Source: Amphirosellinia nigrospora (lineage: Eukaryota > Ascomycota > Sordariomycetes > Xylariales > Xylariaceae). From it: a DNA stretch of 64,000 bases. Below are positions 1 to 64,000 of the stretch, piece by piece; position 1 is the first letter of the stretch, and every line of letters begins with the position of its first letter. The stretch spans positions 6,839,058 through 6,903,057 of the forward strand of contig SCHM01000003.1 in assembly GCA_004123355.1 (NCBI GenBank), read 5' to 3'. The notes beneath the pieces were generated by a model. That model was given only the letters and a program-made list of their open reading frames with translations. It was not told the DNA's origin and did no database searches. The position numbers and the translations under genes were made by a program.

Positions 1-2
1 GA

Positions 3-2721
3 TTTGTTGAAAACTCAAGTATCACATCAAGCCGCGTATCACCGAAGCCGAGAGCAGTAGGATCGTTTTCCCCGTCCGATACCCCCTCCAGAACATCTTC
101 TCCCGCTGCACGAGCATACTCTGAAGCCAAACCACCCGATACGGAGCTACGTGGGGCGAAGGGGGTTGGTGGAGGGAGCACTGACGAGTATGAGAACAAG
201 GAAATGCAGCCTACGGTAGCCGACAATGTAGAGAGCAAAAAGCATCCCAAGATGCGACCTCCGATGCGCTCGAGTATTGCCTGCACGAGATGTCGTAAAT
301 CTAAAATCAAGTGTGAGAACACAAACGGCACAAGCCCCTGTGATGGCTGCCGCAAGTCAGGAAATTTGTGCGTTTTCAAGGTTCCCGACCCGTTACCCCT
401 AAACGGTCGGAGCCGGCGGCATTGGTCAAGCAAGAGCAAGAGGGAGGTCCAGACAGGAAACGTCTTAAGAAGATTGACGACATCCCAAGGGGTGACAGCA
501 AGAGAGTGTCGGTAACTGCTGAAGATGCCTTGTCCGCTCCTTTTTTAACTGAAGAGCTATGGGAGCAAGTTCTCGACTTGTACAAACTACATTTCGCCCC
601 TGAACTTCCCTTCCTACACATGCCCACAATGAAAGAGAAACTTGGTCGGAGACAAGCATCAAACACTGAACGAAATTCAGACAGTAATCTAGTTTTGCTC
701 GGCGTCCTAACTTTGACCGCGCGTTTTCATCCCGACCTAGTCAGATATACGGCGCACATAGGCAGTATTCAATCCGGCAATGCGAAAGCACGCCTTGACC
801 AAAACCAGGCTGATCCAGCTTCCGCGTCAGAATATTACGCTAGCATCCTAGCAGTGGCTCTCGGTCCCGTTCAAACAACCATGAGCACTGCATCGGTGGA
901 CCGAGTGGCGGTATTGCTCATGCTTGGTCTCTACGAATGGAGCCAGACACAACCCAAATCCGGGGTATGACAGCTTGGATGTATGTCGGGACTGCTATCA
1001 GGATGGCACAGTTCTTGGGACTCGGCTTTGAAGATGCAAAAGAGCCGGGGGACGCGAAGTTTAGAGCAGTCGATTTACGGCTCAAAAGTGTGAGTTGCGG
1101 TCCCAACTTGCCCTTCAAAGGGAGATTAGGCGGCGGATCATGTTTAGCTGCTTCATTCTTGATAGAATGCTTGCTTGCGGCAAACATCGGGCATCTATTA
1201 TACGAGGCGAAGAACTTGATATCCAGCTTCCTTGCTCAGAGACTACATTTGATCTGGCTCTGGAGGTCCAGACCGGTCGCCTAACCGAGGTGGAACGCAG
1301 TGCGGGCCATGATAGCGTATTAAGCCGGTTCATACAGCTAGTGAACTTATGGGGCGAAATATCCAAGTACAGCTCTCGAGGCGGTCGCGTCGAAGATAAA
1401 CGCCCCCATGGCACCAGAGTCGGATTTCTATAAACTCAATAAGGCCCTAGAAATGTTTGATTCGTCCCTTCACGCACCTTCACCTTTTCAAACTCGAATT
1501 ATTTAAAACACGAAAATCATCAAGACTCGAGTGCATTCGTATTGCTCCACATGCTCCGGTTCGTTTGTCTCATCATGCTACATCGAGAGTATGTTCCATT
1601 TGTGCCAGTTCGGTGTCGAGAGCCTGAAGGGCCTCTGGATCAGCCGACTTTTACGAAAGAAGAGACTCCGGCTGGCTTTTGGCGAACGAGCGCCGAACAG
1701 CTCTTCAAAGCTGCCAAGGGCATTGTAGACTTGATCGAAATCTGTCAAAAAAAGGACAAATTGCCGCAGTCTACTATTGTTCTCTTTGCTATATGGACCG
1801 CAGCGTTCGTAGGGTTGTACGGCGCTCATTTCCCACAGATGGATACGGAACGACATATGCTCAATTTTGATTATGAGGACACGCAAGAAGACGGACTTAA
1901 AGATGTTTTTGAACGGGGGCCGACCGCCCTAACCTTTCAAACGCTACTCGAAATGGCGACATGGCAAAAGATGGCGTCCACCTACGTAGACATCCTCTAT
2001 GACATGAATGATTACTTCAACACAATCAAGCAGGACTATTATAGGTACAGCGATAAGAATGGACGGCCCAACAAGTCAAGACTTCGGGTTCGAGAGGGCG
2101 GCACTGGCGGCGGGCTTGAAGAATATTCATATCATCCTCTAGTACGGAAATTGAAGGATTTCGGCTCTCTTCAGCCAGATGAACACGATGTCAATGACAT
2201 ATCCAAGCGGTTTCGAACACGGCCTATAGACCGATCGTCAAGAAGCAGTCTTGGTACTTGCCGATCCGCACCTCCCTTATCGTTCACAGCAATCAATCAT
2301 AGCTCCATGTTGCCCAACCAGAAACGGTTCGCCCGCTCAGCCGAGCTGCTGCTGATTTAGGGCCGCAGTTACAGCCTCAGCCTGAGCCATACGCTGAATC
2401 TTGCCGGTATCATAATACGTCGCAGCAGCAACCGCATTTATCGTCCGCCCAGGCGTATCCACGCCTGGCTCGGTGCTCGACCTCGGGGCTGCACAGACAC
2501 CAACCTACGAGTTGAGCATAGAAGAGTCCGAAAACTTTTGGGATAAGCTTCAAAGAGACGAACAACTGAGGCTGAGTACTACTGGCGACCTAAGCCTTTT
2601 CTCGACCGGCCAGTCGGAACTCCTAGTCGAAGAGATGCCCTTTGGGGAGTCATCATACATTCCTATCATGAGTGATTCTTCTTACCAACTTCTGCAGTAC
2701 AGTGGAGATTATCAGATGTAG
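3..2721 (+). CDS. Zn2Cys6 fungal transcription factor, 5' partial, frame-broken
   Basis: Nuclear binuclear zinc cluster regulator. The N-terminal part (about 270-380) has the six-cysteine pattern CTRCRKSKIKC...CDGC...C followed by the usual basic linker. Downstream lies a fungal-specific transcription factor (middle homology) region, with LHFAPELPFLH near 590-640, EIRRRIMFSCFILDRML near 1125-1170 and LHMLRFVCLIMLHREYVPF near 1545-1605. The frame is open from base 3 through the ATG at 204, so the true start may lie left of the window. The homologous reading changes frame at about 385-395, 958-962, 1090, 1400 and 1490, and again between 2250 and 2470. No intron signals explain these shifts, so they are single-base breaks. 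The C-terminus ends in an acidic, Ser-rich tail with stop at 2721. Family membership is firm; the target pathway cannot be read from sequence. Confidence 0.85.
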
Positions 2722-4296
2722 AAGATTTCGCATTGAAGGGAGGAGTGCACATTTTCGAAGAAGCCACGTTATCTATTCCACTTTCATTTATTCTTTTCTG
2801 GTTTATTCTGTTTTCTGCCTTTCAATCTTTCCGATTTATGACGTCGACGGGCAGGATACGATAATGGGAAATTGGTATGAAGGGACGATAAAAAGTGAGT
2901 TTTTGGTTGTGAGATTGAGGGCGTACATGTTTTCATGGACACGAACTGGCAGTGAGCGAGCGAATTTACGGCCTGTACAAGTCTGGACTGAAAGCCAACT
3001 TTCCGCATCGGAGTTGTATTTAAGCTATTTGTACTAGCGGGCACTTGCCGCCGTCAATAGCCGTAAGGAATTAACCAACTTAGTGAGTTAAATGATGATA
3101 TCCACAACCCGCGGACTTATAGCGACAGCTAGCTTGGTTATGAACGTCTGAATTGACGCTACTGGATAGCCGAAATAAACCGGCAGATATACCTGAAACT
3201 ATGAGTGGTCGAAGATGTAATTCTGGTGTGCAGGTCAGTACTGTGCAGGTAGCTTGCCCCGCTATAGCTTAGGCGAGCCGGCCCACTATCATTACCGTGC
3301 AGATCCATTCTCGTAGGGCTGATACCTAGCGCCTTTTGCCAATTGGCCGAACGTTCCAGCTATGCAAGCTCCGCTGAACGTCATTCGACCAGGGGCTCCC
3401 TGTTCACTCATTGCAGAGTGCACATTACACAACATGGGCAACGAATATTATTGAACCGGTTTGTTTCCTTGCGTTCTGCCAGGTACCTAAATTCTCCGCT
3501 TCGCCTTTGCCCTGGCTGCAGGCACGGGGCTTTTGCTCAGTAACACAGGCCAGGGTGAGGTGGAGTATAGACGACCAACCAACCAGCCACCTTTATGACC
3601 TAGTCCCGTACCCGAGATCTAACAGCGGCTATCTAAGCTGGCCCACACTGGTAATATAGGTAGTGTGTATGATACGGTATCAGCAATGATAAAGAAGTTT
3701 AATAGATGATGTTACATATAAGACAGTTGCCAGCCAATTAAATTAGGTTGGGTGTATGCGTAGATCATTGCGGCGATACTGACAATATCATAACGAATGT
3801 AGGTACTGGAGTTAGATACACCGACGCAGAGAGACACGTTCAAAACACGAGCAGAGAATATTCGGGGGACGGCCTGCCATTCTTCCTTCAAGAAATTAAC
3901 TCTCTGTGTTTACATTTACCGTTAGAGAAAATTGTGTAAAGACGCCGTACCATGACAAGGCCCTGACGTGTGTCTCAGGATCTGCAAGGGATCGCGGCCT
4001 GTACACGATGCCTACTCCGCCACTCATGGGCACGCTTGGCACAACACTCTTACAGCCCCGCCATGTAGAACGTGAAAATGTGCTCTTGGCGGCTACAGTT
4101 CGTGAGGCTGAGATTATGATGGCGTTCTGGGCCAGGCAATCGGGTCAAGCCCTGAGCGACCACCTGTTTGCTCCCCCTTTTTTCAAGCAAACCTATCATT
4201 ATAAGTCTTATCGAGTATTTTGCGAGCGCCCAACTCTCCCGCTATCATTTATGATTTCGCATTTATAACACCAATATAGTCAACCCCCTCTTTACG
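2722..4296. other. Intergenic region
   Basis: About 1.6 kb between the zinc cluster gene and the S28 peptidase. Only short ORFs without recognisable motifs occur. It holds the peptidase promoter, but I see no clear element to name. Confidence 0.6.
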
Positions 4297-6028
4297 ATGA
4301 AGTCGCCGTGGTAGCCGGCATGCTGCTGGCTTCGGCGCAGCTATCACCTACGGCGGCACAACTAAGTATAACGAGAATGAAGAAGCAACTCGGAATGACG
4401 TACATGAGCCTTGATGGTGAACACAGCCAAATCCTTCAAAACGATGATCTATCAGTTATGGGCAATGGCACTTTCGACCAGTTGCTTGATCACACTGACC
4501 CAGAAATGGGGACATTTAAGCAAAGATATTGGTGGAATGCCGAATACTACGAGGAGAAGTGAGTATTACTAGAACAGCCATACTCTCATTATTATTCACG
4601 GGGCAATTGCTGAAAACTGATCTTATAAGTGGCCCTGTCTTCTTGTTTAGTCCGGGCGAGAGTAATGCCGAGGGCTTAGTTGGATACTTGCAAACTTTAC
4701 TTTGCCCGGCCATTACGCTCAACAGTTCGGCGGAGCGGTTATTATACTTGAGCATCGGTATTGGGGGAAGTCTATTCCTTTCAACACACTCACAGCCGAG
4801 ACATTACAGTATTTGAACCTGCGGAACTCGGTCAGCGACTTGACACATTTTGCCAAGAACGCCGACTGCCAATTTTGCAAACAGAGCACCTGCAACAGCG
4901 ACGAGAACCCATGGGTATTGATCGGTGGTTCGTATAGCGGTGCATTAGCGGCTTGGACAAGCCAACTTGAGCCTGGTAAGTGATTATAGAGCATATGATA
5001 ATACCAAGATAAGTGATGCGATCTAAATCTAACACCACACAAGGCACATTCGCCGCGTACCATGCGTCTTCTGCGGTTGTCGAAGCCATCTACGACTTCT
5101 GGGAATTCGTACCTATCGAAGAAGCCTTGCCTCGCAACTGTAGTGCTGATGTCAAGGCCGTGGTCCACTACGTTGACGGTGTTCTCGCATCAGGCGATAA
5201 GACCAATGTAAATGTGTTGAAGGCTCGGTTCGGACTATCTGCTCTAAACGACGCCGACTTTGCCGACATTATTTCCAACCCTCTTCTTGCCTGGCAGGGG
5301 AACCAAGATGCCGTCATTGCTTTCTGCGACCAGATTGAAAGAATACCTTCCAACTATACTTCTTGGATTAACCACGATAGCAACTCAGGTAGAGGCGTGG
5401 GACTAACGGCTGCCCTCGACGCTTACACATCATATGTGAAGGAGAACAGCAACTGCGGCGAGAATGGTGCCGGCTGCGATACATACAAGAGCAACATAAA
5501 ATGGGATACCCCTGATAACCTGGAAGACGGCTCTCGGCAGTGGTCGTGGATGGCCTGCAACGAGCCCTTTGGATGGCATCAAACCGGACCGCCCACGTCC
5601 GATGGCACCAATATCATCTCCTCAGCACTGCGCCCCGAGCACTACCAGCGGCGCTGCTCTCTAGCATTCCCGAAGACGAACGGCTTCAGCGCCGGATCCG
5701 ATGTTGGACTTTCTGCCGACCACCTGAACAAGTGGACGAAGGGGTGGAATGCGCCATACGAGCGCGTCCTCTTCGTCAACGGCGAGCACGACCCGTGGAG
5801 ATCGGCTACGGTCGCGGCCGACTACCGTCCAGGCGGCCCCGTCGAGAGCTCTGCCGATACCCCATCCCTCATCGTCGAGAAGGGCGTCCATGTCTCCGAT
5901 CTCATACTCGATGATAGCCCGTATCAGGCGCCGTCATCAGCAAGGCGCTCGAGATTATGGGTGGTTGGTTAAAAGGCTGGGAAAAGCGGGCCCCGGCACG
6001 AGGCCCAGTTACAACAAGACGAGGATAG
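4297..6028 (+). CDS. Extracellular serine carboxypeptidase, peptidase family S28
   Basis: Secreted prolyl-type carboxypeptidase (S28, lysosomal Pro-X carboxypeptidase relatives). The nucleophile motif GGSYSGALAAW lies near 4923-4955, preceded by QQFGGAVIILEHRYWG. The aspartate is in NGEHDPW (about 5779-5800) and the histidine in KGVHVSDL (about 5881-5903). Two introns fit well: 4559-4629 and 4976-5043. The ATG at 4297 meets a stop at 4312 unless one base is missing near 4308; corrected, it gives a good signal peptide (MKSP, then VVAGMLLASAQ). The ATG at 4320 is the alternative start. A second break lies near 4697 and a third near 5928. After the third, the natural C-terminus (KALEIMGGWLKGWEKR) ends at the stop 6026-6028. 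Length, about 530 residues, is normal for the family. Function is secure; activity depends on whether the breaks are real. Confidence 0.9.
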
Positions 6029-6609
6029 TGAAATAGTGTGTTGTATATTTTACCTAGTGTACTAGCTTTCAGAGTTGAACCGCATTTGCGTCGGAGTTGG
6101 GATTCGGCTGGTAATTATATCAATCGTCTACAGGGCCATTCATACTGGGTACCTAACCTACCTTGTACATACTAAGTTGACATCACAGTGCACGTACATG
6201 TTGACATAATTCGGCATACGTACCTAGGTAGTGAGTTGTCTTGCCTCCGACTGCGCTTTCCGCCCTACTATTAACTCAATGACGCGACTTCTCATTTCTC
6301 AAATAGGGTGCATGAGGTTCTTACTCGACTGCCCACTTAGTAGTCAGGTATCTTGTTGGCTGATGACAGTTTCTACATAATGCATACAAGGTACCGCCTC
6401 TATTGGACACACAGAGTCATCAGATCTCACTCAAATACAAGTAGTTATTGTTTTTATGTCGCTAGATCGCATGCTCCTTTGCTCTCCTATACTTCAAACC
6501 GACTTCCATCATTCTTCGATAAATCGCCACGATACTATACTTATCGATATCCTACGCTTCAGGGCCACTGTCTATTCCACCACATCCCCAGCAGAAGCTT
6601 GATATCGAA
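6029..6609. other. Intergenic region
   Basis: Short stretch between two same-strand genes. It contains a TACCTAGGTA-type motif near 6221. I see no coding feature. Confidence 0.5.
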
Positions 6610-9552
6610 ATGCAATATAGGACGGGTACATATGTTCTCTATGAGAATTATCAGAGACGCTTGACCTCATGGCTTGTTGAGTCGGCGGCCAGGCTCGGGT
6701 TAGAACCAGAGGCCACTACTGTCGAGCGGCCAGGGGAATCCATTGTCACTTTCGAGCACTTATATCACCTTACTTGGGGTTTTTTTGCGCATGGTGGCAT
6801 GGTCACCTCGGATATGCTGTATTATGCTAACTATATATCAAGAAAACGCTTAAAATGGGACCCTCGCCTTGAACAGAAATCACTAACACGAACGATACTC
6901 GCTAGTACCGAAGAGGCTGAACGATCAGCTTGGCTCAATGCAAAACGATTTTTCAGTGCTTTCGCCAATCTTATGCAATCTGCTCCAGTCCGGCATAACG
7001 CGTTTTATCCGCATCCTCAAATCACCTATACCTTGCCTACCGTTCCGGGTGAAGCATTTTGTAAGTAATTCACTTACTATTTCCTTTCCCAAACGTTTTA
7101 AGAATTAAGCGAACCTCGCCCAAGCTATTGCTATATCTCTGTTCCTTTTTCTCTTCGTCGGGATTTCGAAACACCTGCAGATATTCAGAGTCGCAGTCAC
7201 TAATCGGAGTACTTTAGTCGCCTGGGTAACTTTTTCGATGATTTGTGCGTTATAAGAGAAACCCTACGAGAATATTGGCGTAATTACCGACATTCTTTTG
7301 ATACCCTGACCACTGTCACTCTTTTGACCAACACAGCAATTAGGTCAGTACTCCTCAGTCTTGCATAACAAGACCTGTCGAATTAGAGATCACACATGAT
7401 TGCTACCGCTCAAGTTCTCAAGACCTTTCATGCCTTATACTATAAATTTGAAGTATTAACCAACTTTTATCACAGGATGATAAGGAAAAACTGCGACTCT
7501 CTTATCCGTATGACACAGCATTATCCTGATATGCCCTCAGAGTACACTATCACTGAATGGATTTTCCAAGGAACAACTGGAAGTTTTTCTCCAGATCATC
7601 AATTCTACCTCAGTGGACTGCAACATAACAAAGCGATTTGGTGTTGTTACGAGGCTAAATTTGCTTTATCACGTCGTTTACCAGGCTTAGACGCGCATGC
7701 AGGAGTTGTGCATGTAGATCAATATCAATGGCGGTATTGTAAGAAATATTTCGGGGTCGGTTAGGAGATGGTGCACGCAGGGAGCGCTATGTTGGGGAAT
7801 ACGTACGACTCTTACGTTTGTCCCTGCACAATCTCAGGGAGTTCCACGATCGAGCGACTGAAAAAGACGACCCAACATTTCTCCCCTGTTATGATGAGAT
7901 TACACATGGTTGGCTGAGATGGGAATCCTACCTCAACTTTTCCCGCGTCCCCCTTTGGCTTGTGGTGGCTTTCCAGATTTTGGTAGATATAAGGGGAGTG
8001 CTCGAGAATTATTTCCCGACTGCTTTAGATGACCTCAAAGAATATGCTGACGAAACACACGTTCTTTTTCGCAAAAATGAAGGCCATCCTATGGCACAGA
8101 GGATGGCAACTGACAAACAATATTGGGTGGACCTCCCAAGGGACATCGAAAGATGTATAAAGGGAGACAACTTTGCCAAGAAGGCTGCAAAGCTATCAGA
8201 TGACACGACGTCTCAAAATCTGGATGGCGGAGCTGACTTCTTTCTCCTCACCACAAATCCTTTGTTGTGTGGCATGCAGTCCTGGTGGATGGAACATATG
8301 CAATGGTCTTTTGCGAGCTCGAGAGTCAAACTACATGAGGCCATCATGCCAGCTGCTATCTTATACGTTTTAATGCGCGATTTGAAGCTTGTTGACGCAT
8401 GGCATGACATGGACTTTGTCAGTGAGTATTGTTTCTATCTTGGTTTCTCTAGCAACCGATCTAAGTGATATGGATAGAATGAGAACTAACCCTGTTTTAG
8501 TCCGGACTCGAGGTACCGAATTGATACTATGTCTTGAATCTTTCAAATGTAAGGTCTTCCGAAATCCAGCCTATCATTTATAGCACTGATATATCTATGT
8601 CGTAGCTTCTTTGACAACCATTGATGAACCGCCTGGCCTGAGCAAACTTTGTCCAACTTCTCGCTATCTTGCCAACCTGTTTCAGTGCTACGCAGCACAT
8701 GAAACGTTCACCCCCCAATTAGGCGTCCCAAGGAAACTCTGGACGAGGTGATTAACCGCCTTTATAATTTCGATGGTTTGAGAGTCCAGATGAAGTCTGT
8801 TGTGTGCAATAATGACGGCTCGGATGTATTTTGGTCGTTGAAGGTAGTGGCAGAAGCTTGCCACCACGATGAGGAATTGGCGTCCTTCGATTGGTTCAAT
8901 ATGCATGATACTTGCCAGAAGTTCTTCGATATCTTCAGGCAGACACTTGAGCCAAGTATGAGCACAAATTTCTCTCTTATAGACAAGGGTTTAGACTTCG
9001 GTCCATATAACCATGCAAGTAAGAATTCGGCTTCCTTGGATGCATTATATTACCTCGTATATGGCGACGATACTAGCAGCTGCCACGAGAACTTCATCTT
9101 AGCCGTCTTGTGCCACAAAGCGTCTCATCTGTCGTATTGCAAGATCTCGAAGAGAGAGTACATGACTAAAAGATGGGCTGTTGGCATCCGATGGCATGCG
9201 GCTAATAATGGCATCTGTCTCGAGAATGCGGCAGACACTCTTCAACATCGAATTATAGAAGTTGAGGGAGAGGTGAATACCGCCGCTTCAGCCGCCAGGT
9301 TGTGGAAACGGCAGAGACTAAGAGCTGTGGCTATACCGGGCGCACGCAGATATCATTGCCCGAATCGTTCTTATCTACATCGTAATGCTACCGAGTCTGA
9401 CCAGCCGGAAGGGTGAGTATCGCCCACAGCGCCAATTTATAACTTCAATCACTGACGATTTCCTTAGGTGGGATAGATATCATGAATTTTATCACGATAG
9501 TACCGCCGTTGGCCAGCAATCTCCTACGAACTCGGCGGGAGAAAGCAATTAG
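6610..9552 (+). CDS. DUF6604-domain protein
   Basis: Fungal protein of unknown function resembling DUF6604 proteins. The N-terminus (LYENYQRRLTSWLVESA) matches the family's opening Y-x2-YK...WL...A pattern. A later exon (about 7225-7342) has FFDDLCVIRETLREYWRNY and TTVTLLTNTAI, typical of the region after the variable insert. Further on, PLWLVVAFQILVDI (about 7950-7990) is the characteristic hydrophobic block. A donor GTAAGT at 7061 ends exon 1. Other likely introns lie near 7343-7395, 8420-8500 and 8550-8605. The last intron (9413-9467) leads to a short final exon with stop at 9550-9552. The C-terminal half has Cys and His residues but no pattern I can name. At least one frame change (about 7750-7815) is not clearly an intron. 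Exon boundaries are approximate; family assignment is moderate. Confidence 0.6.
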
Positions 9553-10041
9553 CCGGGTGCGAGCCGACAGCGCAAGAGATAAGAAGCGGTACAAGACAAA
9601 GCGCTGGACTAGGGTAGCGCAACAGACAGATGAACTAAAGCCAGTGTCGAATGGGTGATAGATCATAATCAAATAAGGTGGAATTGGCTCTGATTAGGAT
9701 GGACAAGCGTTATCAAGCTTCATAAAGATAGTAGTAACAACGACAGCGGATCAGTTTTATAATGGTTATGGCGGAAGCTGCTCGGAAATGTTAGTTGAGA
9801 TAGCGTCACATTTTATTTTATAAGCGATGGTATTACTTCATGTTTCTTTCAACTTGTTGTTCGGTTTCTACATTGGGAGTGTGAGGTAGATTAAACATGA
9901 ACGTGGCCAGCCGGTTACTTTCTGGCCTTGATTTACTGATTATACAACATGGTCGGCATTCCTCAGAGAGAAAGCCATTTGGCTACATGATTCGCCCGAC
10001 GGATGATCGTCATATTTCCTAGCCTAGACATCGCGCAGTAT
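9553..10041. other. Intergenic region between convergent genes
   Basis: 3' flanks of the DUF6604 gene (plus) and the UNC93-like gene (minus). Somewhat AT-rich; no feature seen. Confidence 0.5.
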
Positions 10042-11575
10042 TTACATGGTAACCCTCCCCACGTTCGTCTCAGCCGCGACGAATTTCTGCTTCTCGACCG
10101 GCAGAATAACGGCGGCCTTCTCTACGTCGCTATCCAATTCCGCATTCGAGCTCGCTAGATCTTCTACACTCTTGATTTCCACCGGTACATGGTCGCGCAC
10201 GACGAGCCATGTCGGATACGCCGCGAGGCCTAGTAAGAAATCATGTCAGTAAATTTACAATCTTGGGGGTCAAAATGACTAGAGCGGGAGTTAAGTTTAC
10301 GTACCAAGTAATATCGTATTAACAGCCAAGGGCACGCGTCCGCCAAACCACTCACGCGTATTCAGCCCATAGCTGATGGCCTGGCCGAAACTTTCCTGGC
10401 CGCGCAGGATGCCGGAGAAGCGCGTGAGCTCCGAGATGTTGTCCGTCTTGGTGGAGACGAGATAGTATAACCAGTTCTGGAGGCCCTGTCGCGCAAAGTC
10501 CCACAGCAGCAGGACGAAGTAGCCCTCGACGAACCCTTTGTCCTCCCAGTCGTAGGCGGGTGGGTTGGCCGTGTACTTCTCCTGGATGACCCAGCCGTAG
10601 ACCCATGCGATGATGTGTAGCGCGACGGCGTACCAGAAACCCCACACGATGCGCTTCTTGACGGGGATCCCCTTGTAGTCGAGGAGGGTGCTCATGAGCT
10701 GCGAGGATAGTAGCGTGCCGAAGTTGGATGTAAAGCCGATCAGCGCGCGCGCGCGCACGCCGAAGTAGTATGTCTGGAAGTTGCCCGAGTATTGGTTGAA
10801 ATAGGCAGCCCAGAAGATGGGAGGAGGAGGAGGATGTCCTTGCGTGTGCTGGTCTTCCACAGCGCCTTCAGCTCATCTTTGAACGAGCTCTCGGCCTTGA
10901 TGATGACCTTGGTGCCGTCGGCGCGCTGGACCTTTTCAGGAGGCGTCAGGAGAAGCGCTACAGGCGCGGCGATGACCTGTAAGAGGGTGAAGACCAGGTA
11001 TGTGCTGTAGCCGACCTTCCCTTCTTCTTGGCGCCTTCGCTATGGTTGAGGCCCAGGACGATGGCGCCGCCAACCAGAGGCCCGCCCGTGCGGAACCACA
11101 GCCAGATGTTCAGGTACCGTCCCCTCTTCCCGGGCTCGGGATACCCCAGCGCCACGGCTCCCTCGCTCGCCCAGAACAGGCCGGCGCTGAGCCCACACGT
11201 CACGGCGCCCACGAGCACCAGCCACTCGACGCCGTAGCGGTTGTTGAGGTACAGGCCGGCCGAGTAGATGGGGTAGCCCACCGTCCCGAGGAAGAGCGTC
11301 CACTTGAGCCCGATCCGGTTCGCGAGGGGCGCCCCGAAGATGCATAGGAACCCCAGGATGCCGAACACGAGGGCGTTGGCGGCGTTGACGAGATACGGCC
11401 GCTCCGCGCCGCCGGCCCCGAGCGCGTTCATGGCGTTCCAGAGACCCGGCGCGAAAAAGCCCACGGCGCCGATGACGAAGGCGTTGAATAGCGTCGTGCG
11501 GTACCATAATCGCTTCGCCGGTCCCGCCGCCTCTTTGGAGGAGGGGTGGTCTTCTTGGGGCGTCTTCTCGGCCAT
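10042..11575 (-). CDS. UNC93-like major facilitator family membrane protein
   Basis: Multi-pass membrane protein of the Unc-93/DUF895 branch of the major facilitator superfamily. The start (MAEKTPQEDH, ATG at 11573-11575) precedes a first helix with NAFVIGAVGFFAPGLWNAM. Further helices follow, including VNAANALVFGILGFLCIFGAPLA and the motif GLFWASEGAVALGYP. One intron near the 3' end (complement 10231-10303, GTACGT...CTAG) joins NTILLG to the last exon, which ends at the stop 10042-10044. Two single-base breaks interrupt it: one near 11020 in a GGGAAGG run, and one near 10820 where a CTC repeat meets a C run. Around both, the homologous sequence continues in another frame. Fungal members are mostly uncharacterised; transport or ion-channel regulation is inferred only from the family. 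About 460 residues. Confidence 0.85.
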
Positions 11576-12003
11576 GGTGGCTTATTTGGTAAGTAAGATG
11601 AATAGCCTTGATCGCCCGAGAGCCGCGTACCAGCGTGGTGAGAAGAGGAATTCCGCTCAAGTCTAGTGTCGCATGTCCAGCCATATATGGGCAGTCCGCG
11701 GCCTCGGTAGGTTTCGTTTATGCCCTTGGGTGATGACCCACCCCGATGGCGACATCCCCAGCCCCGGATGCAACCAGGTACATGACCGCCGGAAAACCTT
11801 GCATGATTGGGCTCTATGGGGGCCTTCGGCCTATGGAAGTGACCGCCACTGTGATAATTGGGAAAATTATTCGGTTGCGTGCTCGGTATGGCGCGATCGG
11901 TGAACGGCTATTCGAGGCAAATGATCATATGGATTGTGAGAGAATTGTATTGCAGAGGCGAGGGAGATTCTAGATCTTGAAGATTTTTTTTTTCAACAAT
12001 CGC
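11576..12003. other. Intergenic region, promoter side of the UNC93-like gene
   Basis: Separates the 5' end of the UNC93-like gene from the 3' end of the peptidase gene, both on the minus strand. No further feature seen. Confidence 0.5.
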
Positions 12004-12791
12004 TCAACTCCGGACACCCTGCTTCAGCTCAACGTCCTTCTTATAGTCTTCCCAGAGCTGCTCGACCGGCCCGCCCAGTATCCGTGTCCAGAAAGGCTTC
12101 TCTTCATACTTGGTGGTCCGCAACCCCTCATTCAGCCGCCTCACCGTACCCTCTCCGAACCTCTCCTCAAGGTACTGTAGGAAGTAGGCCGTGTGCTGGT
12201 ATCCAGCGTCCCATTTCCCCTTCACCTCTTCGCCCTTCTGCCAGTGCGGCGGCGCCAGGCCAGCCCCCATACGCACCCAGTCCGCGACCCCCTCTATCAA
12301 CCCCCCGGTGCGTGGCCGTGGCCGTTATACTGATAACAGTGCACCAGCTCATGGACGATGACGCCCTCGATCTCATGACCGCGCCTGTCGGGTGAGATGG
12401 AGGCGACGTAGCGTGATGAGAGGTGAATCTCCTTGTGTTGCTCTGGATCGAGGTCAATGCCCGTGGTGTACGCCACGCCATCCATGGGCCGGACTATCAG
12501 CGTCACGCTGCGCGTGTTGGGCATGTGGTATTCCCGGTCGGGTGGACATAGAGGGCTTTCTGAACCCGCGATACCGCGGAGGGGAGGAGGCTGGATGGGG
12601 ATATGCTAGATAGGAAGATTGATGTCCCGGCGTCCGTGAGCTCTTTCGTAGACGTGGCTGGTGGAATTCCTTGGCAGACGACTCGCCTGTCTTGTCGCCC
12701 GAGCCTTGCGGTTCCTCCTTTTTGATGTGCTCGGGAGTGGTGTAGGTGTTGGGCCCGAGGCCGGCGCGGATGTTGAGTCTGCTGGTGACAT
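12004..12791 (-). CDS. Basic secretory protein family peptidase-like protein
   Basis: Belongs to the peptidase family of plants and bacteria called basic secretory protein (BSP, PF04450). Visible hallmarks are RSVTLIVRPMDGVAYTTG, the zinc-site segment IVHELVHCYQYNGHG (HExxH-like HELVH; about 12306-12350) and LIEGVADWVRM (about 12268-12300). The C-terminus has GYQHTAYFLQYLEERFG. An N-terminal stretch near 12560-12680 (TKELTDAGTSIFLSSIS) fits the family's start. The ATG at 12789-12791 is the most plausible start, giving a low-complexity Ser/Pro/Thr N-terminus. Two frame breaks are needed, one in the C run near 12302-12308 and one near 12530. I see no convincing signal peptide, so intracellular location is possible. 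The proposed zinc-peptidase activity rests on the family only. Confidence 0.8.
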
Positions 12792-13845
12792 GCCTAACAG
12801 GAAGATTGGCGGTGGCACGGGCGTAGTGTTGGGGGTAAGGGCATAGGAATTAGGCTCAGTATATGTCACGAAATACGTGTACAAATTGCCCACGGTTAAT
12901 ACGAATGCTGTATCTTGCGTGAAGAGATTGTGAGTGTGTTGTTGGTGCCTGGAAGTGAGCGGGTAAAGTGTCCTATAAGAACTACAGAATTCATCAACTA
13001 ATGAGATTTCGTGATGTGAGACTTTGACGTCTCAAAGCGGTCCAAAGTCACTAATAATACCAGGGCCCTGGGTATTATACCTAGCTACCTACCTATATCT
13101 CCAACCACTATCGAGGATACTTGTGTACACTATACTATTGCCCCTCATGTAAACAAAGTCGCCCCTGTTCTAATCTACTAACTACATATCTGTACAGTTC
13201 TTAGTGTTGCAAAAAACCTGTTACCAACAAAGAGTTCCGATCTGATTCTAAATCCCCAAACGTATGAGAAACTTTTCATGTCTATGACACGCCGATAGGT
13301 AGTAGTATAGATAGTACTTTTGTACGCTAAAGCCCCGGCGGGGCAACGGAGGGGAACAGCTACAGGGGTACGTGGTGGTAATTATAAGCTTTGATTGGTG
13401 TCGTTCTCCACACAGGGCGGGGAATAGGTACTCCGGCAACGCCAAGTCAGCAACCATTGCCAAATCAATATTTTTGTTGTTGTCACCCAACCTGCACCTA
13501 TCGACCAGCACATGATACCAATTGACCGCCTCCCTCCAACCCTCGCTGCTCGCTCCCCTATGCGAATACTGCACCACCACCTCTCTAACACCTAGAAACG
13601 CATATCCAGCTTCATATATCGCTAAGCAGCGCGCGTAGAGAAGTCGGACCAAGCTCCAACATTCCAAAGTATCGCTTAATAGCCGCAACCCGCAGCGCCC
13701 GGCCCCTTTCAACGGACAAAGAGATATCCGATTGTTCCAAATCTCCACATCCGATCGACACCAGACCCAAACCACGTCAAGCCGACAACATCGCGTTTTG
13801 TGCGCGCACGTCGGGGCTTTGCCAGATCCCCGATGCTAGAGCATC
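12792..13845. other. Divergent promoter region
   Basis: Lies between the minus-strand peptidase gene and plus-strand STU1, so it should hold both promoters. Near 13078-13107 it has a block related to TACCTACCTATATCTCCA, which recurs near 20829. The 175-codon minus-strand ORF at 13248-13775 has no recognisable content. Confidence 0.5.
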
Positions 13846-16800
13846 ATGGCCGAGAAACTCACCGACGACCAAGTCCAGGGCCTCCTGGCTATCCTGAAGA
13901 AAGACACCACTGTTGATGCCAAGGTCCAGTACGTTACCGTCGTCAAGTCCGGCATCAAGCAGCACAATGTGCCCGATTCTTGCGTCGCGCCTCTCTTCGA
14001 GGGTCTGCGACAGGCCTCCACCTCCCAGCACGCCGCCCTCGTGAACGCCGGCTTCACCGCGCCAACCACCTGCTCACACGCTTGTCGCGCCAAGAACCGA
14101 AGTATCTCCTGAGAGAGGCGAAACAAACCCTGCCCCTCATCGCCGACAAGATGGGCGACCAAAGGACAAGTTCAGGGCCCTAGCCCTGCAAGCCATGGCG
14201 ACTATGTATGCCCACGTCCCCGTCGATGCCGAGAGATTCGTGCGCAATACTGCTATGACCGGCAAGAACCCGAGAGCCAAAGAAACAAGCATGCAATGGT
14301 TACTTCAGGTATGCGCATTCCTCTGGATAATACCTCTACCGGAAATGGAGATTACTAACCCAACATAGATGCATAAAGACTATGCGTTACCATTCCGATC
14401 CTACGTTCCGACATTGATGGAGCTACTAGAAGATGCGGATGGCATGGTGCGGGATGCCGCCAAAGCAACCGTCATTGAACTATTTAGGTGCGTGATAAAT
14501 TTAGGCGTATCAGGCGCTCAAGTGTCTAACAATGCTGTAGGGAAGCGCCGAATGCGGCAAAGTCGGACTTAAAGAAACAATTAAAGAACTTCAAAGTACG
14601 ACCAGCTATAGAATCGGCGATTGTAAAAGAGCTGAACCCTACGAGCGCGAAAGCCGACCCAGAATCTCGTCCGGCGTCAGCTATGCAACATAGACCCAAT
14701 CTGGCTGCAAGCGCCTCGTCCCATATGAGCAGGCCAACCACACCGATGCTCCCAGAAGCCAAGACGGAGTCGGTTGACCCCACCTACGTCAACACCCAAC
14801 GAGAACTTGATGAGATTATTAAGGGTATGCATCAATGGTTCGAAGGGAAAGAGACGGAACAGAACTGGATGAAGCGAGAAGAGAGCATGGCCAAGCTGCG
14901 GAGACTCATCGCCGGGAATGCCTCGACGGACTATCCCGATCTCCTTGTTTCCGGCTGCCGCGGTCTATTAGACGGCATCATCAAAGCTATCATTTCGCTG
15001 CGGACAAGCTTGTCCAAGGAGGGTTGCGCTTTGGTTCAGGATCTAGCCATTACCTTCGGCCCCGGAATTGATCCAATGGTGGAGTTACTGATGCAAACCT
15101 TCATCAAGCTTTGCGCTGCGACGAAAAAAATAACCTCGCAACTGGGCAACTTGGCGGTTGATACACTTGTTGGCAGGACAACATACACAGTTAGGATCAT
15201 GCAACATATATGGGTGCTTGTCAAGACAAGAATGTTCAACCGCGGGTGTACGCAACTGGGTGGCTTAAGACTTTGCTAAAGAAAGAGTCTCAACACAAGA
15301 ACCACCTCGAACATGGCGGAGGCGTAGACTTAATTGAGAAATGCATCAAAAAAGGCCTCAATGATCCGAACCCCGGTGTCCGAGAGAAGATGCGGTCCAC
15401 ATACTGGGTCTTTGCGAGCATTTGGCAGATTAGAGCCGAAACACTCATGGATGGCCTCGAGTCTACTGCACAAAAGCTACTCCAGAAGGATTCGCACAAT
15501 CCAAACGCGCCCAAAAAGACGGAACCAACTGCTCGCCCTGGCCTGGGTCTTTCTAAAAGCACCATGGGTAGCTCCAAGCCCTCATTACGGGAGACGATGA
15601 TGGCACAGAAGAGGGCTTTAACCACGAAAAACCTTCCAGCAAGGCCTGGGTCCGCAATGGCCACAATATCTCCAGCACGGGGAGTTCCAGCGACCTCAGG
15701 CACTTCATCAACGCAGCCTGAACCTCACCCACGTCCAAAGTCCTCTATGAAATCACACGGCGGTATGTCTGTGGCGCCCATGCGACCAGCTAGAAAACGG
15801 CCGGAGATAGCAGCCCGACCCGCCACGGCAGGACCATATTCAGTCCGAACACATGACGGGCCATCTGCGGAACGGTCAAGTCCGGAAAGCATCAGGTCTA
15901 AAACCATAACCCCAAGACGATATCAGGGTCGCCTAGGAGGACGGCACCGAGAACTCGCCCCGGTCATGCTACAACTGCAAGTGAATCGAGTGCCAGCTCT
16001 CATACACCGTCAAAAGCGCCAGTAAACAAATCTGTCGCTTCTCCACGGCCCAGCCCTGCCAAAGCCAAAACAACCCTTGGTCATGTTCCATCATGTAGTC
16101 CGTGCAAAGATGAGCATCTCACATTTGTTGCTGCGGCGTCTATTGAGAACTTGAACGAGAGCCTGCAACCATCTTCGCCCGAAATTATTGTGTCACCGCA
16201 GGACGAGCCTCCTGAGCCTCCTCTTGTTACTCAAACTCCTTCACTCCAAGTTATTTCTTCCCACAGGTCGATCCTATCTCATCACCGGATCCTCCGGCAG
16301 AAATTATTTCTTCGCCGCGGACCGATCCTCCCCTAACGATAGAATCGCAAAAGGACGAAAATGTGTTCCCGCCAAATCCACTCGAAACAACAATGTCGAA
16401 GCTAGTAAAAGTGTACGAAGACCCCTTCATCGAAGATGAGACGACATCGAAGCCACAGTTAGATAAGCCTACTGAGCGACCTGCACTCGAGGACATCCCG
16501 GTCAACGAAGATGTAGCCAAGCTTTCTCAAGCGCCGGCAGAAATCAATGGCGCAACCCCACCTTGTTCTCCCGATAAGACACGTCAGAATTCTCGTCTTC
16601 TCGATAGCGGTATCGCCCGCGTGAAAGGCAGGTCCTTGGATGTGCATGGCTTCCGCAAGTTGCAGAGTCTAATCCGTGAAAACAAATTACCTTTCGCCGA
16701 CGACAAGTTTGACGCCCTCTTAATAGGATTGTTTGAGTATCTTGAGTCCCCCTCGACGGTCTTTCTTCTCAGAAGGTACAAGACGTCAAAGCACAAGTCC

Positions 16801-17320
16801 TTGCTACCATAAAACTTATGCTTAAGTTGCATAGCGAGAACTTCCAACCTCATGTCTCGCGGGGTCTAGAGGCATTGCTACGCACGCGAAGCTCTTACGA
16901 TGCTCGTACGCACATTGTAGCTGGCCTCGAACTCCTTGCTGATGAACTGGTACACATCGGTGATGCGCCGAGGTCACCGTAACAATGACGCGCTCCCTTG
17001 GGCAGATGGACCTTGACACGGTAGGTTACCGTGGCCTGAGCATGGGCTTACATGTCTTGAAGGAACTTATCGACTCCCGCCCTTCCTACATCCCCACGGA
17101 GCGCGAAATCGCCGGTCTCACCAGCCTTGCGAGTCGGTGTCTAGAAAGCAAAGAGAGCGGCGTGCGCATGGACGCGGTCCAATTATGTGTCGCGCTTCAC
17201 GCACGCCTCGGCGATGCCAGGTTCTGGGAATCCATGAAGACGGTCCGCGAAGACCCAAAGAGCCTAATTACGTATTACGTCGTCAAGCGCCAGCGGGAGA
17301 CCAGAAACACTCCTAGCTAG
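13846..17320 (+). CDS. STU1: STU1, CLASP-family microtubule stabiliser
   Basis: Microtubule-binding CLASP protein that promotes polymerisation at kinetochores and the spindle. The start MAEKLTDDQVQGLLAIL matches fungal Stu1. An N-terminal TOG domain covers about residues 1-230. It includes NHLLTRLSRQEPKYL and SYVPTLMELLEDADGMVRD. A second, CLASP_N TOG-like domain lies at about 14800-15470 (VRIMQHIW, VYATGWLKTLL, NPGVREKMRSTYWVFASIW). A Ser/Pro-rich basic linker follows, then a conserved C-terminal helical domain (GLEALLRTRSSYDART to the stop at 17318-17320). Introns 14309-14368 and 14488-14540 both have CTAAC branch sites. Frame breaks occur near 14060, 14162, 15190, 15930-16020, 16262, 16770 and 16975. 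STU1 is essential in budding yeast, so so many breaks in an otherwise well conserved gene point to consensus errors rather than loss. Confidence 0.93.
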
Positions 17321-20035
17321 AAAACGATGTGCTGGTATTTGTGCTGGTGGTATTTTCTCCCCATTTCAATGTTTTGGTGGTTCGCTTCAGCCATATTTCG
17401 GCTACTTTTCAGAGGTCGTTGATCTGCTACTATGAAGCGCTGGTTAGTCATGCGCTGACAGGAGCCGGCGTACAAACTCTACGGTGCAACAACTCTTGTT
17501 CTTGTTCTTGGTACCCTGTCTCCTCAAAAGGTAATGAAAAGGGGGATAGGACGGCGTTCAAAGGAAAGGTTGGTGGGACAAGGCGGCGTTCCCTGGGCTG
17601 ACTGATACCTCAGTAGCCTTGTTCTTATGGTAGTAGGGCTTTCCTTGGGATTTTGGGAGTGGGGGGTTAAGGGAAAGGGAGAAAAGAAAAGGGCTGTTTG
17701 ACTGATACACGCGTATAACTCCTTGTAATCATAGATAAACAGCGCTCTGTTCATTGTTAGTCTAGCTTTTTCCAGTTCTATTGAGAATACCCGAAAGAAA
17801 GATACCCCCTGTGTTAGTTCTACGTAATTTTGCTTAAGGTCTGGTGAATATGCTTAACGAAGGTGAAGAATATGTAAGGTTGTCTTATTGATATTGAAGT
17901 GGTAAGGGTGAATGTTAGGGACACATGGCGTAGCATTGAGGTGGTTTATTATTGTTTTTATAGATGTAGTCTTATTTGTTCTCTTCCTATTGATTTACTG
18001 AATCAGGAACTCAGTGACTCCTCATTATCGACGATATGCCCTGCACGACCGGACTTCCGCGTCCGTCATTGCCGGTGATGACCAGACAGTATATCTGTCA
18101 GATCGCAGCTATATAATAACACATAAGTTTGAGCCGGGGACGATAGTAACATAGGGATGAACGGGAAGAGAGAGGCGGGTGTTAAAGCTTTCTTACATGC
18201 AACTCGTAGTCATTACCGTAATTCCGATTGCAGAAATGGACCAGCTTCTCCTCGTCGATGCGCGAAGCTGCAAACGTCACTGATTCTTTTTCGCCAGACG
18301 ACGAGGACTGAAGTCTCCTGTGTCGGAAGAGCCGGAACCACCTTGTGAAGCAGGTTCCTCTGGGAGGTAGAATAACGGGGAGAACTGGCCCCTCGGCGAC
18401 CGCCGCCGAAACGGGATATAGAAGTGACGCCTAGTGTTATATATATTAGGCATTATGTATGGGGGCCGATGAAAAATACTTGGCCTGACACATGCGTATG
18501 GCAGTAAATATTGAATAGAGACATGGATTGACATTCAGATTTAGGGGCAGTCGCAAAATCGCTTTCCATCTCTAGACGGGCGACCTGCTATATATAATCC
18601 CTTTCAATTAAGGCTCTGATGGCTGCATGACTCCTGCATAGGGCTTTCAGCTCCATTCAAAGGGATACCGCCAATGACGACTTGAAAATATATATAAAAC
18701 CGCGACAAAAGGGAGGCCGGGGGCCACACACCTCACACGACACGGCCGCCCCGTGTCTACCTCAGTTTCCTGTTCGAGACCTTTGTCACGAGAATTTTGA
18801 TTGGCGCGTACGGGCCCTGCAGCATCGGGCGTAGGACTATCGCTTCCTCTATGTATATAGATGACGTTGGAGTCATCCACCCATCTTCCTGCAGGCTGTA
18901 ATGAAAAGATCCTCAAGGATGACACTGTTTGGGTCTACGCCGGTGGTCGACGATTGAGAATCGGAATTTGAGACTGCATGCACTAGATCGACGAGACAAG
19001 GGCGGCGGCAATTGACATTGCCGATCGAGGCCATGGGAGAAATACTTTTAGCTCCACGCCACTGAAACTGTCAGTGCTTTGTGTATCGTAAATGCGGCGC
19101 CGTTGATGCGCCAAAGCAAGGGATACTGGCCGAATACTTACCTGTCTTCCTATGCATATGGTATATTAAGGGGTTGGGTGATTACCAACTCTTCCCCTTA
19201 CCTCGGTACGAGGTGCCCCGACCAACTATTCAGGTAGTAGAGGTATGTGATTAATTGATCCGACTGTGATGAAGTTCTGTAGAGAAAAGAGCTCATAACC
19301 ACTTGAGCCTGATATGACGAGTAAGATGGTAAATTAGAACTATCTAGCTATCTACTTTTACAGACCTATATGGTTCTGCCTTCTTTATCCTTATGCATAT
19401 GCGCAATATGTATAGAACTGCCTGTCTCTGTTAGATCATCCAATTTACTTAGGTAGCCTAAATAAAATCTCAACAATTCCGTTTCCCTGAATACAGTAAA
19501 CTAGTAGAATCAACATACCGATAGCCAAACGGAGGCCCAACGGCTAAGAAAGGGACCGCACCGCCACGTCCCGCATAATAAATCAGCATAAACTCTCGAA
19601 CCGAGTTGTTAATATTGCTTAGTACATGGGTCTTGTTTATAAGTTAAAGGGAAAATAAAGAGATATACAATAATATTGACTAAATACAATGTTATTGTCA
19701 TTAAAAAAAGACAAGAACACAACCGAACAAAGCTTCATAGCATACAAACTGACACCTTTGTTTGTTTACTTTGTATCGTGATTGCTGTGAATCTGTATAT
19801 ATGCAGCCAATACCATTATGATTAGGCGCCTATTCAACGACCATCAACACTAAAATAACAAATTATACTCATTTAAATACCCCGAGTTATTATACACGAC
19901 TCATATAACAAGCGCCAAATATATCTAATAACCCTACGAGCTTCATATCCTGTCGGATTTGATTCAAGCCACTAACCCAAAATTTCCACAAACCTTCTCA
20001 CCCACTAACAGGTGAGTTAGCAAACAGAATTCATA
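17321..20035. other. Long intergenic region, AT-rich toward the right
   Basis: 2.7 kb without a supported gene. The stretch from about 19300 to 20030 is clearly AT-rich, with no long ORFs. Short minus-strand ORFs near 18277-18925 lack recognisable motifs. Confidence 0.5.
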
Positions 20036-20449
20036 ATGTGTAAGACCATTCAGATAGTCTACATCAAATGCGAGTGTCGCAGATGCATCAACGCGGCGCC
20101 CGACGACCGGCGTAGCGGCAGCTATTACCCCCATTACGCAACCAACCTAGTCAGCATCGACGGACCTCCTGGCTACAGCTACAAGACGGTAAGCTTAGAA
20201 GACAAATGCCCTAGTGCCGTTTTGAACGAGATGGGACATTGGGAGTCTTGCGACAACCGTCCCGGGACACTGACAAGGTTACTATGTGGTGTGGCACTGC
20301 CGAAACCCAACCAGGTAGGCGTATCTGCCCGGAGTGTGTCGACATTTGTATGGCGCCGCCGCAACTTCGGCCAGCTTGAACAGGGGGGCGAGAGAAACGA
20401 GGCACGTCGGGTTTTTAATTACTCGGCGTCCCATCTATTTCACCCTTGA
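20036..20449 (+). CDS. Possible small cysteine-containing protein
   Basis: 137-codon ORF flanked by AT-rich DNA. The N-terminus MCKTIQIVYIKCECRRC recalls a loose class of small fungal proteins that open with MCK...Y.KC and carry a later CP...C cluster; here KCPSAV...WESC follows. The base composition of the ORF is richer in GC than its surroundings, which favours a real coding sequence. No signal peptide is evident. The last 40 codons look less protein-like, so an unrecognised intron may end the true frame earlier. I cannot assign a function. Confidence 0.35.
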   Translation: MCKTIQIVYIKCECRRCINAAPDDRRSGSYYPHYATNLVSIDGPPGYSYKTVSLEDKCPSAVLNEMGHWESCDNRPGTLTRLLCGVALPKPNQVGVSARSVSTFVWRRRNFGQLEQGGERNEARRVFNYSASHLFHP

Positions 20450-21715
20450 CAAACTTCATCAGTAAGTTGTTAAAGTTGATAATGCAGGCAATATACTTGT
20501 ATTATTATTGTTTTTGTGACCTTTTTACTTCCTTACTTGTACTTTTTAGTCATGGTAAAGATAAATATTTTTATTTATTCCCTTTTCTCATTTATGTTTA
20601 TGCTCCTTTTGTTTGAACAAGATTTTTTACCTTTAAATAAATCTGACGGAGTGCGATGATTTGAAGTATAATGCAGTTCTGCAAACTAAGTTTACAAAAA
20701 ACACTTTATGCCGTGTGGTAGCTTTTACGAGTGCGTGCCTTAGGTACTTTCGCGATTTCATTATCAAGCTGAGGTTTTAGGTATACATGTATATAGCAAG
20801 AGAGTGATAAGTTCGGAACAAATATCTCCCTACCTATATCTCCAGCCACCCGTGAGGTTAAAGATTATAAGGTCAGGTGCGGACCTGCTTGATCAGCAAT
20901 ATAGTAGATAACGTATTCTTTTATGAACAATTGATTTGAGACTATCTGAGAAACTGCGTAGCGCCCACCGTGTGAAGACACTCAAACCCCATTCTACACG
21001 TTAACTGACCCATGAGATGGAGAACTGATATCATAAAATAGTTCTGTGAGCCGCGATATGTAATCGTGCAATTCATATATTAAGACGACTCTTGGTCGCT
21101 CGACTGGATCGGCACAGTAGCCGAGCGTCGCGCCGCGTTACATCCGGCCGTCGGGTGCCTGGCGCAAGAACGCCGGATTTGCACGTGGCAATTGACATGA
21201 GCAACTGGTTGGTCTCGAAACCGCGTAACATGAAAGCCAAATCTCACTCTCCCAGATGGAAGAGCTAACACCAACCTGTCGTCCGATAACAACAACGACG
21301 CCCCTGGTCAGCCAGCCCCCGGTATTCAGCGCGCAGTCCCGCAATTGAGCTGAGGCGGTTGGGCGAATTGGCCTCTCAGAGGGCTTATCTCGAGCATGTG
21401 GGGATGTCGAGGACGAGGGTCTTGGCGGCCCCTGGTCAACAAGCTTCCTATCTCGTCATTGGGTCCCTCGCGAGCTACCTATTCGAGCAAAGCTTCGGTC
21501 TGCGTATCCCAGCTGCTCGGGTCTAGTGTAGATCGAAGACGGGTAATTTTTTTTACTGTAAAGAGCTGATCTTTCTCTCCCCGAGGGGCGAAAGATAAAA
21601 TAAATAAATAAATACATGTCGCCGGCACTGTTCAGCTAGCTTCTCGTAGACTATTACCGCTCCTTCTTCCGCGGTGTCGCTACTTCGTGATCCTCTTGTC
21701 TGTCTGTTGTTCAAG
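20450..21715. other. Intergenic region
   Basis: AT-rich left part, then the promoter of the RNase T2 gene. At 20829-20849 it repeats a sequence also found near 13085. No gene seen. Confidence 0.5.
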
Positions 21716-22590
21716 ATGTCTGTCGCGCGACGAGTCTTCGCCCTCGCGGCGTTCTCCCAGGGCGTTCTTGGTGGGCTTTACCCTGGATTGAGCACCGCCA
21801 ACCACACGTGCAATCTCGGTAAGCGCACAGAAGAGTCTGGCCTCAACTTGGACCTTCGTGATAAGGGAGAACTAATGCTTCAATTGCAGTGGAGCCCGTG
21901 CTCTCGTGCTCGGACGGCGCGCAGGCCGGACTCGTAGATTCCTGCTGTGCCGAGACCTATGGAGGCTTGATCGTAAGGACACCCCGTCGTCGCAAGGGAG
22001 CGGAGAGAGAATTAAGCTCAAGCGCCTGAATCTTGGGACCGCGCTGACGACTTGGGTGAAATCGTAGCTACAAACTCAGTTCTGGAACACCTATACGGGT
22101 CGTGAGTCCGCGGGACAGCTGCTCCCCAAGGACTCGTGGACAATCCACGGCCTGTGGCCTGGTGAGTTACTCACATTCTCACGAACAAAAGTAGATGATT
22201 CAGGTGCTAACGCCTGCTGGGCTTACAGACTTCTGCAATGGTATGCGAATCCAAACGTCCGCGGTCACACTTCATAGGGTTGTCTAACATACTTTGTCAA
22301 GGATCATACACGCAATACTGCGACCTAAAGTAAGAGAACGCACCAAGGACAGCGAGCTGTGGAGAAATAACTAATCCATGAACTCAGGCGCCAATACGAC
22401 CCGCTCCCGTCCCCAAACACCACGACCGGCACACCAGCCGGCAAGCCCGTGAAGCCGTGGAAGGGGGAGCCCATCTCCGACTACATCAAGCGGTTCCAGA
22501 AATACGACCTACTAGCCTTCATGAACAAGTACGAGCCCTCCTTTCCTCACCATTCTCCCTCCCCGAGCCATCCCTATTCACATTCCCAAA

Positions 22591-22637
<47 letters not shown>

Positions 22638-23175
22638 CGCCCCCAACGTTCCTAACCCATTTTCCCACAGATACTGGACAGGCCTAAACCAACCAAGCTG
22701 GTACCTCTGGGCGCACGAGTTCAGCAAGCACGCGACGTGCTTCAGCAGCTTCGACACGGAGTGCTACGGCCCAGCCTACACGCGGCACGAGGAGGTGACG
22801 GACTTCTTCGGCACCGTCGTCGCGTACTACCAGAACCTGCCCACGTGGCGCTGGCTGTCCGACGGCGGCATCACGCCCTCCAACACGACTGCCTACGCCG
22901 TGGCGGACATCCAGGGCGCCCTCAAGGCCCAGTTCGGAAAGGTGCCCTACGTCGGCTGCAGCGGACCCCGGTATAACGAGACGGCGGCCGGCAAGGGGTC
23001 CAAGGATAACGGGTTCACCGTCCTCAGCGAGATGTGGTACTACTACCACGTCCGCGGCCGCGTGCAGCGCGTCCAGGGCGAGCCCGTCGATGCGAGTGGT
23101 AGCGTTACGAGTTGCGCCACGACGCCCGGCGCCGTCTGGTATTATGAGCGCACTCCTTATTCCGTCGCTCAATAG
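21716..23175 (+). CDS. Secreted ribonuclease T2
   Basis: Extracellular or vacuolar RNase T2 that cleaves single-stranded RNA through a 2',3'-cyclic phosphate. The start MSVARRVFALAAFSQGVLGG is a signal peptide. Both catalytic CAS motifs are present: WTIHGLWPD at about 22137-22161, completed by the next exon, and WAHEFSKHATC at about 22708-22740. Numerous cysteines fit the disulphide pattern. Seven exons join in frame without any break: 21716-21818, 21890-21972, 22068-22161, 22229-22240, 22302-22329, 22388-22528 and 22671-23175. Exon 4 is only 12 nt and exon 5 only 28 nt. The sixth intron carries a CA/TA microsatellite. The C-terminal part beyond the core is moderately extended. One of the cleanest genes in the window. 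Confidence 0.95.
22592..22636. repeat. CA/TA microsatellite within an RNase T2 intron
   Basis: About fifteen CA units run directly into seven AT units, inside the intron 22529-22670. It lies upstream of the polypyrimidine tract, so the splice signals are intact. Confidence 0.95.
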
Positions 23176-23440
23176 ACTGGAGGAGTGGGTATTTCCCGCC
23201 TTTGGCCTGTCGCATTTGATGATGTCGGATAAAACGGTGTCTTTAGAGCCGAAGCGTCGATCACGCCTAATGATAATCATGTAGTCGTTACGAATATAGA
23301 AATAAAAATTCCATTCTTGTGGACTATTATATGCACTTCTCCATCGCCAATTGTTTTTTTTATCGTACAAGCCCGATGCCCTGGCCAGATGCTCCTCCAA
23401 CGCCGATTTAGTGCAATGCAATCTCCACGCCTGCCTGTAC

Positions 23441-24847
23441 CTACTCGTCGTCGCCAAGCTCCTCAACCCGAGGAGCCACGTACCCAGCCCTTTGATGCGG
23501 AGCCGTCTGTACCTGGGTTTCGGTTGCTGTCGTCATGGCAGTAGCTGGAGCAGCTTCGCCTATTGTGCCTGCGAAGTGAGCGGCTGACTCCGAGTTCATA
23601 CCGGCCTTCTTCTTCTTTTTCTTGGGTTTCGTGGTCTAGCGTGTATGTTAGTCTTCTTGTCACTCCTTCCACGTGCGCTTGTGGATACTGACCTCATGCC
23701 AAGCCCAGACGGGCCGGAAACTATCCATAAAGGACACGTCTTCCCATAGATTGGGGTACAGCCATAATCCGGGGGAAGCGACGAAGTAGGTGACGCAGAA
23801 CAGGATAACGCGGAAGATAGCCATGAGGAAGAAGAGACCGAGAAGTCCTAAGAAACCCCAGCTGATATAGTAGACGCCCTGTCGCAGAACAAGTGGCCAC
23901 AGAGGATACAGGACGACCAAGAAGATGACTACCAGGGCGAGAGCGGCGTAAACCTTGCGCATGATCTGGCTACCTTCGTACAACCATACGTAGTACATGT
24001 CATCGCCAGCCTCCTGTTGAGGCTCTACCTTAACAGTCCATAGACCCTTTGGCGTTTCCCCTTTCTTGGGGGGCTCATGATTATGTCCCTCGTGAGGGTC
24101 GACCTTATTGACTCGCAGGGCCAGCATAGACATAGGGAGGAGCTTGAACGTGTTCTCTAGCGATGCGCGGTCTTTGATCTCGGGTAGCGCAGGGTTCTTG
24201 GAACGGGCCTTTGCGTACGCGGGGGATTGTAGGGCTCGGAGGGCTCTCTTAACTAACGGTGGGGTTAGATGCTGAAGTGTAGAAAATATCTAGCCACCAC
24301 ATACCTCTGAACATGTCTTTGCGCTCTCCATTCATGATGCAGGTCCGTGGTTTCAACGGCTGGCCACGCAGGAAGTTGGCAAGCGCGATAGCGACGGGGT
24401 TCGGCGGGCCAGGTCTGATAGGTTGAGGTTGTCCCGGAGGGGGCATGCCAGGTCGCATTCCCGGCGGCGGTCCTGGTCGTCCCTGAGGGCCGCCCTGAGG
24501 GCCGCCTTGAGGGCCTCCTGGGGGCCTCCTCCTTGGCCTTGCTGCATCTGTTGCTGTTGCATTTGTTGCATCTGCTGGATCTGGGCCATCCGTTGGGCCT
24601 TGATGTGTTCGACGAACTGGGGGACGGTCATGCCATGTTTCTGGGCTTCGGCAGCGAGCTGGGCTTGCATCGCCTGTATCTGCTGAGGCGTGGGCATAGG
24701 CATTCCGTTGGGGCCCATCGGCATCTGTCCAGGACCACCAGGGCCGCCAGGACCAGGAGGACCGCCCGGAGGACCGAAGGGAGGACCGCCAGGACCAGGA
24801 CCATTAGGCCCTCCAGGTCCCGCGGGACCAGCGTTGGGGTTTTGCAT
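23441..24847 (-). CDS. SEC62: SEC62, ER protein translocation subunit
   Basis: Subunit of the Sec62/63 complex that helps post-translational import into the endoplasmic reticulum. The N-terminus is very rich in Gly, Pro and Met, then Gln-rich (about residues 1-120). The conserved core follows: VAIALANFLRGQPLK, RTCIMNGERKDMFR, KRALRALQSPAY and ENTFKLLPMSMLALRV. Two transmembrane segments come next (near 23930-23870 and 23860-23800). They are followed by LWLYPNLWEDVSFMDSFRPVWAW. The last exon encodes a Lys-rich patch and an acidic tail ending at 23441. Introns are complement 24253-24306 and 23636-23692. One base appears to be missing in a C run near 24520. Identity is secure. SEC62 is essential in yeast, so the break is probably a consensus error. 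Confidence 0.93.
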
Positions 24848-25365
24848 GGCTTGCTCCTACGGCTACGTTGCGCGCTGCTTGCGAGTGTTCTGGCGCTGCG
24901 ACTGATGGAAGTACAAGTCTTGGACAATAGAGGTAGGGTGCAAAACACAAAGGAGGTTTTGGGTGAAGGAGTGGGTGACTATCGCATGGGAGAAGCCACG
25001 CCTATTGTTCCACGACGCAATTCTAATTTACATGGATGATGGAGTTAACAACCTGTCATTTATGAACCTTGGCATTGCGACCCGCAATGGATGGAGGGGT
25101 CCGTTTATTGGCCATGTATTGTTTTATCAGTAATATCACTGTGCGGAGACGTACCTAAGTAAAGGATGTGTATGCTCTAACTGGAGGTTCAAAGAACCCG
25201 TCAGCGGCGGCAACAGAGCCGGAAAATGGTGGGGTAGGTAGGTACTAGCTATTAAACTTGAAGTCCTCTCGAGAACGTCAATCGTAGATCTCCATTTATT
25301 TTGATAAGATTGCGAAATCACAGCTTGTTGCCTAGCTTTAATTCGGTAGTTCTCCCTTGGAAAAT
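24848..25365. other. Divergent promoter region
   Basis: Lies between the start of SEC62 (minus) and the HET gene (plus). No coding feature; a TACC-type motif occurs near 25230. Confidence 0.5.
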
Positions 25366-27175
25366 ATGGCAAAATACCAGTATAAGCCTATTAGACACGG
25401 CCATCTTCGCCTTGTCGAACTTGTCTCCGGAGATGGAGACTTAGAGATCCGTCTGCATGAACGCGAATTTGAGCGGACTGGACCCTATTCTTTCCTCTCT
25501 TACGCCTGGGGGAGTTCTGGTAACGACGAGAAGTACAAAATTAGATGCGAAGCCGGATGGATTAAGGTCCCCAGGAATCTTCGGAACTTTCTCCTCGAGT
25601 TCCGAAGAGGGTATCGAGGCTTACTGCTATGGATTGACGCGATTTGCATTAACCAAGAAGACATGGATGAAAGAAATATTCAAGTGAAGTTACTACCCCA
25701 AATAAATCGCTTGGCTACGTCCACGATCTGCTGGGTCGATGCGCCGAGGTTTAACCGGCCTCTCCTCGTTTCACGTCTTGTCGCAGACCTCCTTAGGATA
25801 AGTCGCTTGACGCTATTCAGAAATTCTCCATTCTTGTATCTCAATCATGATCCGAGCCGCTCTGGGGCGAAAATAACTCCCGAACAGCTCCGCTTATTTC
25901 AGTCAGAAACTGAAAATATCGACCCGGGGCTTTGGGAAGCTTTAGAGGACTTCCTCAGTGACGGCTACTTCAGGAGGTATTTGGAAACACCATTCTCCTT
26001 ACTTCGGGCTTCAGTATGGTATTAATATCCTTGATGTAGAATGTGGATATCTTTGGACTGGTATTGGTCAAAGGAGCTTCTTTTCAGGTATGGGTCTGTC
26101 ACGATTGCTTGGAACGACCTGTGCCTTGCCCTTGGACTATGCTTTCGCTTTTCTTTCCGGAATCGTCTGACCTCAGCTGGCTTTTACAACTTGCTCGTTA
26201 TGGATCTGGTGAGAAAACGAAATTTGGTGCATCACGTAAGACCGACACTTTACGAGGTATTTTCCACATGGCATAGCTGTGACCTCCAGACCTCCGTCGT
26301 CAACGACAAAGTCTTTGCGCCTCTAAGCATCGTGCAGGAAGACGGAGTTCCTAGAGCGATCAAAATTGATTATGCACAATCAAACGAAGATATATATTGC
26401 CAAGTGGCATCAGCACTCGGAGTACTGAGCCTTTCTTTGGCCAAAAGATCAAGCGTGGCGCTCTCTCCGACGTCATGGGTACCGGACTGGGGGTAATTCG
26501 GAAGCACTTTCTGCTCAGCCAGTCTGACACTCAGTTCTCAGCTTCGCCAAACGCCCGGCCTGATTTTATCACAGACTTGGAGTCTCACACCCTCAAATGC
26601 CGTGGTATAATTGCCGATAAGATTAAAGCAACGTCTAATTACCTTCCGCCCCGTCGACCCTGTGATCATTACATCGCCAGTGGTGCCAACTCGATCATTT
26701 TTGAAGAATGGTTTGAGTTCGCTCGGGATTATGCTAAGCGGTTGAGACGGATCCCGTATGATGAGACGAAGTTGCTATTTAAATTCACTGAAACCATACA
26801 GGCCCGAGGTTCTAACACGATCTGGGAGGTTGAATGGGACGATTCCAACATAGCAGCCGAATGCGAGACTTCCTTCACTTGATTGACGACGAAGATGCCA
26901 TTGAAACTGTCGAGACCAGACTTTTTTATGCTGCATGCTTTCCATCGCACGGCCGGAGATTTGGCATCACGGAACGTGGCTATTATTGTTTGCTACCGCC
27001 TGAAGCAAAAGCCGCTGACTTGGTTTGCCTTGTATATGGTAACAATGTCCCCATCCTCTTTCGCCAACATATCAGTCACTACCAGAATCTTGGTGAATGC
27101 TATGTTAATGGCTTGATGCATCATAATGCTTCGGTACTTGGAGATTGCCAGGAGGTAATGTTCAATATCGTTTAG
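25366..27175 (+). CDS. HET-domain heterokaryon incompatibility protein, frame-broken
   Basis: HET proteins mediate cell death after fusion of incompatible hyphae. The N-terminal HET domain is recognised by YSFLSYAWGS (about 25486-25515), VPRNLRNFLLEFR and LLLWIDAICINQEDMDERN (about 25622-25680), then the QINRLATSTICWV block. Later segments include TSWVPDWG near 26475 and the characteristic C-terminal pattern RRFGITERGYYCLLPP, GNNVPILFR, then LGECYVNGLM (about 26950-27120). Stop at 27173-27175. The coding frame changes near 25985, 26470 and 26880 without clear intron signals. Start chosen at the ATG 25366; no other in-frame ATG lies near. It lies 37 bp from the convergent end of a NACHT gene, an arrangement seen for fungal recognition genes. 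Whether it is functional cannot be decided here. Confidence 0.85.
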
Positions 27176-27212
27176 TATAGAGTACGTACGGGCGATTGTC
27201 TTCGATATTCCG

Positions 27213-27311
27213 TCATTTTTGCGACTTTGAGAATAGCCGTCCAAATTTCCCTAGGGACTTGCGGAATTTGCTAGCTTTCTTTGATTTTTGCTCTATTACA
27301 TCTGGCGATGA

Positions 27312-27342
<31 letters not shown>

Positions 27343-29762
27343 AAGGATTGTGATTTTGAACTACCGTTCGAGTCGTGTTCTTGTAATGCAATTTCTGGGG
27401 CATCGTAAACGCTCAGGAGACTCTGGCGGAGCCTTGTCACATCAAATGCCTGATTGGGTGATAACACCAGTCTTTTCCGGTGTTTTTCGAATAGACTGAA
27501 AAGCTGTGCATTCATAACTCGGTACTCATTCCCTTCGGGCGCTGACTTGATCTGCGCCACCAATGCCTTGCAGATAGTCTCGTCGGCATCAAATTCAGGT
27601 GAGCACCATTTGCGTAGCATCTGCCGTGTCTGATCAAGGTTAAGGTAATCACGGACAGTCCGATGCAAGAAATTAACTCTGCGATTAAAGTAGACGCTAG
27701 AAGGCAAAGCGTCTTCCTCATCTCTCAAACGTTGCTCTTGAACCTCTAAGAGTCCTTTGCAGTAGGCATTCAGCCGCTTTTTCATCTGCTTCATGCGCTT
27801 GTTGACCTGGTATATGGAGAGCTCTTTCATTTCTAGCTTGATAGGGTAGTCGGGATCTTCGTCGCCCATGAACCAATATGCCATGAGTGGCAACTCCTCA
27901 GCCGCTTCCAGGGTGACGAAGAAAATTTGTGCCGAGTGACTGTGGTAGAACTCGTTGACGTTGGAAACGAGAATGTTCTTGAAGTACTCATTGAGATCGG
28001 TCGGTAACTCTTTGAGCCGCCTCTGCAAATCTGATATACGATCGCCGTTTGTCAGACCTTCCTGAAACGATCGCACGACAAGGAAGACCCATAGAAAAAC
28101 GCCATTGGATGCGTCGACGATTTCCTTGATAAGGGTTGCCCCGTATGTATCCTTTCCTTCGAGGTCTTGGAAGTTCTCGTCCTTTTTGAACGTGTCATCG
28201 ATGTATGCAGTGATGTCTACGGTATTGTAATCTTGCATATACAGTTTCCTTGTGTTCATTTTCCCAAACTTCTCCTCGAATTCGTTCCACGAGCGGCTGG
28301 ATAAACACATCTTTGCATCGAAGAAGTTCCGGAGATCTTCCATCAGCTGAATCGCACCATCGGGCTTACCGTGATATTCACTATGAGGGATCAAAGGTTA
28401 GAAATTATCGCTTAGGGCAAAAAAGTGGCTCATGAATAGGGTGGTTCGCGAGCATGCATGAATGAGCACGTGGCACAGAGGAACAGCATTTGTGCCAAAT
28501 CGGGGAATAGAAGACTCAGAAATACTAACTCCATCCCATCAATAAAAAAACAGAACTTGGTCTGAGACTCTTTGGCTTTCGATGAGATCTTCTGGAGCGT
28601 CTCACGAAGACAGGTCTCTGATAATGACACCAGAAGGCCATTATTGAATGAAGAGAGTAGATCTTGTCTCCCGCTATTATTGTCTAAGTTCTGAAGACCC
28701 AAGACACCTGGGTATGCCACAGGAATCAGATCGGGACAGTGGCGAAGAATCTGGTAAAGCAAAGACCGCATCAGGCCTTCCTGAGATTTTTGTAGCTCGT
28801 CCTTCCCGGAGTTCCAAAAGAAGAACTCGGCCATGACAAGCTTGCTCTCACCAGCCCAGGTTTCCAGTGCTTCGGAGGTACGAGGATGCGACGACAAGAA
28901 CTTCATCAAGGTCGACTTGCCAGATCCAGGCTTGCCCGTAATCCAGTAGACGCCGTCCTCGGAAGTAAGCCAGTCATTGAAAGTGGCAGGGCTGTCCCGC
29001 TCTGCTGCGTTAAACAACCACTTAAAAGTATCCTCGTGGGCCTCGCGAATTAAATCATGTCGGTCATCAATAGTATCAAATCGGAGCTGTTCGAGGATGA
29101 GTTGCTCGGCAGAAAAGCGAGATCCTTGACCAGTAGCGTTCAGCAAAGCGACCACTGTCTGATTTCGGGACTTGTCTTCTCGTAACCGATGCCCAAAATC
29201 CTCGAAGAGGTCGCTGAATACCCCCTCAGTTGTGTGATCTCATCTGTCCGATGGGCTTCAAGCCGGCGGTTTTCCGACTCCAGCTCGTCCAAACGCTGAA
29301 AGAGGCGTTTACGGTCATATGCAGCCAGATGCCTCTCTATGTTGGTTGCGATGGTCTCGAGGCGACTACGCAGCTTGTCAATCTCCTCTTGGCTCCACAC
29401 GCTGAGAGTGCCTTGTATACAGTTTCGGCATGACCCAGCTTTCCGTCTTTGTACTTTGGTTTCAGCCGCTCCAGCTTCTCGAGGAGCACTTGGGCTACTT
29501 CATCACATTGTACGCAGAGCGCACGGATCGACTTTTCTTCCCCCGATAGTGGGCGCGAGAATCGGGACCGTGCACGAAGAACAGCCGGTGGCTTAATTCG
29601 AGCGACATACTCCCTGAGTTCTCGAGAAATAGCATCCAACTCATCATGCTCCTCGGTCGAACCTAGATCTCGTAGTTCCCGGCTGGAGGACACAATCTTC
29701 TTAGCCACGCCGGCGAATTGCAGGATATTACCCGCGAGGCTAAGGGCCGCCAACGCCTCCAT
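27213..29762 (-). CDS. NACHT-domain STAND NTPase
   Basis: Fungal NLR-like signal-transducing NTPase. The N-terminus (MEALAALSLAGNILQFAGVA) is the helical domain typical of fungal STAND proteins, followed by a coiled coil (IDKLRSRLETIATNIERHL, LDELESENRRLEAH). The NACHT P-loop VYWITGKPGSGKSTLMKFL lies near 28905-28960. Walker B is split by an intron (complement 28381-28529): joining GAT-GGG-ATG-GA to TGAATATCAC restores FFIDGMDEYHG. Downstream come FLHRTVRDYLNLDQ, typical of the region after NACHT in this class, and an acidic EAEAEAEA run coded by a hexamer repeat (about 27312-27334). A Lys/Arg-rich amphipathic tail (FRKSLGKFGRLFSK) ends at 27213. No ankyrin, WD40 or TPR repeats follow. Frame breaks occur near 29390 and 29150. 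About 780 residues. Confidence 0.87.
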
Positions 29763-31735
29763 GTCGGGATAAATGAGCAGAGTGTTGCGCTCGAGGTAAC
29801 AGACGTAGTTACAGTTACAGTTACAGTACCTAAGGTGAGACGTTTAGTCTCGTGACACCTGTAGTTCTAGAACGTTACGGCTGGCCGCAGCCAGGCGAGC
29901 TGAGGTGGCTAGACGGTCCGCATTTGATGTCAGCAGCAGAGCCAATTATAGTAAAGGGGTCTAAATCGACACCCATGTCCCGCCCTCTAAACCTCTACAT
30001 AGTCTCAAAAATTACACTACCTACGAAGTAAGTGTAAAAAACCTCCGCCTATTTGAAAAAGGCTCGTTTAACTCGGCTTCCATATTTAATAGATTCTTCT
30101 CAACTTTTTTTTATGAAGGCAATGAGCTTTGACAAGAATTCCATTTCGGTAGGGGTGCCTGGGAGCCACTACACAGCACAGGAGGTACCTAAGTAAGTAC
30201 TTAAGTAGGTAGCATGTGGCTACGCAGATCGGATAGGTCACTGGACGGCATAGAATGGCAAGGACGGAACACGGGAGTACCTGCAGGTCTGCCCAGACCA
30301 GTATAGTAGTCTCCGGGTCACTAGATCGAATCAAACTTCATCATTTTCATTTTCATGGTCAGGTTTCTGGTCAGGTACAAACCGTGATGAGACATAGACC
30401 CAAGCCCAAACACGCGACTGCACTTCCAAACTGATATCTTCCTTATTGGGTAGCCTGCGAGTTCTGCCGGGCTGTCAGCATCCGATCGTCTCGTCTCAGG
30501 ATGCCGCCGACGCCTTATTGCGGCGGTTGTCTATTTATTCACCCTTGCTCTATCGCACAGGCCAGTCAACTTTATTAAACCCAATAAAACAAAACAAACA
30601 AACAAATGACAGCGCATACCTACATGCATCCATACCTCTATACACATACTTACATCTTAATCCTACATAATCCCCACTGTATCTGCCCTAACGCGAAATG
30701 CCCGCGATATTCACAGCCTGTAGGTGGCAGAGATGAAAACAAACAGAAACCCAGCCGATTCAACGTTTTGCGCTACGTAATACCTGAGAACTGTGCTGCG
30801 GTTGTCCGCCCGGCTTTGATCATGAACACTAGTAATCATCCGACGCTAAAGATTCCCTTCGCCGCGATGGCTGAGAAAATTTCCCTTCGGACGAACCTCT
30901 CTAGCTTTAACTTGGACGGATGGACCTGGTGGGGAGATGGTATCGTCCAAGCACGCGTACTGTCCACTCGTCACCACGGCTTCGGGGATGACGAGAGACA
31001 TGTTCCTACGCGGTTCATTACGGGTAGTCCTTAGATGCGACACAAGATGGCCAATCTCTGCGGCCCACGAGACACACCCGTCTGTTGTGTTGTGGCAAGA
31101 TGACCACACAAAACCGTCGAGGTGTGGCTACTAAGCCCTCCTAGGGGAAACAAAACCAAGGCATTCTAAGACATTGGACTGGCTATGGAGCGTTAGCCAT
31201 CTTACAAGTGGTGGGGTCCTGCACGCTGCTGCGTGCCGCCAGCCATCGCCTCTTCGACGACACCCCGGTCCGTAAGCGCCAACTGGGCCACGACCTGAGC
31301 TACACAGCCTATCAACGCTTCGGACGCCTGCATCCATATTGTCAACGCTCCCCATCCAAGGTCGTCGCAATGTGAGGCCCAAACCCATCTCAGGCCCATC
31401 CGTCCGCTCAGCTGCTCCAACCCTAAATAGTAATAAGTATGCAATGTAAATTCTAGAGGGACTGCCCGTGAAGCTGTTTTAAGACCCCACGATCGCCATG
31501 ATCTCCGTGCCTGTCTGTAATCCCACATCTATACTCGATCGCTGGCCGTCCATTCTTTCCTGCCGGCTCGACATGCAGCTACTACCATGAAAGACACACT
31601 TAGTGGGATGTTCAGTTCGCTGTCCCATTGTATTTCTCAGTTTTGGCAGCCCATGGCTCCCCATCTCGACGAGAAGTCGCAAAGCTATGCTATTAATTAT
31701 ATTCATTCTCTATTATTCGTGACGAACCATCATTC
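29763..31735. other. Intergenic region
   Basis: About 2 kb between the NACHT gene start (minus) and the 437-residue ORF (plus). It contains a short GTTACA repeat near 29805-29826 and a TACCTAAGTAAGTACTTA palindromic motif near 30186-30206. Short ORFs on both strands show no recognisable content. Confidence 0.5.
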
Positions 31736-33049
31736 ATGCCTCGACCCAACGCGATGCCGTTAAGGAATACTCCGGAAGTATTTGGAGAAGAGCGAACTTC
31801 GAAAAAGAGGCGGGGATTTGGCTGGGGCGGTTTCTCGGCGAGAAAGCGACTGATGCCATCTAATACTTCGTTACCGCGCAGGCCGCAAATATCACCACCA
31901 TCTGACTTTCGTCATGTCTATTCAGACTCTGTTCACTTTCCCGAGAGCATATCATCACAGCCTAAGCTTCAGTCGACCTGGTTAAACCCACCTCAAATCA
32001 ACCTAAACATGTCCGATACCCAGCTCTCGCCCATTCTCCCTCGAGTTGATTATTTAAATCCGTCTGTCACGCCACCACCGCGAATTTATACTATTCCGAA
32101 CGCCAATGACTCCCACAGCCTCGTCGTGTCGCACCAGAGAAGCCATTCATCACAGTCATTCAGTATACCCCGTCGGCCCGTAAATGGAAGTTTCGTGCTC
32201 GAGTCATCTCGTTCCAATACACCTACGCCACTGCGACTTCAGCCCGTGAAGATGAGAAGCACATCACAATCGCCTTCGCCGCCAACTCCAATTATGGAGG
32301 ACTTGGTGGAAAGAGTTGCGAATGCGATACTGGAACGAGATAGGCTGCAAGAGAAAATCGACGACATTGTAGAAAAGCAGTGTGTCTATACCAGCAGCAG
32401 GCCTTCCACTGGTCATGGACAGCCAAGTTTGTGCTCTGATCATGACGAGAAGCCACTTCAACAACATGGCTTAATCGTTATGACAGGAATGGAGCCTATG
32501 CCACAGATACCGGCTCTGCCCCCCAATGCGCCTTCGTTCAGCGAGCGAGTTAGCTCAGATCATGTACAAAGCGCATCAGCCACAGCGCCGACGCCGATGC
32601 CGATCCCGGCGCCGACTCGCCCGCGGTACGAAGCAAACTCATCACGAAAAATTACGGGACGAGTTCCACCGCCCCCGTTGCCACTTCGGTTACGACCCCC
32701 TTTACGCAAAAAGAAGTCATTTTCCAGGGTGTCAAGCTGGTTGTTTCCCGCCGGTCCGGGGCACACGAGAGATATCAGTCTTGATTCGATCACGAATGCG
32801 CCCAAGCCCGTGACAGGTGCTCAGGGCTTCTATCAGGTCGCACGCCCAGAATCGAACCATCGTTCTAGCTTTGACAGCGAGAGCACCGTGTCTGACTGGA
32901 CAGTCGAAGAGCAGACGATACTCACCAGTCTTTCACCCAGCAACGTCACCACCCCCAGGGCTCTGGCTGGTCCGTCAAAGGGGCATCCATTCGGCCTGCA
33001 TGAACCCAATCATTTTCAGCATTGCCAGAGTGTGGGCGTTGCGTTTTAA
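31736..33049 (+). CDS. Conserved proline/serine-rich protein, 437 residues
   Basis: Intact single-exon ORF. The protein starts MPRPNAMPLRN and is mostly disordered: rich in Ser, Pro and basic residues, with proline runs near 32660-32700 (VPPPPLPLRLRPP). One region, at about residues 180-215 (VERVANAILERDRLQEKID), should form a coiled coil. An early basic patch (TSKKRRGFGWGGF) could be a nuclear or membrane-contact signal. I believe similar uncharacterised proteins occur in other Sordariomycetes, but this is recollection, not a search. No enzyme motif. A role as scaffold or signalling adaptor would be guesswork. Confidence 0.75.
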   Translation: MPRPNAMPLRNTPEVFGEERTSKKRRGFGWGGFSARKRLMPSNTSLPRRPQISPPSDFRHVYSDSVHFPESISSQPKLQSTWLNPPQINLNMSDTQLSPILPRVDYLNPSVTPPPRIYTIPNANDSHSLVVSHQRSHSSQSFSIPRRPVNGSFVLESSRSNTPTPLRLQPVKMRSTSQSPSPPTPIMEDLVERVANAILERDRLQEKIDDIVEKQCVYTSSRPSTGHGQPSLCSDHDEKPLQQHGLIVMTGMEPMPQIPALPPNAPSFSERVSSDHVQSASATAPTPMPIPAPTRPRYEANSSRKITGRVPPPPLPLRLRPPLRKKKSFSRVSSWLFPAGPGHTRDISLDSITNAPKPVTGAQGFYQVARPESNHRSSFDSESTVSDWTVEEQTILTSLSPSNVTTPRALAGPSKGHPFGLHEPNHFQHCQSVGVAF

Positions 33050-33572
33050 TACAATTCTGTAGCATAGAGTTTCATGAGCATCTGATGCCGAGAGATACCA
33101 ATGTATTTAATCTTCTTATCCGCCAAAAAGGGCGGCAGGCCATGATTGGAGTTGAAGATACCAGGCGCTGGCATGAAGTCTGGATTGATAGAAGGATCGG
33201 TCGTCGTGTTTTCTTGATACCATGGTCCCGGATTTGACGATGGGCTCGCCTGCTGAGACAGGCTAGGGCGTAGATGATTGCAATGAATTTAACGTCTAAT
33301 GAAAAATTACTTCATAATCATTCACTATCGTTTGCATTTGACGTAGGTATGCTGAGCTGTCATACCTAACCCAATGAAGAATAAGACAAGACACGAGCTT
33401 CTGGTCGGGCACCGTTTTGACGGACCGGCACCGGCTGGCATACGCGTTGAAACCCAAGTCAGACAAAGCGATCGTGGCGCGCACCCTCATTTCCTATTCG
33501 CCTGGACCCTTCAGGTTTCATCTCTCTATCACATCATGTGAAGAGTAAAAGGGACTCAGCTTCAACTGCATC
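33050..33572. other. Intergenic region upstream of phytase
   Basis: Promoter side of the phytase gene. No coding feature or clear motif. Confidence 0.5.
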
Positions 33573-35159
33573 ATGGGTCTCTCAAATTTAAAAGACTTGG
33601 TCACATCATTTGTGAGCCAGAAGAATTTCAACTACAGCGCCCTTCCTGAAAACAATAGCCAGGAGGAACCCCAGCGGCCGGCTAGGGCATGGCCTGACCG
33701 ACACAGATCAATCGTCCGGCTCACCGGAGCTGCCCTGCTCTTGGCGGTCATCGGCATCGTTGGGGTGAACTTCACGTGCGCCTGAAGCCGCCCTCATCTT
33801 ATACTAATCAATCCAACTAACTTTGATTATAGGCGAACAAGCAAACCACATTCGTGCGATTATGTGAAGGCTGGGTTCCAATGTGATACGAAGATATCCC
33901 ACTCCTGGGGCCAATATGCCCCTTTTTTCTCCGTGCCATCTGATATTCCAAACGGCATCCCGAACGGCTGTGAGGTAACCTTTGCACAAATATTATCACG
34001 TCACGGGGCTCGGGACCCCACCCAGAGCAAGAGTTTAGCGTACGCAGAGCTCGTAGACCGCATCCATAGCAGCACGGCTGAGTACGGGAAGGGCTATAAG
34101 TTCATCAAGGACTACAAGTACACGCTGGGTGCGGACCAGCTCACGGTGTTCGGTCAGCAGCAGCTGGTCAACTCGGGTATCAAATTCTACAGGCGGTATG
34201 AGAAGCTTGCCAAGAATGTCTCGCCCTTCGTTAGGTCCGCCGGCCAGCAGCGTGTAGTAGACTCAGCTGTGAATTGGACGCAGGGCTTTCATCATGCGCG
34301 CTTAGTAGACAAGAAGGCCAATTTTCCGGACGCATACCCTTACGAAATAGTTGTTCTTCCCGAAGAGGAAGGATTTAATAATACACTTAGTCCGATGACT
34401 TGCACCGCTTTTAGGGAGGGTCCGGATACAGGGGGCGATGCTCAGGCGATCTGGGTCGAAGAGTTTGTGCCACCGATTGCGGAGAGAGTCAACAAGAATC
34501 TAGCAGGAGCTAACCTGTCAAATTCCGACATCATCCATCTCATGGACATATGTCCCTTCGAGACGGTTGCAAACACTGACGGCCATCTTTCGCAGTTCTG
34601 TAGACTGTTTAAGGAGGATGAATGGAATAGTTTCGACTACTACCAGACACTCGGCAAGTGGTACGGCTACACCAACGGCAGTCCATTAGGGCCGACGCAA
34701 GGGGTCGGGTTTGTCAACGAGCTGATCGCTAGGCTCACGGGTCAGCCGGTAGTTGACGCCACTAGCACAAATACCACGCTGGATGGCTCTCGGGAGAGCT
34801 TTCCTCTCGATAGCGTGCTTTACGCCGACTTCAGTCACGACAACGACATGTCAGGTGTGTTTGGTGCGCTGGGTCTCTATAACGCCACGGAGCCACTCTC
34901 AAATACGACGAAGGCTAGTCCGAGGAAGAGCGGGGGCTACGGGGCCAGCTGGGCTGTGCCCTTCGCGGCGAGAATGTATGTGGAGAAGATGCAATGCAAA
35001 GGCACCGAGGAGGAGTTTGTGCGGGTACTCCTCAATGACAGAGTCATCCCGTTACAAAACTGCGATGTCGATGCACTAGGCCGCTGCAGGTTGAGCAAAT
35101 ACGTAGATAGTCTGAGCTTTGCCAGACAGGGAGGGCATTGGGACAAGTGCTTTGAATAA
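33573..35159 (+). CDS. Phytase, histidine acid phosphatase family, N-terminally anchored
   Basis: Histidine acid phosphatase that releases phosphate from phytate and similar esters. The catalytic RHGARDPT lies near 33998-34021 and the proton-donor dyad in FSHDNDMSG near 34831-34857. Several NxT/S sites (NVS, NTT, NAT) and conserved cysteines fit an extracellular enzyme. Two exons, 33573-33775 and 33833-35159, join in frame (CTAAC branch site). The N-terminus is unusual: about 45 hydrophilic residues, then one hydrophobic segment (LTGAALLLAVIGIVGVNF). This predicts a type II membrane anchor with the catalytic domain outside, rather than a cleaved signal peptide. Length about 510 residues. The gene has no frame breaks. 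Phosphate-dependent control is likely from the family, but I could not point to a specific binding site. Confidence 0.93.
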
Positions 35160-36316
35160 ATGACATGGCTCCATACGTCACGATAATCGGAGGATGAGAC
35201 ACAATCTAATCAATTTCCGGGTTTAGGAAGTGGGCGTAGTATTCGGAGGCGAGGAGGATAGAGAACGATAGAGAGCTTTTGTGAGGCGATTCCGATGTCG
35301 ACGAAGCACTTTCCTCATTAATATCAATCGAACATCAGGCGTACTTTGCCTGTGGCGAATCAGGAAACAGGATAGACCAGATAGTCTAGAATAGAACCAA
35401 TCCTTGGAAACCTACGGTTCCGGCCAGCTTTCAGCTCCGGCACGGATATCGCCCTTTTTGCACCCACATCACATATGCAAGATGATGATAGGTGCTATGT
35501 ATCTTAAGATCATTGTTGATCTCGGCCCTTGTAGGGCAAAACGGCCTTGCCACTTTTCGGGAAGCACAGGAACAAGCGTCGGCCGGATATATAGCAAAGG
35601 AAAGTCACGAGGCAGATTTCACGTCCGGTCTTCCTCCTATGAGTGAGACATGCAGAGGCTTGAGCAATGCGCAGCGGTTTGGTGGCGCTGATAGGTTCGT
35701 GGGTGAGACATTGTGAGGAGACGTTTGGGGCTTGGCTTTGTTCACGGTGTAGAACTAAGATAGTGCACAGACCACCTTCACCTTCTGCGTCACTGTGGGG
35801 CAGGTGTCGTGCATTGGTGCCCGGACAGGACCCGGAAGAGAGGTAACTACTTACCTACCTAGTATCTACCTACCTACCTGGTTGGTAGGTATGCTAAATT
35901 TAGCGGAGTGGCCCCCTGTAGGCAGTTTCGATGGCGGCCTGTCCGTTAGTCTAGAACTTATGGGTACCTACCTAAGCTTTCGTAATCGCGCAATAAGCTT
36001 CACCAAACCGCCTGCCTTGGAACGTACCGTACAGATTGATGCATGAACAAACGACGATGACTTTTTGGCCGACATCACGCCTGACCCTGACCCCGACACC
36101 GACATCACCAACCAACCCCGCCAACCGTCGCGTCGTACCACCGGCAACAACGCGCATCCCTCTTATCCAACCTGTGTGTGGGCAGACTGAGAGGTAGTCA
36201 ATGAGCGAGTGAGTGGTGCTCAACCCAACCCGGAGCTCTCCACCCCCCCAACCAAGTCCTCCAGACCACCAAGATACCGCGCATTTGCTCGCTCATCCGT
36301 CAATCTTACACCCAAG
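35160..36316. other. Intergenic region
   Basis: 3' flank of phytase and 5' region of the acid phosphatase-like gene. Contains a TACC-rich inverted block (35851-35892) and another TACCTACC near 35963. No coding feature. Confidence 0.5.
35851..35892. repeat. TACC tetranucleotide block with inverted end
   Basis: Several TACC/CTAC units (TTACCTACCT, then TCTACCTACCTACC) are followed by GGTTGGTAGGTA, so the ends can pair as a hairpin. It is one of many TACC-type motifs in the window. Confidence 0.7.
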
Positions 36317-37306
36317 ATGGTCAGCCCCGTGGGCACCTTCTTCATCGTCCTCGCGGTGCTTTTGGTTCTTGCGGCCGTTGCCTGGATCGTCTTCACCCAA
36401 CTGCGCGCACGGCGTCTTGGGGTAAGTCTCCATTCTATCTCGCGCATTGCGCATTAGCATCATGCTTGTCTCACGATGCCGGACCTCACCGCATCCAACA
36501 AATCCCTTTTTCTACTGCCTTACCCCTCACTTCCTCATTTCCCTAGCCATTATTGATCTCACACTCGACCATGATAACATGATGAAATACGCCTTACCCT
36601 TATCCTCGTCCTACCTCTCATACCCTTGACCCCAATGTTGGCGTCATACGAGGCCTCAACACATATATGGGACTAACATGTGAATCGATAGCTTCCTTCC
36701 CCACCCCTATCCTCGTACATCCCCTTTGCGGGCTCCTCGCACCAATCATCCTATGGAGGGCCACAACCCAGGGCAGCCGGAGTGCGTGGCTGGATAAGCG
36801 ACCGGTTCCAGTCGCTCAAGAACCCGCGCTCGGCAGCTGGCGCATACGAGCCCAGCGCCCCCGGCGGCCGTCGCGGCTTCGGACCTCTCGACCCTGACGA
36901 GGCCTGGGATGCGCGCGTTGGCCATGAGACCTACGGCGTCGGCGCTTACTACCCCGAGGACCAGGAGCTAGACGACAGAGGACATCACTATGGTGGTAAT
37001 GGAGCGGGTGGCTTACACGCGGGGTCCGATTACCAGATGAACCTCGCGGGCGACGGCGCGGACGAGAGTAGAGGGCGCAGCCCGAACCCCCGCCTCGATG
37101 TGCCTGCTACCAAGCCTACCGCTAGAGAAGGTAGCCACCATAGTAACCCTTTCGATGATACCGCAGCCGAGCCGAGCAATATGAGCCTCAGAGGTGTTAG
37201 TCCACGCCCCATTGATACACGCAAGGCTGCCGCTGCCCTTCAGCGCCGCCACATGATAGTCCCACGTCGATCACGGAGCGGAGGTCTTTTCAGAGAGGAC
37301 ATATAA
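36317..37306 (+). CDS. Acid phosphatase-like single-pass membrane protein
   Basis: Two exons, 36317-36421 and 36692-37306, join in phase after GTAAGT and before CGATAG. The start MVSPVGTFFIVLAVLLVL forms a transmembrane helix (about residues 7-27) followed by the basic stop RARRLG. The cytosolic part contains SSYIPFAGSS, GVRGWISDRFQSLKN, RRGFGPLDPDEAWDARVG and a Gly/Asn-rich middle. Near the C-terminus are SNPFDD, an AP2/clathrin-type NPF tripeptide, and a basic tail (RHMIVPRRSRSGG). Fungal proteins of this build are often labelled acid phosphatase-like, but I see no phosphatase catalytic motif, so the name is probably only inherited. About 240 residues. Intact. Confidence 0.82.
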
Positions 37307-38184
37307 TTCTGGGACATATCAGATACGGTCTCGCCAAGCTGCGAATGCCAGCAGCATGCGACTTTGTATACGCGACTCTACTAGGCAAACCCGAATTCTG
37401 CCAACAACTCGTTCTTGCAAGTCGTTAGCAGCAAATGCTATGAACTAACACTGCGCCAACCATTGCGCGAACTACATCAGGTCGCACAGGGAGGGGCCTT
37501 GTTCGTATGCGCCGGCTAAGTGGAGGCAGAAAACGGCGATGTTTTAATTTTCCTTCCCCCTTCGTGGTGGTTTCTTCTTGTAACGAGATAGGGTACTTTG
37601 AGTAACATGGTGGTACAGAGGGGCGGCGTTGGGGTGTCCGGTACATACACTTTGTGACGCGCAAAACTACGCGGGGCGGTCTTTGGGACTAAAAAGAAAT
37701 CAGGCGTATTGTTGAATATTATTACTGGCAGCTCTTGTCTCTTCATGTTGAATTCCCTTTGGGGTTACCTCACTGTATGTGTTTGAGCGTGTATTGTGTT
37801 TGCTTGCTTTTAGCTACCTAGGTACAGTACCCAAATGGATCCACTGTCGCCTACCCTAGGTGGGGGTCTTTAATTAGCAACCTATACCTAAACTAGTCAG
37901 CCAGTTAAACCTGGGAATACTTTGAAATAGGTGAGTATTTCACCAAAATATAAGTAGTTTCCAGTATCTACAATATTAGCTTAGCATACTAGTTTCTTCC
38001 GTCGATGCAGTTAAGAGATTCTGTGACTATACCTAGATGGACCTCCAGCTTCCACTGTTCGACGCGCTTACGGCCAAAACACGTCCACCGAAGAAACCTC
38101 CGATTAGCTCATTCTGTTATACCATCATCGTGCTAAGAAGATATTGTCGGAACCACAGATCCCACCCAGTTTTTGGACTTACCA
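37307..38184. other. Intergenic region
   Basis: No supported gene. Contains CTACCTAGGTACAGTACC near 37815-37832, another of the dispersed TACCTAGGTA motifs. Confidence 0.5.
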
Positions 38185-38690
38185 ATGGCCTCAACAACCA
38201 AGCCACGAGCACGCGATAGTGATCTCGGCAAGTCCCATGTCGTAGAAGCGAAAGTGACGCTCGCGGTCGACGGCTTCCGTTCCGGCGAGTATAAAACGAT
38301 CAAGGCAGCCGCCAGCGCCTTCGGGGCCCCGTACCATCGAACGCGGTCTCGGATCAACGGCCACCCATCCCGCCAGTCCAACGGGGGCAACAACGTCGTG
38401 CTGACCAAGGCGATGGAGACGGCGTTGCATTCCTCGCTGCAGCGGTTGGTGGCGCAGGGCACCCGTATCACTACGAATCTGCTGTGGTCAACCGCCAATG
38501 ATTTTGAGACTCGCGTGCGATGATGGGAGCGAGCCCCGGCAGGTGCGCCTCCGGTGGGCGCGGCGGTATTTGGCTCGTAATCGGCATATATTTAAGATAT
38601 ATGAAGGGTTAAGCTCGGAAGCTGTACGGAGCTCGGAAGCAGCGCGAAGCTCGGAAGTAGCTCGAAGCGAGAAGCGGCACATAGCCTAGA
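38185..38690 (+). mobile_element. Fragment of a pogo-like DNA transposase (psq HTH region)
   Basis: From the ATG at 38185 the ORF reads KVTLAVDGFRSGEYKTIKAA followed by ASAFGAPYHRTRSRINGH. This is the pipsqueak-type helix-turn-helix that opens many fungal pogo/Tc1-like transposases. The following part (LTKAMETALHSSLQRLVAQG) matches the start of the CENP-B-type DNA-binding region. After a one-base frame change near 38520 it continues as RWARRYLARNRHIFKIYEG, which resembles the CENP-B domain end. No DDE catalytic domain follows; the frame instead runs into an 18-bp minisatellite. I see no terminal inverted repeats. Most likely a truncated transposon relic, or a small host gene derived from one. 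Confidence 0.55.
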
Positions 38691-38757
38691 AGCAGCATGT
38701 AGCCCAGCAGCAGCACGAAGCCCAGAAGCATCACAAAGCTCAGAAGCAGCACGAAGT
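38612..38757. repeat. 18-bp minisatellite, about eight copies
   Basis: Tandem imperfect copies of AGCTCGGAAGCAGCACGA. Successive copies vary at a few positions (AGCCCAGAAGCATCACAA, for example). Because the period is a multiple of three, it encodes six-residue repeats of the SSEAAR type in the plus frame and Leu-rich repeats on the other strand. Confidence 0.85.
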
Positions 38758-40650
38758 CCCTCGCCGGCGGGCCCAGCACAAGATAGCTAGCACTCTTGGC
38801 CCCCGTGCGGACTATGTGCACTGTTGGGGGGCGTGGGCCCCTGCAAAAAGTAAATGTATGCTAGATATATAACATGACATATCATTGTTCAGCTCGACCT
38901 CGGCCAGATTCGAGCCGAGAATCTTCGGAGAATAAGTTCTCTCGTGGTTTTGTTTATTCGAAAATCACGAGAAAACCGAAATCTGACGCCATGCCATTAG
39001 GCCACGAGGCCATGAGGCCGCGACCGCTAGTCAACGGTGGTGGATGGGTGGGCCGGCGCTATTGTTGGTTTCACACGCCTAGGTTCTGTGTATTATCTAA
39101 GTTCTATCGGTGAATTAGTGACTGGTAGGCTGGGTTTTAATGCAAGGGAAGGCGTGTTTGGACGTATCCCATAACTTAGGTAGGCGAGGTTGGTTGTGTT
39201 GTAGTGGCGTGGCGGAGAGGTGAAGTTTTGGGTGCGCGGAGATGTGCCGAGATTTCGTCTTGGGTTGGGAGGCAAGAGCCAGTTCATACCGTGGCCTTCA
39301 GCTCGCTGAACTTGGTTTCATCCCTCTCAAGATGTCGAGTATGGGGGTATGTAATAGACCCTTGTTGTTATTACGCGAAGGGTCTGAATATACTAGTCAG
39401 CTAATCCTGGGCTTCGAATGCCCTTTATTCTAAGAGAGTTAAATTGTGTAGCCGCGAGCTATCGTGGCTGGCAAACCGCGGATCACAATAACTTTGTTAG
39501 AAGCTACATTACACAGACTTAATACTTTTATACGATTTAGTAGCGTCGGCATTGAACGGGGATCGAATGTCGAAGCTTACAAGGTGATATATGTCTATGG
39601 AATTCGGAGGCCGGACTTTATGATTAACATTTTTAGCATGATAAACTCATTTGGAATACTTCGGGCAAAAAGAACCATCAGAAGCGAAGTCTTTAGAAAG
39701 ACTAAAGCTCCGGGTTCTAAGGTCTCGTTACGAGGTGATCAATAGTTCTTCGTCACGTACTCTAAACCACTCTCGAAAATGTTAGAAAGCATGGTAAGTG
39801 TTTAGTTAGGGCAACTCTACGAGGTGTGTTATATCCCTTTCATACAGCAATGGCTACCATCGTCCCGCTCGTTCTTTTGGATACCCTCCCTGCTGACCAG
39901 CAAAGATTTTCAATGTGCACTCAGCGACAGTAGAGTCGCTTTCATGTATATAGGAGCTGAATGTTCTGGAGATTTAACACATAGGATAACAAGGTCGGAA
40001 AACTCGTACATGTATCAAGTAATATATATGAACACATACTTTCATATGAGAGGTTGGCTCGGAGGCGCGAGCTTTTCAAATGTACGCATTTCGAATAAGG
40101 AATTAAACACAATGATCATGAATAGATACTTTCTGTTGCATTATCGGATTTGTCCCGTCTTTCATCGACAGTAAGTAATTATGATATCCTCATCTCGTGG
40201 TTTCGTGTTTGGTGGTATGTCGCTAAGAAACGTGGTAGAACAGATCTGAGGATGAGGATGAAGGTGGCTCTTTTGCGACTCATTGATATTATGCAAATAT
40301 CCTTGCTTACTTATAGAGCCGCGAGTTTGTTTCGACTTATCACATCAACTGGAAAGAACCGGAGATCATACAAGAGGAGCCCATAGCTCTACAACTTATC
40401 AATCACTCTGCTCCAACTCCTGTTTCGCAAAATCGGTGTATAATGGGGTTTCGAAGATCACGAGCCGCAAACGGACTTATAATCTTATTTCTATTAGCTC
40501 ACGTGTTTCTACTGATACTGGAGGTGCTAAAACTTTATCTAACTATCAATATTCGTTCTCTACAAGATGATTTCTTCTAAACGGTGAAGAGTAAGACTGT
40601 TAGAATATCATAGATTAAAATATGACGCCCAAGTGAAGTGTAACGAGTCG
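38758..40650. other. Intergenic region
   Basis: 1.9 kb with no supported gene. Short ORFs such as 39464-39745 lack any recognisable motif. Confidence 0.5.
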
Positions 40651-43106
40651 CTATTCTTGCTCCAATCTCCCACTTGAGCGGACTTCCCCGGACCTTGCGT
40701 AACGCATTCTTTGTATTGGTATTTGATGAACCCTGGCCATATGTGCGGTTAGATTGTCTTGTCTCCTGAAAGTCTTGGTACAGTAGCTGCAAGAAAACCC
40801 GAAATTCACGTGTGTACTCAAGTGCTTGCGGAAGTATGCTCTGTGGTTCTCAGCCTTCCCCTTTGGCACGAACCCACAATGGGGACATTGGAGTTCGGGA
40901 GAGCTTCAGAAATGTCAGGGATTTCCCGGGCGTCCAATACTTGAAAGGGCTCCTCTACCGTTTCTTTCAACTTGTAAATAGATCCCAGAGTCGTCTTTCC
41001 GGCACGGTTGAGTTGGGAAGAGGTTCAGAAATGTGAGGTATTTTCCGGGTGTCCAATACGTGGAAAGGCTCCACTACCGTTTCTTTCAACTCCCAAGTAG
41101 AGCGCCGAGTCGTCTTTCTGGAGCGGTTCAAAAAGCGATCATGTTCATGACTGGGGTCATTTTGTCTTCCATCGGTAAGTGCGAGGGCATTTTCAGCAGT
41201 TTCTAAGAAATGTTGCGGCTTGTTCGTCTGTTCCCGATTTGCCGTAGACAAAATGTCAAAAAGGGGAAGTAGGGTACTCTGTGCCCGCGCATATGAAAGC
41301 TCTCCTCGTTCTGGACTGTTGCAGCCGAGGTGATTATGCCTGGATGCTTGTTGATACTGTAGGATGGCTAAATCTTGGACACTCTGATTCCGCAGATTGC
41401 GGGCATCTACATCTATGCCAGATGCAATTAAGATACGAGCAACTTCACCAAACTGTGCTCTGATAGCATAGTGTAGTGCTGTGTTCCCTTCTCGGTCTCT
41501 TAGGTTAACATTTTCGCCGACCATCCGTGCTAAACATTTCAGAACATCAGACATTTCCCATTCGTACTTTAGAGCAGCTTCAATGAACACCATCACATAT
41601 GTTTTGCCATCCTTATTGTAAATTTCTTCGTTACTCCCGTTGGTACGTGCAATCAGCTCCAAGTCGTACATAAGAATACTCATCGGGAGTACACAATCCT
41701 GCAGAGCTTCCACAATGTTAGGGATGGTCGGGAGGGTCGACCAAGAGAAACGGAAACGGTTTGATTTACTTAGAGCAGCGAGAATCGCCGAGATAGACGT
41801 CAGGTCGAGGTTATTGACGATCTCTGGATTTAGATCTGTTACTGTTTCGAACAAATCCCCTAGCCGTAAAACGCCGTGAATTATTTTGATGTTCCTGAAT
41901 GACTTCTGGCGAGCGACTAACGCTCCCCAGAAAGTAGTCGAAAAAAGACATACATCTATAATCTCGGAGATGGAAAAGGACCCCTGTATCTCTAGCAATG
42001 GTGCAGAAGAGAGTGAAGCTCATGAGTGGTGGCATGACTATGCTACTCCACCGTTGTCCCAGAAGGTGCATGAACGTATGCCCGTCTACGTCTTTGACGT
42101 TCACTAATTGCTTGACGTTAGGCTGGCCGAAAAATTTTAGGATAAGCGGTATCGCCGTGTTGTCTGGGGCCCATCTGGCAGCCAAATGAAATGGAGTTTG
42201 ATTCCATAAATCTCTACCGCCTTGTTGTGTAAAATCTTCACTCCCGAGGCCACGATTTTTGAGTTCCATTGGGATTGCACTACTGGCCGTCATCAAAAAT
42301 TTTCGATGGAGACAACCTGAATGGTGTTTGCAGCACAGCTCGATCAATGTCTTGGTTCTACTGTCCTCGCCCAATTGTCCCCTGAAAGGATGTTCTGGGA
42401 GTTATCGTCTTTGTCCCACTGGGAAGAAGACCTCGAGCCGAGGGACGAATCGAGAGAGGAAAAGCGGCTAAGAAGGGTGTGGATCTGAAGCAAATGATGA
42501 ACAAGAGTTGCCTCTGGATATGTTGTCAAGCTGTTCTCGGACCCATGCAAGCGAAATATGTCGATGAATTTCCATGTTAACACCATTCTTATGTGAAGGC
42601 GAGGCATTGCTGGATATTGTATCGACATCATGCGGGTTCCCGATAATCTTGTTTGGTCTCTTCGTACGACGCCGCTGGTTTTTGTGCACCGCCCATATCT
42701 CACATGCCGGAAACGTGCCACCCTCCGACGGGCTTCTTCTCGATTTCGGGGACGGAGGTTACGATACCCACTACCAAAGAGACTCTTAAGCTCGTTTTGG
42801 GTCGATCGAGGTTTGGTTTGGAGACCGTATTCCGCTAAGACGTGAGAGCTAAGTTCATGAATAAGTCAGCACTCTGACTTTCTTGGGCGAAGCTCTGAGC
42901 ATTGTTGTTTTCGGATACCTTTCCACTGTATGCTCTGTTCTTGCCAAGCTCGAGATCAACCCGCTGATTTTCTTGGTACTCAAGGTTGATTCGTCGGTGT
43001 ACAAATAGAGCCGAATCAGTCTTCGCTTCATTGCTGGCTGATCCCAGATCCGCCGGGCGTTGGGCGGTCTACCTGGTCCTCGCTTTTTTGCTATTTCTGG
43101 CTTCAT
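40651..43106 (-). CDS. Ankyrin-repeat protein with Clr5-like N-terminus and C2H2 fingers
   Basis: Composite fungal protein. The start (about 43106-42900) has KRGPGRPPNARRIW and RLIRLYLYTDESTLSTKKI, resembling the Clr5-type DNA-binding N-terminal domain. After a probable intron near 42855-42880, RNLRPRNREEARRRV completes that region. Ankyrin-like segments follow: NQTPFHLAARWAPDNTAIP and DVDGHTFMHLLGQRW at about 42080-42200, then DREGNTALHYAIRAQFGEVARI at about 41425-41510. The C-terminal end has a partial zinc motif CPHCGFVPKGK and a full C2H2 finger, FSCSYCTKTFRRQDNLTAHM, with stop at 40651. A 120-bp tandem duplication sits just before the fingers. Several frame changes (about 42350, 41950, 40990) are not all introns. 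Probably a nuclear factor; binding target unknown. That these pieces form one gene is inferred from order, strand and spacing. Confidence 0.65.
40888..41126. repeat. 120-bp tandem duplication inside the ankyrin/C2H2 gene
   Basis: Unit A (40888-41007) and unit B (41008-41126) are head-to-tail copies with about three quarters identity by eye. Both contain CTACCGTTTCTTTCAACT and GAGTCGTCTTTC. On the minus strand they encode related peptides: KETVVEPFHVLDTRKIPHIS and KETVEEPFQVLDARKIPDIS. Confidence 0.9.
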
Positions 43107-44250
43107 TTCAACGAGATGAATCTATGTTTTCTCAAAGAAACTATTGCCATGTGCGATGATGTATTCTCAATTGTCTTTGAAGATGGAAGATGTAAGTTGG
43201 GTAAGATTGGTATGAATAGGGGCATCAATTGAATTAGCATTCTCGTCGAAGGAGACTAAGCGTCAGAGAACAGAATCTACATGAATATCTTTAATTCCAT
43301 GATTCAACATTTGATAAGAGCAGATGCTCTCGATCGTCTGATCGAATTCGGTGAGGGTCTGCCATAGATGCTGACAGCATGTGAATGCATAAAATCGCCC
43401 CGCGCCTCCCAGGCGGATAGCCAATAATTGAGGCGAGAGAAAATATGCAGGAGCGTGAGCTGAGCGCGCCAAAAAAAGCAGATCCAATCAGTGATGCTGT
43501 GCTTACCCGCATCGTTCTTTCCATGCACGAATCCTGATTGGTTGGCGTAAAGGGACATGGAGAGCATCGAGAATAATCCTGACTTGGCAGAGGCCGTCGC
43601 GCAAATAATAGTGATTGGCCACGTCAGAGTAGTACCATAAAACTGAGTCCGGATGGTAGTATGCAGGGTCACTTACCTTGGCCTCACTTCTAGATAAGCC
43701 CGCGAATCAACCAGCACGTCTTTTGCCACTTCCTGACCCGGATCATCCTCCTTACGCATAATTGGGAGTTTCTGCGAAAGGCAAGGGCAAATCGTGCCTA
43801 TACTAGCAACATTAGTTACTGGATCTGTGGTCGGTCGCTTGTGGTTAGAGTTTTTGCGCGATCTTGAAAATGCACGTGGCTGAAGCAAGGTGCGTGATGC
43901 AGTCGTACGACATGGCCTGTGCTAGAAACTAGGGTTTTTCCGCGAGTCCATCGAACTGCTTCCAGACGTACTATTCAAGCTAGTCATATGCTTTGCTAGT
44001 AGTAAGATAACATAATATAACATAGAGGCTTGGTAATTACTCGCCAGTAGAGGTCTTGGAAGATGTGAATCGCGGTGTAGCTTCTTTGCACTACAAAAGG
44101 GACTGCAAGAACGCAAAAGACAGAACACGGTGATGGCCCTGATCTGTGTATCATTTGCGATCTACCCACTCTTTCGTGTCAATAGCACGGGAACACGTCA
44201 ATCATATGTTCATGGAGCTATGGCATAAGCACAATTGATATGGATTTCTT
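43107..44250. other. Intergenic region between divergent zinc-finger genes
   Basis: Contains minus-strand ORFs (for example 43304-43672, 122 codons) with no recognisable motif. No supported gene. Confidence 0.45.
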
Positions 44251-44983
44251 ATGCTGGCCGGCCAAACGACAGAGAACAGTCCAGAACTATTATCACTATC
44301 TAGCCATGAAGGACTGATAATCGCCAACGCAGGACAGGATGCTACGAATAATGTACATCCACCCTCATATCATGATCAATATTGGCCGTCAAATGCCGAG
44401 CACCTAGCATATACGACTCTTCATGGTGACGACATGTGTGCATGGAGTTCTGCTGCGATGGAACAAGAATCGTATAGCTGGTCGAATGTCACTCCCGGTA
44501 TTCCCAGGTCAACTACGACACAATCGTTTAATTATTTCATTCATGATTTCGGAATTGATGACCGAATTACTCAGGGCATTAGTACCGCTGCTGTCCCTGT
44601 TTATGGCCATCTCTACGGCGCTATGCAGGATCGCATGTCGAACACAGCACGTGATTGTGGACGCCAAATCGATATTGACGGGACGCATATAGGGTATGCA
44701 AAAACTCTGTCCCGAGGACTGTATGTCGCTAATCGTTATATAATCAAGAGAACCATCGGTGCGACATGTCAAAGTTCACAGCTGCCCTTTGTGCCAGAAA
44801 GAACATCAATCAAGGCGGGATTTGAATCGGCATATCTGGTCCACGCACCCTGACTATGCTGAGGCTTCTATGATTCCAACAGAAACGGCCGCGTGCAGTT
44901 TCACTGGTTGTAGATACGCAGGCCGACGTGATAATGTCTTGCGTCATATCAGATTGAAGCACCTAAAGCACAAGGAGAACTGA
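44251..44983 (+). CDS. C2H2 zinc-finger protein
   Basis: Probable DNA-binding protein of about 240 residues. The first 165 residues are polar and disordered (rich in Ser, Thr, Asn and Tyr). Two C2H2-like fingers follow: HSCPLCQKEHQSRRDLNRHI (about 44780-44840) and CSFTGCRYAGRRDNVLRHIR (about 44895-44955), ending HLKHKEN at 44983. The acidic, Tyr/Ser-rich N-terminus plus C-terminal fingers is a common build of small fungal regulators. One frame break lies at about 44750, just before the first finger. The ATG 44251 was chosen because the upstream ATG at 44240 is in another frame and closes early. Target genes unknown. Confidence 0.72.
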
Positions 44984-46211
44984 TATGAGTGGCAACGACC
45001 AGTATGTTTCGGAGTTGAATTGGGATGGATAGACACGATGCAGTAGACTATTCGTACGTTATAAGTAAGTACTTACATTGGACAACGGTCTTAGTATTAT
45101 ATATATCCCCTACATGTAGGGATCCACACTCCCTGTACTAAGCAGTAGTACCTTTGACAAAAATATCAGTACTAGGTGAGCTCCTTGATTGGTGGTCTTT
45201 AAAGTGGGCGCCGCCACCAGTTAGGTACCTTCAATTGTTTGTATTTAGTAAACCAAATAGCCTCCGACTCGGTCTCGAAGTTCCAGGCAAATGATACCAT
45301 GTCGTACGGACCCCTCTCTATAGATAAGGGGGCTACGGCCGAGGTTACATCCTAGAGCGAAAGGGAATCAGGTATCTGACAGGCCCCAAGAGAGATTGTT
45401 CACTGATTAGAGTAAGGCGGAGCAACTATGCCAGTGCTTCTCAAACCTTCTACGATGGTGATTATCGACAATCTTTCATTTCTTTTGATCGTAGCTTACT
45501 GTTACCAGTACAGTTACCCCCTTGTCATCTTTTTGAATTCATCAGTGAAAAATATGTCTTGCCCCAAGGGCCTCAAGTCTCTCTGTTGTTCGGTTCATTG
45601 TTGCCTTGCCTTGAGGCTAGGAATGATGGAGTTCTAATTCTAAGGGTATCCTATTTAGTTATATAGCCACCGTTTCGTCTTAGAACACTCTGACTAGTTG
45701 CCCCATAGCTCCAAGAACAGGTGCAGTATGGTGAAATGACGACATTATCAATAAAAACTAGGACCTGAGCTTAATAGCCAAAGATTCCTCAATGAGACAA
45801 TCACTACGAGGGCTAAGACGAAGACAATAGGAAGAGAAGTACGGCAACTACGAAACTTGTAACGAACTAATAGGTCGATATTTTGGATACTGGGGTCATA
45901 CTACCACCAAAGCAGCATTAATATATTCGACTATACTCAATATTGGATTGGGCCAGGGGTGCCTTCGACTTGGTTTAGGGGGTATTCACGTGATTACTAA
46001 CCCATAGGCAAGGCGCTGTCGCGTAGATATTTTGGGATATATTGATCGGATAGAACGCATATAGTAATATAAATGTTAAAACCGACGAGATGTGCGCAGC
46101 TAAGTGTAAAAAGCGAAATAAAGTAATAATCCTTTGGTGTTTTACATCTTAATACCCCTTTGTTATCTGCCCGTGACCTAATTTGCCCCTTCGAAATCCA
46201 CCCATGTTACT
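44984..46211. other. Intergenic region
   Basis: AT-rich, no supported gene. Confidence 0.5.
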
Positions 46212-47435
46212 TCAGTATGATCTGCCCTCATTTAGATCAAAGGATTCAGCTCCGTGGCTGACACTCCACGAGATTTCTGTTTTTACAATGATACCATCTT
46301 TCTCATTTATAGAACGACCTTCGATATCATCCAGCGGTATAAATTCGCTGGTAGTACTGAAGCCAGGGAGACTGGATCGCCGAGTTTCCCTGCTCTTGGA
46401 CTGGTTTGATCTGAGCCCTTCACGTGTACTCATCCTTTTTGAAAAACCACCGCAGCGCGTACCATTTCGCGTCATGGTGTGTAAGAAGAGTGGCCAAAGG
46501 TCCGGGAGGCAAGAACTGATTAAAACCACTCCTGTTTCGGCGAGAGTCCAAGATTGCAATTCAATAGAAGTCCAGGTATTATCGTCGAGGGCATCAAGTT
46601 TGAAAAAGATAGCCAGGCGGACGAAGGATGCAATGCATCCGCTAAGTAGCAGGGATCAGCAACTTCCTTAATGCGAGATCAAGTCAACGAGGGTGCTTAC
46701 ATTGAACCTATCAAGAAGACGCCACTCAAAGCAAGTTTTTGGCGAAGCTCAATCTGGAGACTCCAGACCATCGGAAGCGGGAGGATGAGCATTACCACAT
46801 CATGAATGATGTTCGGAACGCTGACCCATCTGTAGTAGGCGAGTTGATCAATGCAATGACCGTCCAGTGTCTTGTCCCACTGGTACGCAAAGGGGGTGCA
46901 TTGAACGAAGGCCACAAGCACCTCGCTGACACCCCACAGCCAGATATAAGCAATCAAGACGTAAGTCGTGATGCGAAACCAACGGCGAATGCGGAAAAGC
47001 CGATAGAGTAACAAGATGGCGGTTTTCTCGATGGGAAAGACGAGGCCGTATAGCAGCTCGGTTGCGAAAACCGTCTTCCCCCATGAGTTGACCGCTTGTG
47101 GTTCGTATTTGATAACGTAAGCCTCGTGCCTCCCTGCTCCGCCGTAGAGAACACCTGTAACACTGACTGTTAGCATTCGGAAGAGCGTATCCCACTCTCT
47201 TCTCTCAACGTACTACATATTCCACTAAGGCAAAGCCCCATCTCTAACATCCAAGCTGGTAAAATCAGCCAATCTTCAAGCCCGATGGGCCGCCGTCCAA
47301 CTCTGAGAGAAACAAAACGTAGAATAACAGATAGTGTACATAGAACCATGAATAAAGAGGCCCATATTATCAGACCTGACCTCTAAACCCGAAGAGATCC
47401 CCTTCTGGTTGGGATGTATCGGGACCTGTAGACAT
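46212..47435 (-). CDS. PTH11-like rhodopsin-domain membrane protein
   Basis: Seven-helix integral membrane protein of the fungal rhodopsin/PTH11-like group, a large receptor-like family implicated in surface sensing. The start MSTGPDTSQPEGDLFGF (ATG 47433-47435) precedes TM1, which is in another frame (WASLFMVLCTLSVILRFVS). Then come GRRPIGLEDWLILPAWML and YGLVFPIEKTAILLLYRLFR, the typical TM3 region. VQCTPFAYQWD is the conserved Q-C-x-P loop; VPNIIHDVVMLILPLPMVW and SFVRLAIFFKLD follow. TM7 is SWTLAETGVVLISSCLPDLWPLF. Introns: one ending at complement 47155, and complement 46642-46700. One single-base break lies near 47380. The cytosolic tail of about 90 residues is Ser/Arg-rich. Ligand unknown; no CFEM domain is visible. 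Confidence 0.85.
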
Positions 47436-48900
47436 CCTTTAAAAGATACTGAAAATGCTAGTGTTTAACCAATGCAGATTAAAGACATGGTCGAAAGAGA
47501 AAGCATAAATCGAGGATGAAAGCCAGATACTAATACTAGGTTTTGTATAGGGAATGAGTCTACTTATCCCAGGATAACCCCTTGAAGTCTGGTGGCTGCT
47601 CCTGAAGTGCTTCTTAGCGATTTCGGTGATTTAAATGAGGGCACAGGTAGTGTTACCTACTATCGTCTGGCCTTGCATAAAGCTGTGACACTTACCCCTT
47701 TCAAAGTGTTTTGGCCATTAGTAAAGTGGTATGTCGTCCCAAATGATGCAGCGACCTGTAGTACAATCACAATTAAGGCCCTATGTTTGTTTAAGGTTGT
47801 ACTACCAACGTACATAGGTACGTAGTGGGTGTCGGCCACCTAAGTTCCAGTCAAGTTCCCACTAATCATAATCCCTGCTACAGCATTACTTTACCATGTC
47901 CCATCACCATTAATACCAGTCAGACGGTCAAGCTGTAGTACCATGGGCCTCCAGGGACCAATCTTGCGCTCGAGGCTGAATTACATAGCTAGAGATAAGG
48001 GGCTGTTGGCCTATAAGGAAGCTTATGATCAAAACCCAATAGAGAGAGTAGTAGAATGCAGGCCTTGAAATTCGGCTACTAATAGAGGGCAAAGGCTGAG
48101 CTAATTTTTTAGGGATAGATAGAGACCAAGGACCCCTTTAGACACAAAGAGGATTATTAACTGAACCGTTGCCATACACCATGCCTCTAATAAACAATTG
48201 TCTCTTGGTTGCCGACCCTCATCCATGGCTTAGCATCGTCAGACCCGTCTCGAATTCTTCACTCTCTCGTTATGACGAAAGACCTAGCCTCCCTATGTAG
48301 GCAAGATACTGTCATATAGCCTGAAGCAGTGTAAGTAGCACTGAGCCATAAATGAACCAATAAGAGTTAAGGGGTAATGGGCCCCGGGGGGTTCAAAACA
48401 CATCTGGCCATACACCTTGCTTGTCATACTGAGCGTGACAAATAATTACGAGTCTTACTTTTTTGACAATCAATTGGATCCGATTCTGATCAAACGGTTC
48501 CCCCTATGTCTACATAAATTAACCCAGCCTATGGATGAGTGGTGGCCGGATTACGTCCAAGGCTGAGGGCCCAGAGCACGCGGGTCGGTTCAATAGTACC
48601 GTGTTTATATAATGAAGTATTATATTCAGATCAGATTTTAAACTAGTTTAATAGTTGAAATTATTTTGTTATAAAAACTCATTTATAGGGGCTGTGATGC
48701 GCATGTCTTTTTCTCTCTTTTTGGTGGCTATAATTAAGCTTTAGGTTACTGGAAGAGCTAATGGGCAATATTACCATTCCCAATCTCAACAAAGCCGGAA
48801 CCATTTTGTGAGTGTTGAAACCGAGTTAGGATGTTGGCCTCGATGACAAGTTCAGATGGGCCTCCGATGAAGCGCTGGACAACTGCCCACGCTTCTTGGC
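47436..48900. other. Intergenic region
   Basis: 1.5 kb, AT-rich in part (about 48590-48680). ORF 47592-47825 has no recognisable content. No gene supported. Confidence 0.5.
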
Positions 48901-49624
48901 TTAAAGACCACTCTCCATAACAGCCGTCTCAGGCATACTTCTAATCACAAGATCCATGTAGGATGAGACATCCCAGAATACCATTTCCTCATTCAGCTCT
49001 CCATACCATTCTCCACTAGCCGGGAACTGACGTAAAGCACATCGTGGAATTGGACTGGGTAGAATTATCATGGAGTTAGGAAGGAAGGGGCCGTGTTCCG
49101 ATGGAACAGAATACGCAGCGTGCGTAAGGAGGGGATGCGTTGCGCAGGCCTGAAGAGCCCGGCGAGATTGACAGATAAGCAGATGTCGACGGCGAGGTGC
49201 TGCAGCTGGGAAAGCCAGACGTCCCCGTAGTAGAATTCTCTGAGGAGGAAAAAGCTGCGCCAGGCCTCCCGTGGGACGTACAGGACATCGAGCTCGGGGC
49301 GAAAGGGCCGGACGGGAATCATGCAGCGCGCGCTGGCAGATCGACGAAGCTGACGCGTTTCTGGGCAATGTAACGCGCTTCCCGGTTTACATGCGCAAGG
49401 CTTGGAAATCCGATGTGAACCACGGGCGTCGCCGCATCCGAAAGCCAAACGAAGTCGGACGGTTCATGGATAAGCAGCTCCGACTTGTCGCTTAGTGAAT
49501 CCATGAATACCTCCCATACCATCTGTCGAAGTTCAGGCGGGAGGGAACCAAATAACGTGAAATTGCATGATGTTTCCGAGAGGGTTAGCTGGCCTGAAGT
49601 CTTTGGAAGTTGTCGTTCCGCCAT
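48901..49624 (-). CDS. 2EXR-domain protein
   Basis: Fungal protein with the 2EXR motif near its N-terminus: FTLFGSLPPELRQMVWEVFM (about 49500-49562). The usual family continuation follows: HIGFPSLAHVNREARYIAQ, then the FRPELDVLYVPREAW block. The ATG at 49622-49624 (MAERQLPKTSGQ) places the motif at the expected distance. Two frame changes (about 49325 and 49070) split the ORF. The stop is at 48901-48903. 2EXR proteins are numerous in Pezizomycotina and of unknown function; the motif may be an F-box-like interaction surface, which is only a suggestion from its sequence. About 240 residues. Confidence 0.75.
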
Positions 49625-49962
49625 TGTCGGTGCACAATCAACATTCTTATCTCTGGGCGACCATTTCACTTCCCAAGAGCATCACCGTATCTGGGCAAGT
49701 TTAGAGGCATGTTGAACCGAATGAGTTGGGTTGTGGCACTGGGAACTAGTGGCACGTTATGTATGGCTGGGGTTAGAGGCTGCCTGTTTGGGCATGGGTT
49801 TTTACACAATCCTCACCTACCTATGTACCTAGGTACTTAGTAGGTACGGTAGAAACAAGTCAAAATAGATGGTGAAGAAACATAAGTAAGTTAGTAGGTA
49901 TACTTTAGGTACTCAGTAGAGATACCTTATACTAGGTGCCTAAGTTACCCCATAAAATGTAC
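49625..49962. other. Intergenic region rich in TACCTAGGTA motifs
   Basis: Near 49816-49850 it reads CACCTACCTATGTACCTAGG followed by TACTTAGTAGGTACGG, and GTACCTAGGTAAG occurs near 49959. No gene. Confidence 0.6.
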
Positions 49963-50175
49963 CTAGGTAAGAAAATTAGCTCCTAAACCGCTAATACCCT
50001 GCCGAAATAGGGCTTCTTGCTGCGCTTCGGCAGCCTTAGCCCTCTCCTTGTCTGTTTTGCGCTGCTCGGCGTCGCGCTTTGCCTTTATCTGAGCAGCTTC
50101 CTTGTCTCGCTGAATAGTATCATTACTGCTAGTATTTGTGCTATTGATGGCATTGTTTTGTTTACTGGAAGACAT
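49963..50175 (-). CDS. Small charged helical protein, uncertain
   Basis: 70-codon ORF starting MSSSKQNNAINSTN. The middle (KEAAQIKAKRDAEQRKTDKE) is strongly helical and charged, and the end (FRQGISGLGANFLT) is not random-looking. Its stop lies next to a TACCTAGGTA motif. Protein-like composition supports coding, but I know no family and cannot exclude chance. Confidence 0.35.
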   Translation of the reverse strand: MSSSKQNNAINSTNTSSNDTIQRDKEAAQIKAKRDAEQRKTDKERAKAAEAQQEALFRQGISGLGANFLT

Positions 50176-50720
50176 TTTGGTAATCTTTGTAGTGGACTGT
50201 GAATTGTTTGGTTTTTGTCCTTATGCTCGGATCCTCACTAGTTCATTTGAGGAAAGCTAGAGGTGGGAAAAGAGCTCGTTTATATATGAAACTAGAACAG
50301 TAACACCACCGTTGTTTTCAATTATAGCGTATAATTAGTCTGATTAACAAACAATGGAATGGTTAATTTTGACCTTATAGTTTGTATTCGTAGCAAGCGT
50401 ACGCACCTTTAGAAAGGACAGAGATAGGTATCTAGAAACTCAAGCTCTAGGACTTGGAAGGTCTGTGATAGGTTCCTCGCTCTAATTCTTATGTGCAGCA
50501 TGCATGTTGTCAGATATAACAGAGCCTGATATATATGTACAATGCTTGCCTGGTATAGGGAGTCCAATTAGCTGTAGCGGAGCCCTAGCGATGCATGTTG
50601 GTTTTGGAGGCAATGTCTGCCCAAGTCGGCGATCACAGTAGGGCATGAGGCTTTAATGTAGGTGCTTACAAGTATGATTTTGTTGTATGTCCTGAACCGT
50701 GTAACTGAGCCCTATGTATG
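50176..50720. other. Intergenic region
   Basis: No supported gene or clear signal. Confidence 0.4.
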
Positions 50721-51349
50721 CTACTCCGTCGTGGCGAAGCTGTTAAGGGCTTGAGACATTTCTAGATGCGGTACAATTCGAGTCACAATCGCGTAGCATG
50801 ATACTTCTATCTCTCCTGGAAGCCTCACACCCAGGAAGAGGGGCCGGAGGCGTCGGCCATCTGAAATTCTGGGTAGCCCTGTGGCTATGCCGCTTGTCCA
50901 TGCCGCATTATTATTGACGGCATATATATCCTCGCCATTGAACTGCATTTTGAGCTGTGACGTGTCCATATCTCGGAGTTGGCAATGCTAAGGCAGAATA
51001 TTCGTGCATAGGATAGAAGACGAAACTTGTTCGTATAGTCTGGCTACCGCACAGCCTGCTTGTGAGGAGGCCACGACTTCCCTCATCCGGTCGCATGCAT
51101 GAGCTCCGCCCAGCAACCGTTTTGATGTGATTTGTCGAATACTGACTTGCAGTCAGCCACCATCGCCTGAGGTTCCAGGACCTTCTGCAGTTCGGCACCG
51201 AAGACGTTTGAATGAAACTCTGTAGTGGCGAGGATATTAGCTAGGGCGTTTTTTTGACTGGCATTTACTGGCTTACAATCATGAAACGATGACACGCAAA
51301 CTGCTTTCTGCGACCTTATTCGCAGTATTAGAAAACCTGGGAATTGCAA
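50721..51349 (-). CDS. Possible frame-broken gene, perhaps PD-(D/E)XK nuclease-like
   Basis: Three overlapping minus-strand ORFs (51083-51349, 50911-51198, 50721-50969) have protein-like composition and could be one gene with two frame changes. The first contains FGAELQKVLEPQAM and SVFDKSHQNGCWAELMHAT. This loosely resembles the start of fungal PD-(D/E)XK nuclease-like proteins, where a helix ends in E/C-x-W-N-x2-VH. The last has LPRISDGRRLRPLFLGVRLP. I cannot place catalytic residues, so the assignment is weak. Confidence 0.3.
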
Positions 51350-51512
51350 GCCTGTGATATTTCGAATTTGTATGGATGAGGCACGGATTGATCAACCTAA
51401 AGAATTAAATCTAAATTCCTAATTCATTATTCCGTCTTGCATAAGGTTGTCCCTTCAGACTATACTATCGTATCCATTTCACCAACGACGACAGTTTCTA
51501 GAATCATTTATC

Positions 51513-54500
51513 ATGGATCCTCTCTCAATTTCAGGCTCTGTCGCCGGCATAGTGGCGCTTGCAGGCACCGTGTTTTCACTGACGGCGAAGTACATCAAAG
51601 GAGTGAAAAACGCACCAAAAGAGGCCACGGATCTACTAAACGAGGTGAAGAATTTCTCAGTCCTTCTTCATCACTTGTCTTGTAGCTAGTGAGCTCGAGA
51701 TAACTACAAAAGATGGCGAGGAGGCCCTACGGGATTCTCCTAATTTGAAATGGCATCACATCTACGATTGCCAAACCATTTTGAACCGTATCGAGAATGG
51801 CCTCGGGAGAGTTACAGAAGACCTAAAGTCCTCCTCAACCTCCAAAAAGATCCGCAGTCACCTCAAGTGGCCCTTTTCATTAGATGATACGAAAGACATG
51901 ATCCAGACGATCCAGCGCCATAAGCAGACAATCAGTGTCGCCTTGAATGCAAATTCATATAGTCGGTTGGCAATATGCCTATCTCGTCAGGAAGCGGCCA
52001 CTAAACGCCAAGAAGAAACCAACAGGCGCCTAGGGGCATTGAAGACACTGTAAAAGAGATCCTAGATATCGATACAAAGGTCGTTCTAGACGAAAGGCGG
52101 AAACTCGTGCTCGATTTCTTCGCTAAGCATGCGAATCCTTGGAATGAGTTCGAAATGGTACAAAATCTGCATCATCCATTGACAGGCTTGTGGTTCACAG
52201 AGTCAGACGATTTCAAGGAATGGAGAGCTACTCCGGGCTCAAAGCTCTGGATCACTGGCATACCTGGGGCCGGGAAATCAGTTCTCGCAGGGTAGCCATT
52301 CAAGAGTGCCTGAAGCTCAGCTCAGCAGATGACAGAGGGCCACGACATACTTCTTCTGTACCTACAGGAACAATGCAACTCATTCGGCAAGAAACTTATT
52401 GTCTTCAATGGTTTCGCAGCTTGCTAAGCAGAATGAGGAAGCATTTAAGATCTTGGAGGAATACTACCAAGAACTCCTATCTCGGAAGCCCCTGGCAGCA
52501 GAGCCGTCGACGAAGAAGCTCTTAACGGTTTCGCAACTATGTGTGGAATGTTCGACCAAGTCTTCGTCGTTGTCGACGGTCTTGATGAATGCGATACGGA
52601 TGAGGTTGTTTGCAGTCTAACTCAACTCTTGTTGAAAAAGAACACCACTTCAATCAGCACACTACTTCTTAGTCGAGACGTAGTTCATATTCGGGATCGA
52701 TTAGAATCGGACTTTAGCGAGATTGAGATCGAAGCTCACACAGAAGATATACAGCGCTACGTGCTCGCTGAGCTAGAAGTACGCATCAGCTCAAAACAGC
52801 TCAGGTTGCGCAACCCCGAATTGAAGCTTGAGATCGTAGACAAGCTTGTGCATGGTGCCAAGGGATGTAAGTAAACAAAGTTAAACATAAGTGAAGAAGA
52901 TAGATTAACTTTCAAAACAAGGTTTCGATGGGTGGCTTGTCAGCTGGACTATCTTGGCGAGCTTCCAAGCGACCGAGACAAGCGGATTGCTTTGGCTAAA
53001 CTTCCACCAACACTACCAACCACCTATGAGCGCATTCTCATACGAGTCGAGCAGTCCGGTAAAGAAGCGCAGCGACTGGTCCAAAAGACCTTACTATTGA
53101 TCCGCGCCTCCTTTAATAAGGTGGATTACCTCCTAGAAGCCCTTGCAATTCGAGATGACTCAAATACTGTCACCGAAGAACATGGTGGATGAGTACGAGA
53201 TTATGTTAAGGTGTAGCAGCCTCATTCGAAAGTCAGCGAATGGTAAGAGTTTCGAGTTCTCTCACTTTACTGTCCAGGAATTCCTCGAGGGAATCGATCC
53301 AACGCATGCAACTCTATGCCTTTACCGCGTCTCTGAGCACATGTCTCGAAATTTCCTGATCCAAGTCTGCCTACGATACTTGATGCTAGATGAATTTGAT
53401 AAGCAGCCTCAGGCAGACATGGAATATATCAACTTCATTCGGAAGCGAACTCAAACAAGACCCCTTTACAGATATTTTGCGACTTTCTGGCTCGATCGCC
53501 TCTGGGACTTTGTGGACGAAAATTTAGATTATAACAGCGCCGAGGTTGATTCTACAACTATGGAGCTGATTCGGGCGCTTTTCAGTATCCAAAAAACACA
53601 TAGCTTTTGCCAATGGGTTATTGATTATGCGGACTCTTTCGCGTCTGAGCCGGCTCGATTCGGCCATTGGGGCGATACCTGGGTACCATCTTATAGGAAA
53701 AGAATTTACGATTTTGGCAAAGGTACGCGCGGCCATGTTACTGAGAAGCCAAGTTTAGAAGAAACACGAGATTTTGTCATATTTGTGGCTAGCATTATCC
53801 GACCAGATTTTACACCTTTGCATATGGCATCATTGCTCGGCCAGCCGGACGTCTGTGATCATCTACTGAGGCAAGGAGCCAAAGTGAACCTCAAAAGTCG
53901 TCTTGGTACTCCACTACACTGCGCGGTGGCCGGGTTTGACGTCTTTATCCGCACAGCCACTCCCGCCAGATTTCGACTGTTTGGAACAACAATGGATGAA
54001 TGGAAGGAGCCACTAGCAAAAAATCAAACAGTGCGCCTACTCCTTGCTGCTGGGGCAAGTGCGGCCCCGCGTCTCTCAACGCCATTTCAACAGAAAACAT
54101 TCATAGGAACGATGCATCTGTCCCCCAGTGTCTTTGAGTTGTTTCCAGATCTTTTACGGGCTGGGATGGTCATTGAGGAAGAAGATTTGCTCCACTGCAG
54201 AGCCAATTACAGGCCGAAGATCCTTCTCCTGTCATTTTGAACTTGCTCAAGTGCCTCGAAGACATTGGAGAGAACAGTGCCAGCCATGAAAAGCGGTCTA
54301 CCACCACCGTAGACCGGTTCATGGAGAGAGCACATTTCTATCTGAATGACCTGACTCCTGAGAACATCTACAATAAGTTAGCCAGTGAGACTGACAGACT
54401 TGATATACTGAAGTCTATCATTATAAATAATAACATTATTGCCTTGGAGGAAATGGCGAATGGGAGCCACAGGGAGCTTTTAAAGACCGCCAGGTTCAAT

Positions 54501-57500
54501 TTTGACGGCGAGGAATGGACAGTAGTTCACCTAGCTTGTGACTCAAGCTCCTCGGATGTCCTTGAGCTGCTGTTGGAAATGGGAATTGACCCGGAAATCC
54601 CGACGCATCGAGGTACAAAGCCGATACATCTAAGCCGTACATTACAAGACGGAGGAGACACTCTGAGAATTCTTTTACGGCATCACGTTTCTACTATGGC
54701 GACAATCGGTAGTCTAGGTACCATTTGGCATGCGGGAGTTCAGAATGATGATATACATGCACTGAAGCTTCTTGTTACGTTAGCTTCAGACAAGGCCGAC
54801 GCGTTGAAGGTCGTCTCTGGTTTGGGACAAACTGCAATCTGTCTCGCCCTTGAGACAAAAAGCAGGGCTGTTGTAGAACTTCTACTAAAGTACTGCCCTA
54901 CACCATCGTTTTGGCAAAGTAACATGCCTCTGTATAGACAAGCAGCACAGTTAGGTTCTTTTCATGTTGTGAAGAAGCTACTGGATATGGGCATTCAGCC
55001 AGACAACTTCGATGATGAATTGGGGAGTCCCCTCCATTACATTGACACTCGGGCATCGGTGCGATGTGTTGAATTGCTGGTGGATACATTCCCGCATTGC
55101 TATAAACAACGTAACGACGGCCGAACCCCTTTTCAATCGTTTTTGATACGAGTCATAGACGAGGATACTGAAATAATGCCAGAACCCTTAACAACATTAC
55201 TTTCAGGTTTCGACTCGTCTCAGCCTGAAATAGTTAAAAAAATGGTCGACATCTGGCGTTTTTTCTGCTCGGCTATCATTAGATATATCCCAAAGGCGAG
55301 CAGAGAAGTCAGTTGGATCAAGCAAGTCTTGATTTATTTTATCGACGCTGGTTTAATAACGTACGTTGAGGAAGAGTACAAAACCTCTGCATTCGGGTTG
55401 TTTGCAACTGAACTGGACCAAGCCTTATCTACGCTACTGCCTAAATGGCTAACCCTGCGGCAGGACCCATTTAAACGCTTTAACGATCGTGAGAACGGGA
55501 GGTTGTCAACCTTGGAAAATTGGGAATGCGTTTCCGATATGCTACTCAAGCTAGCATTATCTAAAACAGCATTCGTATATAGTGCGACCGAACATCGCTC
55601 TATTACTCGACTTCTATCCCACGCAATACTCCACGACGACCATAATTTAGTGAAGCTATTGTTACAGAACGGCATTAAAGTTCATGGACGATTGGACTCA
55701 TTGTCAGCGTTAGAGATAGCTTGCATACCGGGGGTAAACATTTCCGAAAAAACATTTCGATGCCTGCTTTCATACGCCGAAGCGGATAGACTCATCGAAC
55801 AAAATGAACGCCTCTCTGGTTACAATATCACCCACTTTGCAGGCGTCGGAAGAGCTTTCGAGGAGCGCTCTCCTTGGAAGCTTAGAAATATCCTACAGGC
55901 AGGTGCTGATGCCAACGCTATGTCATCTGGACCAGCGCATATACCTGCGCTAGTGCTTCATGTTCTCTGCTCTCACGTAGAAACAGCAGAAGTCTTGCTT
56001 GAGTTCGGAGCAGATCCATGGCTCGCTGACGCGGAAGGGTTCGATGCTGCTCTAGCTGCAACTCGTAGGAACAATTATCCCCTCTTGAAAACAATTGAAA
56101 AGCTATCAATATCGCGCAAGCTTGCCACTAAGTGGAATGCTACCTGGATGGATTTCGCCGCTGGGCTGTCGGGGGGTAATGCATTTCATCTAGCAGCAAG
56201 ACATAATTCTATCGAATGTATGCAGGTCTATCTTGATGAAAAATGGCTGGAAGATCTTGAATCACTTGGTAAGTCTTATTTTGAATTTTGTTTATTTGCC
56301 CTTTGACCCTTTTTCATCTTGTTTTTCAAGTTCGACTCAGCTTTCAATTTATCCACTTCTAAACAAAATTAATACAGATGATAACCTTCAAACGCCCATG
56401 CACTATGCAGCTCGATTTGGACATCGGTTTACCATTCAATTTCTTCATCAAAATGGCTGCAACATCAATGCAATCGCACGATGCGGCAAATCGCCATTGC
56501 ATCTGGCAATCGAAGCAGAGAATCTGGATACTGTGAAAGAACTCCTGCGACTAGGTGCTGAGATGAAAGTCGACACGCATGGGCTTTCGCCCTTGGTTTA
56601 CGCCTATAGATCCGAGAATTCTGATCTCATTAAGGTCATTGCAAAACGAAGCAAAAAGACAAACTATCAACATTTCAGTTCAGCGACAAAGGCACCACAA
56701 AATTAGCAGATGCATTCTTGGTAGCGTTAGACAAAGAAGATCTGGATGCCTGCCAAACATTCATCGCTCTAGGTTTTCCAATTGATTCCGAGATGTGCAA
56801 GCCGTGGCCTGTCACCCCATTGATGGTTGCGCTTAGTGATAACATGCCTTTTCAGGTTGTGGAGTGGCTCCTCGCTAAAGGAGCAAAGGTTTCAATTGTG
56901 TTCGAAGGGCCAGATATGCCGAAATATGCTACAGCTCTAGAGGCAGCCATAGCCAAGCAGAAGTACAACTCTCTTACCTACGCTCCTACACGCTACCTCG
57001 AAGAACAAGGCGATTTCAGTCTCCTAAAGAAAACACCATTACATGTAGCTGTGTCGAGAGAGAATTACGAAGGTCTCAACATTTTATTACACGAGCTGCA
57101 GGAGATATCGTACAATGTTGAGGGTATTGTCAATCAAAGAAACAGCTTATTGGGTGACGAAACTGCATTACATCAGGCTGCAGATTTAGACAGTGTTGAT
57201 GCTGCGAGACTGCTCATCATCAATGGGGCAAATCTCGAGCTCCAAGACAGCAACGGTTGGACACCTTTGCATTATGCCGCGTCGAGTGGTTCGCTTAATG
57301 TACTCAAGCTGCTCATCGAGAAGAGAGCTTACATTGAACCGCTAACTTTGCGTACGCGACGCACGCCTCTTATGTTAGCATGCTTGAACGGCCGTGTCGA
57401 AGTCGCGAGATATTTATTACGGTTCGAACAGCATATCACGAAAGATGCACGTGGTATGGACACAGTTAGTTCAATTGCATACCGGGAGATTATGAATGAA

Positions 57501-58347
57501 TCTTCCCAGTTAAAATTAGGGGCTATACTGTTTCCTAGAGGTTTTGACCTCCACCGAGCGGATATAGATGGCATGTGCGTTATTTTTCGTATAATGGCCT
57601 GCGCCAGGCATTTGGTTTTGCGATACCTTCTCAGAGAATACCCTCTGTCTTTGCGAATTCAAGACATCAACTGGTCTTCCTCTTGGGTCCAGATCTACTT
57701 ATATGATGGTACCCTTTCCCTATCCCATATTGTGAGAGCCTATCGCCTTATTCATCGATACCTTGGACGAGGAAATCCCTGAAAGTGTCAGACTCGGTGG
57801 CTATTGGTAAAAGTAGTTTGTTGTATCTGGCTACGTCCACAGGGCTTGTTGAAGCTGTCCATAATCTCCTCTCAATTGGTATCGATGCCGAAAGCGAGGT
57901 CTGTGAGGGGGCCACTGCATTGAGTATTGCAGCGGCTCACGGCCAGCTTGATGTCGTCAAATATCTGGTTCGGCGAGGAGCAAACGTCTTCAATGAATTT
58001 AGTTGTCCCCAAAACAGAGCTTGCACTCCCACTCAAAAAAGGAGATACTAAAGTGGTTGGTGGTTGACCGTTATACTGATCAAGCTAAAATCACGACTGT
58101 TAATCCTGATGTGGACGAAGAAGATATCCAAGTAAGAGGATGGGCTGGAGTAATACAGATAGGAGTTTGGTTGAGATGGGAATGGAAAAAAAGAAGGGCG
58201 GAGACTATGCTCGAGTATGCTCACCGACTCCAGAAGATCATGACGGCGCTTGGAGGAGAAGTCATGAACCCGCTCGTTGATAGAGAAAACGAGAGGAGTG
58301 AAGCCGGATCCAGTGACGAAGAGGAATCTGGTGATGAGGATACTTGA
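51513..58347 (+). CDS. Giant NACHT-ankyrin NLR-like protein, frame-broken
   Basis: STAND NTPase with a long ankyrin array, about 2,200 residues. The N-terminus (MDPLSISGSVAGIVALAGTV, then KGVKNAPKEATDLLNEVKNF) is the helical domain common to fungal NACHT-ankyrin proteins. The P-loop LWITGIPGAGKSVLAG lies near 52245-52293 and Walker B VFVVVDGLDECD near 52560-52596. FEFSHFTVQEFLEG (about 53250-53292) marks the winged-helix region. Ankyrin repeats run from about 53810 to 57990, for example FTPLHMASLLGQPDVCDHLL and GWTPLHYAASSGSLNVLKLL. The C-terminus has KKEILKWLVVDRYTDQ and an acidic tail ending at 58347. Introns are likely near 52866-52925 and 56269-56377. Frame breaks occur near 51680, 52055, 52295, 52400-52540, 53180, 54237, 56700, 57780 and 58020. 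The arrangement is typical of allorecognition or innate immunity receptors; function here is inferred. Confidence 0.88.
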
Positions 58348-61167
58348 TAGAAACTAAGCACGAAATCGATGATAACGAAGGGGTGGACTTGATATATTGA
58401 GAAGTACAACTGTATCAAAAACATACGATTGCGGGTTATAAATTGGACTTGTAAGGTTCGTTCAAATTGCATTTTGCCTCGTATGACTTGCATATGTTTT
58501 TCTATCGGATAATGTGAATAGCTGTTAATAACCCTTTTCCCTTAACAAACACTAAAATGGAGCGCCAGGATTCGACACAAGGTTTTTAAACTCTCTGAAA
58601 GAGCGAGATATATCATAAAAATCGATAAAATATGTAAATGTTCTATGCAGCTTTTGACATGCGGCGAGCCCTACACTACAACCCCTGGTTTGGGTACACA
58701 TAGGAAGTCGAAGACTTTCTATTGAAGGAAACTGGCAACTAATCCCCTCAACTTTTATATAGACTGTTCGCTAGACCTCTAATACTTTGGCGACCTAAAG
58801 CCCAAAATAATATGCCTGCAGTACCAATGACCCAGCTTCGAGGCCACGGTCGCCTATAAACCATTGAAGGTGTCTACATCGACCGAGCAGAAAGTTTCTC
58901 TATTTCGAGCGGGTTATCAGTCTTCACCTGGTCCGATATGAGAAGTTTAACACTAGCCATTCTGTTCCATTCCCTCGTGATCTGAAATCCACCAAACATT
59001 TTGCTTCGAGCTTGATCATTTGGTAACTAGTGTGTGCTGTAAGGTGTTCACAAAGCAGGTCTTTATATTTCATTCGTCTTAGCAATATAAGCACTCTGTA
59101 CATGCGCGTAGAATTATGTCAATTAATCTTTCTCCAAAAGTCATTTTAGTCAGTTTGTAATATTCGCTAGATTCTGAGAGAAATTGGGTGAATTTTTGAA
59201 CAGTGGAAATGGGTTAATAATCATAATGTAGGATAAAGAATTAATCCTGAAAAATTGCCGTTGCCAGTATTCACTTTTATCTACACAATATGAGATATAC
59301 TGGTACGGCTCTAGGGAGAACTAGCCATAATTTGGCGTATTTAAAGGGAAGATGGGGGTGTGTCTGTTGATAACGTTAGCACTGATGGAATCGTAAGGTT
59401 CCAGGCCGGAAGCAGCGGTAGTCTAGATCATTTAATTGGGCAAGCCTATAAACAGCACGATTTGGGGCAAACTTGAAGACATAAACGTAAAAAAGGAGGC
59501 CGTTGAACGATATTACTCCATTCGTCGCTACAAATCCCCTATCTCGGCAGCGGAATGTGCTCAAGCAAGCCACCACCGTGATATCGGTCCCATGACCAAT
59601 ATCAGTTTCAGATTTTGGTGCGGCACCGACATTTCACAGAGAGCTTTGTAAGTTTAGTTGGGAGAAGAGGGTGTGGGAAAGGTGGAGGTGGCGTTTCACA
59701 GTTCCAAAGACAGGGCTCGGTACCGAAGCATCAATGGCAGCTGTGTGATGGCGGGGTTGAATCACCAATGGTATCATGTAACGCCCGTGGCGCTACACCT
59801 GGAGCTGATTATGTAGAGCGCGAGGTATACAAATAATCGCATACAAGAGGAAATAGGCCAATTATGTAGATGGAGCACCTAGGTAAAAAATCAATATCTT
59901 ACAAGATCGTAATAGGATGTCACACCTTACTCGAATTCGTTGGGAAAGCGAGCCTGATCGGGATGATAGACCGAGAGTGGCGATGAGAAAATGCTACTGA
60001 CAATGGTGGCGGGAACATCCAAAAAGTTATCTGCCTATTTGGTTAATCCCCGGGCTACCGTTGACTATGATAGCGCAGTGATCATAGGACCAGCAGGAAT
60101 TGGTTGTAAAATAATAACTTATTCATCGTGGACACCTTTCTGTTAAAATACTGCTTTACCGAATTGAATGGTAGAGCTGAACTTTTGCTTTCATCACTTT
60201 CATTCCTCAACGAAGCCAAAAAACGATGTTAGCAAAAGCAAACATAGCTATCAACTTGACGAAAAATATCAAATACCCGAGGTTTCGCTACTGGAAAATT
60301 GTAACATAGCTGTGGCAGGTTGTTCGTGTTGGTGGAGAGTGACATAACGAACGTCTATGGGCCGCGGACATAATAGTCTGTGATGTCTAGCATTTCTGGA
60401 TCATTGTAGGCGTAAGCTCTTGATCAAGCCAATTGATGACCACCAACATTAACTAAGCAACCAATCTACCAAGGTTTCGTGCCACATAGGCAACGCAGTC
60501 AGCTCTGCCTAGCATGCGATACGGTTGCAGTGAGGCGCAGGGCTGGCGCCACCCTTTTAAGTTGGCGAATCGCCGTTAAACGTGGCATTACCTCAGCATA
60601 GAGAAGGTTGTGTGCAAATCCCTATACAAGTAGATGCGGATATCGTGGCCAATCTCGTCCATGCCAGAGTCGGCTAATGGTTTAACAGGTAACTGCCAGT
60701 AGGCTTAGATGCCGGTTTGGGCCACGACTCATTGATCAATCTGTTGGGGCGAACAGATCAAGTTTACGACACTATCAGGATTTGGCGTGGTGATGCTTAC
60801 TGTATAGGTGAGAATACCTCGAGGTATGAAAGAAGATCATCCCGAGTGGGCCGAGAAACTTCTTGCATTCGGACCATTCCTAGAACTGTCTTGGTTGAAG
60901 GGATACGGATGGTGCCGAGAGAAGCGAGGTGAAAAGATCTGAGAGATAACAACACACCTTCTTGATTCGACCTTCATTAAACAAGCCTGGTCTAGGACTA
61001 GAGATGATAAATCGTCATCCGACCCCGCGACTGGACACAGACTGTCACAACATGTAGAGCGTAATACGAGCCATATTTTCTGTATATAGCGAAGCCAACC
61101 CATCTTAGTCGCAGCCAAAAGAAACTTATGCGATGTTCATAGAACTCCCACTCGATAACTCTTGAAA
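58348..61167. other. Long intergenic region with a possible gene remnant
   Basis: 2.8 kb without a recognised gene. Between about 60600 and 60945 short plus-strand segments look protein-like (VQIPIQVDADIVANLVHARV, then AEKLLAFGPFLELSWLKGYG) but are split by stops. They could be the remnant or the unspliced end of an unknown gene lying upstream of the lyase-prenyltransferase. A TACCTAGGTA-type motif (CACCTAGGTAA) occurs near 59877. I cannot name a family. Confidence 0.4.
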
Positions 61168-64000
61168 ATGATATCCTCCAATTCTAGCACATACCTCAAT
61201 CCTCCAACCCACACTGCTGTCATTGTTAGGCCTCTGATATCTACCACACCACTTGAGCGTGAGAAGATTCTCCAAGATGTCGAGTACAACGTATTTGCCT
61301 TCCCGCTGGCCTCCTTACATGTGATTTTCTCTCAGATTCGGGGTGCGTATAAAACCCTACTGTGGCTGAGACCTCAGTGTTTTTATTTTTTTATTATGTC
61401 GCAAATTTTATGCTGTGTAGTTAGAGATTTTGACCAATGTGTTTTCACCCACACAGTACCTCAGCAATGACAGACCTACAATGGGCCGCATGTGAGATTT
61501 CCATATTATTATTTTACATTTATTAGATCCCCTCCCACCTTCAAGATCCGTACTACTTTCAATTTTGATTGTTTAGTCCACGGCATGTCGGGATCAAGTT
61601 TGAGCTTAGTAACCCACACAACCCTACTACTGATACATAAAGTAACTAATATCTGATAGTAATAAGATCCGATGAAAGCTATGGGCGTAACTGGGGATAC
61701 TATTGCCTATTAGACGCATTTCGCGACACATTTGAACGCGGTAGCAATCATAGGCAGTATCTCTTTCGTAATATTCTCAGTGGAACGGCGGATGGCGAGT
61801 TCTATCGTAGGAAGCTCCTTCTGTCATGCGAAGGGGGCTTCGTTAACGGTGGGCCTCGTCAGCTTGAGCACCCAAACTTCTTCATTGTTCCTCAGGGTCG
61901 CTGTGCCGAGTTCCTCTTATTTTCCACTCTTCGAGATATGATCCTCGAGATGCCACCCTTGGCCTCTTCCCAGTCTTCAATCATCATAAGCAATGGCTTC
62001 TTCGATACCACGGCAGCGAGTAAGTGCTCTGTTCCCCATACCGCTCTTCCAGGCCCCTTAATAGTTAGCCGGATGTTACTACAAGCGGCAAGCTCTAACA
62101 CCTGGGTTATGGCAGATGCTACAGCCTCAGGATTCGAGATCCATAATTTCGTCCAAGCAGTACCGAAAAGGAAGCTTCCTCAAGTATCAAATCCTTTCTT
62201 GGGCAACCTAAACATTGCTGCGGCGGAATCATTTATAGATAAGCACCCAGGGCGAGTAAAGTTAATCTTGATCACAATTACAAATAACTGGGCTGCAGCA
62301 CAGCCCGTGTCAATGGCAAATATCAAGGGTACGGCCGAGCTAGCGCGCGTAAAGGGGTGCCCTTATTCTTCGACGCTTGTCGATTTGCGGAAAACTCTTG
62401 GTTCATTCGTAACTCGGAGGACGGATACACTGATATGCCGGTCGCCGATATCGTACAGGAAATGTTTTCTAACGTGACGGGTTTACTATCAGTTTAAAGA
62501 AGGATGGCCTCTCGAACATGGGCGGTGTCCTGTGTTTCCGCGACAAGTCGCTCTTCGCGGAACAGTACCCCGGCATAGGACACCGCTTGAAGCAGCGACA
62601 AATATTGTGCTACGGGAACGACTCTTATGGTGGTAGTAAGTGCCGAGAAAGCAAGCTGGATGATCCGTCGAGACTAACGACGATGCCAGTGAGCGGTCGC
62701 GATTTAATGACGGCTGTTACCGGTTTGTACGAGGTCATAAAGAGAGTTACCTCCGCAGCCGCGTTTCTCAAGTCCATTGTTTTGCTCAGAAGTTGAGTGA
62801 CAGCAACCTGCCAGTTATTTTGCCGGCTGGGGGACATGCAGTCTACCTAGATATGGACGAATTCTTTCACGGCTGTGATAGACAGCTCGGCGACTTTCCT
62901 CAGTAGGATTTACCCTAGAACTTCTCAGGAGTATGGGAAGAGCATTCGAATCCGGCCCCTTCGCGTGGGAATGGGATAAGAAACCTCCTGAGGAGCGCAA
63001 GAAAATACCCAATCTAGTTCGATTTGCTGTGCCACGAACGTTCTTTCCGATGCACATATCAATTACACAGTCGCAGCGATCAAGGCGCTTTACGATCGCA
63101 GACACATCCTCCTAATGTTAAGGTCACTAGAGGCAAGATATGATGCTTCGCCATTTCTCTTGCGGAATGAAACCCGTTCCTATGGAATGCAACGTTTTAG
63201 GGACGTATCTTGATGAGGCTAGACGCCAAGTATCTCACCTCTCTCGAGCTATTGGGCAAGATGGGGTGTCAAAAAACAAAGTTACTTAACGCTCTCGCCC
63301 TATTAGCTGTGAATGGGGCCAGACAACGATCCCACGATCTATAGACCCCTCCAGTTGGGTTTCTTCTATTAGCAATGACAATTCGCCTTTTGAGTATTCA
63401 ATTCTATTGAATCAGGCAACTGGGGAAGCAGAACTGCGGCTCCTAGTTGATGCTCAACTGAAAAACCACAGCCTGTCACAGCTTCAGGAACGGATATTGC
63501 ATCTGAACGAAGCTATTCTGATGAGACATGGCGCAACGGTTTCGCTCGATAGTTAGAAACTTATCAGGGATATATTTATGCCGAAGGAACCTGAAGGAAA
63601 CTTTGCTGCGTGGCATAGTTGCGCGGTACCGAGACGGGACCCAAGTGGAGGATATATCTCAACCCCTATGCATGGGTAGACGAAATGCGTTGTCTTCATC
63701 CCGGGCGGCATTTGAGCGGTTGGCATGACCAATGAATGGAACTTGGTAGAGAGGACTATGACTCCTACTGACTCGATTGCGTATATCTCACTCGACCTAA
63801 CCCCTAGCCAGGGGAACGCCCGCATCGAGTCTACATGGCTCATGAGGGTCTCAGCACGTGAAATCGCGCGGAAACGAGGCGATTTGCCCACATTCATGCG
63901 CGTTCGATACAACGGTTCTGCGAGTCCATGGCTGGTACCCTGGGGCCTATACAAGAAGCCTCTAATGTCTAGCTTCGCCTCACGAGCAGTACTGGAGTCG
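61168..64000 (+). CDS. Tryptophanase-like lyase fused to a DMATS-type prenyltransferase, 3' partial
   Basis: First part: PLP-dependent beta-eliminating lyase that should split tryptophan into indole, pyruvate and ammonia. Visible motifs are FLSDSG, VPQGRCAEFLLF (phosphate site), SNGFFDTTAA, TITNNWAAAQPVSMANIK, DACRFAEN and SLKKDGLSNMGGVLC, where the second Lys should bind PLP. YGG-MSGRDLM and the end MLRHFSCGMKPV follow. Asp in FFDTT and His in LRHF are the residues that separate tryptophanase from tyrosine phenol-lyase. Introns: 61343-61456, 61492-61659, 62020-62115 and 62636-62689. Second part, from about 63200: LGTYLDEARRQVSHLSRAIG, DNSPFEYSILL (catalytic Glu region), EAELRLLVDAQ, PKWRIYLNPYA and YISLDLTPSQGNARI, as in DMATS/ABBA indole prenyltransferases, running off the window. 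No stop or start separates the parts. Several one-base breaks occur in both halves. Confidence 0.82.

Follow-up and report, generated by a model that had tools for sequence, protein, structure and literature searches.

The right end of the window, the 64,000-nucleotide stretch of DNA analysed here, raises the question of whether a tryptophanase and a DMATS-type prenyltransferase are encoded there as one fused gene. On the + strand, a tryptophanase domain lies 5′ and a DMATS-type prenyltransferase domain 3′, and both were identified by homology, in the order and at the place given by an earlier sequence-only reading. The gene contains introns, its tryptophanase part starts at the ATG at 61168, and its prenyltransferase part runs past the window end (64000). 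Given the order and spacing of the domains, one fused gene appears to be the best reading of the locus.

The neighbouring genes of the window (ankyrin, NPHP3_N/DUF7791, fungal rhodopsin, S28 peptidase, CLASP, Sec62, histidine phosphatase), together with the introns, are consistent with a filamentous ascomycete. The large ankyrin gene (53137-58051) stops about 3 kb before the putative fusion starts and, like the NPHP3_N/DUF7791 gene at 27216-29843, is presumably of the fungal NLR-like kind. Also, three overlapping ORFs lie in different frames of the minus strand at 40970-42865, one with ankyrin repeats and another with a weak, sub-cut-off PPTA match; they may be parts of a single gene interrupted by frame breaks or by introns.

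The identity of the lyase was established on single-frame pieces. Five of them (61653-63112) gave colinear matches to the NCBIfam tryptophanase PRK13238, with E values of 9.9e-24, 7.4e-13, 5.6e-12, 1.7e-10 and 2.3e-4; the best bit score, obtained for broken pieces and not for a whole protein, was 83.9 against a curated whole-protein cut-off of 285. The sole match of a sixth piece, 62992-63210, was TphnTnaApg1401 (E = 0.069). PF01212 matched 3 of 7 lyase pieces (28.7, 27 and 18.8 bits; cut-off 27), with E = 1.1e-6 for the piece 61653-62336, which is exon 3 read through intron 3 into exon 4. The same piece led to the closest solved structure, the tryptophanase 8sl7 (phmmer, E = 1.2e-26). In a frame-tolerant DNA-protein alignment, made for both domains with a purpose-written script, the lyase was identical to the long-type tryptophanase of Fusobacterium vincentii at 229 of 500 aligned residues (46 percent), over residues 11 to 541 of 545. 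This alignment scored 807 (no shuffles run), against 316 and 404 for two short-type tryptophanases, for which shuffles reached at most 61 (30 shuffles each); the score of 316 is that of the Streptomyces CL7 enzyme. The extra stretch that the long type carries after FERG is present. The predicted lyase is of the long, Fusobacterium-like type and not of the short type found in the Streptomyces CL7 pair.

The gene model has five tryptophanase exons, all on the + strand. Exon 1 (61168..61342) carries the ATG and the N-terminus HTAVIVRPLIS..EREKILQDVEYNVFAFP..LSDSG, aligned with Fusobacterium residues 11-57, with one net -1 break near 61306. Intron 1 (61343..61456, GTGCGT..ACACAG, 114 nt) was placed on its splice dinucleotides with ends set by eye (61347-61456 by the script), and the alignment runs on across it (SDSG / SAMTDLQWA) into exon 2 (61457..61491, SAMTDLQWAA), which was defined by alignment. 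Intron 2 (61492..61659, GTGAGA..TGATAG, 168 nt) was drawn from splice dinucleotides and alignment. Exon 3 (61660..62019), based on the phmmer match to 8sl7 and on PF01212, holds the long-type insert and reads SDESYGRNWGYY..FERG..EGGFVNGGPRQLEHPN..PQGRCAE..NGFFDTTAA. It is followed by intron 3 (62020..62115, GTAAGT..TGGCAG, 96 nt, with a branch-like CTAAC at 62095), placed by eye where the script gave 62064-62160. The PLP domain, with TITNN, DACRFAEN and SLKKDG, was located in exon 4 (62116..62635) by the NCBIfam tryptophanase pieces and the alignment, with breaks near 62346 and 62474. Intron 4 (62636..62689, GTAAGT..TGCCAG, 54 nt, branch-like CTAAC at 62674), also placed by eye, shows up in the Fusobacterium alignment as additional in-frame sequence that separates SYGG from SGRD. 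The NCBIfam piece matches and the alignment define exon 5 (62690..63181), which contains the C-terminal part down to LRHFSCGMKPV (63146-63178), with breaks near 62743, 62883, 63038, 63109 and 63135. The four GT..AG introns fit the alignment, the GT..AG rule being built into ends that were placed by eye.

The lyase retains the stretches QGR, TNN, DACR, SLKKDG, VRFA and LRHF, which we take to be the key or catalytic stretches of tryptophanase, and the PLP lysine in S-x-K-K-D is present in SLKKDG at 62491-62508. Presumably, tryptophanase is told from tyrosine phenol-lyase by the histidine of LRHF near the C-terminus and by the lack of an arginine at the phenol-lyase position. Here the window reads LRHFS, and RAFESG stands where phenol-lyase has RSMERG (matched by eye). 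Both features make tryptophan, and not tyrosine, the probable substrate. Of 141 columns that do not vary among four short-type tryptophanases, the window keeps 86 and Fusobacterium 91; of the 91 columns invariant in all five tryptophanases, the window keeps 78. When one short-type enzyme was left out, the window kept 79 to 88 of the 92 to 109 columns, and the left-out enzyme 91. As the lyase columns are kept nearly as well as in Fusobacterium, any decay of the gene would probably be recent.

The prenyltransferase part (63362..64000) covers about the first 70 percent of a DMATS domain before the window cuts it. The sequence-only reading had made its proposal depend on a significant DMATS match after 63200, and such matches were found: the piece 63290-63553 matched TIGR03429 with E = 2.8e-5 (PF11991 gave E = 0.0052, below cut-off), and a 117-residue single-frame stretch matched the PDB chains 6zrx and 6zry with E = 1.5e-6. 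Five further DMATS chains followed at 3e-4 to 0.07, and an eighth match was an unrelated antibody. The pieces 63140-63286, 63525-63725 and 63716-64000 had no match on their own. The DMATS pieces, broken and truncated as they are, miss the curated cut-offs (26.6 vs 163.85 bits for TIGR03429; 16.6 vs 25 for PF11991). However, the stand-alone P0001 (132.2 bits) and Calothrix (109) enzymes likewise fall under that of TIGR03429, so that missing it does not exclude bacterial members.

Frame-tolerant alignment of 63179-64000 with the Streptomyces CL7 DMATS scored 113, which is 15 standard deviations above 200 dinucleotide shuffles (mean 35.9, sd 5.1, max 54); the reversed protein scored 32 and the minus strand 39. 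Among the seven bacterial DMATS compared, five scored 109 to 214, with the cyanobacterial enzyme of Calothrix best (214), and two (YIM, 39; SAT1, 51) no higher than shuffles do with CL7. Identity was 75/248 (30 percent) with Calothrix and 67/242 (28 percent) with CL7. The colinear similarity of 63179-64000 to DMATS members is beyond chance. The window keeps 27 of 42 DMATS columns invariant in four references, and 32 of 74 in a second column set, of which Calothrix keeps 42. We take the catalytic glutamate and the diphosphate-binding R, K and Y residues to be the signature sites of DMATS. The glutamate of PFEYS, the arginine of ELRLL and both tyrosines are present, R stands in place of the lysine in the KIYLNP motif, a frame break coincides with the lysine of VKIY, and the remaining sites lie beyond 64000. 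The seven DMATS chains matched in the PDB include none that we take, by organism, to be fungal; judged by this lack of fungal enzymes among the structure matches, the prenyltransferase looks like a bacterial-type DMATS.

Does one reading frame cross both domains? As sequenced, a single unbroken coding frame is absent, with about 12 frame breaks and a firm stop. The alignment needed 12 to 36 frame changes, depending on the penalty setting. At one listed setting there were 17, of which 4 were at intron edges unphased by the script and 12 of the 13 others were net -1; at the cheapest penalty, 22 of 36 were net -1. Breaks in the DMATS part lie near 63638, 63673, 63720 and 63827, with a firm TAG at 63554 and an ambiguous frame after about 63859; a TAA also occurs at 63287. 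It had been claimed that the lyase continues in frame, only a few residues after LRHFSCGMKPV, into the prenyltransferase. This holds for the nominal frame of PFEYS and ELRLLVDAQ, but about 70 codons and the TAA at 63287 intervene, and it fails for PKWRIYLNP (63640-63666), which lies in another frame. That both enzymes sit in one chain was borne out as far as a single gene-like unit is concerned, but the reading frame of this unit is broken about 12 times.

The junction itself (63182..63361) would comprise a short linker and a presumed DMATS N-terminal region, with the frame uncertain at 63240-63296. From the lyase end at about 63181 to the first firm DMATS residues at 63362 there are about 180 nt, or about 60 codons. 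In bacterial DMATS with a defined start, 60 (Calothrix), 64 (cadmiisoli), 66 (NBC470) and 74 (CL7) residues precede that point, by hand count. The gap is thus about filled by the DMATS N-terminus, which leaves little for a terminator, a promoter and a leader. The lyase frame stays open for 35 codons, from 63182 to the TAA at 63287; as the probability of this by chance is 0.17, the open stretch is weak evidence by itself. When the DMATS N-terminal stretch was compared with three references, one of them gave a score that stood out from the shuffles, the observed score being reached by 1/200 shuffles for NBC470, 81/200 for CL7 and 144/200 for Calothrix. The case for a fusion rests more on the order and spacing of the domains than on the junction sequence.

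We estimate at roughly 75% the probability that a fused tryptophanase-DMATS gene, intact or recently decayed, explains this locus. Ordinary fungal genes would generally need more intergenic room, and the fusion is favoured because the order and spacing of the domains leave little room for two of them. The locus might nevertheless hold two adjacent, unfused genes, tryptophanase then prenyltransferase, with the first stop lost by decay or sequence error. The Streptomyces partners are indeed separate neighbours, DMATS N-terminal homology is weak in the junction, a 35-codon open frame could arise by chance, and the gene is already broken, but as the DMATS N-terminus would take most of the space between the domains we regard this arrangement as unlikely. 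A misassembly joining two loci near 63.2 kb would fit the likely sequence errors elsewhere in the window; it is highly improbable, because the two partners match in function and the joint coincides with the domain boundary, something that a random join would rarely achieve. Finally, a chance resemblance to DMATS could be argued from the three of four DMATS pieces that have no match alone, but given the shuffle, reversed-protein and minus-strand controls, the scores of at least 109 with 5 of 7 bacterial DMATS and the PDB and NCBIfam matches, its probability is close to nil. The likely architecture, read from sequence, is a fused tryptophanase-DMATS.

A fused gene could be intact and working in the organism, most breaks being single-base deletion errors of the consensus, and this is compatible with the main reading. 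In favour of such errors, the non-intron-edge frame changes at the listed setting are nearly all net -1, and net -1 breaks without an intron also occur in the CLASP gene (near 15207-15225, backed by profile positions), the S28 peptidase gene (near 4690, the middle piece placed by eye) and the ankyrin gene (near 54195, by eye). This same kind of break in other genes suggests deletions in a deletion-prone consensus, and conservation at the lyase columns is close to that of the Fusobacterium enzyme. Against this, break density is higher here, with 11 breaks (12 by the alignment list) in about 2260 nt vs 3 in 8235 nt of other genes, a hand-made tally from which two further CLASP breaks placed by eye, at about 14050 and 14158, were left out. 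A conditional binomial test gives p = 8.7e-6 for 11 breaks here and p = 4e-4 for 8. Moreover, some long ORFs elsewhere in the window run through without a break (457 and 709 residues, for example), the TAG at 63554 is no frame break, the breaks lie away from homopolymers, and the net -1 excess shrinks at the cheapest penalty. The higher density and the firm stop argue for a decayed copy, and we place an intact gene at a little under even odds. Either recent decay of this copy or a consensus prone to deletions could account for the breaks. Homopolymer errors were rejected as the cause (mean longest run 2.17 at the 12 breaks vs 2.62), as was repeat-induced point mutation as the cause of decay, since its indices near the breaks resemble those of the rest of the window.

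The product of the fused gene would be, or recently would have been, one chain of about 900 residues in a filamentous fungus. Its N-terminal half, a long-type tryptophanase, would carry out the PLP-dependent beta-elimination of tryptophan to indole, pyruvate and ammonia, and a short linker would lead to a C-terminal bacterial-type DMATS aromatic prenyltransferase. Within this single polypeptide, the halves may work on tryptophan one after the other and so yield a prenylindole, like the actinomycete pair, in which tryptophan prenylation comes first, and their joining may couple both steps. With about 12 breaks and at least one stop, this protein would not be made as sequenced. Should some fungus express the fusion, a single protein would link the cleavage of tryptophan with the prenylation of indole, offering a direct prenylindole route in fungi and pointing to a fungal DMATS of bacterial type that differs from the enzymes usual in fungal alkaloid pathways. 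Such a gene fusion would also support the view that the two enzymes of the actinomycete clusters form a functional pair.

The arrangement appears to be new, with both component enzyme families known, and the function of this copy is putative. No fungal tryptophanase-prenyltransferase fusion was among the matches listed in full-text searches of the non-subscription literature. Tryptophanase as such occurs in ascomycetes: tnaA has been described in 16 fungi and its horizontal transfer from bacteria argued (PMC8537960, in the parts covered). The words prenyl and fused are absent from the main text of that paper, and the parts covered mention no second domain. The F. vincentii tryptophanase (L001) and PDB 8sl7 have the same insert after FERG, but they lack a C-terminal prenyltransferase. 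In a scan of bacterial genomes with the lyase piece, two hits (L003, L004) were set aside, as their matching ORFs encode short proteins whose one shared feature is a YGRNWGYY-like stretch and which, judged by eye, are no tryptophanases. No relative turned up when viral contigs were scanned for patterns of the lyase and DMATS pieces.

As for the prenyltransferase, the bacterial DMATS (Calothrix, Streptomyces, PDB 6zrx, 7w8u and PriB 5inj, the PDB chains being taken by us to be bacterial) belong to the same family and are colinear with similar spacing, but they are stand-alone enzymes; the Calothrix and CL7 proteins share the 30 and 28 percent identity given above. A plasmid search with the DMATS piece gave no match, and the bacterial references emerged from the plasmids when the query was first a fragment of the DMATS PDB 4yl7 and afterwards the full CL7 protein; PF11991 matched in 0 of 14 control genomes, which is uninformative. 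On the Calothrix sp. NIES-4101 plasmid (L006:4860-9495), the cyanobacterial DMATS is annotated as hypothetical, and after it come one further hypothetical gene and then a flavin monooxygenase and an SDR, a neighbourhood that recalls actinomycete type B clusters. In Embleya sp. NBC_00888, a DMATS gene lies in an unannotated stretch (L010:4001-4915) of a 5.7 Mb record labelled plasmid. At another DMATS locus, besides the two Streptomyces pairs described below, an FAD-dependent oxidoreductase adjoins and no tryptophanase was seen in the 9 kb covered.

The nearest parallel is found in actinomycetes, to whose pairing of neighbouring tryptophanase and prenyltransferase genes the sequence-only reading had pointed. 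In the parts covered of the study on them, type A clusters of Streptomyces sp. SN-593 and others combine a tryptophanase with an IptA-type prenyltransferase, and IptA is a tryptophan 6-dimethylallyltransferase, with tryptophan itself as substrate (PMC3617294). We found two further pairs, on Streptomyces plasmids (CL7 and NBC_00470), in which the DMATS comes first and the tryptophanase follows 54 and 61 nt away. On the CL7 plasmid (L005:4779-10087), DMATS, tryptophanase, two methyltransferases and a P450 are adjacent, which makes this a type A cluster that carries additional tailoring genes. The same two enzyme families acting on tryptophan are thus neighbours in actinomycetes, but there the genes are separate, the prenyltransferase is first in both pairs seen, and the CL7 tryptophanase is of the short type. 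We hypothesize, at even odds, that in a fungal lineage a long-type tryptophanase gained by horizontal transfer became joined to a DMATS of bacterial type, giving a bifunctional enzyme that would make prenylindoles directly from tryptophan, with the same pair as the actinomycete neighbours in the opposite order.
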